NCBI RefSeq assembly: GCF_000023465.1
Contig: NC_014041.1
Location: 2,982,001 to 3,046,000 of the forward strand
Source: Zunongwangia profunda SM-A87
GTDB lineage: Bacteria; Bacteroidota; Bacteroidia; Flavobacteriales; Flavobacteriaceae
Reading direction: 5' to 3'
DNA length: 64,000 nucleotides
Part shown: positions 1 to 64,000 of the stretch, piece after piece
Position numbering within the stretch: position 1 is the first letter of the stretch
Layout of the letters: each line of letters starts with the position of its first letter
Notes under the pieces: model-generated
Told to the model about the DNA's origin: nothing
The model's input: only the letters and a program-made list of their open reading frames with translations
The model's database searches: none
Made by a program: the position numbers and the translations under genes

Positions 1-623
1 CGTTGTAACGGAATCATTTTCTTTAATTCTTTTTCATCGAAATCGGCCGTCATATCTGAAGTTATAAATCCCGGTGCCACGGCATTTACCGTAACTTTAC
101 GTTTGCCGATTTCCTGAGCTAAAGCTTTTGTTGCAGCGATTACCGCGCCTTTTGCGGCTGAATAGTTTACCTGTCCCGGATTTCCTTTTACTCCCGATAA
201 AGACACGATATTGATAATCCTGCCGTATCGTTTTTGCAGCATACTTTTTACAAACTGCTGGGTAACATTGTAAAATCCATTTAAAGAGGTGTTGATCACC
301 GAATGCCAATCGTCTTCTCCCATCCACATAAACAGCCCGTCTTTAGTGATTCCGGCATTATTTACAATAACTTCAACGACTGCTTCAGGATTCGATTTTT
401 GCCAGTTTCCAAGGACATTTTTAGTCGCTTTGGCATCCGCAACATCAAAAGCTAAAAGTTCGCATTTTACATGGTTTTCTTCAATACTTTTAGCGGTAAC
501 TTTAGCCGCCTGGGTATTGGAATGATAATTCAGTAAAATATGATAGCCTAAATCCTGCGCCAGCTTTATGGCGATTGCTTTTCCTATGCCGCGGGAACCT
601 CCTGTAACTAAAGCGTATTTCAT
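1..623 (-). CDS. fabG: FabG-like 3-oxoacyl-ACP reductase (SDR family), 3' end cut by window edge
   Basis: About 207 residues are visible before the reading frame leaves the window. The N-terminus shows the Rossmann dinucleotide site TGGSRGIG (residues about 7-14). NNAGITKDG and the catalytic YSAAK motif (Tyr-x-x-x-Lys) follow, then APGFITSDM, all typical of classical short-chain dehydrogenases of the FabG type that reduce 3-oxoacyl-ACP with NADPH. The start ATG overlaps the stop TGA of the upstream tyrosine ammonia-lyase (ATGA), indicating translational coupling. Beside a TAL and a halogenase-like gene, I infer a role in aryl-polyene/flexirubin chain reduction rather than housekeeping fatty-acid synthesis. 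The missing C-terminus limits certainty. Confidence 0.88.
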   Translation of the reverse strand, partial: MKYALVTGGSRGIGKAIAIKLAQDLGYHILLNYHSNTQAAKVTAKSIEENHVKCELLAFDVADAKATKNVLGNWQKSNPEAVVEVIVNNAGITKDGLFMWMGEDDWHSVINTSLNGFYNVTQQFVKSMLQKRYGRIINIVSLSGVKGNPGQVNYSAAKGAVIAATKALAQEIGKRKVTVNAVAPGFITSDMTADFDEKELKKMIPLQ

Positions 624-2158
624 TTATAAACGTCGTTTTCTTTTAAAGACTTGGTAACATCTTTTATCGTTGCATATAACGGAAAATCATGTTGTTTTTC
701 CAAAGCTATTCTATCCTGAAATTGCTTAAAAACAGCCTTCGATCGTTCACTAAAGTCCTCTAAATCATCAATATATTTTATACCCTGTATAATCGCTATC
801 ATTTCTATCGCCAGTACCTGATAGGCATTATCGATCACCGTTTTAGTCATTGTTGCAGCATTAGTGCCCATACTTACGATATCCTGATTGTCATTATTAT
901 TCGGGATGCTATGCACATACATGCTATTAGAAAGCGTTTGATTTTCTGCTGTGGTGGAGACTGCGGTAAATTGTGCGCCTTGCAGACCAAAATTAAGTCC
1001 CAGGGTACCCAAATTCACAAATGGCGGGAATATTTCGTTGAGTTTGCTATTTAGCAGGTAATTTAATTGCCGCTCGGCCAACATCGATAATCGTGTAATG
1101 ACCAGTTTCAATTTATCCATTTCCAGCGAGATAAAATCGCCGTGAAAATTTCCGCCGTGATAGACCATTTGCTTTTCTACGGAAACAATGGGGTTATCGT
1201 TAGCTGAATTTACTTCGTCCATCAAAATTTTTTCCGCAGCATTAATCGTGTTTAAAACCGGCCCCAGGATCTGTGGGATACAACGTAAACTATAATATTC
1301 CTGAACTTTCTCTGAAAAAATAGCTTCCGTATTCGACGAATCTCGATAGAGATGATCCTGTCGATTTTTAATGCGTTTACTATCCTTTAGGTGCTTCCGC
1401 ATCATTTCAGCAATGGCATGCTGACTTTCATGTACTTTCGAAGCATTTAATTCTGCCGAAAAATGATCTGAATAGGCCGCCACTAATTCATTCAGCATTG
1501 AAGAACAACAAACCGACCATTCCAGTAATCGTCTGGCGTGAATTATATTTACAATTCCAATCCCCGTCATTACAGAAGTTCCGTTGATCAAGGCCAGGCC
1601 TTCACGTAATTTAATTTGGATAGGTTTAATATGTAACTTTTCAAAAACCGATATTGTTGATTTTCGCTCACCTTTATAAAAAACCTCGCCTTCACCGATA
1701 AGTACCAGGGCCAGGTGTGCCAGTTGCACTAAATCTCCCGAAGCCCCTACTCCACCATGTTCAAATATAAGTGGGGTAATATCATGATTGATAAGCTGCT
1801 GCATGGTTTCTAAAACCGAGGTATGAACCCCGGAATATCCTAGTGAAAGCGTATGTAAACGCGCCAGCATCGAGGCTTTAACATATAATGGGGCTATAGG
1901 TTTTCCGGTCCCTGAAGCATGACTTCTAATTAAATTATACTGTAATTGCAGGCGATCTTCGTCTTTTATTCGATACTGGGCCATCGGGCCAAAACCGGTA
2001 TTTACTCCGTAAATCACTTTATCTTTCGCGAATTCCTGAAGAAAATGAAATGAATTTTCCGCTTTTTGGCGAATTTCGTTGGAAATTTCAAGTTTTTGGT
2101 TTTCAAACAAAACCTTTTGAAAATCAACTAATTTTAATGGAGCTTTGATGCTAAGCAT
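620..2158 (-). CDS. tal: Tyrosine ammonia-lyase (HAL/PAL family)
   Basis: Aromatic amino-acid lyase of about 512 residues carrying the MIO-forming Ala-Ser-Gly in GGVGASGDL (about 139-141) and the family blocks YGVNTGFGP, LINGTS and NFHGD. From memory it resembles the characterised Flavobacterium johnsoniae tyrosine ammonia-lyase closely through the substrate loop (NLIRSH), so deamination of tyrosine to p-coumarate is the likely reaction. That acid starts flexirubin-type pigments. The frame opens seven codons earlier at 2179. I prefer the inner ATG at 2158 because it gives an N-terminus of the same length as the homologue and a more normal leader after the promoter at 2196-2203. It is followed by a coupled fabG-like gene. 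Histidine ammonia-lyase activity is the alternative. Confidence 0.9.
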   Translation of the reverse strand: MLSIKAPLKLVDFQKVLFENQKLEISNEIRQKAENSFHFLQEFAKDKVIYGVNTGFGPMAQYRIKDEDRLQLQYNLIRSHASGTGKPIAPLYVKASMLARLHTLSLGYSGVHTSVLETMQQLINHDITPLIFEHGGVGASGDLVQLAHLALVLIGEGEVFYKGERKSTISVFEKLHIKPIQIKLREGLALINGTSVMTGIGIVNIIHARRLLEWSVCCSSMLNELVAAYSDHFSAELNASKVHESQHAIAEMMRKHLKDSKRIKNRQDHLYRDSSNTEAIFSEKVQEYYSLRCIPQILGPVLNTINAAEKILMDEVNSANDNPIVSVEKQMVYHGGNFHGDFISLEMDKLKLVITRLSMLAERQLNYLLNSKLNEIFPPFVNLGTLGLNFGLQGAQFTAVSTTAENQTLSNSMYVHSIPNNNDNQDIVSMGTNAATMTKTVIDNAYQVLAIEMIAIIQGIKYIDDLEDFSERSKAVFKQFQDRIALEKQHDFPLYATIKDVTKSLKENDVYK

Positions 2159-2195
2159 AATATTTAGAATAGATGTCACCGTATTGGTTAATCCG

Positions 2196-2225
2196 CAAAT
2201 GTACTATATTTACTCGATAATCGAG
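2196..2225 (-). promoter_or_regulatory. Candidate promoter with palindromic operator for the TAL-fabG operon
   Basis: On the minus strand TACATTTG (2196-2203) is an exact match to the Bacteroidota -7 consensus TAnnTTTG. Immediately upstream lies the palindrome CTCGATaATCGAG (2213-2225), inside the -33/-7 spacer. No good -33 TTG is present, so a regulator bound to the palindrome is plausible. Inference from motif only. Confidence 0.45.
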
Positions 2226-2337
2226 ATGAAATGCGCTGCGGCTTGCCTCGAATTAAAAACAATTTTATAATAAATGCTTCATGAATTTATGCTGAGCAGT
2301 TTATTACGAACGCTAATAAATTGAGTCTATTTCGAAA

Positions 2338-3570
2338 ATGATGAAAAGAGAATTTACTGATATCCTAATCATTGGTGCCGGGCCATCGGGAATGGTTTCT
2401 GCCGGTTATCTTCAGCAACATAATGTTCAACTCAAAGTGGTAGAAAAACAACAATTCCCAAGGTTTAGCATTGGCGAAAGTTTGATTCCGCGTTGTATGG
2501 ATAATTTTGCTGAAGCTGGCTTACTGGAAATCATCGAAAAACATGGATTTCAGAAAAAATTTGGGGCTCGTTTTATCAAAGATGATAAAGTGGGAGAATT
2601 TGACTTTAGTCAGAAATTCGGTGAAGGTTGGGATTGGACCTGGCAGGTGCCCAGAGCCGATTTTGATCATGTCTTAGCAAAAGAAATACAGTCTCGTGGC
2701 GTTGATATAGCTTTTGAAACCGAAGTTACTGCCGCAGATTTTAGTAACGAAAATCCCGTAGTCACCATCCAGCATAAAGACGGAAAACAATCTGAAATCG
2801 AAGCAAAATTTGTGATCGACAGTAGTGGTTTTGGCCGTGTATTGCCAAAGTTATTGGATTTAGAACAGGCTTCTACGCTAGAATCTCACTCGTCTGTGTT
2901 CACTCATATCGAAGAAACGATTCGGCCCCAAGGGAAAGAAGGTGAATTGATCACTTTTGAGGTTTTAGAAACCCAAGTTTGGTTTTGGTATATCCCCTTC
3001 TCTAACGGAAAAACAAGTTTAGGTTTTGTGGCGCCAACTGAATGGTTTGATCAATTTGATAAAGATCCCGAAGTTAGCTTTATGCAAATGATCTCAAAAT
3101 TAAACTATTATAAAGGCAGATTTGATAATTATCCGTTGGAGTTTATTCCGAAGAACATCAAACACATCGCTAAAAGCGTTAAATGTCTTTACGGAGATAA
3201 ATTTGCTTTGACGGGTAATAGTGCCGAATTTTTAGATCCTGTATTTTCCTCTGGCGTTAGTTTTGCGACCGAATCCGGGCTTAGAGCCGCTAAACTTGCC
3301 TTAAAAGAGCTAAATGGCGAGCAACCAGACTGGCAAGCTGATTATGCCGATTATATGAAGGAAGGTATTGCTGTTTTTTCCAGTTATGTAAGAGACTGGT
3401 ATAATGGTGATTTACAGGATATTTTCTTTCATAAGTCTCCTAATCCCGAGTTTAAGCGACAAATTTGTGCGGTTTTAGCGGGTTATGTTTGGAATATGGA
3501 CAATCCATTTGTCAAAAAACACGAGCGCATTATCGGTGCGGTGGCAAAATTTATACAACTGGAAAATTGA
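2338..3570 (+). CDS. Flavin-dependent halogenase-like FAD oxidoreductase
   Basis: A 410-residue FAD enzyme. The N-terminal GAGPSG nucleotide-binding motif is at 13-18, GESLIP at about 46-51, and WFWYIP, a match to the WxWxIP fingerprint of flavin-dependent halogenases, at 215-220. GNSAEFLDPVFSSG near residue 300 is the second FAD-binding region of this family. Such genes sit in Bacteroidota flexirubin clusters, where they are proposed to modify the aryl head group. Chlorination itself is not established by the sequence. It is divergent from the TAL gene with a 158-179 bp shared intergenic region. Two adjacent ATG codons make the start ambiguous by one residue. No downstream partner exists before the tRNA genes. 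Confidence 0.82.
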   Translation: MMKREFTDILIIGAGPSGMVSAGYLQQHNVQLKVVEKQQFPRFSIGESLIPRCMDNFAEAGLLEIIEKHGFQKKFGARFIKDDKVGEFDFSQKFGEGWDWTWQVPRADFDHVLAKEIQSRGVDIAFETEVTAADFSNENPVVTIQHKDGKQSEIEAKFVIDSSGFGRVLPKLLDLEQASTLESHSSVFTHIEETIRPQGKEGELITFEVLETQVWFWYIPFSNGKTSLGFVAPTEWFDQFDKDPEVSFMQMISKLNYYKGRFDNYPLEFIPKNIKHIAKSVKCLYGDKFALTGNSAEFLDPVFSSGVSFATESGLRAAKLALKELNGEQPDWQADYADYMKEGIAVFSSYVRDWYNGDLQDIFFHKSPNPEFKRQICAVLAGYVWNMDNPFVKKHERIIGAVAKFIQLEN

Positions 3571-3667
3571 TAAATTTTTATTGAATTTTAACTTACTGAT
3601 AAAAAGAATCTTAAGGCCAAAATGAACGGAAGTGCCGAAAAATAAAGAGAAAAAAGCGACAAAAGGT

Positions 3668-3698
3668 TTGCAGGCTTCGTAAGTTTGATATACATTTG
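3668..3698 (+). promoter_or_regulatory. Bacteroidota-type promoter of the tRNA pair
   Basis: TTG (3668-3670), a 20-nt spacer and TACATTTG (3691-3698) match the Bacteroidota sigma-A consensus TTG-N17-23-TAnnTTTG exactly. It sits about 43 nt upstream of tRNA-Ser, as expected for a tRNA transcription unit. Confidence 0.75.
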
Positions 3699-3740
3699 CA
3701 ACCGCAAAAATGCTTGCGAAACGTTCTTTTTAAGACTAAC

Positions 3741-3823
3741 GGAGAGGTGGCAGAGTGGTAATGCAGCAGCCTGCTAAGCTGTCATCCTTTTTGGATGCCT
3801 GGGTTCGAATCCCAGTCTCTCCG
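3741..3823 (+). tRNA. tRNA-Ser (anticodon GCT)
   Basis: The acceptor strands GGAGAGG and TCTCTCC pair with G as discriminator. The anticodon loop reads CTGCTAA, giving anticodon GCT. A long variable arm typical of a class II tRNA is present (ATCC...GGAT), and the T-arm CTGGGTTCGAATCCCAG is canonical. CCA is not encoded. Confidence 0.95.
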
Positions 3824-3858
3824 CTTCATCGCGTCCAAGTCGCGATTCATAAATAACT

Positions 3859-3933
3859 CGGGGTGTAGCGTAGCCCGGTCATCGCGCCTGCTTTGGGAGC
3901 AGGAGGTCGCAGGTTCGAATCCTGCCACCCCGA
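3859..3933 (+). tRNA. tRNA-Pro (anticodon TGG)
   Basis: The acceptor strands CGGGGTG and CACCCCG pair with discriminator A. The anticodon stem CCTGC/GCAGG encloses loop TTTGGGA, giving anticodon TGG. The T-arm GCAGGTTCGAATCCTGC is canonical. It is co-transcribed with tRNA-Ser (35-nt gap). An integrase gene begins 250 bp downstream, so this tRNA is the likely integration target of the neighbouring island. Confidence 0.95.
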
Positions 3934-3962
3934 CTTTTTAAACTACCAAATTTTGGTTAATT

Positions 3963-4001
3963 AAGGGTAATTATATGGTTTTCATGTAGTTACCCTTTTT
4001 T
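3963..4001 (+). terminator. Rho-independent terminator of the tRNA operon
   Basis: An eight-base stem AAGGGTAA (3963-3970) / TTACCCTT (3990-3997) is followed by a run of T, 30 bp after tRNA-Pro. Confidence 0.75.
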
Positions 4002-4038
4002 AATGCGTTAAATTCTATCAAACTTCACCAGCTATAAT

Positions 4039-4087
4039 GTGAGTTATTCGTGAGTTTTGGTCTTTTTCGTGAGTTAATCGTGAGCTT
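4039..4087 (+). repeat. Four direct repeats (GTGAGTT-type), probable integrase arm sites
   Basis: GTGAGTTA/T/A and GTGAGCTT occur at 4039, 4050, 4069 and 4080. The pairs are spaced 11 bp (one helical turn) and the two pairs are offset by exactly 30 bp, so the block is also a diverged 30-bp tandem duplication. The position between tRNA-Pro and the integrase fits arm-type binding sites of a tyrosine recombinase. Function is inferred. Confidence 0.6.
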
Positions 4088-4182
4088 ATTTTTTGTATCT
4101 TGATTAGCCCCGTGACCCTTAGTACATATTGATCGTTTTGGCTTTCAACCCTTAATTATTGTTTCATTAAAAAAACAAAACG

Positions 4183-5382
4183 ATGCGTACCACTCAAACA
4201 TTTATGATTTCTTTTTTCATCCGCAAGAAAAAAAACAAGCCGGAAGAAGCCCTCCTTTATGCCCGAATATCAGTTAACGGCATTTATATTGAAATGAGCC
4301 TTAAACGTAGCTTGGAAGTAAGCCGTTGGAACCAGTCAGCCTGCAAGCTTAATGGTAGCAGTATGGAAAGCCAACAACTCAATAAAAAGATAGACGAAAC
4401 CAAGGCACTTTTGTATAAGGCTTATGATAGCCTGCAAAAGGAAGATCAGGTGATTACCGCCAGTGCGGTAAAGTCGCGATATCTGGGCATTGATAAAAAA
4501 CACTACACCTTAACCCAATTACTGGACTACCACTCCACCAAGATGAAAGGTGTGTTAAAATATGGAACATTAAAGAATTATACGACAACAGAAACCTATC
4601 TAAAGAATTACCTAAAAGAAAAACGTACCATATCGGACATTTATCTCAAACAGATTGATTACCAATTTACGTTAGGTTTCGAGCGATTTCTGCGCGATTT
4701 ACCATCCTTAAGTAACAATGGCGTCATGAAACATATGGAACGCTTTAAAAAGCTTATGCACCTTTCTGAAGATCTGGATTGGATTGAAAAGAACCCGACC
4801 AAACGTTTTAAACTTCGGTTTCATCATGTTGATATGGTGTATTTATCAAAAGCAGAATTACAAAAGATCAAGGAAAAGAAGTTCAAACGATCTACCCTTA
4901 GCATTAACCGTGATATTTTTGTGTTTTGCTGCTATACCGGATTGCCTTATGGTGATGTATTGGAACTAAAGAAAAAGCATATTCAAATTGGGATCGATGG
5001 TAAAAAATGGATTTATACAAGGCGAATGAAAACCAACACGCTACTTAGAATACCACTTCTGGAAGAAGCTGAACGGATCCTAGAAAAATATAAAGAGCAT
5101 CCAAGAGTGAGTAATAGTGATATCTTGCTTCCGGTGTATTCCAACCAAAAAACAAATCAATATTTAAGAGAGATTACCAAAGCTGTCAAGATAAATAAAG
5201 AACTTAGTTTTCATGCAGCAAGGCATACTTTTGCTACAACGGTAACCCTAGCCAATGGTGTACCTATAGAAACAGTTTCCAAACTTTTAGGACATACCAA
5301 ACTATCAACTACCCAAATTTATGCACGAGTGATTGATTCAAAGATTTCAAATGATATGGATAAGTTGAGGGGAAAGTTGTGA
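4183..5382 (+). CDS. Tyrosine-type site-specific integrase
   Basis: A 399-residue recombinase of the Bacteroidota type: an N-terminal arm-binding domain (RKKKNK near 14), a SAM-like core-binding domain (about 105-205) and a C-terminal catalytic domain. Catalytic residues visible are His344-x-x-Arg347 in HAARHT, His371 in LGHTK and nucleophile Tyr380 in TQIYARV. The first catalytic arginine is absent: the site reads TGLPYGDV (about 253) instead of TGLR. Loss of this Arg is known in IntDOT-like Bacteroidota enzymes. It lies next to tRNA-Pro and points into the island, so it most likely drove island insertion. No excisionase or relaxase gene is visible. Confidence 0.93.
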   Translation: MRTTQTFMISFFIRKKKNKPEEALLYARISVNGIYIEMSLKRSLEVSRWNQSACKLNGSSMESQQLNKKIDETKALLYKAYDSLQKEDQVITASAVKSRYLGIDKKHYTLTQLLDYHSTKMKGVLKYGTLKNYTTTETYLKNYLKEKRTISDIYLKQIDYQFTLGFERFLRDLPSLSNNGVMKHMERFKKLMHLSEDLDWIEKNPTKRFKLRFHHVDMVYLSKAELQKIKEKKFKRSTLSINRDIFVFCCYTGLPYGDVLELKKKHIQIGIDGKKWIYTRRMKTNTLLRIPLLEEAERILEKYKEHPRVSNSDILLPVYSNQKTNQYLREITKAVKINKELSFHAARHTFATTVTLANGVPIETVSKLLGHTKLSTTQIYARVIDSKISNDMDKLRGKL

Positions 5383-6007
5383 GGTAGGTGGCAGAAAGCA
5401 CACCCATTTCAATTTACCCTACTATCAGTGGGTTTCAAAGTTTTAGTTTCAGAAGGTCACCAATTCGGACTCAATAATTTCATTTCTATTGATTTAATAT
5501 ATTTTCAAATCACGCTATCTAAATATACAAATTTCACATATAATTTTTTGAATTATATCAAACCAACTTTAGTTGTATTTTCTAAAGTTCTATTATTGCT
5601 TCTAGTCCTCTATTTAATTCTCATAAGTAAAATTTTCTACAATATTTCAATATTTTCTTTTAATTCTTTTAAATTCTTGAAATTCGGTATCTTCAATTGG
5701 CTCTTCCATTCCAATACACAATATTTAAACCTGAAGGTCATAGGCTTAAAGTAGTTTCCGCTATTAGTGAAGACTGGGCTTTGCAAAAATATAAAGCCTT
5801 AATATTCTTCCTCTGGTGGTAAGAGACAAAAACATTTTTGAATTTCCAATTTTACCAAATTTTAATTAATATGACTTCAAAATATAATTTTCGAAATCCC
5901 ATAAGAAATGTTAATACGAAAAATTTTTTATATTTATCGAATTCGATATAAAATTTAATTTCACAGATTTATAGTATGCTCTTGAGGATACCGGATTTTA
6001 AAGCATT
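5383..6007 (+). other. 625-bp AT-rich gap between integrase and defence operon
   Basis: No convincing gene. A 108-codon frame opened by GTG (5428-5754) is low complexity, rich in Phe, Leu and Ile, and unlike a known protein. A short frame after it (about 5722-5822, reading KPEGHRLKVVSAIS and onward) looks more protein-like but has no start, so it may be a remnant. The only clear structure is the palindrome at 5935-5948. Confidence 0.5.
5935..5948. promoter_or_regulatory. Perfect 14-bp palindrome upstream of the defence operon
   Basis: TATCGAATTCGATA is self-complementary and centred about 66 bp before the ATG of the first defence gene, in the expected promoter region. It could be an operator for a dimeric regulator. 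No regulator gene lies inside the operon. Confidence 0.4.
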
Positions 6008-7069
6008 ATGGATATAACAATTTTACAAGCTTTCAATGGGGATTCTATATTGTTGTCATTTAAAGATAAAGTAGGAATAAGTAAAAATATACTTATTGAT
6101 GGCGGACCAGGTAAAACCTACCAGTTCAAGAATAAGAAAGGTAAACAGGAGGCTGGCGATCTTCAAAAACTAATAGAAGGATTGAGAGTTCAGGATCAGT
6201 TCATCGACCTACTTATATTGACTCATGTGGATGATGATCACATAGGTGGCTTACTGAAATGGTTTCAAAAGGATAAAGAGGCCAAGGATATTATCAAAAA
6301 AGTATGGTTTAACTCTGGGCAACTTATCTCTGAATACTTTGGAGATGAGAACTCTGAAGATAATGCTCTTTCCCTAGGTGACGCTACTGGACTAGATACT
6401 AGCATAAAACAAGGGGTCAAGTTTGAGAAGTTTCTAACAGAAAATGGCCTATGGGAGAGACGGTTGATCCATTCATCCGATGAGTTGGAGTTATTTGGAT
6501 TCAAACTCACTTTTCTTTCTCCCAGTATTGATAAACTGAATGCCCTTCTAGGAAAGTGGGACAAAGAAGCCCCAGTCACGGATACATCCGGTAAAAATGA
6601 TTACGGTTGGTCTTTAGAGAAACACATTCAAAAGGATGTTTTCAAAGAAGATACATCCATTCATAATGGAAGTTCAATAGGTTTTATAATCGAATATAAT
6701 GACAAGCGGGTGGTATTTCTGGCAGATGCTCATCCTATACAGGTAACTGAGCGCCTTCGCTCTTTAGGATATAGTGAAAGAAAACCACTTGAGGCAGAAT
6801 TTCTCAAAGTATCGCATCATGGAAGTAAGGCCAATACGAACTATGAATTATTGGAACTGATTAATACGGATAATTACATCATATCCTCTAATGGAGACAA
6901 ACACGAATTGCCTGATAAGCAATGTCTCGCACGCATTATTAATCACAATAATAAAGCAAAGATATACTTCAATTATCCTGAGAAAATACCTCTGATTTTC
7001 AAGGATGAGGACTACGATGTATTCCCCGATTTTCAAGCCTTGAGTACCAAAAATGGCTTTAAAATATGA
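6008..7069 (+). CDS. Metallo-beta-lactamase-fold hydrolase, effector of ABC-3C/Lamassu-type system
   Basis: A 353-residue protein with an MBL fold. The metal site reads THVDDDHIGG (His73, Asp75, Asp77, His78), the HxDxDH variant common in ComEC-like MBL proteins. LADAHP (Asp240) supplies the bridging Asp and SHHGS (His270/271) the late His. No signal peptide is visible, so it acts in the cytosol. It is the first gene of a tight operon, and its stop overlaps the protease ATG by 4 nt. In Lamassu-type immunity, hydrolase and protease genes are the variable effectors released by an SMC ATPase. The target here (nucleic acid, nucleotide or lipid) cannot be read from the sequence. Confidence 0.85.
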   Translation: MDITILQAFNGDSILLSFKDKVGISKNILIDGGPGKTYQFKNKKGKQEAGDLQKLIEGLRVQDQFIDLLILTHVDDDHIGGLLKWFQKDKEAKDIIKKVWFNSGQLISEYFGDENSEDNALSLGDATGLDTSIKQGVKFEKFLTENGLWERRLIHSSDELELFGFKLTFLSPSIDKLNALLGKWDKEAPVTDTSGKNDYGWSLEKHIQKDVFKEDTSIHNGSSIGFIIEYNDKRVVFLADAHPIQVTERLRSLGYSERKPLEAEFLKVSHHGSKANTNYELLELINTDNYIISSNGDKHELPDKQCLARIINHNNKAKIYFNYPEKIPLIFKDEDYDVFPDFQALSTKNGFKI

Positions 7070-8403
7070 CAATAGATGATGCCAGGGAATATACAGTAAT
7101 CGTAAATGGAGGAAGTGGTTGTTTCTTTCAACCGGCTGATCTGGAAGCCACTTACATCCTTACGGCAAAACATAATATTACAAATGCAGGTAACAGGATT
7201 ACTAATTTAATGCATTTTCAGTACCAAAATGGTCAGTGGGAAATATTAACTATTCCTTTCCAGAACTTGAATTTAGGCGCTAACTATTTTCCGCACCCCA
7301 ATAAAGACATCGCCATAATAAAGGTTCCTAGAATGGAAGGCTTGGATGCCCTTTATAAACTAACCGATTTGGACGGTAATCCTGAGGGATTTTGGCTATT
7401 AGGTTATCCCGAAACCAGGCGAAATGGATCTCCCACTAATAAAATAAAGTGGTTTCGCCCCGATATAGGAGTTGGGATCCTAGGAACTACAGAGAATGCA
7501 CGCAGGGAGGCACACATTCCCGGAAACCCTGATTTAGGTGAAGTACGAGGTCATTCTGGCGGGTGTATTTTAAAGGATGCTGGTAATAAACTGTATTTGG
7601 CAGGGATACAAAACAGTATGGCTCAGGCGGTAGGTGAGCAGTTAGGTAGAATAGAGTTTACGCCAGTCGAAATTTTCAATGAAATAATCGAGGAACATCC
7701 TAATGAGCTTTCTCTTTTATTCCCTTCCTATTTATCCAGTTTCGATTTTCTAAGAGGAGAAGCGTTCGATTTAAAGGCAGGTCTTTCGCAAGACAATATA
7801 AACTTCACCAGAGGTTATCTCCGGCATAAATGTAAAGAGGTAATCGACAATGAATTTACACCTATTGGTATAAGGAATTTTTTTCAGACCCGATTACTCA
7901 TAGACCAAGATAAAGGGGAGGAATTGGAAACCAAGAATATTTGGATACTCTGGCTTGAGTTTCTAACCATACTAAATATTGTTAAGGGGCAAGCGCATAC
8001 CACGGATAACTTGTCTAACATTTTTGATCAGTATCGTTTATTGTTTTCTGATACCAATGGAGATTGGTGCCATGAGATACCTAAGCTTATATATTCAGAT
8101 TACAAGGGGCTAAAGAAAGGAGGCCTTGTGATCGTAGGGGTTGAAAAACCACCAGAAGATGAAACCTATATTATTGATGGATCTATACCTATCATATCAC
8201 AAGTTCGAAATAGCCAAGATCGCAATCTATTAAAGATCGATGATGGGTATGGATTTCCTTTTGATGAATTCAAATTTATTCACATCGATTTCTTTAAAAG
8301 AGAAAGCATAATCAAACGGCACCACGAGTATGCGGCAATCGATAATGACCAAACATTGTTAAATAAACTAAAACAGATATATGCAGAAGTCTTTACCGAT
8401 TAA
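7066..8403 (+). CDS. Trypsin-like serine protease effector with ABC-3C-linked C-terminal domain
   Basis: A 445-residue protein. The N-terminal chymotrypsin-fold domain (about 8-200) has a complete triad: His36 in LTAKHNI, Asp81 in NKDIAII and Ser164 in GHSGGC. A second domain (about 215-445) ends in FPFDEFKFIHIDFFKRE; domains of this kind are found on effectors of ABC-three-component systems and probably dock to the partner proteins (inference from memory). There is no signal peptide, so it is a cytosolic protease. It overlaps the hydrolase by 4 nt and the middle component by 23 nt. I infer it is held inactive until the ATPase senses phage or plasmid DNA. Confidence 0.86.
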   Translation: MTIDDAREYTVIVNGGSGCFFQPADLEATYILTAKHNITNAGNRITNLMHFQYQNGQWEILTIPFQNLNLGANYFPHPNKDIAIIKVPRMEGLDALYKLTDLDGNPEGFWLLGYPETRRNGSPTNKIKWFRPDIGVGILGTTENARREAHIPGNPDLGEVRGHSGGCILKDAGNKLYLAGIQNSMAQAVGEQLGRIEFTPVEIFNEIIEEHPNELSLLFPSYLSSFDFLRGEAFDLKAGLSQDNINFTRGYLRHKCKEVIDNEFTPIGIRNFFQTRLLIDQDKGEELETKNIWILWLEFLTILNIVKGQAHTTDNLSNIFDQYRLLFSDTNGDWCHEIPKLIYSDYKGLKKGGLVIVGVEKPPEDETYIIDGSIPIISQVRNSQDRNLLKIDDGYGFPFDEFKFIHIDFFKRESIIKRHHEYAAIDNDQTLLNKLKQIYAEVFTD

Positions 8404-8944
8404 AGAGCATTTTGAAAGTGTGATGAAAAAGTCTTTTCCTGAATTGATCTTTTACCATCATATCGAAGAGATGAAGGGGCAGATTAATATTTTTTTCATA
8501 GAACTTTCTGATGAAGAAAAGCTGGGAGAGCTTTGGGAGAAAATACGTAATGTTATTGCAGTTTATTACCAGAATCATTTAAAAACTGATTTCGAGCTTT
8601 GGAACATCTATATTATATTTATCTTGCCTGTAGGCGTCTCTAATGAATTGAAGTACAAAATTGAAAATGATCAGTTATCCAGTCGAAAAATTGTGGTCGA
8701 CAAATTTGAGCAAAAGCTGGATGACAAAACCAGGGTAGCGTTGTTGTCCAATTATATCAATATCGATTTTTCACTACCTCAAACCAGTAATGAGCAGCAA
8801 GGAAGGTCTACAGAATACGATTCTGACTCTTATGTCTTTTCAGTTATTAATGCACCAGATAGGAGCAAAAAAGGAAAGGATCAAATTGAATCCCTTTACA
8901 AAAACCTCTTAAATAAATTGAAAAATGAAGATTCAAAAGGTTGA
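8381..8944 (+). CDS. ABC-three-component middle component (LmuC-like accessory protein)
   Basis: A 187-residue protein without enzymatic motifs. The core LWNIYIIFILP (about 72-82) followed by a charged helix and SSRKIVVDKF resembles the middle component 1 family of ABC-3C systems, as I remember it. Its place between effector and ATPase genes is the defining position of that component. It overlaps the protease gene by 23 nt and the ATPase gene by 20 nt, the tightest packing in the window, implying stoichiometric co-translation. The probable role is bridging the ATPase dimer and the effectors. Confidence 0.72.
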   Translation: MQKSLPIKEHFESVMKKSFPELIFYHHIEEMKGQINIFFIELSDEEKLGELWEKIRNVIAVYYQNHLKTDFELWNIYIIFILPVGVSNELKYKIENDQLSSRKIVVDKFEQKLDDKTRVALLSNYINIDFSLPQTSNEQQGRSTEYDSDSYVFSVINAPDRSKKGKDQIESLYKNLLNKLKNEDSKG

Positions 8945-11900
8945 AATACAGGCGTTCCGTGCCTATGGTAAAGTTGAAAATGGAACTTTTGATTTTTCAA
9001 CGAAGTCCAATGCGATTGCGGATTTTATTTCCATTTATGCACCAAACGGTTTTGGTAAAACTTCATTTTATGATGCCGTAGAGTGGGCTTATACTAACCG
9101 CATCAGTCGGTTCGACCGAAAGGAGAAATTTAATAAAGCGCTTGCCAAATCAGAAAGAGAGATTCAAACCCGTAGTTCTGGAAGACCCAGACAATGGATT
9201 ATCAGAAATAAGTTTTCTGAACTTGAAGAGGGATTTGTAAGAGTCTATACCACTTCAAGGGATAAACCATTTGTGAATACTGTACCGGTTGTAGGAAAGG
9301 GCAGCTCTGATTACAAATTTGGAGCTCAGAAGCAAAAAGGGAAGAAAGAATACTTCCATGACGTGCTTTTATCACAAGAATTTATTAATGCCTTTTTGAA
9401 GGAAGATGATCCTCATTTGCGCTACAAAAAGTTCATTCAATCGTTTGGAGACGTTGACTTGGATAAGAAATATGGGACTGTAATTGATCTAATAAAAATC
9501 AACCAGAACGAAATTAAAGACATCAATAGTAAATTAAAGGGGCTTCAATCAGAACTGAAACTGGATTTCGATAATGAACTACTGTCTCTAATCAATATGG
9601 CCATTGAAGAGTTCAATGCCAACGGTGAAAATTTACCCAAAGTAGATGCTTATTTCGGCGAAAAAGAGGTACTTCGGCTAGCGAATCTCATAGCTGAAAG
9701 GAAAAATGACTTAAAAGCGAAAATTGAAAGCTTAAAACAGAAAAAGCAGAAAGTTGACCAAGCTGTTAGCGGTAAAGCAGATGAGCAGCTTAGCACGGAA
9801 GATTTTTTTGAGACGAAAGAACAATTGGCCCATCTGAACTCCAAATTAGAGAAATTACGAGGGCAAAAAGATTTACTAAAGAAACAAGAACAATCTCGAA
9901 GTCAACTCTCGGACCTTGAAAAAGAATTAGCAGAGCGATTGGAAGAGGATAAATACCTAGCCAAATTAATTACGGCTTTTCCTTCTTTCGCTATGATGAG
10001 AAATGAGATAGCTGACGAAGAACGACAAATAGATGCGAACAAACAGGAGACAACCAAATCAAAGACAGCTTTAAATGATACTTTCAAAAGTATAGATGCT
10101 CTAAATGTGACTAAAGCCACCAAACAAGCAGATTATCAAAAGCTATCTGAACGACTGAAACAATTACCTGAGTTATTGCAAAAGCTATCGGATTTAAAAA
10201 ACGAACTGAAATCCACAGTGGACTTGAAGGAGAAGCAAGTGGAAGACCTTGAGAAGATCAAAGATTCTATAAGTAAGCAAGAATCCAATACACTTGCCTT
10301 TTCAGCCTTCAAAAAGAATATTGAAGACGACATTCTTCCAACAAAGGAACATGAATACTATAAACAATATGTAGTGTTTATTGAGGCTCTAAGTGCAGCA
10401 AAGGACGAGCTGAAGGAGGTGCGAGCAAAACTTGAGAAGACTCAGGGTAATTTATCCGAAACTGATTCTATGAACCGGGAAATCAAAGAGTTAATTGAAC
10501 AAGGTGCCACTATTATCAATCTCAATCAATCTTCCTCTTGCCCTTTGTGTCAACATCAATACGAAAGTTTCGCGGTTTTAGCCGAGAGAATTTCCAACAA
10601 TCCATTGCTTGGACAACAGATTAACACACTACTGGAGGAAAAAGGAAAATGGGAGCTGGAACAAAGCCGCTTACTGAAGCTAATTGAGGAAAGAAGGAAT
10701 AAGCTGAGCAATGAGCTTGATAATGAATTAGAAAAGCAAAGTGTTTCTCTAAAGGCTCTGATTGAACAACGCGATTTATTCAGCCGCTCCATAAGTAAGT
10801 TAGATGACAAACAAAATTCATTGAATGAGCAAATAAGAGAAAAGTTAAAGACGCTGAATCTGTCAGATCAACCTTCAGAAGAATTTGAAACCAAGCTTAG
10901 GCAGGAAATAAAAGAAACCAAATCTGCCCTGGATATAGTGCTCGAATCTTTGGAAAAATCCTCTAAGGAAAGGGAAAAGTTTGAAGAAAAAATTCAAATA
11001 TTACAGGATCAGATAAAGCGTTCTGAAGAAAAAATCCAGGATTTTAAAAATGAGCCAACCTACCGGCAGTTGGTTTTATTTCAAAAAGAACGTTTGATGG
11101 ATGATCATCCCACGAAACAAGACTTGGATGAAGATAAGGAGAAATTGAGGCTAAAGATCGAAAAGATAAGGAAGGAAATAGCAGAGTTAAAGGCTACTCT
11201 TAAAAGTCTCAATGAAAAGTTGAAAAGTATCTTTAAGGATGAAATTGACAAGTCCTTAGCAGAGTCGGAATCGAAAAAGCATGTGCTGAGAACTAAGATT
11301 CTCATCTTCGAAAACCTGTTGAAGTCGTTAGATATTTCATCATCAGATTTGTCCATTGAAGAGTTGCTGAAAGCACTCGAAAATGAAAAGAAGGAGATTT
11401 TAGAGACTATCAAACTTTCAGAAGAGAAAATAACCAACCTGAGAAAAATTGATGATTATCGGGCGAATGTAATCCCATTTCTCGAATATCAGGAAAGTCA
11501 GACTAAGAAGTCAGAGCTTGAGGCCAAGAAGAAATTTTTGACCAAAGTTGTAGGTGAACAGTTAGAAAAAGAACGCAAGCGGATATCCGAATTCATCCAT
11601 CAGCAGGTAGAATCCTTCTTTTATCAAGGCTTGATCAATACAATCTACCGTAAAATTGATCCACACCCATCCTACAAGGAGATTTCTTTTAAATGTGACT
11701 TCTCTACCACAAGACCAATGCTCAATATTTTTGTGAGCGATGATACGCAAAATACCATCGTTCCAACACTTTACTTTAGTACCGCACAATTGAATATATT
11801 GAGCTTGAGCATTTTCTTGGCCAAAGCTATGAATGTCAAGGATGACAACGGAGAACCTGTCGATTGCATTTTCATCGATGACCCCATTCAATCCATGGAC

Positions 11901-12083
11901 AGTATTAACATTCTTTCTACAATTGATCTTTTCCGGAGCATTGTAGTGAACTTGGGAAAGCAAATTATTCTATCCACACATGACCAGAATTTTCAAAATC
12001 TTTTAAAGAAGAAAATTCCAGATGATCTATTTCCAGCTAAATTTTTAGAGTTGCAAACTTTTGGAAAGGTAGGAGGAAATTAA
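8925..12083 (+). CDS. Rad50/SMC-like ABC ATPase of the defence system (LmuB-like)
   Basis: A 1052-residue split-head ABC ATPase. Walker A PNGFGKTS is at 40-47. Long coiled coils (about 180-530 and 560-900) flank a zinc-hook CPLC at 539-542. The C-terminal head has a degenerate signature (STAQLNILSLS, about 950), Walker B FIDDPIQSMD with Asp985-Asp986 and the switch His1019 in STHDQ. This is the sensor and motor of Lamassu/ABC-3C systems, which recognise unusual DNA structures or ends and then release effectors. The DDP-x-QSMD block is typical of this conflict-system branch rather than chromosomal SMC or SbcC. It is the last gene of the four-gene operon, with no terminator visible after it. 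Confidence 0.88.
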   Translation: MKIQKVEIQAFRAYGKVENGTFDFSTKSNAIADFISIYAPNGFGKTSFYDAVEWAYTNRISRFDRKEKFNKALAKSEREIQTRSSGRPRQWIIRNKFSELEEGFVRVYTTSRDKPFVNTVPVVGKGSSDYKFGAQKQKGKKEYFHDVLLSQEFINAFLKEDDPHLRYKKFIQSFGDVDLDKKYGTVIDLIKINQNEIKDINSKLKGLQSELKLDFDNELLSLINMAIEEFNANGENLPKVDAYFGEKEVLRLANLIAERKNDLKAKIESLKQKKQKVDQAVSGKADEQLSTEDFFETKEQLAHLNSKLEKLRGQKDLLKKQEQSRSQLSDLEKELAERLEEDKYLAKLITAFPSFAMMRNEIADEERQIDANKQETTKSKTALNDTFKSIDALNVTKATKQADYQKLSERLKQLPELLQKLSDLKNELKSTVDLKEKQVEDLEKIKDSISKQESNTLAFSAFKKNIEDDILPTKEHEYYKQYVVFIEALSAAKDELKEVRAKLEKTQGNLSETDSMNREIKELIEQGATIINLNQSSSCPLCQHQYESFAVLAERISNNPLLGQQINTLLEEKGKWELEQSRLLKLIEERRNKLSNELDNELEKQSVSLKALIEQRDLFSRSISKLDDKQNSLNEQIREKLKTLNLSDQPSEEFETKLRQEIKETKSALDIVLESLEKSSKEREKFEEKIQILQDQIKRSEEKIQDFKNEPTYRQLVLFQKERLMDDHPTKQDLDEDKEKLRLKIEKIRKEIAELKATLKSLNEKLKSIFKDEIDKSLAESESKKHVLRTKILIFENLLKSLDISSSDLSIEELLKALENEKKEILETIKLSEEKITNLRKIDDYRANVIPFLEYQESQTKKSELEAKKKFLTKVVGEQLEKERKRISEFIHQQVESFFYQGLINTIYRKIDPHPSYKEISFKCDFSTTRPMLNIFVSDDTQNTIVPTLYFSTAQLNILSLSIFLAKAMNVKDDNGEPVDCIFIDDPIQSMDSINILSTIDLFRSIVVNLGKQIILSTHDQNFQNLLKKKIPDDLFPAKFLELQTFGKVGGN

Positions 12084-13212
12084 AATATAATTAGATGATT
12101 ATTTAGTTTTATAATTTGAAGTAAAATAAAACTGTTATTGTTAACCATCAAATATTTTAGGTAGTTCTAAGTTTACATCTATGATAATGATAGAACATCT
12201 GCTGGCTTATTCCAAAAATAAGTAAATCTATAACTTTAAAGTATTGCAATTATTTGTGCTTCTGTAAACCTTATTTTCTTTATGCTAAGCTTAATTAATA
12301 CTAAGATTATTGTAATTGCCAATTGGGGTATGACTTTTACTAGAAAAAACTATAATGTAAAAAGTAAATAATAATGTTTTATTGTATCATCTGGAAACAA
12401 AGATTATCCTAGGTTGGAAATTGAATAGCAAGAGGATAACACGCAGAGCGATGTTATAGTTATTCATTTTGCTGATTTTCAATACTTTGTAATTTGTTCG
12501 TAAAACGTTTTTTACTAAAATTTGCAGCAAAACCTTTGGGAAGCCCTATAAACAGGCAATTATTTACAGCAAAAATTAGTAAAAAATGAAATTGAAGGTA
12601 TAAATCTAGCAATCCTCACCATATTTCCTTTCACTATGTTGCAGTCAAAACGGTTCGTCGAAATGGTCTTGAACATAAGCCAAAAGCAAACAAATATACA
12701 GATGAATTGAAGCTGAAAATTTGCTTTTGGCTCACGTTCGCTTTAGCAACATTCTGGAAAGTTGACCGATCAATATTTCATAGCTATAAGCTTACTTTGA
12801 AATTTACAGCCTTACCTTTTTGATCTCAAAAGAACAGGATTTAGCATTAGCGGGCGCATAAACCGGTCAGCTCTGCTTTCCTATTTATAGCCCTTTTCCT
12901 AATCCTAAATCCTGTAGAAGAACCAATATCAAAAAGGTAATGTGACGGCTCTAAAAGAAGTAAATGAAATAATCCTAAAGCCTATTTCATTCGATCTTTA
13001 GTAGTACTTCAATGGAGCTAAAAAGGCAAATGCTCTGGATAAAAAAAGTAAATGGAATTAATAGCGTTTTCCCCTTAAACATCTCTTTTTGTTATTGCGA
13101 CCGTGGGGAGCAATCAAGATTGTGTCCACAGACACACATCTTGAATTAGCACGCAATTTGATAAAAAGTACCTATTACAAATTCGTGTACACCTCATAAG
13201 TGACAGGAAATT
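12084..13212 (+). other. 1.1-kb non-coding stretch with several inverted repeats
   Basis: No open frame of credible length on either strand. Perfect 13-bp inverted repeats lie at about 12678-12690 / 12719-12731 (AGCCAAAAGCAAA and complement) and at 12812-12824 / 12928-12940 (TTACCTTTTTGAT and complement). A 9-bp pair is at 12962-12970 / 12983-12991, and a nested hairpin at 13094-13157. The density of such pairs is unusual for a simple spacer. It may hold a structured RNA, a transfer origin or a decayed mobile unit. Confidence 0.5.
13094..13157. repeat. Nested hairpin (cruciform-like)
   Basis: The inner stem CAAGAT-T-GTGTC / GACAC-AC-ATCTTG (13115-13143) has loop CACA. An outer ATTGCG (13094-13099) can pair with CGCAAT (13152-13157) or in part with GCAAT at 13110-13114, giving two competing folds. 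No T-run follows on either strand, so it is not a standard terminator. Function unknown; oriT-like or regulatory RNA are options. Confidence 0.5.
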
Positions 13213-13566
13213 TTAGGAATTTTCAGTAGGTACTTTCTTTTCTAGTTCTATATTTTCCAATAGTTCCGAAAACTTATCTATTAAAGCGAATTCTTCCGAT
13301 GGTATAAGCTGGGTTACAAAACGAAGTACTTCCATAACATTATATTTAGGGTTGGGTACTTCCAGATCACATAATTGTTCATTCTCTTCTAAGGCTACAA
13401 CACATACCTTAATTAGGTTTGTGATCAAAAACATGAGATCCAAGTGGCTATCAACTCTATAAGTACCCTTATAACATTTTCCTTTTCTACTGGTGTCAGG
13501 TGTTAAATGTAACATATGATCTTGCTTAAATTCCTGAAGCCTATTGATGAGTTTTTCCTTTTTCAT
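13213..13566 (-). CDS. Small protein of unknown function, paralogue of the adjacent gene
   Basis: About 117 residues from the ATG at 13566 (MKKEKLINRL). An upstream ATG at 13638 would overlap the previous gene by 98 nt and is less likely. No known domain recognised. It aligns along its length with the next gene upstream: a basic N-terminus, a D-x3-I-x2-L-x-VCV-ALE/D core, a spacer, then a helix with VTQLIPSEEF near the C-terminus. It overlaps that gene by 26 nt in a three-gene operon with a HEPN protein. All-helical, cytosolic. Function unknown. Confidence 0.7.
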   Translation of the reverse strand: MKKEKLINRLQEFKQDHMLHLTPDTSRKGKCYKGTYRVDSHLDLMFLITNLIKVCVVALEENEQLCDLEVPNPKYNVMEVLRFVTQLIPSEEFALIDKFSELLENIELEKKVPTENS

Positions 13567-13960
13567 AACGTTCTTGGTTTTTAAGGATTTGCTTTTTAAG
13601 TTTCTTGGGGAAATGAATATAGTCTGTGTCATTTTCAAGTATGGCTATAATTTGTTCCAATTGAAACATATCACCATCTGGCATCAGTTCAATGACCATT
13701 TCTATAACTAATTGAACACTGGAGTTTTTACTTTGGTGGCTTAAGTTTTTAGAATGAAAATTACCTTCACCATCTAAAGCTAAAACACAGACTTCCAGTA
13801 ATGATGTAATGCGCATGATATAATCAGTATAATCTTCAAAGCGAATGGCGGCATTTCTAAAGGTATGACGCTTGGTTTCTTCCTTTTTTAAACCATAGGC
13901 TGTCGTTCCGATTTCTTTTAGCTGTTTCAATTTTAGTTGATCAAGTTTTCTCGTTTTCAT
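13541..13960 (-). CDS. Small protein of unknown function, paralogue of the adjacent gene
   Basis: 139 residues, no recognised family. It shares the core MRITSLLEVCVLALDGEG with the downstream paralogue (ITNLIKVCVVALEENE) and the acidic closing helix VIELMPDGD. It probably arose by tandem duplication. The start overlaps the HEPN gene stop by 20 nt and its own end overlaps the paralogue, so the three are translated together. The C-terminus is Lys/Glu rich. There are no membrane segments or catalytic motifs. Confidence 0.72.
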   Translation of the reverse strand: MKTRKLDQLKLKQLKEIGTTAYGLKKEETKRHTFRNAAIRFEDYTDYIMRITSLLEVCVLALDGEGNFHSKNLSHQSKNSSVQLVIEMVIELMPDGDMFQLEQIIAILENDTDYIHFPKKLKKQILKNQERYEKGKTHQ

Positions 13961-14810
13961 GGGATGCTGTTTTTAAAGTTTGTAATTGGTGATTAACAAT
14001 TGGTAAGAGATAATCTAAAAGACATTGGCAATAAGAATGCGCCATGTTAAGGTCTGTTACTGAAAATAAAGAGCTACTTCGGTAGCGAAGTTCAGTATGA
14101 TGAAAGCAAAAGATGTTCTTTAGTGGCGACTGTTCAAATAGTTGTTCTGAAAAAATATTGGGAGGTATATCATGGCAGAATTGAACTAGTTTAAAAAGAT
14201 ATAATGAATGATGATGTTGCGGACGGTAATGCAGAAATGCATAAATAGTACCTAAGCAAAGTTGCTCAAAAGACAACCGTATTACATGTGCGCTTAAAAT
14301 GCCTGCGTTTTCTTCCTGAGTACCTAAGTTTAAACAATGTTTTGCTATTGCTATTCGATCTTGTGTGTAGTTGGTTATGCCCTTAATATCCAATTCAGGG
14401 ACTTGGCTGAGTTGTAGAGGAGCTAATTCAAAAGGAGAACCCTCAACCAAACCACCTGATTGGAGTATTTTAGAAAAGAAGTATTTATTATGATTAGAAG
14501 CAGCTATAAGCTGTTTTGGCATATAGAGTAACAAGCTGATGGTATATTTTCCGCCGGAATCTTGACGGATAATATCTGAAAGGTTGGCAACGGCATTTGT
14601 GCTAATATGCTTGCTTAATAGCAGCAAATAAAAATGATAGTGTTGCTGTTGCTTAGAAGCATCATTATTCAGGGGATTATGAGTTCCCAGTGCTGATGAT
14701 TGCATATCAAAATAGTATAAACTTGTAATTTCGATATGTTTTTTGAGGATTTCTGTAATTTGGGCTAATGCAAATTCGATAACTTTGGGAGGATGCAAGT
14801 TGGTAAGCAT
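13941..14810 (-). CDS. HEPN-domain protein, possible MNT-like N-terminus
   Basis: 289 residues. The C-terminal half (about 150-280) looks like a HEPN helical bundle: RIAIAKHCLNLG, a long helix LSFEQLCLGTIYAFLHY, then YRPQHHHSLYLFKLV, which fits the HEPN arginine-x4-histidine RNase motif. The N-terminal half (about 10-140, FYLLLLSKH and ILQSGGLVEG) resembles a degenerate nucleotidyltransferase fold, a usual HEPN partner. It heads a three-gene operon and is transcribed divergently from an XRE regulator across a strong inverted repeat. A toxin or RNA-directed defence role is possible but is inference; the nucleotidyltransferase reading is tentative. Confidence 0.65.
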   Translation of the reverse strand: MLTNLHPPKVIEFALAQITEILKKHIEITSLYYFDMQSSALGTHNPLNNDASKQQQHYHFYLLLLSKHISTNAVANLSDIIRQDSGGKYTISLLLYMPKQLIAASNHNKYFFSKILQSGGLVEGSPFELAPLQLSQVPELDIKGITNYTQDRIAIAKHCLNLGTQEENAGILSAHVIRLSFEQLCLGTIYAFLHYRPQHHHSLYLFKLVQFCHDIPPNIFSEQLFEQSPLKNIFCFHHTELRYRSSSLFSVTDLNMAHSYCQCLLDYLLPIVNHQLQTLKTASHENEKT

Positions 14811-14900
14811 AGATCAAAAGGTGTTAAAGTGAAACTTTAGTGATGGTCAATGAGCCTTCAAGTTTTAAAAAGAACCGACCGTAGCGAACCAAAATGACCG

Positions 14901-14930
14901 GTAAAAAACAATAGAGAACTTGTTTTTTAC
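14901..14930. promoter_or_regulatory. 10-bp perfect inverted repeat between divergent HEPN and XRE genes
   Basis: GTAAAAAACA (14901-14910) and TGTTTTTTAC (14921-14930) are exact complements around a 10-bp spacer. The placement between a divergently transcribed XRE regulator and the HEPN operon suggests an operator bound by the regulator. Confidence 0.45.
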
Positions 14931-14981
14931 TGCAAAGGGTGATGAGCGAAACTTTTAAAAAGAATGTTTATCTTTGAGATT

Positions 14982-15398
14982 ATGAGCACAGCAACAAAAA
15001 CCAGTCATATCGGTAGAAAGATTAGCCGAATCAGAGAACTTCGAGGAATGAAGCAGGAAGCCCTTGCCGCAGAATTAGGTATCAGTCAACAAAGTGTATC
15101 CAGTTTAGAACAAAGTGAGCATATTGAAGATGAAAAGCTTGAAAAAGTGGCTAAGGTGTTAGGGGTGAGTAAGGAAGCTATTGAGAATTTTTCGGAGGAA
15201 GCTATATTTAATAATATCCAAAACAATTACGAAGGTTCTACTATTAATGCAGGTCCTACAGTTCATCATCAATGTACATTTAATCCTTTGGATAGGTTAG
15301 TTCAAGCTTATGAAGAAAAAGAAAAACTTTACGAAAGATTGTTGAAAGCTGAAAAGGAGAAAGTAGCTTACTTAGAGAAACTTTTGGATAAGAAATAG
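14982..15398 (+). CDS. XRE-family helix-turn-helix regulator
   Basis: 138 residues from the ATG at 14982 (MSTATK); an ATG 18 nt earlier is possible. The HTH_3 domain spans about 9-65 with the recognition region ELGISQQSVSSLEQ. A Gly/Asn-rich linker and a C-terminal coiled coil (about 100-138, Glu/Lys heptads) follow, likely for dimerisation. TATCTTTG, an exact -7 match, lies just 6-13 nt before this ATG, so translation may be nearly leaderless. It is probably the regulator of the divergent HEPN operon and/or of itself. A terminator follows. Confidence 0.88.
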   Translation: MSTATKTSHIGRKISRIRELRGMKQEALAAELGISQQSVSSLEQSEHIEDEKLEKVAKVLGVSKEAIENFSEEAIFNNIQNNYEGSTINAGPTVHHQCTFNPLDRLVQAYEEKEKLYERLLKAEKEKVAYLEKLLDKK

Positions 15399-15427
15399 TG
15401 AAAAAGAAAATATTTAAGATTTGAAAG

Positions 15428-15473
15428 AAGTGTCGATAACCGGTATAATATTCGGTAAATCGACACTTTTTTT
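15428..15473 (+). terminator. Terminator after the XRE gene
   Basis: AAGTGTCGAT (15428-15437) pairs perfectly with ATCGACACTT (15459-15468), with inner ACCG/CGGT pairing and a T-rich tail. Confidence 0.75.
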
Positions 15474-15520
15474 ATTTATATAACAAGTTAGCTGTAATAC
15501 CCTAACAAAAAAATCTTTCA

Positions 15521-16768
15521 ATGTATAGAAACGGAAAAATTGAACTTTATAGAGAAGGAGATCTAGGTGCTGTCTTTCAAAATATATATCAACAAATATT
15601 AAATGGGATTCAATTAAAAGATGATAACTACATTCTTAATGTAAGTGAAAACGAATTTGCCGAATATCTTATACAAAACAAAAAGATCGAATTTCCAAAA
15701 TTACATTTTGAAGATATTTACATAGATAAATATGAAAAGGAAATCCCTGCTGAATGGTTTCCAGGTTCTTTTGATGTTTATTCCGGAAAAAAATATAAAA
15801 GAGATGTAATTATTTATCATATTCCTTTTTCAGGTGATATTTATATATTAGCCAATAGAGCCGTAAGTGGATTTTCAATATCAGGAAGTACAACCGTAGG
15901 AGTTGATAAGGAAAGTATTACTGTTGAGATAGTAAACTTTTATAATGATCCAGAAAGAATCAAATCTTCGTTTGCAGACCAAAAAAGATATATCTTATCT
16001 GATTACGATTTCGTTCAAAAAGATTGCAACAGCTTCAATGATGGATTGCTAGATTTCACTGTTAAACATATCCAAGAAAGAAAAAATAAAATTCTACAAA
16101 CCAATGATCTAATGGCTTCGTTAGGTGTTCCTCTAAAGAAGAAAAAAGATGTTTCGACCACCTTTTCGGTTCCAAAACCGGAATTGAGAAAGAAGATTAA
16201 AATAGAACCAAAAGTCTATGAAGATAAATTTAATCCTGAACCAACTCTAAGTTTTAAGGATTATCAAGAAATTTTAAGAATAATAAATGATGTTGGAAAA
16301 AACTTTGAAAGAATGCCTTCAACATATAGTAATAAAGGAGAAGAAGATCTAAGAGACCACATTTTACTCACTTTAGATCCTAACTTCGAGTATGGAAGTG
16401 CTAGCGGAGAAACTTTTAATAAAAAAGGTAAAACTGATATTCTATTAAAATATAAAAGTGATGTAGTATTTATCGCAGAATGCAAATTCTGGGGAGGAAA
16501 ATCTCAATATTTTAAAACATTCGACCAACTTATTAGCTACTTAACTTATCGAGATTCAAAAACTGCTTTAGTTTTATTTTCAAGAAATAAAGAAATTTCC
16601 AACGTCTTCTCAACCATTGAAAAAGAAACGAAAAACCATCCAAATTTCGTCAGGGAAGAAAGACAAACCGCTGCTAATTGGAGAAATTTTATTTTTCACT
16701 TGGATGAAGACTCAAATAGAGAAATCAATATTGCAGTATTGACGTATCATCTACCAAATTTGAACTAA
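15521..16768 (+). CDS. Protein with C-terminal PD-(D/E)XK nuclease-like domain
   Basis: 415 residues. I do not recognise the N-terminal 220 residues (mixed alpha/beta, no membrane segment). The C-terminal part (about 265-415) carries a restriction-endonuclease-like core: Asp306 in GKTDILL, then Glu320-Cys-Lys322 in FIAECKFW, with a preceding acidic helix (EEDLRDH) and a following QLISYLTYR helix. That fits PD-x(n)-E-x-K nucleases such as Mrr or other island endonucleases. It stands alone, between the XRE terminator and an IS110 remnant, so it is a plausible single-gene defence or modification-dependent nuclease (inference). Confidence 0.7.
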   Translation: MYRNGKIELYREGDLGAVFQNIYQQILNGIQLKDDNYILNVSENEFAEYLIQNKKIEFPKLHFEDIYIDKYEKEIPAEWFPGSFDVYSGKKYKRDVIIYHIPFSGDIYILANRAVSGFSISGSTTVGVDKESITVEIVNFYNDPERIKSSFADQKRYILSDYDFVQKDCNSFNDGLLDFTVKHIQERKNKILQTNDLMASLGVPLKKKKDVSTTFSVPKPELRKKIKIEPKVYEDKFNPEPTLSFKDYQEILRIINDVGKNFERMPSTYSNKGEEDLRDHILLTLDPNFEYGSASGETFNKKGKTDILLKYKSDVVFIAECKFWGGKSQYFKTFDQLISYLTYRDSKTALVLFSRNKEISNVFSTIEKETKNHPNFVREERQTAANWRNFIFHLDEDSNREINIAVLTYHLPNLN

Positions 16769-16810
16769 GGTACTACAGCTAACAAAGAACTAAGCTAACT
16801 TCCAAGCATT

Positions 16811-17145
16811 TTATTTTAATCTTGACGCATAATTTTCATCGTATGGTAAACCTGATGTAGCCACAGCAAATGCCTGTTTTAGTAGTTTATTACATACAGC
16901 AATAAGTGCAAGCTTCTTACTTTTGCCCTTGGCTATTATGCGTTCATAGATATCCCTACAGGCTTTATTGTGTTTGCAGGCTGTAAAACTGCACATGAAA
17001 AGCAGATTTCTAAGTTTTGGATTTCCCATTTTACTGATCCTACTCTTACCTCGTACACTAGATCCAGAGGCACGGATGGTTGGAGTAATGCCAGCATAGC
17101 AACATAATTGACCTGCGCCCTCAAAACTGGTAAAACCATTGGTTT
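16811..17145 (-). pseudogene. IS110-family transposase, 3' remnant
   Basis: About 111 codons read without interruption on the minus strand: SFEGAGQLCCYAGITPTIRA, then GNPKLRNLLFMCSFTA and the C-terminal end. This is the transposase_20 region of IS110-family enzymes. The N-terminal DEDD catalytic half is missing; homology stops at about 17145 and unrelated AT-rich DNA follows. A truncated, inactive remnant. Confidence 0.85.
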
Positions 17146-17223
17146 AATTAATAATTACTATTTTTAACTAAATTACGTATTGTTATCTAACATACGAACC
17201 GAGACCGTTACCACACATTTAGA

Positions 17224-17612
17224 AAAATAGTGGGTTATGACCTAAGTGATAGCCTGGAACTAGGAGGTTGTGTAAGAGCGTTAAATAAGGCGCTATATCA
17301 AACAAAGAGCACTGATGGACTGATACACCACTCAGACAGAGGCATACAATATTGCGGCAATGTATAAACCCAAATTCTTAAAAGAAAAGATATTGGTATA
17401 AGTAAAACCGAAGAGAACCATTTCTACGAAAACGCTATGGGTGAACGTGTAAATGGCATTTTAAAAGAAAAATTTTATCTGGATCAAACCTTTATGAATA
17501 AGGCTCACGCTAAGAGGGCTACAAAAACGCAATTAAATTATACAACGAAATAAGATTACACTTATCTTTAGAGTATAAAACACCAAATATGGCATACAAA
17601 TTAACTGCCTAA
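17224..17612 (+). pseudogene. IS3-family transposase (rve domain), decayed 3' remnant
   Basis: The translation runs KIVGYDLSDSLELGGCVRAL, HHSDRGIQYC, ENAMGERVNGILKEKF, a retroviral-type integrase core containing the second Asp (SDRG) and the final Glu (GERVNG). A TAA at 17365-17367 interrupts it and a frameshift occurs near 17523, after which the frame continues to a stop at 17610. The 5' portion is missing. Inactive. Confidence 0.88.
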
Positions 17613-17654
17613 AATCAAGTTTAACCTGTAGCCATATTTCAGGACGAGACATTT
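17611..17654 (+). repeat. IS3 right-end sequence, copy 1
   Basis: The segment from the transposase stop to ...GACGAGACATTT is the right end of the IS3 element. A near copy (three substitutions, one indel) lies at 17967-18009. Confidence 0.6.
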
Positions 17655-17668
17655 AAGAAAAAATAAAT

Positions 17669-17936
17669 ATGAAAGTACTTGAGGGAAAGAAAATACCATT
17701 TTTGATAATTCTTTTTTCTGTTCTAATGATATTTTTTTGGTATTGTAACTAAATATTATAATGGAACGAGATATAACAAAAGAATATACAAAAAACCGAC
17801 TTTGGAATTGTATGATGTAAATCTTTTTGGGTTGGAAATTCCATATACTTACTTCCTGCTTTTTTTCATAATCACGCTCGGAATAGGAATTTTCCTTTTC
17901 GTATTTAAGACAAATAGGAATGATTTACAAACCTGA
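17669..17936 (+). pseudogene. Small two-helix membrane protein, frameshifted
   Basis: MKVLEGKKIPFLIILFS opens a hydrophobic helix and stops after 27 codons. Moving one frame at the T-run near 17733 restores a reading frame (VTKYYNGTRYN, then FGLEIPYTYFLLFFIITLGI) to a stop at 17934. The intact product would be about 89 residues with two membrane helices. Family not recognised. It lies between two copies of an IS3 right end. A sequencing error in the homopolymer is possible. Confidence 0.5.
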
Positions 17937-17966
17937 TATCCGAATAAATAATTCAATTTATCTATT

Positions 17967-18009
17967 AAAACAAGTTTAACCTGTAGCTATATTTTAGGAC
18001 TAGACATTT
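17967..18009 (+). repeat. IS3 right-end sequence, copy 2
   Basis: AAAACAAGTTTAACCTGTAG and onward to GACATTT repeats the copy at 17611-17654 with three substitutions and one gap. No transposase sequence precedes it, so it is a solo end left by an older insertion or recombination. Confidence 0.6.
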
Positions 18010-18067
18010 GGTTTCAAGCTAAACTTTAAACAATTTTTTTACCATTCTAAATAAGTTAGTATTATGG

Positions 18068-18868
18068 CTATGGCTCCAACAAAATCACTCGAAGTGACAG
18101 GTGAGTTCAAAGTTCCAAAGTTTAAGGTGTAAAGTTTCTTGCTATTCTCATCTTCAAATTAAAAATATATACATCAACACTTAGCTTTAAACCTTTCACC
18201 ATTTACTGATCACAGCATCTATCCTCTCTTGTCTTTATTCTATATTCTTGATTCCTGGTTGTCGTTTCTAATTAACACATTTTCAAATCACCATATCAAC
18301 ATTAATTGATAACTAAAACTTATTGATACAATTTTATCTTCGCTATGGCTCCAACAAAATCACTCGAAGTGACAGTTGAGTTCAAAGTTCCAAAGTTTAA
18401 GGTTTAAGGTTTCTTGCAGTTCTCATCTTTAAATTAAAAATATATACATCAACATTTAGCTTTAAACCTTTCAAAATTTACTGATCACAGCGTCTATACC
18501 TTCTTGTCTTTATTCTATATTCTTGATTCCTGGTTCTCGTTTCTAATTAACACATTTTCAAATCACCATATCAACATTAATTGATAAATAAAACTTCTTG
18601 ATACAATTTTATCTGCGCTATGGCTCCAACAAAATCACTCGAAGTGACAGTTGAGTTCAAAGTTCCAAAGTTTAAGGTTTAAGGTTTCTTGCAGTTCTCA
18701 TCTTCAAATTAAAAATATATACATCAACACTTAGCTTTAAACCTTTCAAAATTTGCTGATCACAGCATATATACTTGCTTGTCTCTATTCTATATTCTTG
18801 ATTCCTGATTCTTAAATCTTGTTTCAAATTCGCACATTATCAAATCAACGCATCACCCAATCACCGCA
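18068..18868. repeat. Three tandem 275-bp non-coding repeats
   Basis: Units begin with CTATGGCTCCAACAAAATCA at 18068, 18343 and 18618, an exact 275-bp period. The third unit diverges in its last part near argF'. Each unit contains CACTCGAAGTGACA and TTAACACATTTTCAAATCA, modules also present in the 185-bp array at 48.4-49.2 kb. No coding potential. The array lies at the 3' end of the arginine operon. Confidence 0.85.
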
Positions 18869-18869
18869 T

Positions 18870-19817
18870 TTAATCCAGCTTTTCCAAAATTCGTTTTAAA
18901 ACTGCTTGTGCGGCATAAGTTCTATTATTTGCCTGATGAATTACAGCTGAATTTTCACTATCCAAAACCTCGTCTGAAATTACCACATTTCGTCTAACTG
19001 GCAAACAATGCATCACTTTAGCATCGTTGGTAAGCGCTAATTTCTCTTTAGAAAATGTCCAATTTGAATCGGTAGATAATACTTCACCGTACTTCTCATA
19101 ACTACTCCAATTCTTGACATATACAAAATCGGCATCTTTTAAGGCCTCATCCTGATTATGATATACTTTGGTATCATTTAAAACCCGGTTGCTTAGATCG
19201 TAACCCTCAGGGTTTGCTACACAAAAATCAACGTCCATTTTCTGCATCATTTCAGCAAAAGAATTAGGTACCGATTGTGGCAAAGCTTTGGGATGTGGAG
19301 CCCAGGTCAATACTACTTTTAGCTTATCTTTCTTCTTTAGTTCGGTGATCGATATCGCGTCTGTCAATGCCTGTAGCGGATGCCCGGTAGAACTTTCTAA
19401 ATTTACCACAGGTACACTTGCATACTTTTTAAACGCATTAATTACCTGCTCTTCTTCATCTTTCACCTTGTCTTTTAACCCAGGAAAAGCACGCACACCA
19501 ATTACATCACAATATTGCGACAATACGGCAGCGGCTTCCTTAATATGTTCTGCTTTATCCGAATTCATAACCGCTCCATCTTCAAATTCCAAGGCCCATC
19601 CATCTGCACCAACATTCATCGTAAGCACTTCCATTCCTAAAAGTCGGCCAGCTTTTTCTGTACTTAAACGCGTACGTAAACTGGAATTAAAAAACAACAA
19701 GCCAAGGGTTTTTCCTTTTCCTAAAGTGGCAGCTGAGTTTTCTTTTTTAAGCTGAATCGCTTCTTGTATTAATTCATCAAGGTTTTCGATATCGTGAACG
19801 CTTGTGTAATGTTTCAT
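18870..19817 (-). CDS. argF': N-acylornithine carbamoyltransferase (acetyl-/succinylornithine type)
   Basis: 315 residues. The carbamoyl-phosphate loop reads FFNSSLRTRLST (about 47-58), the variant seen in Bacteroidota N-acetyl- or N-succinylornithine transcarbamylases rather than STRTR of ordinary ornithine transcarbamylase. HCLPVRRN near 271 is the second signature. It transfers carbamoyl phosphate to N-acylated ornithine, so arginine is made through acylated citrulline. Whether the acyl group is acetyl or succinyl cannot be decided here. It is the last gene of the arg operon, 22 nt after argD; argB, argE and argH do not follow, and repeats begin 1 bp past the stop. Confidence 0.9.
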   Translation of the reverse strand: MKHYTSVHDIENLDELIQEAIQLKKENSAATLGKGKTLGLLFFNSSLRTRLSTEKAGRLLGMEVLTMNVGADGWALEFEDGAVMNSDKAEHIKEAAAVLSQYCDVIGVRAFPGLKDKVKDEEEQVINAFKKYASVPVVNLESSTGHPLQALTDAISITELKKKDKLKVVLTWAPHPKALPQSVPNSFAEMMQKMDVDFCVANPEGYDLSNRVLNDTKVYHNQDEALKDADFVYVKNWSSYEKYGEVLSTDSNWTFSKEKLALTNDAKVMHCLPVRRNVVISDEVLDSENSAVIHQANNRTYAAQAVLKRILEKLD

Positions 19818-19839
19818 TGAAATTGGTTAATTTTAGGGG

Positions 19840-20976
19840 TTATTTTTGGTTCGCTAAACTGATCTTTAAAGCTTTAAAAAAGGTATCAAAATGTTTCTTT
19901 TCGATATTTAGCGGCGGTAAAATTCTAAGCAGATTCTTGTTGGCGGCAGATCCCGTAAAGATTTGATGCACATACAACATATCTTTTCTAAGACTGGCGA
20001 CTTCAAAATCGAATTCTAAACCAATCATTAATCCGCGTCCTTTAATATTTTTTATCTGCGGAATTTCTTTTGCCTGCTCTTTTACGTAATCGAACATGGC
20101 TGAAGCATTCTGCAGCAATTCTTCTTTTTCAAGAATATTCAATACCGCTAATCCTGCAGCACAAGCCAGATGATTTCCGCCAAAGGTAGTTCCCAACATT
20201 CCATATTTTGGAGCGATATTTTTATCGATCAAAACCCCACCAATTGGGAAACCATTTCCCATTCCTTTCGCTATTGAAATAATATCAGGATGAATATTAT
20301 GCTTCTGAAAAGCGAAAAAGTCACCTGTTCTTCCATAACCAGCCTGAACTTCGTCTGCAATGATCATCGCTCCGTTTTCTTTGGCTAATTTTTCAATTTG
20401 CTGATAGAATTCCGTGGTTGCTTCATCTAAACCTCCAACACCCTGAATCACTTCAAAAATTACTGCAGCCACATCTCCTTTTTGCAATTCTGAGGCTAAA
20501 GTTTCTGCATCATTAAAGGCGATTTTAGTTATTTTATGACCTTTATTAAACGGCGCTTTAATACTTTCATTATCGGTAACGGCTACTACTCCAGAGGTTC
20601 TTCCATGAAACGCATTTTCAAAATAAATTATGCGCTCTTTACCTGTAGCAAAGGAGGCTAACTTTAAAGCATTCTCGTTAGCTTCGGCACCAGAATTACA
20701 TAAAAACAACTGATACTCCTCACAACCCGACAACTTGCCTAATTTTTCGGCCAGTTCGACTTGCAACGGATTTTTAATCGAATTTGAATAAAAACCAAGC
20801 TGACGTACCTGTTTAGAAATTGCATTCACATAAGCAGGATGCGAATGTCCTATAGAAATTACGGCATGCCCGCCGTAAAGATCAAGATATTTTTTACCAT
20901 CCTTATCGAAAACATACGTGCCTTCGCCTTTTACAGGAGTGATATCGAATAATGGATAAACATCAAAAAGCTCCAT
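19840..20976 (-). CDS. argD: Acetylornithine/succinylornithine aminotransferase
   Basis: A 378-residue class III PLP aminotransferase. GGHAVISIGHSHP is near the start, NSGAEANENALK binds the phosphate, FHGRTSG follows, EVIQGVGG and the cofactor Asp in IIADEVQAGYGRTG come next, and the Schiff-base lysine is in ISIAKGMGNGFP. It converts the N-acyl-glutamate semialdehyde to N-acylornithine. It is 2 nt downstream of proC and 22 nt upstream of argF', within the arg operon. Confidence 0.94.
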   Translation of the reverse strand: MELFDVYPLFDITPVKGEGTYVFDKDGKKYLDLYGGHAVISIGHSHPAYVNAISKQVRQLGFYSNSIKNPLQVELAEKLGKLSGCEEYQLFLCNSGAEANENALKLASFATGKERIIYFENAFHGRTSGVVAVTDNESIKAPFNKGHKITKIAFNDAETLASELQKGDVAAVIFEVIQGVGGLDEATTEFYQQIEKLAKENGAMIIADEVQAGYGRTGDFFAFQKHNIHPDIISIAKGMGNGFPIGGVLIDKNIAPKYGMLGTTFGGNHLACAAGLAVLNILEKEELLQNASAMFDYVKEQAKEIPQIKNIKGRGLMIGLEFDFEVASLRKDMLYVHQIFTGSAANKNLLRILPPLNIEKKHFDTFFKALKISLANQK

Positions 20977-20978
20977 AT

Positions 20979-21773
20979 TTATTGTTCTGAAATGTTATTT
21001 ATTTTTTTGAAAGATGCTTGTAAGCCTTTAATTAAAGAAGAACTTAACCCATTGTGTTCCATCTCGTTTAATCCTTCGATAGTGCAACCCTTTGGTGTGG
21101 TTACTTTATCAATTTCTTCCTCGGGATGCTTTCCAGATTCCACCAATAAACTCGCGGCCCCCAAACAGGTATTCATCGCCAGTTGCTGTGCATCCTTGGC
21201 GTCAAAACCAAGTTGTACGGCTCCCTGTGTGGTTGCACGAATTAAGCGCATCCAAAAAGCAATACCACTGGCACAAATTACCGTTGCGGCCTGCATTTTA
21301 TTTTCCTTGATAATGATACTTGTTCCTAAGCGATTAAAAATAGCCTCGGCGATAGCGATACGTTTTTCTCCTTTTTCGTTAGAACACATACATGTCATCG
21401 ATTTTCCAACAGCTATCGCTGTATTAGGCATGGCACGTATAATAAACTGATCTTTACCAACTATGGCTTCAATTCTATCGATTTTGAACCCGGTTATTGT
21501 TGAAATAAGCACATGCTTATCAGTAAGCAAATCTTTTATTTCTTCTAAAATTCGTTCTAATTGCTGAGGCTGTACCGCAAAAATCAGAATATCTGAATTT
21601 TTAACTGCTTCCTGATTGTCTGAAGTTACCGTAACCTTAGAGTATTCTTCATAAGATTTAATCGCTTCAGTATTTCTTTTGGTGAGGTAAAGCGTGGTAA
21701 ACGCATTATTTACGATAAGTCCCTTGGCAATAGACTTTCCTAAATTTCCCGCACCGATAATCGCTATTTTCAT
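20979..21773 (-). CDS. proC: Pyrroline-5-carboxylate reductase
   Basis: 264 residues. A Rossmann start MKIAIIGAGNLGKSIAKGL leads into the NADPH domain, then FIIRAMPNTAIAVGKSMT and the C-terminal dimer helices with VTTPKGCTIEGL, the ProC signature. It reduces pyrroline-5-carboxylate to proline. Its position inside the arginine operon, between argC and argD, links proline and arginine synthesis at the glutamate/ornithine node. It could help convert ornithine-derived semialdehyde to proline (inference). Confidence 0.92.
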   Translation of the reverse strand: MKIAIIGAGNLGKSIAKGLIVNNAFTTLYLTKRNTEAIKSYEEYSKVTVTSDNQEAVKNSDILIFAVQPQQLERILEEIKDLLTDKHVLISTITGFKIDRIEAIVGKDQFIIRAMPNTAIAVGKSMTCMCSNEKGEKRIAIAEAIFNRLGTSIIIKENKMQAATVICASGIAFWMRLIRATTQGAVQLGFDAKDAQQLAMNTCLGAASLLVESGKHPEEEIDKVTTPKGCTIEGLNEMEHNGLSSSLIKGLQASFKKINNISEQ

Positions 21774-21797
21774 GGTTTAAGTTTTTAGAAATTGGTT

Positions 21798-22760
21798 CTA
21801 GAAATAACTAGCTTTAAGATGCAATCCTGAACTTTCCGGTAAACCGAACATTAAATTCATATTCTGTACGGCCTGTCCTGATGCTCCTTTTAATAAATTA
21901 TCGATTACACTGGTGATTAACAATTTATCCCCAAATTTCTCTAATTTCAACAAACATTTATTGGTGTTTACCACTTGTTTTAAATGGATATTTTCTTCAG
22001 TCACAAAGGTGAAAGCAGCATCTTTATATTGCTCTTCATAGATTGCTTTTGCTTCTTCCAGGCTACCGGCGAACTTCGTATAAGCAGTGGCATGAATTCC
22101 GCGAGAGAAATTTCCTCTATTCGGAATAAAGTTTACGGTCATGTCTAATTCAGGTTGCAGCCATTGTAAACTTTGCCCAATTTCATTTAAATGTTGATGC
22201 TCAAAAGTTTTATAGGCTGAAAAGTTGTTATCCCTCCAGGTAAAATGTGTTGTGGCTGAAAGCGAAACTCCGGCACCGGTTGCCCCGGTAACTGCATTTA
22301 CATGCCACTCGCCTTCAACTTTCTTTGCTTTTGCCAGTGGAAGAATCGCAAGGCTTATCGCCGTTGCAAAACACCCCGGGTTTGCGATAAAATTCGCTTT
22401 TTTGATCGCATCTTTTTTAAATTCAGGTAAACCGTAAACAAAATCATGGTTACCATCCATTCTATAATCAGTACTCAGATCTACAATTTTTGTGTTCGCT
22501 GAAAATGTATTTTCTGCTAAAAACTTTATCGAATTCCCATGCCCAAGACATAAAAACACTACATCTACTTCTGTATTGATTTCTCCTGAAAATAATAGAT
22601 CGATTTCTCCAATTAAATCCTGGTGCACTCCTGCAACCGGTGTTCCCGGTCTTGAAGTACTAAATACAAAATCGAGTTCAACATCTGGATGATAGGTTAA
22701 AATTCTAACCAGTTCCCCTGCCGTATATCCTGCTCCGCCGATTATTCCTGCTTTGATCAT
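21798..22760 (-). CDS. argC: N-acetyl-gamma-glutamyl-phosphate reductase
   Basis: 320 residues. The nucleotide fold begins GIIGGAGYTAGELVRIL, and the catalytic Cys lies in NPGCFATA, the ArgC active site. A C-terminal domain with GASGQAVQNMNLMFG is typical. It reduces N-acylglutamyl phosphate with NADPH. It is 14 nt after argG and 24 nt before proC. The kinase (argB) that makes its substrate is not in this window. Confidence 0.94.
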   Translation of the reverse strand: MIKAGIIGGAGYTAGELVRILTYHPDVELDFVFSTSRPGTPVAGVHQDLIGEIDLLFSGEINTEVDVVFLCLGHGNSIKFLAENTFSANTKIVDLSTDYRMDGNHDFVYGLPEFKKDAIKKANFIANPGCFATAISLAILPLAKAKKVEGEWHVNAVTGATGAGVSLSATTHFTWRDNNFSAYKTFEHQHLNEIGQSLQWLQPELDMTVNFIPNRGNFSRGIHATAYTKFAGSLEEAKAIYEEQYKDAAFTFVTEENIHLKQVVNTNKCLLKLEKFGDKLLITSVIDNLLKGASGQAVQNMNLMFGLPESSGLHLKASYF

Positions 22761-22774
22761 GATATCCTTAATAT

Positions 22775-23956
22775 TTAGTTATTTTCTACCGACTGGTATA
22801 TCTTACCGGCATTGGATAGAATTTTAATAAATCCTTTAGCATCATTTGCGGTCCAAGCTTTATTTTCTTCTCCATAATTTCCAAAATTGCTATTCATCAG
22901 ATCGTAAGCTGAAGAAATTCCGTCTAAAACAAATCGGTACGGATGTAGGCTAACAAACACTTTACCGGTTACCCTTTCCTGAGAACTTTGCAATAAAGCT
23001 TCAAAATCACGCATTACAGGATCTAAATACTGACCTTCATGTAAATGTGTCCCATACCAGTTCGCTACATAATCTTTATGTTGTAACTGCCATTTACTAA
23101 GCGTATGTTTTTCTAACAAATGATGTGATTTTATAATAATGCTTGCAGCAGCAGCTTCAAAACCTACCCTACCTTTAATCCCGATGATGGTATCTCCAAC
23201 GTGGATATCCCGACCAATCGCATATTTTTTAGCGATTTCTTCAAGAATCTGGATATTATTTTCAGGAGAATTCTCTTTATCATTAATAGCGGTAAGCTCT
23301 CCTTTGGTAAAACTTAAGCTAATTTTACCTATCTCTTTTTCTGAAAGTTGGGATGGAAATGCCGATTCTGGTAATGGCTCGTTAGAAGTTAAAGTTTCGG
23401 CTCCTCCTACACTGGTGCCCCAAAGTCCTTTATTCACTGAATATTTAGATTTCTCCCAGTTCATTTCTACTCCGTTTTCCTTTAGGTAATCAATTTCTTC
23501 CTGTCGGCTTAACTGTTTATCACGAATCGGAGTAATAATTTCAATTTCAGGAGCAATAATCTGGAAGATCATATCGAATCTAACCTGGTCGTTACCTGCA
23601 CCGGTACTACCATGAGCGATATATTTTGCACCAATTTCTTTGGCGTAATTTATAATCTCAATAGCCTGTACGATACGTTCTGCACTTACAGAAAGCGGAT
23701 AGGTGTTATTTTTTAAAACATTACCAAAAATAAGATACTTCACTACCTTAGTATAAAATGAAGAAACCGCATCGATATTTTTATAGGTGGTTGCTCCTAT
23801 TTTCTTGGCATTGTCTCCTATTTTTTGAACTTCTTCTTTAGAGAATCCTCCGGTATTCACGCTTACTGCATGCACTTCGAAACCTTCATTAGACAATGAT
23901 TTTGCACAATATGAAGTATCTAATCCGCCGCTGTAGGCAATAACTACTTTTTTCAT
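22775..23956 (-). CDS. argG: Argininosuccinate synthase
   Basis: 393 residues. The ATP pyrophosphatase P-loop SGGLDTS is at 9-15. STGAGNDQVRF and the substrate region WGTSVGG follow. It joins citrulline and aspartate with ATP to argininosuccinate. It stands second in the operon, 15 nt after the GNAT gene, as in other Bacteroidota arg operons. Confidence 0.95.
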   Translation of the reverse strand: MKKVVIAYSGGLDTSYCAKSLSNEGFEVHAVSVNTGGFSKEEVQKIGDNAKKIGATTYKNIDAVSSFYTKVVKYLIFGNVLKNNTYPLSVSAERIVQAIEIINYAKEIGAKYIAHGSTGAGNDQVRFDMIFQIIAPEIEIITPIRDKQLSRQEEIDYLKENGVEMNWEKSKYSVNKGLWGTSVGGAETLTSNEPLPESAFPSQLSEKEIGKISLSFTKGELTAINDKENSPENNIQILEEIAKKYAIGRDIHVGDTIIGIKGRVGFEAAAASIIIKSHHLLEKHTLSKWQLQHKDYVANWYGTHLHEGQYLDPVMRDFEALLQSSQERVTGKVFVSLHPYRFVLDGISSAYDLMNSNFGNYGEENKAWTANDAKGFIKILSNAGKIYQSVENN

Positions 23957-23971
23957 TTTTATTGGTAAGTT

Positions 23972-24601
23972 TTAATCTAGGTTATTTTTTTCCTTTTTAT
24001 AGAAAAGGCTTTGTTTTATATTTTTTAATCGGGTAAAAGTTTTGTCATTCAGCTCATGCTTTTTTCTATCCTTTTTCTTTTTTTCAGGATCGTAAAGCAT
24101 TCCTGTACACAAACACATTTTACGTTCTGTACGGGTTAGAATATCGTAGTTTTTACAGGTTTGGCAACCTTTCCAAAAAGCTTCATCATCGGTAAGTTCA
24201 GAAAAAGTAACGGGCTGGTAACCTAGCTCGTAATTTATTTTCATTACGGCTAAGCCTGTAGTAATCCCAAAAATCTTTGCGTCTGGATATCTTTTTCTGG
24301 AATAATCGAAAACTGCTTTTTTAATATCTTTTGCCAGCCCCTGATTTCTGTAATCGGGATGTACAATTAATCCTGAATTGGCCACATATTTTTCATGACT
24401 CCAGGTTTCGATATAACAAAAACCGGCAAATTTATCACCATCCAGCGCTATAATGGCATTACCGTTCTCCATTTTGGTAATTACGTATTCTGGTGTACGG
24501 CGCGCTATACCCGTACCACGAATTTTGGCAGATTCTTCTATAGTTGTACAAATAACCTCAGCAAATTTTGCATGAGATTTATTAGCAATGACAATCTTCA
24601 T
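23972..24601 (-). CDS. GNAT-family acyltransferase, probable first enzyme of arginine synthesis
   Basis: 209 residues. The GNAT fold spans about 1-145 with the acyl-CoA loop VHPDYRNQGLAKD (motif A). The C-terminal extension holds a cysteine cluster CQTCKNY ... CLCTGML (CxxC and CxC), possibly a metal site, and a basic tail. It leads the arg operon, where an N-acylglutamate synthase is needed and no other is seen. I infer N-acetyl- or N-succinylglutamate synthase activity, as proposed for Bacteroidota. It is preceded by an Arg-rich leader frame. Confidence 0.75.
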   Translation of the reverse strand: MKIVIANKSHAKFAEVICTTIEESAKIRGTGIARRTPEYVITKMENGNAIIALDGDKFAGFCYIETWSHEKYVANSGLIVHPDYRNQGLAKDIKKAVFDYSRKRYPDAKIFGITTGLAVMKINYELGYQPVTFSELTDDEAFWKGCQTCKNYDILTRTERKMCLCTGMLYDPEKKKKDRKKHELNDKTFTRLKNIKQSLFYKKEKNNLD

Positions 24602-24692
24602 TTGCTAAACGATTATTAGGATTGAAAAAAATAAATTGAAAGTTCTAACCGAAAGGGGAACCGGACTCACCTAAGTTCCATAAAATTAAACA

Positions 24693-24706
24693 CGCACTTA
24701 CGTGCG
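24693..24706 (-). terminator. Hairpin overlapping the stop codon of the Arg leader (candidate attenuator element)
   Basis: On the minus strand CGCAC-GTAA-GTGCG forms a stem whose loop carries the TAA stop of the leader frame; TGTTTAATTTTAT follows, a weak T-rich tail. A ribosome finishing the leader would melt it, one stalled at the Arg codons 7-20 nt upstream would not. Terminator strength is uncertain. Confidence 0.4.
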
Positions 24707-24838
24707 GGGGTTACGACGGCGGCGTACGGGAACAAGTACAACAGCAGGAGTTGATGGCCTGTTAAAAAGAGCGATCCAATCCTGTAAACCTTGTATAAGG
24801 CTTTCTAATATTTGTTGTATGTTCAGTGATTTTTTCAA
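24698..24838 (-). CDS. Arginine-rich leader peptide upstream of the arg operon
   Basis: A 46-codon frame on the minus strand starting at TTG (24838), reading KKSLNIQQIL and ending VPVRRRRNPRT. Four consecutive Arg codons (CGC CGC CGT CGT, 24713-24724) and a fifth two codons later come just before the stop, about 100 nt before the GNAT ATG. This is the architecture of a ribosome-stalling attenuator that senses charged tRNA-Arg. No ATG is in frame, so TTG is the assumed start. The N-terminal part forms an amphipathic helix, longer than most leaders, so an independent small protein is a possible alternative. Confidence 0.6.
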   Translation of the reverse strand: MKKSLNIQQILESLIQGLQDWIALFNRPSTPAVVLVPVRRRRNPRT

Positions 24839-24948
24839 AATAAAAGTTTCAAATAATATTAATAAGAAGATTATATAAGCATTACCTTATGCAGCGCACA
24901 GGGTATCGATTATTAGTTAATATTATTTGACTTTGTGTATTCACAATG

Positions 24949-24978
24949 TAAATATAGATTTTATAAACGGATTTACAA
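24949..24978 (-). promoter_or_regulatory. Candidate promoter of the arg operon
   Basis: On the minus strand TTG (24976-24978) is followed, with a 19-nt spacer, by TATATTTA (24949-24956), one mismatch from TAnnTTTG. It is upstream of the Arg leader frame and within the 389-bp gap after ilvA. The rest of that gap shows no gene. Confidence 0.4.
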
Positions 24979-24990
24979 AGACTTTTTTGA

Positions 24991-26262
24991 TCAAATAATG
25001 AATTGAAATAAATCTGGCGTATCATTAAGGTATCTACCATAAAAATTGCGCTCTTTCATCCTGTTTATCAGGGGCTCAAAGTCAGATTTATCTTTAAGTT
25101 CTATCCCTACCACTGCAGGACCGTTTTCCCTTTCGTGCTTTTTGGAATATTCAAAATGGGTAATATCGTCTGTAGGGCCTAATACTTTATCCAAAAATTC
25201 CCGCAAAGCACCGGCACGTTGTGGAAATGTAACTACAAAATAATGTTTTAAACCAGCATATAGTAGTGCCCGTTCTTTGATTTCTGCAGTACGGGTAATA
25301 TCGTTATTACTCCCGCTTACAATACAAACTACATTTTTGCCCTTTATTTCCTCAGCAAAAAAATCTAAAACCGAAATAGACATAGCCCCGGCAGGTTCTA
25401 CCACAATAGCGTCCTGATTGTAAAGATCCAGAATAGTCTGGCAAATTTTACCTTCAGGAATCGTGACCATTTGATCTAAATTTTGTTTACAAATTTCAAA
25501 ATTCCGACTGCCTACTTTTTGTACTGCTGCTCCATCTACAAAACGTTCGATCTGCTCTAGCTCTACCAGCTTTCCTTCTTTGAGGGAAGCCGACATTGAT
25601 GGAGCTCCTTTCGGCTCTACACCAATAATCTTTGTTTTTGGAGATAATTCTTTAAAAACCGAAGAAACTCCGGCCAATAATCCTCCGCCTCCAAGAGGTG
25701 CAAATACATAATCTATAGGTTCCCTGGCTTGCTCTAAAATCTCTAGACCAATAGTTGCCTGGCCTTCAATCACCTTTTCATCATCAAAAGGATGGATAAA
25801 AACAAGATCCTCCTCACCTGCCCTAATCATGGCGCTTTTAAAGGAATCATCAAAAGTATCCCCTTCTAAAGCAACTTCTACCCATTCACCCCCAAACATT
25901 TTAGTTTGCGCTACTTTTTGACTGGGTGTGGTGCTTGGCATATAAATCACACCTTTGGCTTTTAGTTTGTTGCAGGCAAAAGCCACCCCTTGCGCATGGT
26001 TACCCGCACTGGCACAAATCACCCCTTTCTCTAGCTGGTCTTTGGGCAAACTGGAAATCTTATTGTACGCTCCACGAATTTTATAAGAACGTACTTGTTG
26101 TAAATCTTCCCTTTTAAGCATAATATTTGCTCCAAATCGATTGCTGTACGTAAACGATTCAGCTAAAGGCGTGTATACAACAACTTTAGATATTCTTTCA
26201 GAGGCCTGTTTAACAGCTTCTATACTCGGTTTATATATTTGTGCCAATGCAGTATCCATCAA
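24991..26262 (-). CDS. ilvA: Threonine ammonia-lyase (threonine deaminase)
   Basis: 423 residues. The PLP lysine is in KREDLQQVRSYKIRGA, the phosphate loop GGGGLLAG is near 190, and SAGNHAQG is at about 88. The C-terminal regulatory domain is short and single (ACT-like, about 335-420, FVVTFPQRAGALREFL), the form sensitive to isoleucine in many bacteria. It makes 2-oxobutanoate for isoleucine. The gene starts directly after the ilvC stop and ends the ilv operon. Confidence 0.94.
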   Translation of the reverse strand: MMDTALAQIYKPSIEAVKQASERISKVVVYTPLAESFTYSNRFGANIMLKREDLQQVRSYKIRGAYNKISSLPKDQLEKGVICASAGNHAQGVAFACNKLKAKGVIYMPSTTPSQKVAQTKMFGGEWVEVALEGDTFDDSFKSAMIRAGEEDLVFIHPFDDEKVIEGQATIGLEILEQAREPIDYVFAPLGGGGLLAGVSSVFKELSPKTKIIGVEPKGAPSMSASLKEGKLVELEQIERFVDGAAVQKVGSRNFEICKQNLDQMVTIPEGKICQTILDLYNQDAIVVEPAGAMSISVLDFFAEEIKGKNVVCIVSGSNNDITRTAEIKERALLYAGLKHYFVVTFPQRAGALREFLDKVLGPTDDITHFEYSKKHERENGPAVVGIELKDKSDFEPLINRMKERNFYGRYLNDTPDLFQFII

Positions 26263-27738
26263 TTATTCATGTATTCTTTTCATTGCAGTCATGGCTTTTC
26301 TAAGCTTTGCTCCTACTATTTCTACAGGATGCTGTCTTAGTGCGTCATTTACAGCAATCAATTCAAGATTATCAACTCCGGTTTCCTCAGTTCCATAAGC
26401 ATGACCTATAAAATCTTTATCCAAGCCATTCACGTAATCTTTGATAAGTGGCTTACAAGAATGATCAAAAAGGTAGCAACCATATTCTGCCGTATCCGAA
26501 ATAATTCTGTTCATTTCAAATAATTTCTTTCTGGCAATGGTATTGGCGATAAGCGGAGTTTCGTGCAATGATTCATAATACGCAGATTCTGCAATAATAC
26601 CTGCTTCTACCATGGTTTCAAAGGCCAGTTCTACACCAGATTTTACCATAGCAACCATTAGCACACCTTTATCGAAATATTCCTGTTCTGAAATTTCTTC
26701 TTCTGAAGCTTCGGTTTTTTCAAAAGCAGTTTCTCCGGTAGCGGCTCTCCACTCTAATAATTCTTTATCGTCATTCGACCAGTCTCTCATCATTCTGGAG
26801 CTAAACTCCCCAGAAATAATATCGTCCATATGTTTCTGGAAAAGCGGACGCATAATCTCTTTTAATTCTTCTGAAATTTCAAAAGCTTTGATCTTTGCAG
26901 GATTAGAAAGACGATCCATCATATTAGTGATACCACCGTGCTTAAGTGCTTCAGTAATCGTTTCCCATCCATACTGAATAAGCTTGGCCGCATAATCAGG
27001 TGAAACACCATCAGCCACCATTTTATCAAAGCTTAAGATCGATCCTGTTTGAAGCAATCCACAAAGAATGGTTTGTTCTCCCATTAAATCAGATTTAACT
27101 TCAGCTACAAAAGAAGATTGAAGTACTCCCGCTTTATGACCACCGGTACCATAAGCATAAGCTTTAGCCCACTCCAGGCCAATACCTAAATGATCATTTT
27201 CTGGATGCACAGCAATTAGTGTTGGTACACCAAAACCTCTTTTATATTCCTCTCTTACCTCACTACCGGGACACTTAGGAGCTACCATAATTACAGTAAT
27301 ATCCTCTCTAATTTGCATTCCTTCTTCAACAATATTAAAACCATGAGAATACGAAAGCACCCCGTCTTTTTTAATATGTGGCATAATAGCTTTAATTACG
27401 CCGGTATGTTGCTTATCTGGAGTAAGATTAATCACCAAATCTGCTGATGGAATTAACTCTTCGTAAGTACCAACTGTAAAATTGTTTTCAGTTGCATTTT
27501 TGTAAGACTGCCTTTTTTCTTTAATCGCTCCATCGCGTAGCGCGTAAGAAATATCAAGACCGCTATCTCTCATGTTTAATCCCTGATTAAGACCTTGAGA
27601 TCCACATCCTACAATAACTATTTTTTTATCTTTTAATGCAGCCACTCCATCACTAAACTCATCTAGCTCCATGAACCTGCAAGTCCCCAGTTGGGCTAAT
27701 TTTTCTCGTAAAGAAAGGCTGTTAAAATAGTTTGTCAT
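26263..27738 (-). CDS. ilvC: Ketol-acid reductoisomerase, long (class II) form
   Basis: 491 residues, the length of the E. coli-type enzyme with a duplicated helical domain, not the 330-residue short form. The NADPH fold [15 protein letters not shown] starts near 38. [17 protein letters not shown] and two Mg-binding helical repeats follow ([11 protein letters not shown], and [13 protein letters not shown] in the second). It converts acetolactate or acetohydroxybutyrate to the dihydroxy acid. It overlaps ilvN by 4 nt. Confidence 0.95.
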
Positions 27739-28274
27739 GATATTGAATTTGTTGTATTAAATTTTTCTAAGATTCCTGTTATTGGCATTTCATTTTTGGT
27801 TACCGCAATGGTGCCCGAACGTACAAACTGCATTAAACCGTAAGGTTTTAAAGTTTCGTAAAGTTCATCTACCTCACTGCGTTTACCGGTTTTTTCAATC
27901 ACAAAGAATTTTGGGGTAACGGTAACTATACGCGCATTGGTTGCCTTAATAAAAGCCTGCACATTTAAATCGTCCAAGAATTCTGAAGATTTGATTTTGT
28001 ATAAAGCTGTTTCCTGATAGATCATTTCTTCTGCGGTATGATAAAAAGCTTTAATCACTTCAATTTGCTTTTCGATCTGTCCTACAATTTTCTTGATCTG
28101 CTCTTCAGTAACTTCAACTACAATTATAAACCGCATTACCTCCGGCACCTCACTTGGCGAAGCGGTAATACTTTCTATATTAATATGTCTCTTTAGGAAG
28201 ATGGCCGCAATTCGGCTTAACAGTCCTAAATTATTTTCAGTATATATCGAAACTGTGAAATTTTTCTTTTCCAT
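27735..28274 (-). CDS. ilvN: Acetolactate synthase small (regulatory) subunit
   Basis: 179 residues. The N-terminal ACT domain (about 5-75) has [23 protein letters not shown], split here as [13 protein letters not shown], the valine-binding fold. A C-terminal domain of ALS-ss type follows. It provides feedback inhibition by valine and activates IlvB. Its ATG shares one base with the ilvB stop, and its own end overlaps ilvC by 4 nt. Confidence 0.93.
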
Positions 28275-30007
28275 TACTCTAAAATTATATCTGAAACTGA
28301 TGCCCCTGTTGGTACCATAGGGAAAACATTTTCTTCCTGTTCTACCTTCACTTCAAGGAAATATGGGCCATCGTGATCAATCATTGTTTTTACGGCATCC
28401 TTAAGTTGCGAACGATCTGTAACCCGGTTTGCTTCTATATGGTATCCTTTGGCTATGGTAACAAAATCTGGGTTTGTCATTTCTGTAGAAGCATATCTTC
28501 TATCAAAGAATAATTGTTGCCATTGTCGTACCATTCCTAAAAATCCATTATTTAAAACCACGATTTTAACCGGAACTTTAGTTTGAAAAATGGTACCTAA
28601 TTCCTGAATGGTCATTTGATACCCACCATCACCAATAATAGCTACGACTTCGCGCTTAGGACTTCCCATCTTTGCTCCAATAGCGGCTGGCAATGCAAAC
28701 CCCATAGTTCCTAAACCACCACTGGTTACGTTACTTCTGGTTTGCGTAAAATCTGAATATCTACAGGCTGCCATTTGATGCTGACCAACATCTGAAACGA
28801 TAACCGCATTGCCTTTAGTATTTATATTGATTTCCTGAATAACCTCAGCCATTCCTAAATCTGGCTTATTAACATCCAGATTTCCGCTGATTACTTTCTC
28901 ATATTCAGTTTTATATAATTCTTTAAACCTGTTATGCCATTCTTTATGAGATTTGGGCTGTACAAGTTCCATTAATATTTTAAGCGTTTCCTTTACGTTT
29001 CCTAAAACTGGAAAATCGGCATAAACATTCTTATTGATCTCTGCAGGATCAATTTCTAAATGCACCACTTTAGCCTGCTTTGCATAATGATCTAAATTAC
29101 CGGTCACACGATCATCAAAACGCATCCCTATGGCGATTAAAACATCACATTCGTTGGTAAGGACATTTGGTCCGTAATTACCGTGCATACCTACCATACC
29201 AACATTTAAAGGATGTTTTGTAGGCAAAGCCGAAAGGCCTAAGATCGTCCATGCTGCAGGAATACCGGTTTTCTCTACAAATTCTTTAAATAGCTCCTCT
29301 GCACCACCAAGGATTACCCCCTGACCAAAAACGATCATTGGTTTTTTAGCTGAATTAATTGCCTCGGCTGCTTTTTCAACCTGAAGCAAATTCACCTCTG
29401 GGTTGGGTTTATAACTGCGAATTCCGCTACATTTTTTATAATTGAACTCCAGGGAAGCAAATTGCGCATCTTTAGTAATATCTACTAAAACAGGGCCAGG
29501 ACGTCCCGATTTTGCAATATAAAATGCTTTCGCGATCACCTCAGGAATTTCTTCGGCTTTGGTTACCTGATAGTTCCATTTTGTAATAGGGGTAGAAATC
29601 CCTACAATATCGGTTTCCTGAAAAGCATCACTACCTAACAAATGAGAACCTACCTGCCCCGTAATACACACTAAGGGTGTAGAATCTATTTGAGCATCTG
29701 CAATTCCTGTAACTAAATTAGTCGCACCAGGACCAGAGGTTGCTACCGCAACTCCTACTTTACCACTTACGCGGGCATAGCCTTGTGCAGCGTGAGTAGC
29801 TCCCTGCTCATGTCTGGTAAGGACGTGGTGAATTTTATCCTGGTATTTGTATAATTCATCATACACCGGCATAATAGCCCCACCCGGGTAACCATAAATC
29901 GTTTCTACGCCTTCCTCTAACAAACACTTAATTACTGCTTCTGCTCCAGAAACAGTCATTGAAGTATCTGCCGATGTCTTTTCGAAACTAGCTGTTTTTA
30001 CTTCCAT
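28274..30007 (-). CDS. ilvB: Acetolactate synthase large (catalytic) subunit
   Basis: 577 residues of ThDP-dependent enzyme. GYPGGAIMPVYDEL carries the start of the N-terminal Pyr domain and the catalytic Glu is in RHEQGATHAAQGYAR. The central FAD-binding domain follows, and the ThDP Mg motif GDGGYQMTIQEL (GDG...N-type) is near 460. It condenses pyruvate to acetolactate, or pyruvate with 2-oxobutanoate. It lies 11 nt after ilvD and next to its regulatory subunit. Confidence 0.95.
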   Translation of the reverse strand: MEVKTASFEKTSADTSMTVSGAEAVIKCLLEEGVETIYGYPGGAIMPVYDELYKYQDKIHHVLTRHEQGATHAAQGYARVSGKVGVAVATSGPGATNLVTGIADAQIDSTPLVCITGQVGSHLLGSDAFQETDIVGISTPITKWNYQVTKAEEIPEVIAKAFYIAKSGRPGPVLVDITKDAQFASLEFNYKKCSGIRSYKPNPEVNLLQVEKAAEAINSAKKPMIVFGQGVILGGAEELFKEFVEKTGIPAAWTILGLSALPTKHPLNVGMVGMHGNYGPNVLTNECDVLIAIGMRFDDRVTGNLDHYAKQAKVVHLEIDPAEINKNVYADFPVLGNVKETLKILMELVQPKSHKEWHNRFKELYKTEYEKVISGNLDVNKPDLGMAEVIQEININTKGNAVIVSDVGQHQMAACRYSDFTQTRSNVTSGGLGTMGFALPAAIGAKMGSPKREVVAIIGDGGYQMTIQELGTIFQTKVPVKIVVLNNGFLGMVRQWQQLFFDRRYASTEMTNPDFVTIAKGYHIEANRVTDRSQLKDAVKTMIDHDGPYFLEVKVEQEENVFPMVPTGASVSDIILE

Positions 30008-30018
30008 AATTCACCATT

Positions 30019-31692
30019 TTAAAACTCATCGGTCACACATCCTTTAGATGCCGATGAAACTGTTCGCGCATATTTATATAAAACACCTTTACTGAATTTT
30101 AAAGCAGGTGCTTTCCAGTTTTTTCTTCTTTCTTCAATCTCCGCATCAGTAAGATCTACATGTATAGAATCGTCTTCTGCACTAATGGTAATTTTATCAC
30201 CATCTTTTAATAAAGCGATCATTCCGCCTTCCTGGGCTTCAGGAGTAATATGCCCCACTACAAAACCATGCGTCCCTCCAGAAAATCTCCCATCTGTAAT
30301 TAGAGCTACCTCTTTACCTAATTTTGCCCCCATAATTGCTGAAGTAGGCTTAAGCATTTCTGGCATTCCAGGACCTCCTTTTGGCCCTTCGTAACGAATT
30401 ACCACGACATCACCTTTCCTCACTTTTCCTTGAGAGATACCATCGTTAGCCTCATATTCACTTTCAAAAACCTTTGCAGTTCCTGTAAAGCTCAAGCCTT
30501 CTTTTCCGGTAATTTTTGCAACAGAACCTTCTTCTGCTAAATTGCCGTGAAGAATCCTGATGTGCCCTGTTTTTTTAATTGGTTGATCAATTGGATAAAT
30601 AACATCCTGGCCTTCTTCTAAATCTGGAACATCAGCTAGGTTTTCTGCCAAGGTTTTTCCGGTAATGGTCATACAGTCACCATGAAGCAGACCATGTTTC
30701 AACATGAATTTCTGAACGGCAGGAATTCCACCAATTCTATGAATATCTTCCATAGCATATTTACCGCTTGGCTTTAGATTGGCCAGGAACGGTGTACTAT
30801 CTACAATTTTTCCAAACTCTTCTATACCCAATTCGATTTCTGCTGAACGGGCAATCGCCAAAAAGTGTAGTACTGCATTGGTAGAACCACCAAGAAGCGT
30901 AAGTAACCTTATCGCATTCTCCAGCGATTTTTTGGTTACAATATCTCTTGGTTTTAAATCTTTTTCTATAAGCAGTTTCATCACCTCACCGGCTTTTACA
31001 CTTTCTGCTTTTTTCTCTTCGCCTACGGCGGGATTAGAGCTATTATACGGTAAAGACATTCCCAGCGTCTCTATAGCTGAAGCCATTGTATTTGCAGTAT
31101 ACATACCTCCACAGGCTCCCGCACCAGGACAGGCTTTCTCGATCACATTGTCATATTCGTCCTGATCGATATCGCCACTTACTTTAGCTCCCCAGGCCTC
31201 AAAAGCCGAAACTACATCCAGTTTTTTTCCATTATGACAACCTGAAGCGATTGTACCGCCATACACTAAAACTGAAGGTCTGTTTAAACGCAGCATCGCC
31301 ATTAATGCACCTGGCATATTTTTATCACAACCTACCACAGTTACCAAACCGTCATAAGACATGGCATTTACAACAGTTTCCATAGAATCTGCTATAATAT
31401 CACGTGAAGGAAGGGAAAAACGCATCCCTGGAGTTCCCATAGAAATACCGTCACTTACCCCGATAGTATTGAAAATTAATCCCACAAGATCTGCAGAAAG
31501 CGTTCCTTCTTTTACCAGTTTTGCAAGATCGTTTAGATGCATGTTGCAAGGGTTACCCTCGTATCCTGTACTTGCAATTCCAACAAATGGTTTTTTAAAA
31601 TCTTCTTTAGTTAAGCCAATGGCGTGAAGCATGGCCTGTGATCCCGGTTGAGAATCACTCTGAGTTAAAATACTACTATACTTGTTATTCAT
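30019..31692 (-). CDS. ilvD: Dihydroxy-acid dehydratase
   Basis: 557 residues. Fe-S cluster cysteines are visible in GNPCNMH (about 48), [10 protein letters not shown] (about 120) and [12 protein letters not shown] (about 190). [15 protein letters not shown] is near the C-terminus. It dehydrates dihydroxy acids to the 2-oxo acids of valine and isoleucine. First gene of ilvD-B-N-C-A. Its ATG is about 290 nt downstream of an attenuator-like terminator with an Ile-rich leader frame. Confidence 0.95.
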
Positions 31693-31977
31693 TACTAATT
31701 TTTCTCTTCTCGTTAAATAAAATTACCGCCTTCAAAATGCCTCTGTTTTTTAGCTAAGATTCCTTAATTGTTTTCAACGACATATTTAAGAGTGCAAAAC
31801 ATTGATTTACAGAAAATTAAACTCTTCTTTTTTACGACTGCTGAAACTATCAAAAAACATTTAATTTTTTACTGATTTAACATTAACCTCATTATTATCC
31901 TTAAAATACCTTCATTTTTAAAAGGAATACGGCAGCTTTTCAAAGATCCTTATTTCCTGAATTTAGCTACAAGGCAT

Positions 31978-32004
31978 AAAAAAAGCCATCCCTAAAGATG
32001 GCTT
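31978..32004 (-). terminator. Attenuator terminator upstream of ilvD
   Basis: On the minus strand AAGCCATC and GATGGCTT pair around a TTTAGG loop and are followed by seven T. It lies 27 nt after the stop of an Ile-rich leader frame and far upstream of ilvD, so it is an internal leader terminator rather than the end of a gene. The remaining 285 bp to ilvD show nothing recognisable. Confidence 0.75.
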
Positions 32005-32031
32005 ATACGTTATATATCATACATATCCTCT

Positions 32032-32103
32032 CTAGGGCCAGGTTTTCCAAATGAAAATGACCTTAATAATTGAAGAGATAATGTATTGTTTTCCTAAATT
32101 CAT
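32032..32103 (-). CDS. Isoleucine-rich leader peptide of the ilv operon
   Basis: 23 codons, ATG to TAG, with the stretch YIISSIIKVIFIW holding six Ile and one Val, plus one Leu near the start. Placed between a promoter-like motif and a rho-independent terminator, and ahead of five genes making Ile and Val, it fits classical attenuation sensing tRNA-Ile/Val charging. Confidence 0.68.
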   Translation of the reverse strand: MNLGKQYIISSIIKVIFIWKTWP

Positions 32104-32125
32104 AAGTAAACGACTTCCCTTAGGG

Positions 32126-32133
32126 CAAACCTA
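32126..32133 (-). promoter_or_regulatory. Candidate -7 element of the ilv leader promoter
   Basis: TAGGTTTG on the minus strand matches TAnnTTTG exactly and would start transcription about 15-20 nt before the Ile-rich leader. No clear -33 TTG at the right distance. Confidence 0.4.
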
Positions 32134-32162
32134 TGAGACATTTATTAGAACCTTATTTATAT

Positions 32163-32180
32163 TCGAGATTTTAATCTCGA
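32163..32180. promoter_or_regulatory. 8-bp inverted repeat (TCGAGATT-TT-AATCTCGA)
   Basis: A near-perfect palindrome with only two central bases, 30 bp upstream of the ilv -7 element and 48 bp past the end of the GNAT/nitrilase gene. The short loop favours a protein-binding operator over an RNA hairpin, and no T-run follows. Confidence 0.35.
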
Positions 32181-32227
32181 TTATCACGTAAACTTAATAA
32201 TAATTTTCTGATTACATAAAATTTAGG

Positions 32228-33748
32228 TTATTTTTTTAGCTTTATAGAATATAAATCTTTTCTGCGATCTTTTAAATTTCGTACACTCCCAAAATTATGC
32301 AACTCTTTCAGTAAGTCCAGATCTACATCAGCGAGTAGCGTACTTTCAGTATTTGGTGTAGCTTCTGCTTTTACTCCATTAACAGGAAAAGCAAAATCAG
32401 ACGGAGTGAGCACGGCACTTTGCGAATACTGAATATCCATATTATTTACTTTTGGCAGATTTCCTACTGATCCCGCAATGGCCACATAGCACTCATTTTC
32501 TACCGCCCTGGATTGTGCACAAATCCGCACTCTGGAATACCCATTTTGCGTATCGGTCATAAAAGGCACAAACAAGATGTTCATTCCTTCTTCTGCTAAT
32601 AACCTTGGAAGCTCTGGAAATTCCACATCATAGCAAATTAAAACACCTATTTTACCACAATCAGTATCAAAGGTTTGCAACTTCGTACCGCCTTTCATGC
32701 CCCATGCAGATTCTTCAGCAGGAGTTATATGTAATTTTTCGTACCGCTCATAACTTCCATCACGACGACATAAAAAACCTACATTATACATATGCTCTCC
32801 AATCACCTGTGGCATACTTCCGGTGATGATGTTAATATTATAATTAATGGCGAAATCGATAAACGTTTCCAATAATTTATCGGTATAGGTGGAAAGCCCT
32901 CTAATGGCTTCAGCTTCATTTAAATGATTAAACTCTGCCATAAGCGGAGCATTGAACAGTTCAGGAAAAAGAATAAAATCACTTTGATAATCACTAACCG
33001 CATCTACAAAAAACTCGATTTGCGATACCAAAGCATCAAAATTCTTAAATAAACGCATCTGCCATTGCACCAAACCTAAGCGTACAACGGTTTTAGTACT
33101 TTCTATTAATTTTTGAGGTTTGGTATAATAAATATTGTTCCATTCCATCAAAACTGCGTATTCTTTACTTTCATGATCGCCAGAAAGGTATCCTTTAATT
33201 ACCTTTTTAACGTGGAAATCATTAGAAAGCTGAAATGATAGCACAGGATCATGAATTTCCTGCAACTTAACTTTATCGATATACTTTTTAGGAGTAAGTT
33301 CATTTGCATATTTGGCAAAATTGGGGATTCTACCGCCAAATATTATAGATTTCAAATTTAGCTGTTCACATAATTCTTTACGCGCTTCATAAAGCCGCCG
33401 CCCTAAACGTTTCCCTCTATACTCCGGATGGATAAAGACATCTATACCATAAAGAACATCACCATTTTTAGTATGGGTGGAAAAGTTTTCTCCACCAATA
33501 ATATCATCATAAGTATGATTATCATCAAATTTATCATAGTCTACAATGATAGAAAGGGCACAACCGGCAATTTTATTATCGATCACAATGCAAAACTGCC
33601 CGTCTGGAAATTTTTTGACCAGGGTTTTTATTTCAGCAGCGCTCCAATAATCATCGGGCATACCACTATAACTTTTTATCATCGAAACCTTAAGTTCCTT
33701 ATAATCCTGAACTTTTAAATTTCTAAGTTCTATTGTAGGTGTCTCCAT
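32228..33748 (-). CDS. GNAT N-acetyltransferase / carbon-nitrogen hydrolase fusion
   Basis: 506 residues in two domains. The N-terminal GNAT domain (about 5-205) has the acyl-CoA loop IHPEYRGKRLGRRLY. The C-terminal nitrilase-superfamily domain (about 225-500) has the Glu-Lys-Cys triad in FILFPELFNAP, YEKLHITP and VLICYDVEFPE. This fused architecture is widespread in Bacteroidota and known by the same bifunctional name. The substrate is unknown, an amide or omega-amide by family. Monocistronic, between the ilv leader and a response regulator. Catalytic residues are all present. Confidence 0.9.
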   Translation of the reverse strand: METPTIELRNLKVQDYKELKVSMIKSYSGMPDDYWSAAEIKTLVKKFPDGQFCIVIDNKIAGCALSIIVDYDKFDDNHTYDDIIGGENFSTHTKNGDVLYGIDVFIHPEYRGKRLGRRLYEARKELCEQLNLKSIIFGGRIPNFAKYANELTPKKYIDKVKLQEIHDPVLSFQLSNDFHVKKVIKGYLSGDHESKEYAVLMEWNNIYYTKPQKLIESTKTVVRLGLVQWQMRLFKNFDALVSQIEFFVDAVSDYQSDFILFPELFNAPLMAEFNHLNEAEAIRGLSTYTDKLLETFIDFAINYNINIITGSMPQVIGEHMYNVGFLCRRDGSYERYEKLHITPAEESAWGMKGGTKLQTFDTDCGKIGVLICYDVEFPELPRLLAEEGMNILFVPFMTDTQNGYSRVRICAQSRAVENECYVAIAGSVGNLPKVNNMDIQYSQSAVLTPSDFAFPVNGVKAEATPNTESTLLADVDLDLLKELHNFGSVRNLKDRRKDLYSIKLKK

Positions 33749-33834
33749 CTTCTATAAACCGTGTTTAATTCTGAAAACGAAGATACTATCTAAAAAATTA
33801 GATTTTCAAAAAAAGAAGCTAAAAACAGGCAATA

Positions 33835-34461
33835 TTAGATGGTGCAATAATTATTTTTAATGGCGTAAACAGCAAGACCTACTCTACTTCTAATTTGGAG
33901 TTTAGTAAAAAGATTCTCCCTGTAACCATCAATTGTTTTTGGACTAAGACTCATTTTTGCAGCTATCTCTTTATACGTCATCTCTGTACAGACATATTGT
34001 AAAAATTCAATTTCCCGCTCTGAAAATTGTTCCTTGGCTGATGTTTTTTTGCCTAGTTCCTGTATTAATTCCTTCTCAAAGCAGTAACCGGTTTCTATAA
34101 CACTATCCAAAGCTGCTTTAAATCGATCTGGGTCAATATCTTTAAGTAAGTACCCCCTGCATCCAAAGCTTATCATTTTTAAAAGGGTTTCTTCGTCATT
34201 TTCCATGGTTAATGCCACAGCCTTCTGTTTGGGAAACTCCTGTTTAAGCCACTGCATGGTTTGTAATCCATCCATTAACGGCATACGTACATCTAATAAA
34301 ATAAGATCTGGACGTAAATCCATTTTTTTTAAATTACCCTGAAGTTCCTTTCCATTTCCATATACTGCTTTAACCCGATAGCCATCAAAAGAATCGACTA
34401 ATCCTTTTAAAGATTGCGAAAAAAGTACATGGTCATCGACTATTATTATCGATTTCGTCAT
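33835..34461 (-). CDS. NarL/LuxR-type response regulator (orphan)
   Basis: 208 residues. The receiver domain (about 1-120) has acidic pocket DD at 9-10, phospho-acceptor Asp57 in LLDVRMP and Lys in GYLLKDID. The LuxR HTH (about 142-205) reads FSEREIEFLQYVCTEMTYKEIAAKM, cited here only as FSEREIEFLQYV, then KTIDGYRENLF. No histidine kinase lies nearby, so the input is unknown. Stand-alone gene bordered by a 970-bp non-coding region upstream. Confidence 0.92.
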   Translation of the reverse strand: MTKSIIIVDDHVLFSQSLKGLVDSFDGYRVKAVYGNGKELQGNLKKMDLRPDLILLDVRMPLMDGLQTMQWLKQEFPKQKAVALTMENDEETLLKMISFGCRGYLLKDIDPDRFKAALDSVIETGYCFEKELIQELGKKTSAKEQFSEREIEFLQYVCTEMTYKEIAAKMSLSPKTIDGYRENLFTKLQIRSRVGLAVYAIKNNYCTI

Positions 34462-35431
34462 TTGATTGATTAGATTATTTTGGATATAGCAAAGATAGAG
34501 AAGTTCCTGGAGCAGGAAAAAATTCTATATTAAATTGCCTCTTCAATCATCCTATTTTCCTTTTAAAATAATAATTCACTATTCATGGTTTATATTCAAA
34601 ACACCCTTAAAATTCATTCAAACAACTAACTTTCAATACACTGAACCTAAAAATTATTTTATAATACAGCTTACCGCTAATTAAGGAATTGCCATAAATC
34701 TAAAGGCTTATTAGACTAGAATTTTTAATATCTCACACACATATTCGTTACTATCTATCAAAATTGGTTTTAATAAGATTACCGATTTTTTTACTCATTG
34801 ATAGCATATAACGTTACTGTTTAAAGATTTAAAAGAACACTACCCCGTTATAATAAAATGGTTTTCAATTATTAATTTCTGTTCAGTAAAAAAATATAGC
34901 ATATATAATTGCTGTAAGTCTTCACACTATGAATCAATATGAATCAAAATAATTTCTTGAGGCTTACGTATAAAGATTACTTGAAGAATTTCCTGTATCC
35001 CAAATACCTTTCGTTCTGTATACAAACAATTTACAATAGTTGAAACTATTCTATTTCTGGCTGTTTTCCTGTCAAGAATTTTGTTACGATAAATTAATTT
35101 TAAGATAAAATTACAAGTATATTTTAGGTAAATTAAAAAATATTATACAAAAAAGGGGTGTTTTTCCCCTTTGCTAAACAAATCTTTTAAATTACTTTTG
35201 AATTATCATTTTAGTTAGCTAAGGTGTTTTGGGGCAAAAAAGTGTCGATAGAATGTGAAGTAATTCTGAGTAGGGTCTTTATTACTTCGTTCAACGTCTA
35301 GTCGGCACTTTTTTATTTCAAAGCGCTAAAAGGATTTAATACTGTCGATAGCTTATCGGAATCAAAATGTATAGAAAATGTAAATAGATTTTATGCCTCA
35401 ATCTAATTGGACATCAACACCTTTCCTGACT
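34462..35431. other. 970-bp non-coding region
   Basis: No credible gene on either strand; very AT-rich. It contains a 7-bp hairpin AAAGGGG/CCCCTTT (35152-35172) and the structured element at 35236-35314. The rest shows nothing recognisable. It separates the response regulator from the 5-oxoprolinase operon. Confidence 0.6.
35236..35314 (+). ncRNA. Candidate structured RNA ending in a terminator stem
   Basis: AAAAAAGTGTCGA (35236-35248) pairs with TCGGCACTTTTTT (35302-35314) with one G-T pair; inside, GAAGTAAT (35257-35264) pairs exactly with ATTACTTC (35281-35288). A two-stem fold closed by an A/T-rich base with a T-run, standing over 750 bp from the nearest upstream gene. Either a small RNA or a bidirectional terminator; no promoter match is evident. 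Confidence 0.4.
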
Positions 35432-36292
35432 TTATAAGGATTGCTGAAAAGAAAAATTTATATTTTCATTTGTTAATTTTTGAGCAATAGTCCTTATTCC
35501 TTTGTCGGATAATTGTAAAATCCTGGGATAACCACCTGTTGTTTGGCAATCTCTCATTAAAACAATCAATTTCCCTGAAGGTGTTAACTGAACTGTTCCA
35601 GGAACCACCGGCCCCGTAATGATTGGCTTTAAATCATTTTGTAATTGTTCTTGTAACTGTATGGCCATTCTATTGTTATTTTGATCGATGCTAAAAGTCG
35701 AATTTCTAAGATGTTCCTTTTGCGTTTCAGAAAGAAACTTAAATTCCGGGCCTTCATAAACTTCGATTTCGGATGTTTTAAGATAATCTTCATTAAACTT
35801 TAATCCGGCATTAGTTTCTATTCTTCCGGCCAAGTCTTCCTTGTAGGATAACACTAAATCTTTCTCTAATTTTTGATATTTGCTGATTCCTTCGTACCAA
35901 CTTTTACTTCCCAAAACCTTTTCTGTAGTAAAACCTCCAGTAATAGCAAGATAAGCCCGGCAGCCATATGCTCTTCTTCCAAAACTTAGAATATCACCTT
36001 TGGCTATTTCCAGGATAGTATTGTTTTTTACTTCCTCCGCATTCAATTTTGGTGAAAGATAGGCCCCCGAAATCACAATTTTTGTTGCCGCCGTAAATTC
36101 TAATTTTGGTCCCATCATCGTTATTTCAAGTACTGCATCATTAGCATTATTTCGTAACATTAGATTGGCTGTTCTCGCCGCGTATCTATCCATTACGCCA
36201 CTGGCGGGAACACCAAATTTCATATTTCCGAATCTTCCATAATCCTGAATACTACTAAAAAGTCCTGGTTGTAACACCTTCACTTCACCCAT
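35432..36292 (-). CDS. pxpC: 5-oxoprolinase subunit C (biotin-dependent carboxyltransferase/KipA family)
   Basis: 286 residues. The start VLQPGLFSSIQDYGRFG, then GVPASGVMDRYAARTANLM, are hallmarks of the KipA/PxpC family; ITGPVVPGTVQLTPSG and DCQTTGGYPR lie in the C-terminal half. With PxpA and PxpB it hydrolyses 5-oxoproline to glutamate using ATP. It overlaps pxpB by 8 nt and is the last gene of the operon. Confidence 0.93.
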   Translation of the reverse strand: MGEVKVLQPGLFSSIQDYGRFGNMKFGVPASGVMDRYAARTANLMLRNNANDAVLEITMMGPKLEFTAATKIVISGAYLSPKLNAEEVKNNTILEIAKGDILSFGRRAYGCRAYLAITGGFTTEKVLGSKSWYEGISKYQKLEKDLVLSYKEDLAGRIETNAGLKFNEDYLKTSEIEVYEGPEFKFLSETQKEHLRNSTFSIDQNNNRMAIQLQEQLQNDLKPIITGPVVPGTVQLTPSGKLIVLMRDCQTTGGYPRILQLSDKGIRTIAQKLTNENINFSFQQSL

Positions 36293-37019
36293 TTCGATCT
36301 TGCTTTTTTAATTGAAAATTACCTTGCTCCACCTGCTGTTTTATACGATCATATTCTTCACGATCCACACTTTTAAATTTGATGTAATCCCCGGCTGAAA
36401 TTAAACTTGGATATTCCCTCTTATTATCAAAAAAATTAAGCGGACAATTACCAATAATTTGCCAGCCACCGGGGCTTACCTTTGGATAAATTCCGGTTTG
36501 ATTTTCACCTATTCCAACCGCCCCCTTTTCGATCTTCATTCGGGGTTGTGATTTTCTTGAAATATGAAGCTTTTCATCCAACCCTCCCAGGTATAAAAAT
36601 CCGGGTAAAAATCCCATAAAATAAACTCGATATTCCGGCTGTATATGCAGTGAAATTATTTCTGAAATTTCCAGATTTTTCTCTTTGGCGATAAACTCTA
36701 AATCGACACCAAAATTAAGATCATAACACACCGGGATTTCGAATATACTACTTTCAATATTTTTCGTATCATTGTATTGATCAAATACCTTTTTTATCGC
36801 TTCAACATCGCTATAAACATCCTCTATAGTCACAAAGTAATTAATTAATATCGAGTTATATGTATTAATTACTTCAACCTTTTGTTCAATATAAATTTGC
36901 TGAATTAAATTTCGATAATACAAGACTTTATTCAACAATTCTTCGCTAATTATCTGCTCAAACTGAACTAAAATAGCATTATCTCCTAAGGGTGAGATTT
37001 GTGGTAAGTCCCTACTCAT
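36285..37019 (-). CDS. pxpB: 5-oxoprolinase subunit B (KipI/allophanate hydrolase subunit 1 family)
   Basis: 244 residues. The family block FMGFLPGFLYLGGL (about 155-168), PRMKIEKGAVGIGENQTGIYP (quoted here only to GIGENQ) and SPGGWQIIGNCPLNFF identify the cyclophilin-like KipI fold. It partners PxpC. It overlaps pxpA by 4 nt and pxpC by 8 nt. Confidence 0.93.
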   Translation of the reverse strand: MSRDLPQISPLGDNAILVQFEQIISEELLNKVLYYRNLIQQIYIEQKVEVINTYNSILINYFVTIEDVYSDVEAIKKVFDQYNDTKNIESSIFEIPVCYDLNFGVDLEFIAKEKNLEISEIISLHIQPEYRVYFMGFLPGFLYLGGLDEKLHISRKSQPRMKIEKGAVGIGENQTGIYPKVSPGGWQIIGNCPLNFFDNKREYPSLISAGDYIKFKSVDREEYDRIKQQVEQGNFQLKKQDRNG

Positions 37020-37753
37020 GTGTTCTTGATCTTTATATTTTTTTCGGAAAATCGTTCATGTAAAAATTGCAAAATTTCAACTGAATTTTTAGTGTCGCTA
37101 TGCAAGCAAAAAGTACTGGCATTGCAAGGCAGAATTTGGCCACTTTTAGTGATGATTTTTTTATCCTGAAACATGCTAAGAACATGTTTAAAAACCGCTT
37201 CCTGATCTTCAATAACGGCATTTGTTTTCGACCTGCTTACCAACGAATAATCGACCTCATAATTTCGGTCTGCAAAGCCTTCAAAAATGATATTTATTTT
37301 ATCTTTAGCAACCTCAGAAATCACAGAATTTAATGGTACAAAAAGACTAAAATCATCCTCGATTTCAAGCAAACTTTCTACAATAATCTGGGCTATTTTT
37401 TCATCTTTTGCAGCATCGTTATAAAGGGCTCCATGTGGTTTTACATGATGCAATCTTACTCCTTTCGCTTTTGCTATTTCCTGTAGAGATATTACTTGAT
37501 CCCGAATACTTTTTTTAAGATCTTTGGCAGCAATCTGCATCGATCTTCTTCCAAAATTTTCTCTGTCGGGATATGAAGGATGCGCTCCAATATTCGTGTT
37601 GTTTTCAAAAGCTAAATTCAATGTTTTACGCATCGTTTTAATATCACCGGCATGCCCTCCACAGGCAATATTACAACTGGAAATTAAAGGCATTAATAAA
37701 TGATCGTAATCCCCGCCTTCACCAAGATCGCAGTTAATATCTATCTCTTTCAT
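37016..37753 (-). CDS. pxpA: 5-oxoprolinase subunit A (LamB/YcsF family)
   Basis: 245 residues. DINCDLGEGGDYD at the N-terminus, SCNIACGGHAGD, ANIGAHPSYPDRENFGRR-type motif (seen as GAHPSYPDRENFG), VKPHGALYND, and EGFADRNYE are all diagnostic of YcsF/PxpA. It probably carries the phosphotransfer and ring-opening active site. It lies 106 nt downstream of the NRAMP-like gene, with a palindrome in the gap. Confidence 0.94.
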   Translation of the reverse strand: MKEIDINCDLGEGGDYDHLLMPLISSCNIACGGHAGDIKTMRKTLNLAFENNTNIGAHPSYPDRENFGRRSMQIAAKDLKKSIRDQVISLQEIAKAKGVRLHHVKPHGALYNDAAKDEKIAQIIVESLLEIEDDFSLFVPLNSVISEVAKDKINIIFEGFADRNYEVDYSLVSRSKTNAVIEDQEAVFKHVLSMFQDKKIITKSGQILPCNASTFCLHSDTKNSVEILQFLHERFSEKNIKIKNT

Positions 37754-37832
37754 GATTTCTTTTTACTAGAAATTTTAAGGTAAAGTTTTTTCAGCAAAAA
37801 ATTGCAAAATAAATGATAAGCCTTCCTTATTG

Positions 37833-37848
37833 ATAGGTTTTTACCTAT
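37833..37848. promoter_or_regulatory. Inverted repeat ATAGGT-TTTT-ACCTAT between NRAMP-like gene and pxpA
   Basis: A 6-bp perfect stem with a 4-bp centre in the 106-bp gap. It may be an operator for pxpABC or a weak terminator of the upstream pair. No long T-run follows on the minus strand. Confidence 0.35.
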
Positions 37849-37859
37849 ACGGCAGTAGT

Positions 37860-39071
37860 TTAGAGTACTGTATAAATTGACTTGCCCCCCAAAAAGATTG
37901 CTATTGCAATTACAACAGCTCCTAATATATTTTGAAGTAGGGAATTTTTATAATTGCCTAAAACCGAGGCTCTATTCACCACCCAAAACAGGAAGACAGC
38001 AATTACTGGCAGCAAAATTCCGTTTGCGATCTGCGCGAATTGTATTAATTGAATAGGTTGAATTTTTAAAGAGGAGCAAAAAACACCCAAAATCAATACA
38101 AAAGCCCAGACCGCTTTAAATTTAACCGATTTTAAACTGGCGTTCCATCCCATGCATCCTTTAACTACATATGCGGCTGCCAATGGAGCAGTGATCGACG
38201 AAGTAATCCCAGCTGCTAAGAGGCCGATAGCCATAAACCAAGATGCAAATTCACCAAAAACAGGTTTTAAAGCTTCGGCAAGATCTACCGCATTATTTAC
38301 GTTATCCAATCCAGCGGCGGCGGCGCAAATCAAGATGGCCATAGAAACTACTCCCCCTAAAACAATAGCAATAACCAATTCGATTTTAGCTGTTTTAAGA
38401 AACTTTTTTTCCTTCCATTTCTCACTAACCAGCGAAGCATGTAAAAACAAATTATAGGGTACTACCGTGGTTCCTACCAAAGCGATTACTCCTAGAATTC
38501 CGGTAGAAAGATGATTTGGGATAAATCCGTTTAAAATTTTGCTAATATCAGGTTTTACAACAATCGCGGTGACGATAAAGGCCAGACTCATTACCATGAC
38601 CAGTGCAATAAACACTTTCTCCAAAACTTTATAATTTCCTATCCAGAGAATTGCAAAAGCAATGGCACCAACAGTAATACTCCAGATATTTACTTCAAAT
38701 TGGAATACACGAAGCTGTTGTTCTCCAAAAACGGCTTGTAAACCCAAAACTGCGCCGGTAATATTACCAGCTTCATAAGCAGCATTTCCAACAACTATTG
38801 CCGAAAAAATAAGAGCAAGTGCTAAAAATCTCCAGACTGGCTTTTTAAGCTCATCCCGAATATTATCACTTAATCCTTTTTGGGAAATAATACCAAGTCT
38901 GGCAGCCATTTCTTGTAAAACAATACAGGAAAAAACGGAAAGTAATAGAGCCCAAAGCAGGGAATATCCAAAATTAACACCTGCCAAAGTGCAGGAGGTA
39001 ACCGTTCCAGGGCCTATAAAAGCCGCAGAAACCAATATCCCGGGTCCTAATTCTTTTAAATAATTTTTCAA
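37860..39071 (-). CDS. NRAMP-fold transporter lacking metal-binding motifs, linked to 5-oxoprolinase
   Basis: 403 residues, about 11 membrane helices. Overall it aligns to NRAMP metal transporters, but the TM1 site reads IGPGTVTS where metal transporters have DPGN, and TM6 reads VVPYNLFLH where they have MPHNLYLH. Both metal-coordinating residues (Asp, Asn; Met, His) are replaced. The linked pxpABC genes suggest import of 5-oxoproline or a related organic acid instead of a metal (inference). Bacillus subtilis ycsG, an NRAMP relative beside ycsF-kipI-kipA, is a parallel. It starts 1 bp after the DUF2891 gene stop. Confidence 0.85.
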   Translation of the reverse strand: MKNYLKELGPGILVSAAFIGPGTVTSCTLAGVNFGYSLLWALLLSVFSCIVLQEMAARLGIISQKGLSDNIRDELKKPVWRFLALALIFSAIVVGNAAYEAGNITGAVLGLQAVFGEQQLRVFQFEVNIWSITVGAIAFAILWIGNYKVLEKVFIALVMVMSLAFIVTAIVVKPDISKILNGFIPNHLSTGILGVIALVGTTVVPYNLFLHASLVSEKWKEKKFLKTAKIELVIAIVLGGVVSMAILICAAAAGLDNVNNAVDLAEALKPVFGEFASWFMAIGLLAAGITSSITAPLAAAYVVKGCMGWNASLKSVKFKAVWAFVLILGVFCSSLKIQPIQLIQFAQIANGILLPVIAVFLFWVVNRASVLGNYKNSLLQNILGAVVIAIAIFLGGKSIYTVL

Positions 39072-39072
39072 A

Positions 39073-40227
39073 TTACCTCTTATCCTGGCTTAAAGCATAA
39101 ATTGCAAAAGTGCCCAGCCAGTGTCCGCCTTCGTAAGAGTCACCTACTAAATTAGGAAATGAATATGCTAAATGACTATCTGCAAGTGACCGTAAATGTC
39201 CAAATTGCTCTGGATAATCGTTTGCCAAACCATAAAAAACCCAGGCACGACTAAAGTTTAAGCCATCTAAATGAACCAATTTACCATCGCTTCTATCAGA
39301 TACTTCACCTACTTCTATTGAAAAATCCCGATTGGTAAGCGCCGGCATAAAATCATCTATCCAAAGAAAAAATGCATTTTTAGGCATAATTCTTCGCATA
39401 ATATCAACTTCTTCTAAACAGGGAGATAAAAAATCATAGCCACCGGGTTCCCAGGAAATAGGACAATCATCATCCTTTAAGTAAAAATCCTTTGCCCGCT
39501 TAGAGATTAATTCCTTAAGTTCTACATGCTCTGTTGTTACTGCATAGTCATAAGCAAAACCTAAACCAAATGCCGTGTTGGTATGTTCTCCTACCCTGAT
39601 TGGATACTTAAGTTTAGGAAGAAATTCCAAGTATCTGGAAACGATCAAATCTGTAAGTGGTTGTAGATTTTCATCTAATTTTTTAGCCAAAGGATCATTC
39701 CAGGTTTTAAGTTCTTCCGCAAGTTTTAAAAGCCAGGCCCAACCATAAGTTCTTTCATAACTATTTTCCTGCGGACGCTTAAAATAAGCTACTTCAGCTT
39801 TAATATTTTCGGCTGATAAAGATTGTTCTAATTTTTGACGAATCTCATCCGCTTTTTCAAGATTCGGAAATTTTTTAAGCAAAGCTACCATCGACCAATG
39901 TCCATGCACCGAACTATGCCAGTCAAAACAGCCATAAAACGCAGGGTGTAACTCTTTTGGTTCTCCTATAGCTTCGGCATTATCCAGCGTCTGACTTAGT
40001 TTATTGGGATATTGCGTACCCACACAGGCCAAAGGAAGTTCAGCGAGTTTATTAGCCTCTTCAAGTGTAAAATTTATAGTTTCATCAGGACTTATCGTCT
40101 CGGTTATCGCATCTATATCTATCAGGGAATCAGATGACGTTTCATCTGGTTTAGAAGGGTCGTTTGCGGTTTCATTCTTACAGGCAAAAAGGCTAAAAGC
40201 TGTAAAAACAAGCACTAATTTTTTCAT
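39073..40227 (-). CDS. DUF2891 lipoprotein
   Basis: 384 residues. A signal peptide ends in a lipobox (SLFAC, Cys16), so it is a lipoprotein of the periplasm or outer membrane. The mature part matches DUF2891, which I recognise from HPAFYGCFDWHSSVHGHW and PGGYDFLSPCLEE; it is probably an alpha/alpha-barrel like many sugar or peptide lyases, though activity is unknown. It is directly followed (1 bp) by the NRAMP-like gene, so it may supply or process a substrate for the pxp pathway (inference). Confidence 0.82.
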   Translation of the reverse strand: MKKLVLVFTAFSLFACKNETANDPSKPDETSSDSLIDIDAITETISPDETINFTLEEANKLAELPLACVGTQYPNKLSQTLDNAEAIGEPKELHPAFYGCFDWHSSVHGHWSMVALLKKFPNLEKADEIRQKLEQSLSAENIKAEVAYFKRPQENSYERTYGWAWLLKLAEELKTWNDPLAKKLDENLQPLTDLIVSRYLEFLPKLKYPIRVGEHTNTAFGLGFAYDYAVTTEHVELKELISKRAKDFYLKDDDCPISWEPGGYDFLSPCLEEVDIMRRIMPKNAFFLWIDDFMPALTNRDFSIEVGEVSDRSDGKLVHLDGLNFSRAWVFYGLANDYPEQFGHLRSLADSHLAYSFPNLVGDSYEGGHWLGTFAIYALSQDKR

Positions 40228-40312
40228 GTATTGGGATGGATTGAAAATTCAGGAACAATTTATCAAAAAATAATTACAAAAATTTAAAGGTCTTCCTAAA
40301 AAGAGAAAACAT

Positions 40313-41848
40313 TTATCCCAACCAACCATCTCTATCTAAACTGCGATACTGGATCGCTTCACTGATGTGGGCCGATTTTATTTCTTCGGAAGTTTCTAAA
40401 TCGGCAATGCTTCTGGAAACCTTTAGAATACGATCGTAAGCCCTGGCTGAAAGATTGAGCCGCTCCATCGCTGTTTTAAGCAATTTTTTAGAGATGTCGT
40501 CTAATTTGCAGAATTTTGAGATCTGTTTAGTTCCCATCTGGGCATTGTAATGAATATTTTCGTATTCCTGAAATCGTTGTGTTTGCAATTCCCGGGCTTT
40601 CATTACCCGTTTTCTAATATCAATACTTTTTTCTCCTTTTCTTTCTTCACTAAGCTTATCAAAAGGAACCGGAGTAACTTCGATATGAATATCGATTCGA
40701 TCCAGAAGCGGACCGCTAATCTTACTTAAATAACGCTGCATTTCTGCCGGCGAAGAGGTAACAGGAGCATCGGGATCATTAAAATATCCGCCGGGACTTG
40801 GATTCATACTGGCAACCAACATAAAACTGGAAGGATAAGTAACCGTAAATTTAGCTCTGGAAATTGTTACTTCCCGATCCTCTAAAGGTTGTCGCATTAC
40901 TTCTAAAACACTCCGCTTAAATTCTGGTAATTCATCCAGGAATAAAACGCCGTTGTGGGAAAGTGAAATTTCTCCCGGCTGTGGATAGGCACCACCTCCA
41001 ACAAGTGCCACGTCGGAAATTGTATGATGCGGACTACGAAAAGGGCGCTGTGCCATAAGTCCGTGATCCTTAATTTTTCCAACTACACTATGTATTTTGG
41101 TAGTTTCTAGCGCCTCATGCAGTGTCATTGGTGGTAAAATACTGGGTAGTCTTTTAGCCAGCATAGTTTTACCGGCGCCTGGCGGACCTATTAAAATAAT
41201 ATTATGACCACCCGCTGCGGCAATTTCCATACAGCGCTTTATGGATTCCTGGCCTTTTACATCAGCAAAATCATGTTCTGGATGATCCAGATGATTATAA
41301 AACTCTTCCCGGGTGTTGACTATGGTTTCTGGAAGCTCCAGTCCCTTATCAAAATGATCACAGACTTCTTTTATATTATGAACCCCATACACCTTTAAAC
41401 CTGAGACTATTGCAGCTTCTTTAGCATTCTGTTGAGGTAAAATAAAATACTTAAAACCTTCCTGTTGTGCTTTTATGGCAATAGGAAGTGCTCCCTTGAT
41501 GGGCTGTAAACTTCCATCAAGGGATAATTCTCCCATAATAATATATTCTGAAATATTTTTGGCTTTAATCTGGCCAGAAGCGGCCAAAATACCGATTGCA
41601 AAAGTAAGATCATAAGCCGATCCTTCTTTTCGAAGATCGGCCGGAGCCATATTTACAATAATTTTTTTTCCCGGAAATTTAAATCCGTTATTCTGAAGTG
41701 CTGCCGCAATTCTAAAACTACTTTCCTTTACCGCATTATCCGGCAGACCTACTAAATGATAGCCGATTCCTTTATCAATATTAACCTCAACCGCAATAGT
41801 TGTGGCCTCGACACCAAAAACAGCACTACCATAAACTTTTACCAGCAT
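40313..41848 (-). CDS. comM: YifB/ComM-family Mg-chelatase-like AAA ATPase
   Basis: 511 residues. The N-terminal Lon-protease-like domain (about 5-180) is followed by a Mg-chelatase AAA domain with Walker A IGPPGAGKTMLAKRL and Walker B GVLFLDELPEF, then the C-terminal chelatase helical domain. In other bacteria this hexameric helicase promotes branch migration during transformation and recombination. Single gene, preceded and followed by unrelated genes. Confidence 0.92.
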   Translation of the reverse strand: MLVKVYGSAVFGVEATTIAVEVNIDKGIGYHLVGLPDNAVKESSFRIAAALQNNGFKFPGKKIIVNMAPADLRKEGSAYDLTFAIGILAASGQIKAKNISEYIIMGELSLDGSLQPIKGALPIAIKAQQEGFKYFILPQQNAKEAAIVSGLKVYGVHNIKEVCDHFDKGLELPETIVNTREEFYNHLDHPEHDFADVKGQESIKRCMEIAAAGGHNIILIGPPGAGKTMLAKRLPSILPPMTLHEALETTKIHSVVGKIKDHGLMAQRPFRSPHHTISDVALVGGGAYPQPGEISLSHNGVLFLDELPEFKRSVLEVMRQPLEDREVTISRAKFTVTYPSSFMLVASMNPSPGGYFNDPDAPVTSSPAEMQRYLSKISGPLLDRIDIHIEVTPVPFDKLSEERKGEKSIDIRKRVMKARELQTQRFQEYENIHYNAQMGTKQISKFCKLDDISKKLLKTAMERLNLSARAYDRILKVSRSIADLETSEEIKSAHISEAIQYRSLDRDGWLG

Positions 41849-41897
41849 TTAAAGAGAATTTACTTAAATGTAGTAAAAAAATTTTATTCCCTGTAAT

Positions 41898-42755
41898 TTA
41901 AGCAGTTAGTACATTTTTACGATAATGCTCCACCAACGCATCTATTGGACGTCTTACTATATTTCCTACCTCGATTCCATAAGGCTGTAATACTGCCCTG
42001 ATAATATCTTCACTAAAATAAGCAATAGTTCCTATAAAATGCACAGGAACAGTACGACACTCGGGATAACAAAGTACACGAGAATGCACAAAATCTGTTA
42101 AACCTTCATGAACTAACTTATAGAAATACCCATTACGTTCGTTAGCGAAAATAAATTCAGCAAACGATGCTAGATACGTATTTGGATTTTCTTTTTGGTA
42201 AATATTCTTTTTGATTTCATCACTGCTCAAATCAAATTTTTCTTCAAATTTAACAGCGAGTTCTGGGGGCATTCTTTTATAATAGTAATCGCGTATAAGC
42301 CTTTTACCAAAATAATTCCCACTAGCTTCGTCCATTAAAATATACCCTAAAGAGGCTACCGCCTGATGTATATTTTCTCCATCAAAATAGCATGAATTAG
42401 ATCCTGTACCCAGAATACATACAATACCTGGCTCGGTAGTGGCAGCATAAACCGCCGCAACCATATCTTCTTTAACCATTACGTCATCTGCATTGGTAAA
42501 GAAATTAGCAATGATGCCCGCTAAAAGTTTACTAGGCTTTTCTGTTCCACAACCAGCTCCAAAAAAGTGAACTCTTTCTACCTTATCCTTTACTTCTCTA
42601 AGATCTGGATTTTCTTCTATACGTTGTTCTAATACTATCTCTGGAAACACGGCAGGATTTAATCCCTTAGTTCTTGTTTTAAAAATCTTTTCTCCGGTGG
42701 AATCCATTAATATCCAGTCGCACTTTGTAGAGCCACCATCTGCTATTAGTATCAT
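41898..42755 (-). CDS. BadF/BadG-type ATPase, N-acetylglucosamine-kinase-like
   Basis: 285 residues of ASKHA fold. Phosphate-1 loop IADGGSTKCDWILMD is at the start, GTGSNSCYFDG near 118 is the phosphate-2 region, and a hydrophobic adenosine region lies near the C-terminus. Bacteroidota homologues are annotated as N-acetylglucosamine kinases. It lies beside gapA and pfkA, which fits a sugar kinase feeding glycolysis, but the sugar is not fixed by sequence. Confidence 0.8.
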   Translation of the reverse strand: MILIADGGSTKCDWILMDSTGEKIFKTRTKGLNPAVFPEIVLEQRIEENPDLREVKDKVERVHFFGAGCGTEKPSKLLAGIIANFFTNADDVMVKEDMVAAVYAATTEPGIVCILGTGSNSCYFDGENIHQAVASLGYILMDEASGNYFGKRLIRDYYYKRMPPELAVKFEEKFDLSSDEIKKNIYQKENPNTYLASFAEFIFANERNGYFYKLVHEGLTDFVHSRVLCYPECRTVPVHFIGTIAYFSEDIIRAVLQPYGIEVGNIVRRPIDALVEHYRKNVLTA

Positions 42756-42780
42756 TTGCTATTTAGTATTGATTAGAGAT

Positions 42781-42840
42781 AAAAAAGCCTGAAAAACTGT
42801 GTAAATCCAATATCTGAATTTCTGCACAATCTTTCAGGCT
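42781..42840 (-). terminator. Terminator of gapA
   Basis: On the minus strand AGCCTGAAA (42832-42840) pairs with TTTCAGGCT (42786-42794) across a long loop and is followed by T6. It separates gapA from the kinase gene. Confidence 0.65.
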
Positions 42841-42850
42841 GATAATTAAT

Positions 42851-44853
<2,003 letters not shown>

Positions 44854-44930
44854 CACCTCAAATCTATTTTAAATCTTAAATATAACCTAATTTGCATTTA
44901 AACTAAATCGATTTCGGTTGATAACTAATA

Positions 44931-44957
44931 AAAACAGCCCTAAATAAGGGCTGTTTT
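44931..44957 (-). terminator. Terminator between amylase gene and pfkA
   Basis: AAAACAGCCC (44931-44940) and GGGCTGTTTT (44948-44957) form a perfect 10-bp stem with T-runs on both strands, so it is bidirectional. It closes the maltodextrin operon on the minus strand, 20 bp past the amylase stop. Confidence 0.85.
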
Positions 44958-44976
44958 TATCATTTTGTGAATTTTA

Positions 44977-46422
44977 CTACTGAATTATTAAAATTTTATA
45001 TTCCCAGGGAGAAAATTGAAATTTTTGATTTTTTTCAATCACGAAAACTTTTTCGTTATTCATATAATCAATAAACTGGCCTTCCAGGTCAATATTGAAC
45101 TCTTTTTTACGATCAGAAAGATTTCCTATAAAGATTACCTCATCATCATTTTGTTGCCTTTTGAAACTAAAAATCACATCCTCGTCTGAATTTTTAATGG
45201 TTGAATAACCAGCTTCGGTTTTCGAGCCGTCTAGAGCCGGACTTTCATTTTTTAATGTTCCAAGTTTCGATAAAATTGGCCAGAATTTATTTTGCTGATG
45301 TGGAATAGTATCTTTTTCGAAAAAGCGTAAGCGTTTTTGCATATCGTATTCCTGTCCGCTATAAATCAAAGGCATTCCCGGCAATGTAAAGCTTAAAGCC
45401 GTCATCACCTCTGCCGCATTACCCATTCGTTCATTTACCGTTCCATTCCAGCTATTTTCATCATGATTGGTAACAAAATTCATCAGGTAATCATCCTCCT
45501 GGTAGGTCGTGTCAATTTTCTTCATATAATCACTCAGATCCTTCGCATTTTGCTTTCCCTGTGCAATGGCATTTAGAATATGATGACCTTCCCAGTTATA
45601 TCCCATATCAAAAGCTTTTTCAAAAAGATCTTTATCTTCAGATTCTGCCAACATAAAAATCGGTTTAACCTGCTTCATTTCTTCTACCGCAGATTCCCAA
45701 AATTCTGTTGGTACTTCCCCGGCAACATCACATCGAAAACCATCAATATTTTGCTCTTCTACCCAATAACGCATATCCTTACGCATTTCAGTCCACAATT
45801 CTTTATTGTCGTAATTAAGATCAGCTACATCTGTCCAACCCCAGCTCTCGCCAGTATCAGGATTTATAGGGTCTATAATCTCTCCGTTTTCGTTTTTAGT
45901 ATAAAATTCGGGATGTTCTTCAATCCAAACATGATCCCAGCCGGTATGATTTGCTACCCAATCCAGGATCACATACATGCCGTTTCCATGAGCTGTTTTT
46001 ACCAATTCCTGAAAATCCTCTAGAGTTCCAAATTCGGGATTAATTCCCGTATAATCTGAAATGGCGTAATAACTGCCTAAAATCTTTTCACGCTCTTTAG
46101 GGTCTTCAATTTCTTCTGCAAACCGGCCATCTGCGGCTTTTCTTTTCACAGAGGATATTGGATACACTGGCATTAACCAGATCACTTTTACACCAAGCTC
46201 TTTTAACTGCGGAATATCCTTTGTAAACTCATTAAAAGTACCTTCAGGAGAATATTGCCGAATATTAGCTTCATAAATTACCGATTGTCCTAAAATGCTA
46301 TCGTTTATAGGGGATAATGTTTTCCCTTTTTCGTCCTCTTTTTTAACCGACTTTTCAGAAGTTTCGTTTTTACAGGCAGTAAGCATCGTAACTGCCAGCG
46401 CCGCTATTATAAATCGTTTCAT
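44977..46422 (-). CDS. GH13 alpha-amylase-family lipoprotein
   Basis: 481 residues. The signal peptide ends in lipobox LTAC (Cys17). The TIM-barrel catalytic residues are in DGFRCDVAG (nucleophile Asp), MLAESED (Glu acid/base) and VTNHDENSW (Asp). It lacks the N-terminal domain of the neighbouring GH13. It probably acts on malto-oligosaccharides in the periplasm or at the surface. It is 4 nt downstream of the susA-like gene and is the last gene of the locus before the terminator. Confidence 0.9.
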   Translation of the reverse strand: MKRFIIAALAVTMLTACKNETSEKSVKKEDEKGKTLSPINDSILGQSVIYEANIRQYSPEGTFNEFTKDIPQLKELGVKVIWLMPVYPISSVKRKAADGRFAEEIEDPKEREKILGSYYAISDYTGINPEFGTLEDFQELVKTAHGNGMYVILDWVANHTGWDHVWIEEHPEFYTKNENGEIIDPINPDTGESWGWTDVADLNYDNKELWTEMRKDMRYWVEEQNIDGFRCDVAGEVPTEFWESAVEEMKQVKPIFMLAESEDKDLFEKAFDMGYNWEGHHILNAIAQGKQNAKDLSDYMKKIDTTYQEDDYLMNFVTNHDENSWNGTVNERMGNAAEVMTALSFTLPGMPLIYSGQEYDMQKRLRFFEKDTIPHQQNKFWPILSKLGTLKNESPALDGSKTEAGYSTIKNSDEDVIFSFKRQQNDDEVIFIGNLSDRKKEFNIDLEGQFIDYMNNEKVFVIEKNQKFQFSPWEYKILIIQ

Positions 46423-46426
46423 TTTT

Positions 46427-48274
46427 TTATTGAAGTTGAATTAACATGGCATCCTGTGCAGGAATGCTCAAAGTTTCATTTAGCTGAATGTCTTTTCCTG
46501 AAATAATTTCTTTTCCAGAGGTGGAACCTTGAATTCCCTCAGCATATTTCTTTAAATCTAAAGTCTGTTCTTCAGCATTATTATTGATAATAACCATTAC
46601 CCGGTTTTTATCATTATACCTAAAATATACATACACATTATTTTCTGGTAAAAACTGAAGCATTTTACCAAACTGCAATACTTCATTTTCTTTTCTGAAA
46701 TTCAATAATTTTGAAGTCAGATCAAAGTATTTCATTTGGTTTTCAGTCCTGTCTTCCGCATTAAAGGCAGATTGTTCATCACCTTCCCAACCACCTGGAA
46801 AATCCTGTCTAATCGCGCCGTCGCCTTTTCCTTTATCGCCTCGCATTCCTATTTCATCTCCGTAATAGATTTGAGGCGTACCACGTACCGTAGCGATCAT
46901 GGTCATCGCCATTTTATATTTTTTAAAATCACCATCGTAAATCTCATTAAATCTACCCGTATCATGATTACCCATAAACACCATCAAATTATCGGTATCG
47001 GCATATAAGAAATCGTTCACAAAATTCTCATAGGCTTTAATCATTCCTCGATCCCAACTGGCATCCTGCTCATGAAACATCGATGTCATCGCATCATGTA
47101 AAGTGAAATCCATCACCGATGGTAAATTAGAATTGTAATCCTGAATTGCGCCTATGGGGCTATCTTTTTGCCAGTAGCTAATTTGCGCCTGGTCGTGCAT
47201 CCAAACTTCCCCAACGATATTAAAATATGGATATTCGTCCATGATCGCTTTCGTCCATTTCGCAATCCCTTCTTTATCATTATAAGAATAGGTATCAACA
47301 CGAAATCCGTCTAAACCAGAATATTCGATCCACCAGATCGCATTCTGAATCAAATAGTTTAACACTAAAGGATTACTCTGATTTAAATCGGGCATCGTAC
47401 CGGTAAACCAGCCGTCAACACAGTATTTAAAATCACGTGCTGATTTGTGCGGATCATATTGCGTAGTCATTCTATAATTAGAATTCTCATAACCCGGGAA
47501 TTGATGTACCCAATCATACGTAGGTAGATCTTTAATCATCCAATGCTCACTACCCCAGTGATTGGTCACATAATCCATTATTAACTTCATATCTTTTTGA
47601 TGCAACTCATTGGCCAGACGCTTATAATCTTCGTTACTACCGTAACGTGGATCGATTTTATATACATCGCTTTGCGCATAAGTGTGATAGGAATAACCGG
47701 CATCATCATCGGCTAGTAAAGGTGTGCTCCAAAGCGCTGTAATCCCAAGATTTTTTAGATAATCTAAATGATCGATCACCCCCTGAATATCACCACCGTG
47801 ACGACCGCCCTGTTTAGAACGATCGGCTTTTTCCTGCATTTCTGTAGAAGAATCATTATCCGGATTTCCATTAGCAAAACGATCGGGCATAATTAAATAA
47901 ATCGCATCACTCGCATCAAAACCTTCTCTTAACGCCGAACCTTCTTCTCGTTGCTTTAATTCGAAAGTTTTGGTGATATTTCTTTTACCTTTTTTACTGA
48001 AGTTAAACTCATAATTTCCCGCAGGAAGTGCTGAAGAATTTATTGTTACAAATACATAATTTGGATTCTCGGTTTTTCGAATATTATTGATGATTACCTC
48101 ATCTTCTGAAGAAACTTCGTACGTGCCGATATTTTTTCCGTAGAACATGATCTGAAGTTCTTCCAGATTCATATCGCTCCACCAAAAAGGCGGCTCCATT
48201 TTATCGATTTGTGCCTGCGCTACTCCTGAAATTAATAACAGGAGCAACACAAGATTATATAATTTAGTTTTCAT
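46427..48274 (-). CDS. susA: GH13 neopullulanase/cyclomaltodextrinase (SusA-like)
   Basis: 615 residues. An N-terminal signal peptide is cleaved after AQA (about 22), then a cyclomaltodextrinase-type beta-sandwich (about 23-115), then the GH13 barrel. Catalytic residues: DGFRVDTYS, VGEVWMH, MGNHDTGR. It resembles Bacteroides SusA, which cuts pullulan and maltodextrins in the periplasm into maltose and glucose units for SusB. It follows the repeat array and precedes the GH13 lipoprotein gene by 4 nt. Confidence 0.9.
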   Translation of the reverse strand: MKTKLYNLVLLLLLISGVAQAQIDKMEPPFWWSDMNLEELQIMFYGKNIGTYEVSSEDEVIINNIRKTENPNYVFVTINSSALPAGNYEFNFSKKGKRNITKTFELKQREEGSALREGFDASDAIYLIMPDRFANGNPDNDSSTEMQEKADRSKQGGRHGGDIQGVIDHLDYLKNLGITALWSTPLLADDDAGYSYHTYAQSDVYKIDPRYGSNEDYKRLANELHQKDMKLIMDYVTNHWGSEHWMIKDLPTYDWVHQFPGYENSNYRMTTQYDPHKSARDFKYCVDGWFTGTMPDLNQSNPLVLNYLIQNAIWWIEYSGLDGFRVDTYSYNDKEGIAKWTKAIMDEYPYFNIVGEVWMHDQAQISYWQKDSPIGAIQDYNSNLPSVMDFTLHDAMTSMFHEQDASWDRGMIKAYENFVNDFLYADTDNLMVFMGNHDTGRFNEIYDGDFKKYKMAMTMIATVRGTPQIYYGDEIGMRGDKGKGDGAIRQDFPGGWEGDEQSAFNAEDRTENQMKYFDLTSKLLNFRKENEVLQFGKMLQFLPENNVYVYFRYNDKNRVMVIINNNAEEQTLDLKKYAEGIQGSTSGKEIISGKDIQLNETLSIPAQDAMLIQLQ

Positions 48275-48352
48275 TTTTTTGTTTTCAGTTTTCAGCTTAC
48301 AGGTTTTAGCGATCAGCTATAAGCCATTAGTTTTGGGTTAAATAAGATTTCT

Positions 48353-49245
48353 GGACACTAATTTTCATTCGTGGAAAGATTTCTCCGCTTCACTTTGTTT
48401 CGGTCGAAATGACAACTCATTTCAAGAATAATTCAAAATTTAAGATTCAATATTAATTTTCAAATTTTCGCATTAACAAATTTTCAAATTAACTGATCTC
48501 AGTTCTATTTTTTTCGAATCCTCTTCAATAAAACCACTCGAAGTAACATTCTTTCGTGAAAAAATTTCTCGACTCCACTTTGTTCGGTCGAAATGACAAC
48601 GAATTTTAGATGTAATTCAAAGTTTAAGATTCAATATTAATTTTCGAATTTTCGCATTAACACATTTTCAAATTAACTGATCTCACTTCTAATTTTTTTT
48701 GAATCCTCTTCAATATCAAAACTCGAAGTAAAATTCTTTCGTGAAAAGATTTCTCGACTCCACTTTGTGTCGGTCAAAATGACAACGAATTTTAGATGTA
48801 ATTCAAAGTTTAAGATTCAATATTAATTTTCAAATTAACGCATCTTCACATTTCCAAATTAACTGATCTCACCTCTATTTTCTTCGAATTCTCTTCAATA
48901 TCAACAATCGAAGTAACATTCTTTCGTGAAAAGATTTCTCGACTCCACTTTGTTTCGGTCGAAATGACAACTCATTTCAAGAATAATTCAAAGTTTAAGA
49001 TTCAATATTAATTTTCAAATTTTCGCATTAACACATTTTCAAATTAACTGATCTCAGTTCTATTTTCTTCGAATTCTCTTCAATATCAACACTCGAAGTA
49101 ACATTCTTTCGTGAAAAGATTTCTCGACTCCACTTTGTTTCGGTCGAAGTGACAACTCATTTCAAGAATAATTCAAAATTTAAGATCCGACATTAATTTT
49201 CAAATTTTCGCATTAACACATTTTCAAATTAACTGATCTCAGTTC
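48353..49245. repeat. Five tandem 185-bp non-coding repeats
   Basis: TTCTC-GACTCCACTTTG-like blocks recur at 48381, 48566, 48751, 48936 and 49121, a constant 185-bp period. Each unit holds CGGTCGAAATGACAAC and, on average, CACTCGAAGTAACA, REP-like pieces common in flavobacterial genomes, and TTAACACATTTTCAAATTAACTGATC modules (cited as TTAACACATTTTCAAAT). No coding potential. It fills the gap between susB and susA. Confidence 0.88.
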
Positions 49246-49248
49246 TAG

Positions 49249-53671
<4,423 letters not shown>

Positions 53672-53683
53672 TGTTGATATTAT

Positions 53684-54340
53684 TTATTTTTGGAGTAGAT
53701 TTTTTAAAAATTCGATCGAGATTTCAGTAAAATCACTGAAGATATAATCGGCTTCATGTAGTGTTTTTTTATCACCAATCCCGATACTGGTCATTTGTCC
53801 CTTATTTGCCGCCTGAATCCCGGCTACAGAATCTTCGAATACAATACAATCTTGCGGAGCAACATTCAGCTTTTCAGCAGCGATAAGAAAAACTTCTGGA
53901 TCTGGTTTCGCTTTGCTTACATCCGTACCATCCACGATGGCATTAAAACCATCTTTCAAATCGATTTTTTCTAAAATATGACGAGCATTTTTACTGGCCG
54001 ATCCTAATGCGTAGGGAGTGTTATTTTCATTTAAATAATCGAGTACTTTTTGAACTCCTGGAAGCACTTCACCTTTATCCATCTTATTTACATAAGATAG
54101 ATAGTTTTCATTTTTAAGTTGCATTTGTCGATTAAACTCATCTTCGGTAAGCTCTCTATTTCCCCAGTTCAGTATTTTTTTAAGCGAATCTACCCTGCTT
54201 ACTCCTTTTAATTCTTCATTCTGTTCTTTGGTAAAATCGAAACCTAAATCATTTGCCAGTTTTTTCCAGGCCAGAAAATGAAATTTTGCTGTATCTACGA
54301 TTACACCATCAAGATCGAATATGATAGCTTTTTGATTCAT
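53684..54340 (-). CDS. pgmB: Beta-phosphoglucomutase
   Basis: 218 residues of HAD superfamily. Motif I IFDLDGVIVDT has nucleophile Asp9 and acid/base Asp11. The cap domain with GVSRVDSLKKIL, motif II LGSASKNA and motif IV FEDSVAGIQAA follow, the beta-PGM pattern. It converts beta-glucose 1-phosphate to glucose 6-phosphate. Between the MFS transporter and GH65 genes in one operon. Confidence 0.94.
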   Translation of the reverse strand: MNQKAIIFDLDGVIVDTAKFHFLAWKKLANDLGFDFTKEQNEELKGVSRVDSLKKILNWGNRELTEDEFNRQMQLKNENYLSYVNKMDKGEVLPGVQKVLDYLNENNTPYALGSASKNARHILEKIDLKDGFNAIVDGTDVSKAKPDPEVFLIAAEKLNVAPQDCIVFEDSVAGIQAANKGQMTSIGIGDKKTLHEADYIFSDFTEISIEFLKNLLQK

Positions 54341-54374
54341 TTTAGTAGTATGTTTCTTAAATTTTCAGTTAGTC

Positions 54375-55730
54375 TCACTTCGCAACTTCTTCGTCTACGT
54401 CGTCTATTCTTAAGGTAAGGACTGCGGCAATCATAAAGGCTACACCACTCATCATTAATGCATAAATAGGATCTCCACCGTAAAGATATTTTACCATTGG
54501 GCCACCAATAATAGCATTCACGATTTGAGGAATTACAATAAAGAAGTTAAAGATTCCCATATACACCCCCATTTTTCGAGGCGGAATTGCTCCGGCTAAA
54601 ATGGCATAAGGCATCGCAAGAATACTTGCCCAGGCAATACCAACACCCACCATACTTAAAATCACCCAGTTTTCATTAGGCATGATATAAATAGAGAGCA
54701 AACCTGCCCCACCAATAATCAATGAAATGATATGTGTGTTTTTTCGGCCTACTTTTTTGGCAATTACCGGTAAGAAAAACGCAAAAACTGCAGACACAGC
54801 ATTATAAACTCCAAACAGGATTCCCACCCAATCACCGGCATCCTGGTAGGCTTCACTACTGGAATCCGAAAGTGGTAATCCATAGATGTGATGCGCAATG
54901 GCCGGGGTAGCAAATACCCACATACCGAACAAACCAAACCATGAGAAAAACTGCACCCAACTAAGCTGACGCATCGTATGAGGCATTTTTACAAAATCGG
55001 TAAAAATATCGGTGATTTTAGATTTTTCTTCATCAGGAACTAGGACTCCTGGCTTATCCTCCTGTGCGTGAAAGTGTTCCAGTTCTTCCGGGCTGTACTC
55101 TTTGGTCGTAAAAACAGTAATTAAAATACTTACCACCAAAATAACCGCACCAATGATAAAAGATAATAGAAGATTTAAAGGAATTTCACCTTCCGCGGCT
55201 CTATTGGTAAAACCAAACCAGTTAGTTAATACGTAAGGCAACCATGATCCAACAACAGCACCAATACCAATCAATACCGTTTGTATACTAAAGCCTAAGG
55301 TTCGTTGATCGCTGGGAAGATTATCGGCAACAAGTGCTCTAAAAGGTTCCATGGCTACGTTAAAAGACGCATCCATGATCATAAGCATCCCTGCTCCCAC
55401 CCATAAAGACGGCATAATGGCGATAAACAAGTCGGCATTTGGCATTAGCACCAAACCAATGGCGGCTAAAATTCCCCCGGTTAGGAAAAATGGGCGACGT
55501 CTCCCCAATTTGGTCCAGGTACGATCACTATAATAACCAATAATAGGCTGAACAATCAAACCTGTAACAGGAGCGACAATCCAAAACCAAGAGAGATGCT
55601 CGACCTCTGCACCAAAAACCTGAAGGATACGGCTGGCATTTGCATTTTGTAATGCGAATCCCATTTGAATCCCGAGAAATCCGAATGTCATATTCCAGAT
55701 TTCCCAGAAACTTAATCTGCGTTTCTGCAT
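54375..55730 (-). CDS. MFS sugar transporter, SLC45/GPH-like (maltose importer)
   Basis: 451 residues, 12 predicted helices. The conserved MFS loop reads YYSDRTWTKLGRRRPF after TM2, and NANASRILQVFG is typical of the SLC45-like maltose/sucrose symporters in Bacteroidota starch loci. It probably brings maltose or glucose across the inner membrane, completing the path from SusC. First gene of the five-gene catabolic run toward GH13; 34-nt gap to pgmB. Confidence 0.88.
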   Translation of the reverse strand: MQKRRLSFWEIWNMTFGFLGIQMGFALQNANASRILQVFGAEVEHLSWFWIVAPVTGLIVQPIIGYYSDRTWTKLGRRRPFFLTGGILAAIGLVLMPNADLFIAIMPSLWVGAGMLMIMDASFNVAMEPFRALVADNLPSDQRTLGFSIQTVLIGIGAVVGSWLPYVLTNWFGFTNRAAEGEIPLNLLLSFIIGAVILVVSILITVFTTKEYSPEELEHFHAQEDKPGVLVPDEEKSKITDIFTDFVKMPHTMRQLSWVQFFSWFGLFGMWVFATPAIAHHIYGLPLSDSSSEAYQDAGDWVGILFGVYNAVSAVFAFFLPVIAKKVGRKNTHIISLIIGGAGLLSIYIMPNENWVILSMVGVGIAWASILAMPYAILAGAIPPRKMGVYMGIFNFFIVIPQIVNAIIGGPMVKYLYGGDPIYALMMSGVAFMIAAVLTLRIDDVDEEVAK

Positions 55731-55871
55731 ATCGTAATATTAGAAGGTTACGATAAGCACTAAGACTTATCAAAACTTATTTTAGTTAGGAAGTAAAAAT
55801 ATAAGTTCTGATAAATTAACTAATTTGGCGATAAATATAGCTAATAATTTAAAGATTATGGTATTAAATAA

Positions 55872-56891
55872 TTATTTTGTTGATTCTCGTTCAATTAAAC
55901 CGGTATCTACGATAATGGTTTTATAGCTTTCTTCCTCTTCAGGAGACTTTTCTAATTTTTCGATTAATAATCGTGCTGCTTCCTCTCCCATGCGGCTTCC
56001 ATGCTGACTAATAGTGGTCAAACTGGGAATAAAACGTTTGGATAATTCGCCATCGGTAAAGCCTATCACCTGTACATCTTCGGGCACTTTTTGACCCTTT
56101 TCCTGAACGGCTCGCACTGCTGCTGCGGCAAAATGTTCGTTAACTGCAAAAAGCGCATCAAAATCGGATTCTTTTACAAAGGCTGAAATTTCATGTTCTA
56201 CCTTATCCATATGCTCGATTTTAAGGATGCTTTTCTGATTTACCTTAAAGCCATTTTCTTGGAGAGCCTGGGTATACCCTAAGGTTCTTAATTTCCCCAC
56301 GCTTATATAATCAACTGTGGAAATAATTCCTATGTTTTTAGCTCCTTTATCGATTAAGCATTGCACTGCTTTTTTTGCACCTTTTACATCATCTATAATT
56401 ACTTTATCTGAAGGAACCTCCTCTACAGATCGATCAAAAAGCACCAGAGGCATTCCTTGATTAACCACTTCGGTTAAATGGTGATAATCGCCCTTTTGCA
56501 TGGTTTCTTTCGCTACCGACAAAATGAAACCATCGATACTACCGTTAGCCAACATCTCCATATTCAGCACTTCCTTATCAAAACTATTATCTGAAAGACA
56601 AACAATTACGCTATACCCTTTTTCATTAGCAATATGCTCTATTCCACTAATAACCGTAGTAAAAAAATGGTGTACAATTTCAGGAATAACAACCCCAATA
56701 GTTTTTGTCTTTCGATTTTTAAGACTAAGTGCAATGTTATTGGGTTTATAGTTATATAATTTAGCAAAAGCCTGCACTTTTTGCCTCGTATCTTCTCCTA
56801 TTTCCGGGCTGTCCCGAAGTGATTTTGAAACCGTTGAAATCGATACATCTAATTCTTTAGCAATTTGTTTTAACGTAAGTTTTGGCCTCAT
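55872..56891 (-). CDS. LacI-family transcriptional regulator of the starch locus
   Basis: 339 residues. The N-terminal LacI HTH LTLKQIAKELDVSISTVSKSL (cited as IAKELDVSISTVSKSL) is at about 5-25 with the hinge helix after PNNIALSLKNR. A periplasmic-binding-like sensor domain follows. It is divergent from susC, 240 bp apart, across a perfect operator-like palindrome, so it most likely controls susCDE and perhaps the catabolic operon in response to maltose. 141 bp separates it from the MFS start. TATTTTTG (56929-56936) is a -7 candidate. Confidence 0.93.
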   Translation of the reverse strand: MRPKLTLKQIAKELDVSISTVSKSLRDSPEIGEDTRQKVQAFAKLYNYKPNNIALSLKNRKTKTIGVVIPEIVHHFFTTVISGIEHIANEKGYSVIVCLSDNSFDKEVLNMEMLANGSIDGFILSVAKETMQKGDYHHLTEVVNQGMPLVLFDRSVEEVPSDKVIIDDVKGAKKAVQCLIDKGAKNIGIISTVDYISVGKLRTLGYTQALQENGFKVNQKSILKIEHMDKVEHEISAFVKESDFDALFAVNEHFAAAAVRAVQEKGQKVPEDVQVIGFTDGELSKRFIPSLTTISQHGSRMGEEAARLLIEKLEKSPEEEESYKTIIVDTGLIERESTK

Positions 56892-57002
56892 AAAATTCAG
56901 TCTTCACTATTATCTGTGCTCTTCCCTTCAAAAATACTACAAAAACATGGTTTAAATTAGGGTTTTGACATTTAAAAGCCCTAAAAAACGAAAAGTTGTC
57001 AA

Positions 57003-57020
57003 CACTACAACGTTGTAGTG
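57003..57020. promoter_or_regulatory. LacI-type operator, perfect 18-bp palindrome
   Basis: CACTACAACGTTGTAGTG is fully self-complementary around a central CG, the pattern of LacI-family operators. It lies 111 bp upstream of susC and 112 bp upstream of the lacI-type gene on the other strand. I noticed only one such site in the window. Confidence 0.72.
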
Positions 57021-57130
57021 AGGGTTCATTAAAATATCCTCAAAAAAAGAACTTAAAATTTATATAATTTTAACCTCAGGAAGTAAAAATATAAAGTTTA
57101 TAATCTAAGTAAAATTCAATAGGGAAATTT

Positions 57131-60058
57131 ATGAAAACATTTATTAAAAGCACATTGTTTTTGCTGTTTATGCTACCGATGAGCTTTTTTGCCCAGAATT
57201 CTGTTTCCGGAACGGTGACAGAAACCGCAACCGGAATGCCGGTGCCGGGAGCAAACGTAATTGTGAAAGGAACCAGCAATGGAACCATTACAGATTTTGA
57301 TGGTTTATACACTATCGAAAACCTTGTAGCTGGAGATACTATCGCTTTTTCATTTTTAGGGTTTTCTACTAAAGAAATCGCATTCACAGGACAAGAAACT
57401 ATTAATGTGCAATTAGACGAAGACCAGGCTACACTAGATGAAGTGGTGGTGGTTGGATATGGTACCGTTCGTAAAAAAGATGCAACAGGTGCCGTAAACC
57501 AGGTTTCTACTGAAGATTTTAACCAGGGACAGGTAAATACTGCAGGACAGTTAATCACCGGTAAAATTGCCGGGGTTACCGTAACTTCTGGTGGTGGAGC
57601 ACCTGGCGAGGGCCAGAATATTAATATTCGTGGAATTGGATCTATTTCTTTAAATAGCTCTCCGCTATACGTTGTAGATGGTATTCCTTTGGATAATAGT
57701 AATGTAGGTGGATCTAGAAATCCGCTAGATTTTATCAATCCAAACGATATCGAGAGTATGACCGTCTTAAAAGATGCGTCTTCTACGGCGATCTATGGTT
57801 CTCGTGCTGCCAATGGTGTGGTTTTAATTACCACTAAAAAAGGTAAAGGGCAGGAATTTAAGTTCAACTATGCTGGAAACACTACCGTATCCAGACCTAC
57901 AAACTATGTAGATGTCATGGATGCCGATGAATTTAGAAATTTGGTGAACCAGGTTGGAAACGAAGCGGCTATTGCTCGCCTAGGCAATGCTAATATGAAC
58001 TGGCAAAAAGAAATCTATTCTGAGGCAATTGGTTTTGATCATAATTTAAGTACTACCGGAAATATTGGCGGATTTATGCCTACCCGGGCTTCGGTTGGAT
58101 ATACCGATCAGGATGGTATTTTATCAGGAGATAACTTTTCAAGAACTACAGGGTCTGTAAGCTTACGACCAAGTTTTATGGATGGTCATTTAAAATTTGA
58201 GATTAATGGACGTGGAATGTACACAGAAAATACATTTGCCAACCGTGATGCCATCGGCACCTCTGTAGATTATGATCCTACACAGCCCATCTATGATGCT
58301 AATTCACCTTTTAGCAACTATAATTCATGGTTGGTATATAGTGAAGACGCTGATAGATATGTACTAAATAACCTGGCTCCGGTGAATCCGATTGCGTTGA
58401 TTAACGAAAAAGACGATTCTGCTGAAGTACGTCGCTTTATAGGAAATGCTAAAGTAGACTATAAGCTCCATTTCTTTCCAGATGTAACAGCTACGGTAAA
58501 TATTGGTCTTGACAAAACAAATAGTCACGGAAGAACGATAGTTTCTGAAAACATGCCATCTTCCCAATTAGACTGGAACGGTTCTTATTCTAATTACACC
58601 AACAACTCTACCAATAAACTTTTTGATGCTTATTTAACCTATGATAAGGATTTTAAGGACCATAGTTTAAATGCTGTATTAGGATATTCTTATCAAAGTT
58701 TCGAAAACGATAACTACAGTTTTGACAGTGAAGCTGCAGAAGAAGGAAACGATTCAGAATTCATTGATAAATGGAGAAGTACTTTACTATCTTATTTTGG
58801 TAGAGCAAACTATAATTATGCTGATCGTTATTTACTTACTGCTACTTTAAGAGCGGATGCCTCTTCTAAATTGAATCCAAAAGACCGTTGGGGATATTTT
58901 CCTTCTTTTGCCGTAGCATGGAATATTAATAACGAAGATTTTTTCAATTCTAATTCGGTTGATCAATTAAAGCTTCGTGTAGGTTATGGTGAAATTGCCA
59001 ATGTTAACGGATTAGGTGATTATCTGTTCTTAACGAAGTATACCGGTTCAAGATCTAATGCATACTACCAGTTTGGACAATCATATTACCAAACTTACCG
59101 CCCAGAAGCTTACAATGAAGATCTAAGATGGGAGGTTGGTAAAACTATCAATGCCGGTATCGACTACTCATTTTTTAACAGTAGAATCTCAGGGTCTGTT
59201 AATGCATACCTTAAGAAAACTGAAGACATGATTAGTTACGTAACCATAGACCCGTTTACTAATTTCTCCAATGGTATCGATAAAAACATCGGGGACATGG
59301 AAAACCGGGGTATCGAATTTGAAATTAACGTAGTTCCTGTACAAACCGATAATTTCAAATGGAGTATTGGATACAACATCGCTTACAATGATAACGAGAT
59401 CACTAATTTACCCGATCAGGTAGAAGCTGGAGGTATTAACGGAGGTACTGGTAATAATATCCAGTTACAAAAAGAAGGATATTCTCCTTTTAGCTACTGG
59501 GTTTATAAACAGATTTATGACGAAGCAGGAAGACCAATTGAAGGGGCTTATGTAGATCGTAACGGTGACAACCAGATCAACGATGATGACAAATATCTTT
59601 ATAAGGATCCTTTTGCTGATATTACTATGGGGCTTAATACCAATGTTAGTTTTAAAAACTGGGATCTAGCCGTTGTATCAAGAGCTAGTTTAGGAAACTA
59701 TGCTTACAATAACATGGCTTCTGCCAAATCTTATGAGATTAGAGCTACCGAGAATAGCATTCTAACTAATCTACATAGAGATTACTTTAATACCGGTTTC
59801 CAGAGTTTAACAGAAACTAACTTACAAAGTGATTACTATGTGCAGGATGCTTCGTTCTTCAAACTAGACAATATTACTTTAGGTTATACCTTCGACCAGA
59901 TCTTTAAAGAATCTACACTGCGACTTTATGGTACTGCACAAAATGTACTTATCGTTACAGATTACGAGGGTCTTGATCCAGAAATTAATGGAGGTATCGA
60001 TAACAATTTCTACCCTAGGCCAAGAACTTTTACTGTTGGGGTAAATCTAAATTTCTAA
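57131..60058 (+). CDS. susC: SusC-like TonB-dependent outer-membrane transporter
   Basis: 975 residues. Signal peptide (about 1-22), a carboxypeptidase-like beta-sandwich (about 25-100, SGTVTETATGMPVPGAN), a TonB box-like region (DEVVVVGYGT), plug domain with NIRGIGSISLNSSPLYVVDG, then a 22-strand barrel ending in aromatic Phe. It imports maltodextrin across the outer membrane with SusD. First gene of the divergent operon; the next gene starts 10 nt on. Confidence 0.94.
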   Translation: MKTFIKSTLFLLFMLPMSFFAQNSVSGTVTETATGMPVPGANVIVKGTSNGTITDFDGLYTIENLVAGDTIAFSFLGFSTKEIAFTGQETINVQLDEDQATLDEVVVVGYGTVRKKDATGAVNQVSTEDFNQGQVNTAGQLITGKIAGVTVTSGGGAPGEGQNINIRGIGSISLNSSPLYVVDGIPLDNSNVGGSRNPLDFINPNDIESMTVLKDASSTAIYGSRAANGVVLITTKKGKGQEFKFNYAGNTTVSRPTNYVDVMDADEFRNLVNQVGNEAAIARLGNANMNWQKEIYSEAIGFDHNLSTTGNIGGFMPTRASVGYTDQDGILSGDNFSRTTGSVSLRPSFMDGHLKFEINGRGMYTENTFANRDAIGTSVDYDPTQPIYDANSPFSNYNSWLVYSEDADRYVLNNLAPVNPIALINEKDDSAEVRRFIGNAKVDYKLHFFPDVTATVNIGLDKTNSHGRTIVSENMPSSQLDWNGSYSNYTNNSTNKLFDAYLTYDKDFKDHSLNAVLGYSYQSFENDNYSFDSEAAEEGNDSEFIDKWRSTLLSYFGRANYNYADRYLLTATLRADASSKLNPKDRWGYFPSFAVAWNINNEDFFNSNSVDQLKLRVGYGEIANVNGLGDYLFLTKYTGSRSNAYYQFGQSYYQTYRPEAYNEDLRWEVGKTINAGIDYSFFNSRISGSVNAYLKKTEDMISYVTIDPFTNFSNGIDKNIGDMENRGIEFEINVVPVQTDNFKWSIGYNIAYNDNEITNLPDQVEAGGINGGTGNNIQLQKEGYSPFSYWVYKQIYDEAGRPIEGAYVDRNGDNQINDDDKYLYKDPFADITMGLNTNVSFKNWDLAVVSRASLGNYAYNNMASAKSYEIRATENSILTNLHRDYFNTGFQSLTETNLQSDYYVQDASFFKLDNITLGYTFDQIFKESTLRLYGTAQNVLIVTDYEGLDPEINGGIDNNFYPRPRTFTVGVNLNF

Positions 60059-60068
60059 AAAAAGAAGT

Positions 60069-61691
60069 ATGAAAATGAATTATATAAAGAAATTAGCGCT
60101 CATCATCCCTACACTTATTTTAGTGTCTTGTCATGATGACCTGGATCAAACACCTATCGATCCAGATAGTTTTACAGAAAACGATGTATTCGCCAATGCA
60201 GATGAAGCCAGAGGCGCTTTGGCAAAGCTTTATGCGAGTTTAGCTTTAACAGGACAAGAAGGACCTGCCGGGCAACCTGATATTTCTGGGATAGATGAAG
60301 GTACTTCACAGTATTCCAGAATGCTATTTAGTCTAAATGAGCTAACTACGGATAATGCTGTGGTAGGATGGGGTGACCCGGGACTTCCAAATTTACACGC
60401 TATGAGCTGGGGAGCTGGTAACGACTTTACTACTGCGATGTATTATCGTCTTGCTCAGGAAGTTTCATTTTGTAACTCGTTTATCTCGAATGCCTCCTCT
60501 TTAGAGGATCCGGCGATAGAATCTTTTATTGCCGAAGCACGGTTCTTAAGAGCTTTTGCCTATTATAACCTTATTGACTTTTATGGAAATGTTCCTTTAG
60601 TAACACAAATTTCTACAGAGTTACCAGCGCAAAACTCCAGGGAAGAGATTTTTAGTTTTATCGAAACTGAATTAACCGAAATTCAGGATATATTAATGGA
60701 AAGCGGTGCTAATGAATATGGTCGTGTAGACCGCGTTGCGGCATGGGCTTTACTGTCTAAACTTTATTTAAATGCTGAAGTATGGATTGGAGAAGATCAT
60801 TATACTGATGCTATTACCTATGCAAATCAGGTTATTAATTCTTCTTACCGAATTAATACCGTAGATGCTAATGGTAATGGTTCGGCATACGACGAACTTT
60901 TCCTAGCCGATAACGATAGTAATGGTGCTCAGGATGAATTTATATTCGCTTTAAACTTTGACGGTAACAGTTCCAGAACTTATGGAGGAACAACCTTCCT
61001 TGTACATGCTGCGATTGGTGGAGATATGGATGCTTCTAAATTCGGTGTAAATGGTGGATGGTCTGGATTAAGGACCACAAAAGCCTTGGTTAACAAATTC
61101 GATTATGCAGTAACCGCTTCAGATGAAGATGGTAACCCAACTGAATGGGCGGATAAAAGAGCTATGTTTTTTACAGAAGGACAAAATCTTGAGATCAACA
61201 CAATCGCCAATACGTTTACCGATGGTTATGCGGTAACAAAATTCAAAAATATTGATTCTGAAGGAAATGCCGGTAGTGATGCTGGTGGTGATTTTGTAGA
61301 TACCGATCTTCCCGTAATTAGAATGGCAGAAATATATCTTACTTATGCCGAAGCGGTTACTCGTGGAGGATCCGGCGGAAATATTCAACAAGCTGTAGGT
61401 TACATCAACGAGCTAAGGGAAAGAGCTTTTGGAAATGCTGATGGTAATATTTCTTCCAGCGATCTAAATATAGATTTCGTTTTGGATGAAAGAGCACGCG
61501 AATTGTACTGGGAAGGTCAACGAAGAACAGATCTTATTCGCTATAATGATTTTACAACGGGTAGCTATCTATGGCCATTTAAGGGAGGTTCAAAATCTGG
61601 GACATCGGTAAGCGATTACAGAGTTTTGTTCCCACTACCTAGTAACATCATCCTAATCAATCCTAATTTAACACAAAATACAGGCTATTAA
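60069..61691 (+). CDS. susD: SusD-family starch-binding lipoprotein
   Basis: 540 residues. Signal peptide with lipobox LVSC (about Cys22), then the TPR-containing SusD fold (RFLRAFAYYNLIDFYGNVPL, cited as FLRAFAYYNLIDFYGN, and C-terminal RARELYWEGQRRTDLIRY, cited as RELYWEGQRRTDL). It forms the lid over SusC and binds malto-oligosaccharides. 10 nt after susC and 18 nt before susE. Confidence 0.94.
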   Translation: MKMNYIKKLALIIPTLILVSCHDDLDQTPIDPDSFTENDVFANADEARGALAKLYASLALTGQEGPAGQPDISGIDEGTSQYSRMLFSLNELTTDNAVVGWGDPGLPNLHAMSWGAGNDFTTAMYYRLAQEVSFCNSFISNASSLEDPAIESFIAEARFLRAFAYYNLIDFYGNVPLVTQISTELPAQNSREEIFSFIETELTEIQDILMESGANEYGRVDRVAAWALLSKLYLNAEVWIGEDHYTDAITYANQVINSSYRINTVDANGNGSAYDELFLADNDSNGAQDEFIFALNFDGNSSRTYGGTTFLVHAAIGGDMDASKFGVNGGWSGLRTTKALVNKFDYAVTASDEDGNPTEWADKRAMFFTEGQNLEINTIANTFTDGYAVTKFKNIDSEGNAGSDAGGDFVDTDLPVIRMAEIYLTYAEAVTRGGSGGNIQQAVGYINELRERAFGNADGNISSSDLNIDFVLDERARELYWEGQRRTDLIRYNDFTTGSYLWPFKGGSKSGTSVSDYRVLFPLPSNIILINPNLTQNTGY

Positions 61692-61709
61692 TAAATATAA
61701 CAAGACACA

Positions 61710-62855
61710 ATGAAAAAGTTAACACTATTATTCATCGCGTTTATCGCAATATTGAGCTTTACAGCTTGTACAGAAGATGATGATTTCACTTTTACTGCAA
61801 AGCCAGATCCAGATGGGATTGCGTTTATGAATCAAACCGCAAACACCTATACATTAAGAGCTCCAAACACTGATAACCTAGCGGAACGTTTTGTTTGGAA
61901 CGAAGTAGATTTTGGCGTACAAACACCGGTAAATTATGAATTGCAGGGAGCCGGTAAAGAAGCTTTTAGTAACTATTCTGTTTTAGGTGATGTTACAGAA
62001 AATAATCTTGCGGTTACTGTTGGTGATATGCTGGAATTAGCAAATGAAGCTGGTTTAGACAATGACCCTGAAACCGATGCTCCAAATAGCGGCAACATCT
62101 ATTTTAGAGTTAGAGCTTATGTTGGTACAGATGCTGCTAATGTAGTAGAGCAAACTTCAGACATTTTAAGCGTTTCTGTTACCCTCCCAGAATCTTCTGA
62201 AGGTATCGAGCTTAAAAGAGAACTTTATTTAGTAGGTGATGCTACCGCAGCGGGATGGAACAATAACAATAACAACACACCAATCTTTAGAGATGGAGAA
62301 AACGATGATATCTATTATTTTGACGGTAGATTTGCAGGTGGCGATGGTGTTGAAGGATTTAAACTATTAGAAAGTTTAGGAAACTGGCAGCCACAATGGG
62401 GTATTAACGATGGTATTGCTACTAGTAGTGCCATTTTAGATGATGATCCCCAGGCGTTCCCAGTTGCTGATGATGCTTACTACAGTTTCACCATCGATGT
62501 TGCTGATGGTACGTATTCGTTTGAAAGTATAAATGTTACCGATGCTCCTACCTATATGAGTATTGGTATTATTGGTGACGCAACACCAGGTGCCTGGGAT
62601 GCTGATACTGATATGACGCAATCTACCTTTAATCCTCATATCTGGTATGCTACAAATTTTGTATTAACTGATGGTGAATTTAAATTTAGAGCTAACGATG
62701 CCTGGGATAATAACTGGGGTAACGCTTCTGAAGCTCTTAGCGGTAAAGCAGGACTTGGTAGCTCAGATAATATGCCGGCTATTCCTGGGACTTACAATAT
62801 CTGGTTTAATGATCTTGATGGACGTTATATCTTGATCCCACAGATCTCAGAATAA
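61710..62855 (+). CDS. susE: SusE/SusF-family outer-membrane starch-binding lipoprotein
   Basis: 381 residues. Signal peptide with lipobox FTAC (about Cys20), an N-terminal SusE Ig-like domain (about 25-165), and two carbohydrate-binding repeats (about 170-270, LYLVGDATAAGWNN; about 275-380, SIGIIGDATPGAWDAD), each with the Trp and GDAT-x3-W features of SusE/F starch-binding modules. Third gene after susD, closed by a strong hairpin. Confidence 0.88.
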   Translation: MKKLTLLFIAFIAILSFTACTEDDDFTFTAKPDPDGIAFMNQTANTYTLRAPNTDNLAERFVWNEVDFGVQTPVNYELQGAGKEAFSNYSVLGDVTENNLAVTVGDMLELANEAGLDNDPETDAPNSGNIYFRVRAYVGTDAANVVEQTSDILSVSVTLPESSEGIELKRELYLVGDATAAGWNNNNNNTPIFRDGENDDIYYFDGRFAGGDGVEGFKLLESLGNWQPQWGINDGIATSSAILDDDPQAFPVADDAYYSFTIDVADGTYSFESINVTDAPTYMSIGIIGDATPGAWDADTDMTQSTFNPHIWYATNFVLTDGEFKFRANDAWDNNWGNASEALSGKAGLGSSDNMPAIPGTYNIWFNDLDGRYILIPQISE

Positions 62856-62866
62856 TCAATTAATAT

Positions 62867-62893
62867 AAAAAGGCTGCTGCGGCAGCCTTTTTT
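62867..62893 (+). terminator. Strong hairpin with T-run between susE and the amylase gene
   Basis: AAAAAGGCTGC-TGC-GCAGCCTTTTTT-type stem, 11 bp or more, followed by T6. It probably attenuates read-through from susCDE into the amylase gene, so surface binding proteins exceed enzyme. Confidence 0.8.
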
Positions 62894-62907
62894 AACTTCA
62901 CTATTTT

Positions 62908-64000
62908 ATGAAAAAAACATTTAAAAATAAGCCAATTTTCTATTTACTGATTTTGGTTATTTTCTTTAGTTGTTCTTCAGATGATGATACTACAACAGTA
63001 GATCCGGATGATGATAGTAGTATAGGACAACCAGAACCTGTTTCCGCATTAAACCTGGCAGAATATGATAATGGTAGCGGGGTAATGATGCAGGCTTTTT
63101 ACTGGGATGTAGAACCACGATTTGAATGGTGGAATACCATATCTGATAAATTAGGCTCCTGGGCCGATGCGGGGGTAAACCGTATCTGGATTCCACCTGC
63201 CAGCAAGGGGCAATCTGGTGGTTATTCTATGGGTTACGATCCTTCAGACTATTATGACTTTGGAGAATACGATCAGCATGGCACCATCCCTACTCGATTT
63301 GGAACTCGCGAAGACCTGGAACAAATGATTAGCGTAGCACACGATAATGATATTGAAGTAATCGCCGATATGGTATTAAATCATAACTCTGGCGGCGGTC
63401 TGGAATACAATCCCTATCGCGAAAAAGAAACTTATACCCTATTCGACGAAACTCATGGGAATGCCTCAGGAATGTTTAACAGAAATTACGAGGATTTTTA
63501 TCCTAACAGTGTAAGCAATTACGATCCGGGAAGTTTATTTTACCAGGAAACCAATTTAGATCATCATAGGGAGCGCGTTCAAAACTGGTTATGGAAAGAT
63601 GAAAATTCTGTTGCCAAATATTATAAAAATGTTATGGGCTTTGATGGCTGGCGTTTTGATTATGTACTGGGCTTTGAAGATTTTGTAATTAAAGACTGGT
63701 TGGAAGAAGTTGGCGGATTCTCTGTAAGTGAACTTTGGGACGGCAATCCTGGCGTATTAAGAAATCATATTGAAGCTACCGGAAGTGGGGTGTTTGATTT
63801 TGCTGCTTTCTACGTTATGGAACAGGCTTTTGATAGAAACCATGATCTAAAAGGTCTTACCAATGATCAGGTTTGGCAAACAAACCCAGAAAAGGCAGTA
63901 ACTTTTACAGCCAATCATGATACTGAAAAAGATGCTAACGAGGATAATATCATAGCTCCCGAAAATAAGCTTAAAGCATATGCTTTTATTATGACGCATC
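62908..64000 (+). CDS. Secreted GH13 alpha-amylase lipoprotein, 3' end cut by window edge
   Basis: At least 364 codons from the ATG at 62908. Signal peptide with lipobox (FFSC, about Cys22) and an acidic Asp-rich stretch after it, which in Bacteroidota marks surface export. GH13 blocks: MMQAFYWD, IWIPPASKG, GYDPSDYYDFGEYDQHG (liquefying-type, GH13_5-like), ADMVLNHN, GWRFDYVLGF (nucleophile Asp), VSELWD (Glu), TANHDTEK (Asp). It likely cleaves starch at the cell surface, the SusG role. The end of the gene is outside the window. Confidence 0.9.
   Translation, partial: MKKTFKNKPIFYLLILVIFFSCSSDDDTTTVDPDDDSSIGQPEPVSALNLAEYDNGSGVMMQAFYWDVEPRFEWWNTISDKLGSWADAGVNRIWIPPASKGQSGGYSMGYDPSDYYDFGEYDQHGTIPTRFGTREDLEQMISVAHDNDIEVIADMVLNHNSGGGLEYNPYREKETYTLFDETHGNASGMFNRNYEDFYPNSVSNYDPGSLFYQETNLDHHRERVQNWLWKDENSVAKYYKNVMGFDGWRFDYVLGFEDFVIKDWLEEVGGFSVSELWDGNPGVLRNHIEATGSGVFDFAAFYVMEQAFDRNHDLKGLTNDQVWQTNPEKAVTFTANHDTEKDANEDNIIAPENKLKAYAFIMTH

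Follow-up and report, generated by a model that had tools for sequence, protein, structure and literature searches.

Arginine genes are classically under ArgR control, and the question raised by the arginine operon of Zunongwangia profunda SM-A87 is what may take the place of this regulator. The operon lies on the minus strand of the window, the 64,000-nucleotide stretch of DNA that was analysed, in a genome of 5,128,187 bases in one contig. Its first gene encodes a GNAT-type N-acetyltransferase of 209 aa (23972..24601; a weak NCBIfam match, below the model cut-off) and is followed by argG for argininosuccinate synthase (22775..23956), argC (21798-22760), proC (20979-21773), argD (19840-20976) and a carbamoyltransferase-like ORF named by eye (18870-19817). 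The NCBIfam matches of argC and proC lie above the curated cut-offs, and those of argG and argD are strong but below them. A search for the C-terminal domain of ArgR (PF02863) was negative in all of 120 Flavobacteriaceae genomes, this one included, and a control search with the same domain was positive in 8 of 14 genomes, one of them a Bacteroides. That the domain was not found in the family genomes sampled is part of what gives leader control its interest. Comparison of the upstream regions makes it likely, in our judgement, that the 5' region of the GNAT-argG-argC-proC-argD operon provides tRNA-Arg-sensing leader-peptide control. The arrangement is shared with many relatives and probably enables ribosomes to gauge how much arginine is available and so adjust the output of the pathway.

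The original prediction was of a 46-codon frame with a TTG start that ends in VPVRRRRNPRT, and this frame, here called leader 2, is present at 24698..24838 (minus) as the program-listed ORF MKKSLNIQQILESLIQGLQDWIALFNRPSTPAVVLVPVRRRRNPRT. Its stop codon, TAA at 24698-24700, lies inside a hairpin loop about 100 nt before the first operon gene, as had been described, and the GNAT start codon at 24601 follows 97 nt on. Two features had been missed: an upstream Arg-containing frame, leader 1 (24882..24944, minus), and a conserved AGGUGNGUCC hairpin, H2 (24657..24679, minus). Leader 2 carries four tandem Arg codons, CGC CGC CGT CGT (24713..24724, minus). There are, however, three short ORFs (10-80 aa) with an RRRR run in the window, and 60 first-order shuffles gave a mean of 0.72 (sd 0.93, maximum 3), so that the run alone is not significant and the window by itself cannot decide. 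The significance of leader 2 lies in the comparison with relatives. Another of the three ORFs, at 24702-24878 on the plus strand, overlaps leader 2 in antisense with an RRRR run of its own, and is taken as accidental.

Leader 2 was found in all five congeners searched, with 87-91% identity in four of them and 41% in the fifth (G005). The Arg run reads CGC CGY CGY CGY in all six aligned Zunongwangia sequences, including the window; the exchanges are synonymous and Arg is kept throughout. The hydrophobic helix of leader 2 had been called conserved-looking in the original prediction. It is the same in the window and four of the five congeners, is rewritten in G005 and was not seen in the other genera read, and its conservation is genus-deep only. 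Outside the genus, only the Arg-rich end of leader 2 is recognisable. The codon-level comparison across Flavobacteriaceae that had been proposed nonetheless favours the frame, since the Arg-rich frame and its codons are kept in most of the family sampled.

The extent of this conservation can be judged from 106 of the 108 distinct loci, which the leader-2 counts cover. Openness over 14 codons was a condition for including a locus, and the frame richest in Arg was the one taken; with this selection, the leader-2 frame is stop-free over 24 codons at 104 of the 106 loci versus 31 and 30 for the other two frames, and over 35 codons at 84 loci versus 4 and 9. Of the 62 two-leader loci, 56 have an in-frame start codon 24-36 codons before the stop (other frames, 5 and 6), as do 40 of the 44 loci without leader 1 (other frames, 16 and 25). 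A start exactly 30 or 31 codons from the stop is found in 42 of the 62 two-leader loci, compared with 6 of the 44 others. The last 14 codons contain a mean of 4.3 Arg codons (106 loci). A rule of at least three Arg in the last 14 codons of the frame is satisfied by all 78 motif loci versus 8.7% of shuffled upstream sequences, and is a permissive one, taking the best of three frames. Substitutions in leader 2 fall on the three codon positions almost equally (443/434/449 in 73 pairs), with no third-position bias; the open frame and the Arg codons being kept, it is the frame that matters rather than the peptide. A hairpin inside leader 2, H0 (about -57 to -37 from the stop), recurs in position in two-leader loci. 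A minority of loci, 6 of 44 and 9 of 62, lie above the 95th percentile of shuffles, and H0 was rejected as evidence.

The choice of arginine codons in the leaders is strongly skewed. CGU and CGC make up 229 of the 264 Arg codons (87%) at codons -14 to -4 of leader 2, 192 of 196 (98%) in its last three codons and 247 of 311 (79%) in leader 1. In GNAT genes or gene parts at the same loci the share is 152 of 613 (25%), and in the ORFs of the window, where AGA leads, it is 185 of 592 (31%). Both codons are read by tRNA-Arg with the anticodon ACG/ICG. A conserved Arg run with synonymous changes and a preference for CGU and CGC are what one expects if charged tRNA-Arg is sensed. The comparison thus finds a short leader frame before a biosynthetic operon, as judged from the conservation of frame and start codon, and finds it enriched in codons for the end product, as judged from the Arg count and the CGU/CGC bias; both are features of attenuators.

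The same counts bear on the idea that the Arg-rich frames are by-products of a G+C-rich structured RNA with CGN-rich hairpins and have no part in regulatory translation. The last codons of leader 2 do lie within the stop hairpin, which could partly force the CGC among them, and short ORFs with RRRR are not rare by chance. Such a by-product, however, would hardly keep a frame open far upstream of the hairpin with a start codon at a fixed place, retain Arg through synonymous changes in the run, or show the CGU/CGC bias upstream of the last three codons (the 229 of 264 above); and another class has Arg leaders of its own, with other hairpins, ahead of the same gene. We regard this idea as barely credible.

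The stop hairpin, Hstop (CGCAC-GTAA-GTGCG; 24693..24706, minus), has 5 bp, and the stop TAA forms the last three bases of its loop. One pair is exchanged among relatives, being C-G in 94 and A-U in 6 of 100. At 92 of the 106 leader-2 loci the last three residues are RRP, directly before the stop, and this could point to an arrest peptide, whose nascent chain would respond to arginine or another metabolite and halt the ribosome on the stop codon. TnaC and the fungal arginine attenuator peptide are precedents for such peptides. However, where the hairpin has an A-U in place of the C-G pair the Pro changes to Thr, and at 11 of 106 loci (a few of them maybe wrong frames) the stop was called at a more downstream position, so that the hairpin seems to be kept rather than the peptide end. 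Since, in addition, only the Arg-rich end of leader 2 is conserved and substitutions lack a third-position bias, an arrest peptide is very unlikely, and sensing through the Arg codons remains the preferred reading. In the window, Hstop fits a loose terminator pattern. The U-rich stretch is displaced across loci and there is no U-tract 3' of H2, so there is no classical terminator after leader 2.

H2 lies 18 nt beyond the leader-2 stop in the window. After the leader stop its layout is stem-bulge(A)-GG-UGNGU-CC-stem, with a covarying stem of about 6 bp, a bulge that ends in A, and a tip, A-GGUGNGUCC, that is near-invariant among relatives (AGGTGAGTCC at 24663..24672, minus). Its position varies little: the GGUG is 56-74 nt ahead of the GNAT gene in 96 of 108 loci (L094 yielded no gene start, and the starts used for L060 and L074 are those of doubtful genes), and the distance from the leader-2 stop to GGUG is -25 to -31 nt in 95 of 106. 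The stem averages 6.4 bp, versus 2.6 bp with shuffled flanks (109 loci), and there are 54 distinct pairs of flanks. Columns -3/+10 are paired in 94% of 102 loci, with four main pair types and a z of 15.6; columns -8/-4, which are incapable of forming a helix, still score 13.4, so that covariation scores are inflated by relatedness. In a model-fitted alignment, the number of pair types was 16 versus 15.9 in shuffles, and the paired cells and the covariation score were above shuffles. A tree-based covariation sign test had too few independent pairs for a decision.

The 109 regions examined in detail were selected in two steps, first with a model, R1, and next for the presence of the pattern GGTGNGTCC, which 109 of 113 loci contain, and the invariance of the tip among them is thus partly by construction. 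The four loci without the pattern are L092, L093, L136 and L161, and in the last two the inner H2 pair is A-U, not G-C. A second set, chosen by the GNAT protein and not by the motif, is made up of the best 80 of 541 confirmed relatives and includes Zunongwangia atlantica, pacifica and mangrovi (L200-L202). In 77 of these best 80, H2 is conserved and the frame has at least three Arg in its last 14 codons. The three misses comprise a motif on an imperfect stem (L273), a stem without the tip (L205) and a locus with no motif (L275). At L205, in Salinimicrobium sediminis, the H2 stem is kept about 60 nt ahead of the gene and carries a U-rich loop where the GGUGNGUCC tip would be; provided that the assembly is correct, this is a natural tip-less variant.

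H2 is widespread in the family. Among the first relatives, each of the 18 GNAT loci from the same family had it, twice in the form GGTGTGTCC, and none of five GNAT loci from other families of the order did. A covariance model from 15 sequences matched 200 of 299 family genomes at E <= 0.05 and left 99 without a match; 18 of the 200 have E > 0.001 and may be chance, and G015 has no GNAT match. In an order-wide sample of 296 genomes, many of them from the same family, the model matched 22 at E <= 0.001, all in that family. Rfam 15 gave no match for the element: the window yielded only two tRNAs at gathering thresholds, and a search of 24590-25060 with E up to 10 gave one chance-level match (E 8.6). 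The T-box covariance model matched neither the window (gathering thresholds) nor 24590-25060 (E up to 10).

The conservation of H2 raises the possibility that the AGGUGNGUCC hairpin is the real sensor, as a small-molecule aptamer or the site of a regulatory protein, with the Arg-rich frames secondary. The tip outdoes the whole region in conservation while the stem varies, and H2 is retained at loci that have leader 2 only. Strong model matches are also single per genome (25 genomes), and 29 of the 30 top-scoring loci of the covariance model are immediately upstream of the GNAT gene, ahead of the arg operon; the 30th, L060, adjoins another ORF, an acetyltransferase by eye. A hairpin acting as sensor would leave unaccounted for, however, the strong selection on the open frame, the start codon and the Arg codons of the leaders. 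The stop-H2 distance is fixed, so that the two look like one device, and no expression platform is visible 3' of H2, where the RNA contains little G and is rich in A at +22 to +27 and in U thereafter. We therefore think it unlikely that the hairpin itself is the sensor, and prefer to see it as acting together with leader 2.

Several candidate roles and further copies of H2 were considered and set aside. It was rejected as an intrinsic terminator, there being no U-tract 3' of the hairpin. The AGGUGA-UCC of the tip is complementary to GGAUCACCU of the 16S 3' end; pairing with 16S was dropped as the main idea, because relatives retain an extra G and can have U or C in place of the A. Nor is a pairing between the tip and the 5' arm of the stop hairpin preserved where this arm is CGCAC. 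The tip may resemble PyrR or phage-coat hairpins. Second matches of R1 in the 25 genomes were weak (E 3.7e-4 or worse), and inspection of five of them (L095-L099) by eye revealed neither an arg leader nor a AGGTGNGTCC hairpin, L097 excepted, whose GGTGAGTCC looks by eye like coding sequence and was not accepted as a further copy. The match at L036 sits inside a 207-aa ORF, and the sole other exact AGGTGAGTCC in the Z. profunda genome is inside an ORF that resembles dnaA by eye; neither was retained.

Leader 1 adds a second layer at many loci. In the window it has a GTG start, reads MNTQSQIILTNNRYPVRCIR / VNTQSQIILTNNRYPVRCIR with three Arg codons, and is the counterpart of the KNKIR..RNRRRF leaders of relatives, which have about 23 codons, are of the type MKNLKNKIRCSTPGLPVRNRRRF and begin about 240 nt ahead of H2. 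An automatic rule called leader 1 at 64 of 108 loci and found it absent at 44; three of the calls (L086, L129 and L156) are likely to be false, being tails of upstream genes at loci where a promoter box precedes leader 2. The congener L044, whose leader-1 frame has two Arg, was sorted among the loci without leader 1. In relatives, the opening codons of leader 1 are able to base-pair with a segment some 80 nt further on, which finishes with a U-run shortly before leader 2 begins. In the window this long A/U stem has its 5' arm (24917..24929, minus) inside leader 1 and encloses the rest of that leader; its 3' arm (24850..24862, minus) is followed by CTTTTATTTT, and the start codon of leader 2 is just downstream. 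A U-run of at least five T follows leader 1 at 54 of 64 loci, compared with 9 of 44 loci without leader 1; the window itself has only TTTTATTTT. The energy of the leader-1 stem averages -15.2 kcal/mol versus -10.9 in mononucleotide shuffles, with 3 of 64 loci beyond the 1% tail. These energies are moderate and the statistics modest, and this weighs against a terminator role.

Promoter-like boxes agree with two layouts, one with a single leader and one with two, as far as motif matches can indicate. The motif TAnnTTTG, a -7 consensus of Bacteroidota, immediately precedes leader 2 (positions -131 to -105) at 21 of 44 loci without leader 1 versus 3 of 64 with it, the three being the likely misclassified loci. 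It immediately precedes leader 1 (positions -266 to -240) at 1 of 44 loci without leader 1 versus 19 of 64 with it. In the window the candidate -7 element, by motif match only, is TATATTTA (24949..24956, minus), one change from TAnnTTTG and just upstream of leader 1.

A mechanism can be proposed from these features. A transcript from a promoter upstream of 24944 would encode two short Arg-containing frames in series. The early codons of leader 1 would hold the 5' arm of the A/U stem, whose 3' arm carries, in many relatives, a U-run that could be terminator-like; leader 2 would then begin at a weak codon after the stem, its CGU/CGC block running into the stop hairpin. When the Arg-tRNA that reads CGU and CGC is scarce, ribosomes would slow at the Arg codons of the leaders. 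A slow ribosome on leader 1 would keep the terminator-like stem from closing, and one on leader 2 would keep the stop hairpin open and be held about 20 nt before H2. Stalling on either leader would raise the level of operon mRNA or its translation, and with plentiful arginine the ribosome would run off and expression would drop. The comparison of sequences shows the frames, the selection on Arg codons, the hairpins, their position and the absence of the ArgR C-terminal domain; we infer the translation of the leaders, the direction of control, what H2 does, and the step and site at which transcription would end.

The tRNA-Arg attenuation originally proposed stands in part. The conserved Arg frame and the CGU/CGC bias favour sensing; strict attenuation, by a terminator under ribosome control, is less evident for leader 2, which no classical terminator follows, and neither the folds nor a covariation scan of the leader-2 end, with scores inflated by relatedness, revealed a competing terminator/antiterminator helix. 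Leader-2-only loci have no terminator-like stem, and the model leaves their termination step unexplained. These loci, at which no terminator is visible, suggest that the pair of leader 2 and H2 may suffice, and they make H2 the part of greatest interest. It is quite possible, though we would put it at somewhat less than an even chance, that the A-GGUGNGUCC hairpin serves as the output of the leader and represents a kind of RNA element not yet described, its recognition by a factor or small molecule being gated by the leader ribosome. Candidates for recognising it would include RNA polymerase, Rho, a ribosomal or other RNA-binding protein, and a small molecule. If this is true, the element would be a tRNA-Arg switch that needs no intrinsic terminator, a stand-in for ArgR in most sampled Flavobacteriaceae.

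Ribosome-mediated transcription attenuation is known from the trp, his, leu and ilv leaders of enterobacteria. The present arrangement is like the trp/his type in having a short leader with end-product codons directly upstream of the operon and hairpins around the regulatory codons. It differs in the amino acid, arginine, in the two serial leaders of many genomes, in the extra near-invariant AGGUGNGUCC hairpin and in the lack of a standard terminator after leader 2. The case offers a concrete model of two leaders and a sharply defined RNA motif. Searches of open-licence papers listed no report of leader-peptide control of arginine biosynthesis, either in this group or for arg operons.

Related systems have been described. 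In Flavobacterium psychrophilum, of the same family as Zunongwangia, there are 'strong clues' of leader-peptide attenuation before amino-acid operons, with structured 5' elements that lack Rfam hits; pheA and hisG are named, and arginine is not in the section on these attenuators (PMC9723704). The rbfL leader of Staphylococcus aureus uses Arg codons to sense arginine limitation; it differs in that ribosome occlusion blocks translation of a biofilm regulator, in its AGA/AGG codons and in involving no arginine biosynthesis operon (PMC13009471). The uORFC-8-2 cysS leader motif was predicted by comparison to be a ribosome-mediated attenuator whose regulatory codons lie in tandem; it differs in concerning cysteine, in belonging to Alphaproteobacteria and in ending in an intrinsic terminator (PMC8632094).

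Outside the family, Arg leaders stand before the same GNAT gene at all 14 loci (L183-L196) of a family from another class of the phylum. These leaders, for example MQKSLAHRIDRRSVRRIPRRR, are of the MQ...RIPRRR type, lie about 90-180 nt ahead of GNAT and are accompanied by different hairpins. An ORF with an Arg run was found at 22 of 35 loci outside the H2 group; with 17% in shuffles and 12 of 35 in antisense, single cases outside L183-L196 are weak. Ten genomes (L162-L171) of the large genus g146, which may be Flavobacterium, have the GNAT gene with no H2 and no convincing Arg leader. The Arg-run rule fires at one of their ten main loci (L170), weakly and with a TTG start, and the element may have been lost or replaced in this genus. 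Elsewhere in the window, upstream of ilvD at 31978-32103 (minus), a frame reading MNLGKQYIISSIIKVIFIWKTWP is followed by a GCCATC..GATGGC hairpin and a T-run, as seen by eye, and this element is likely to be a branched-chain amino-acid attenuator.
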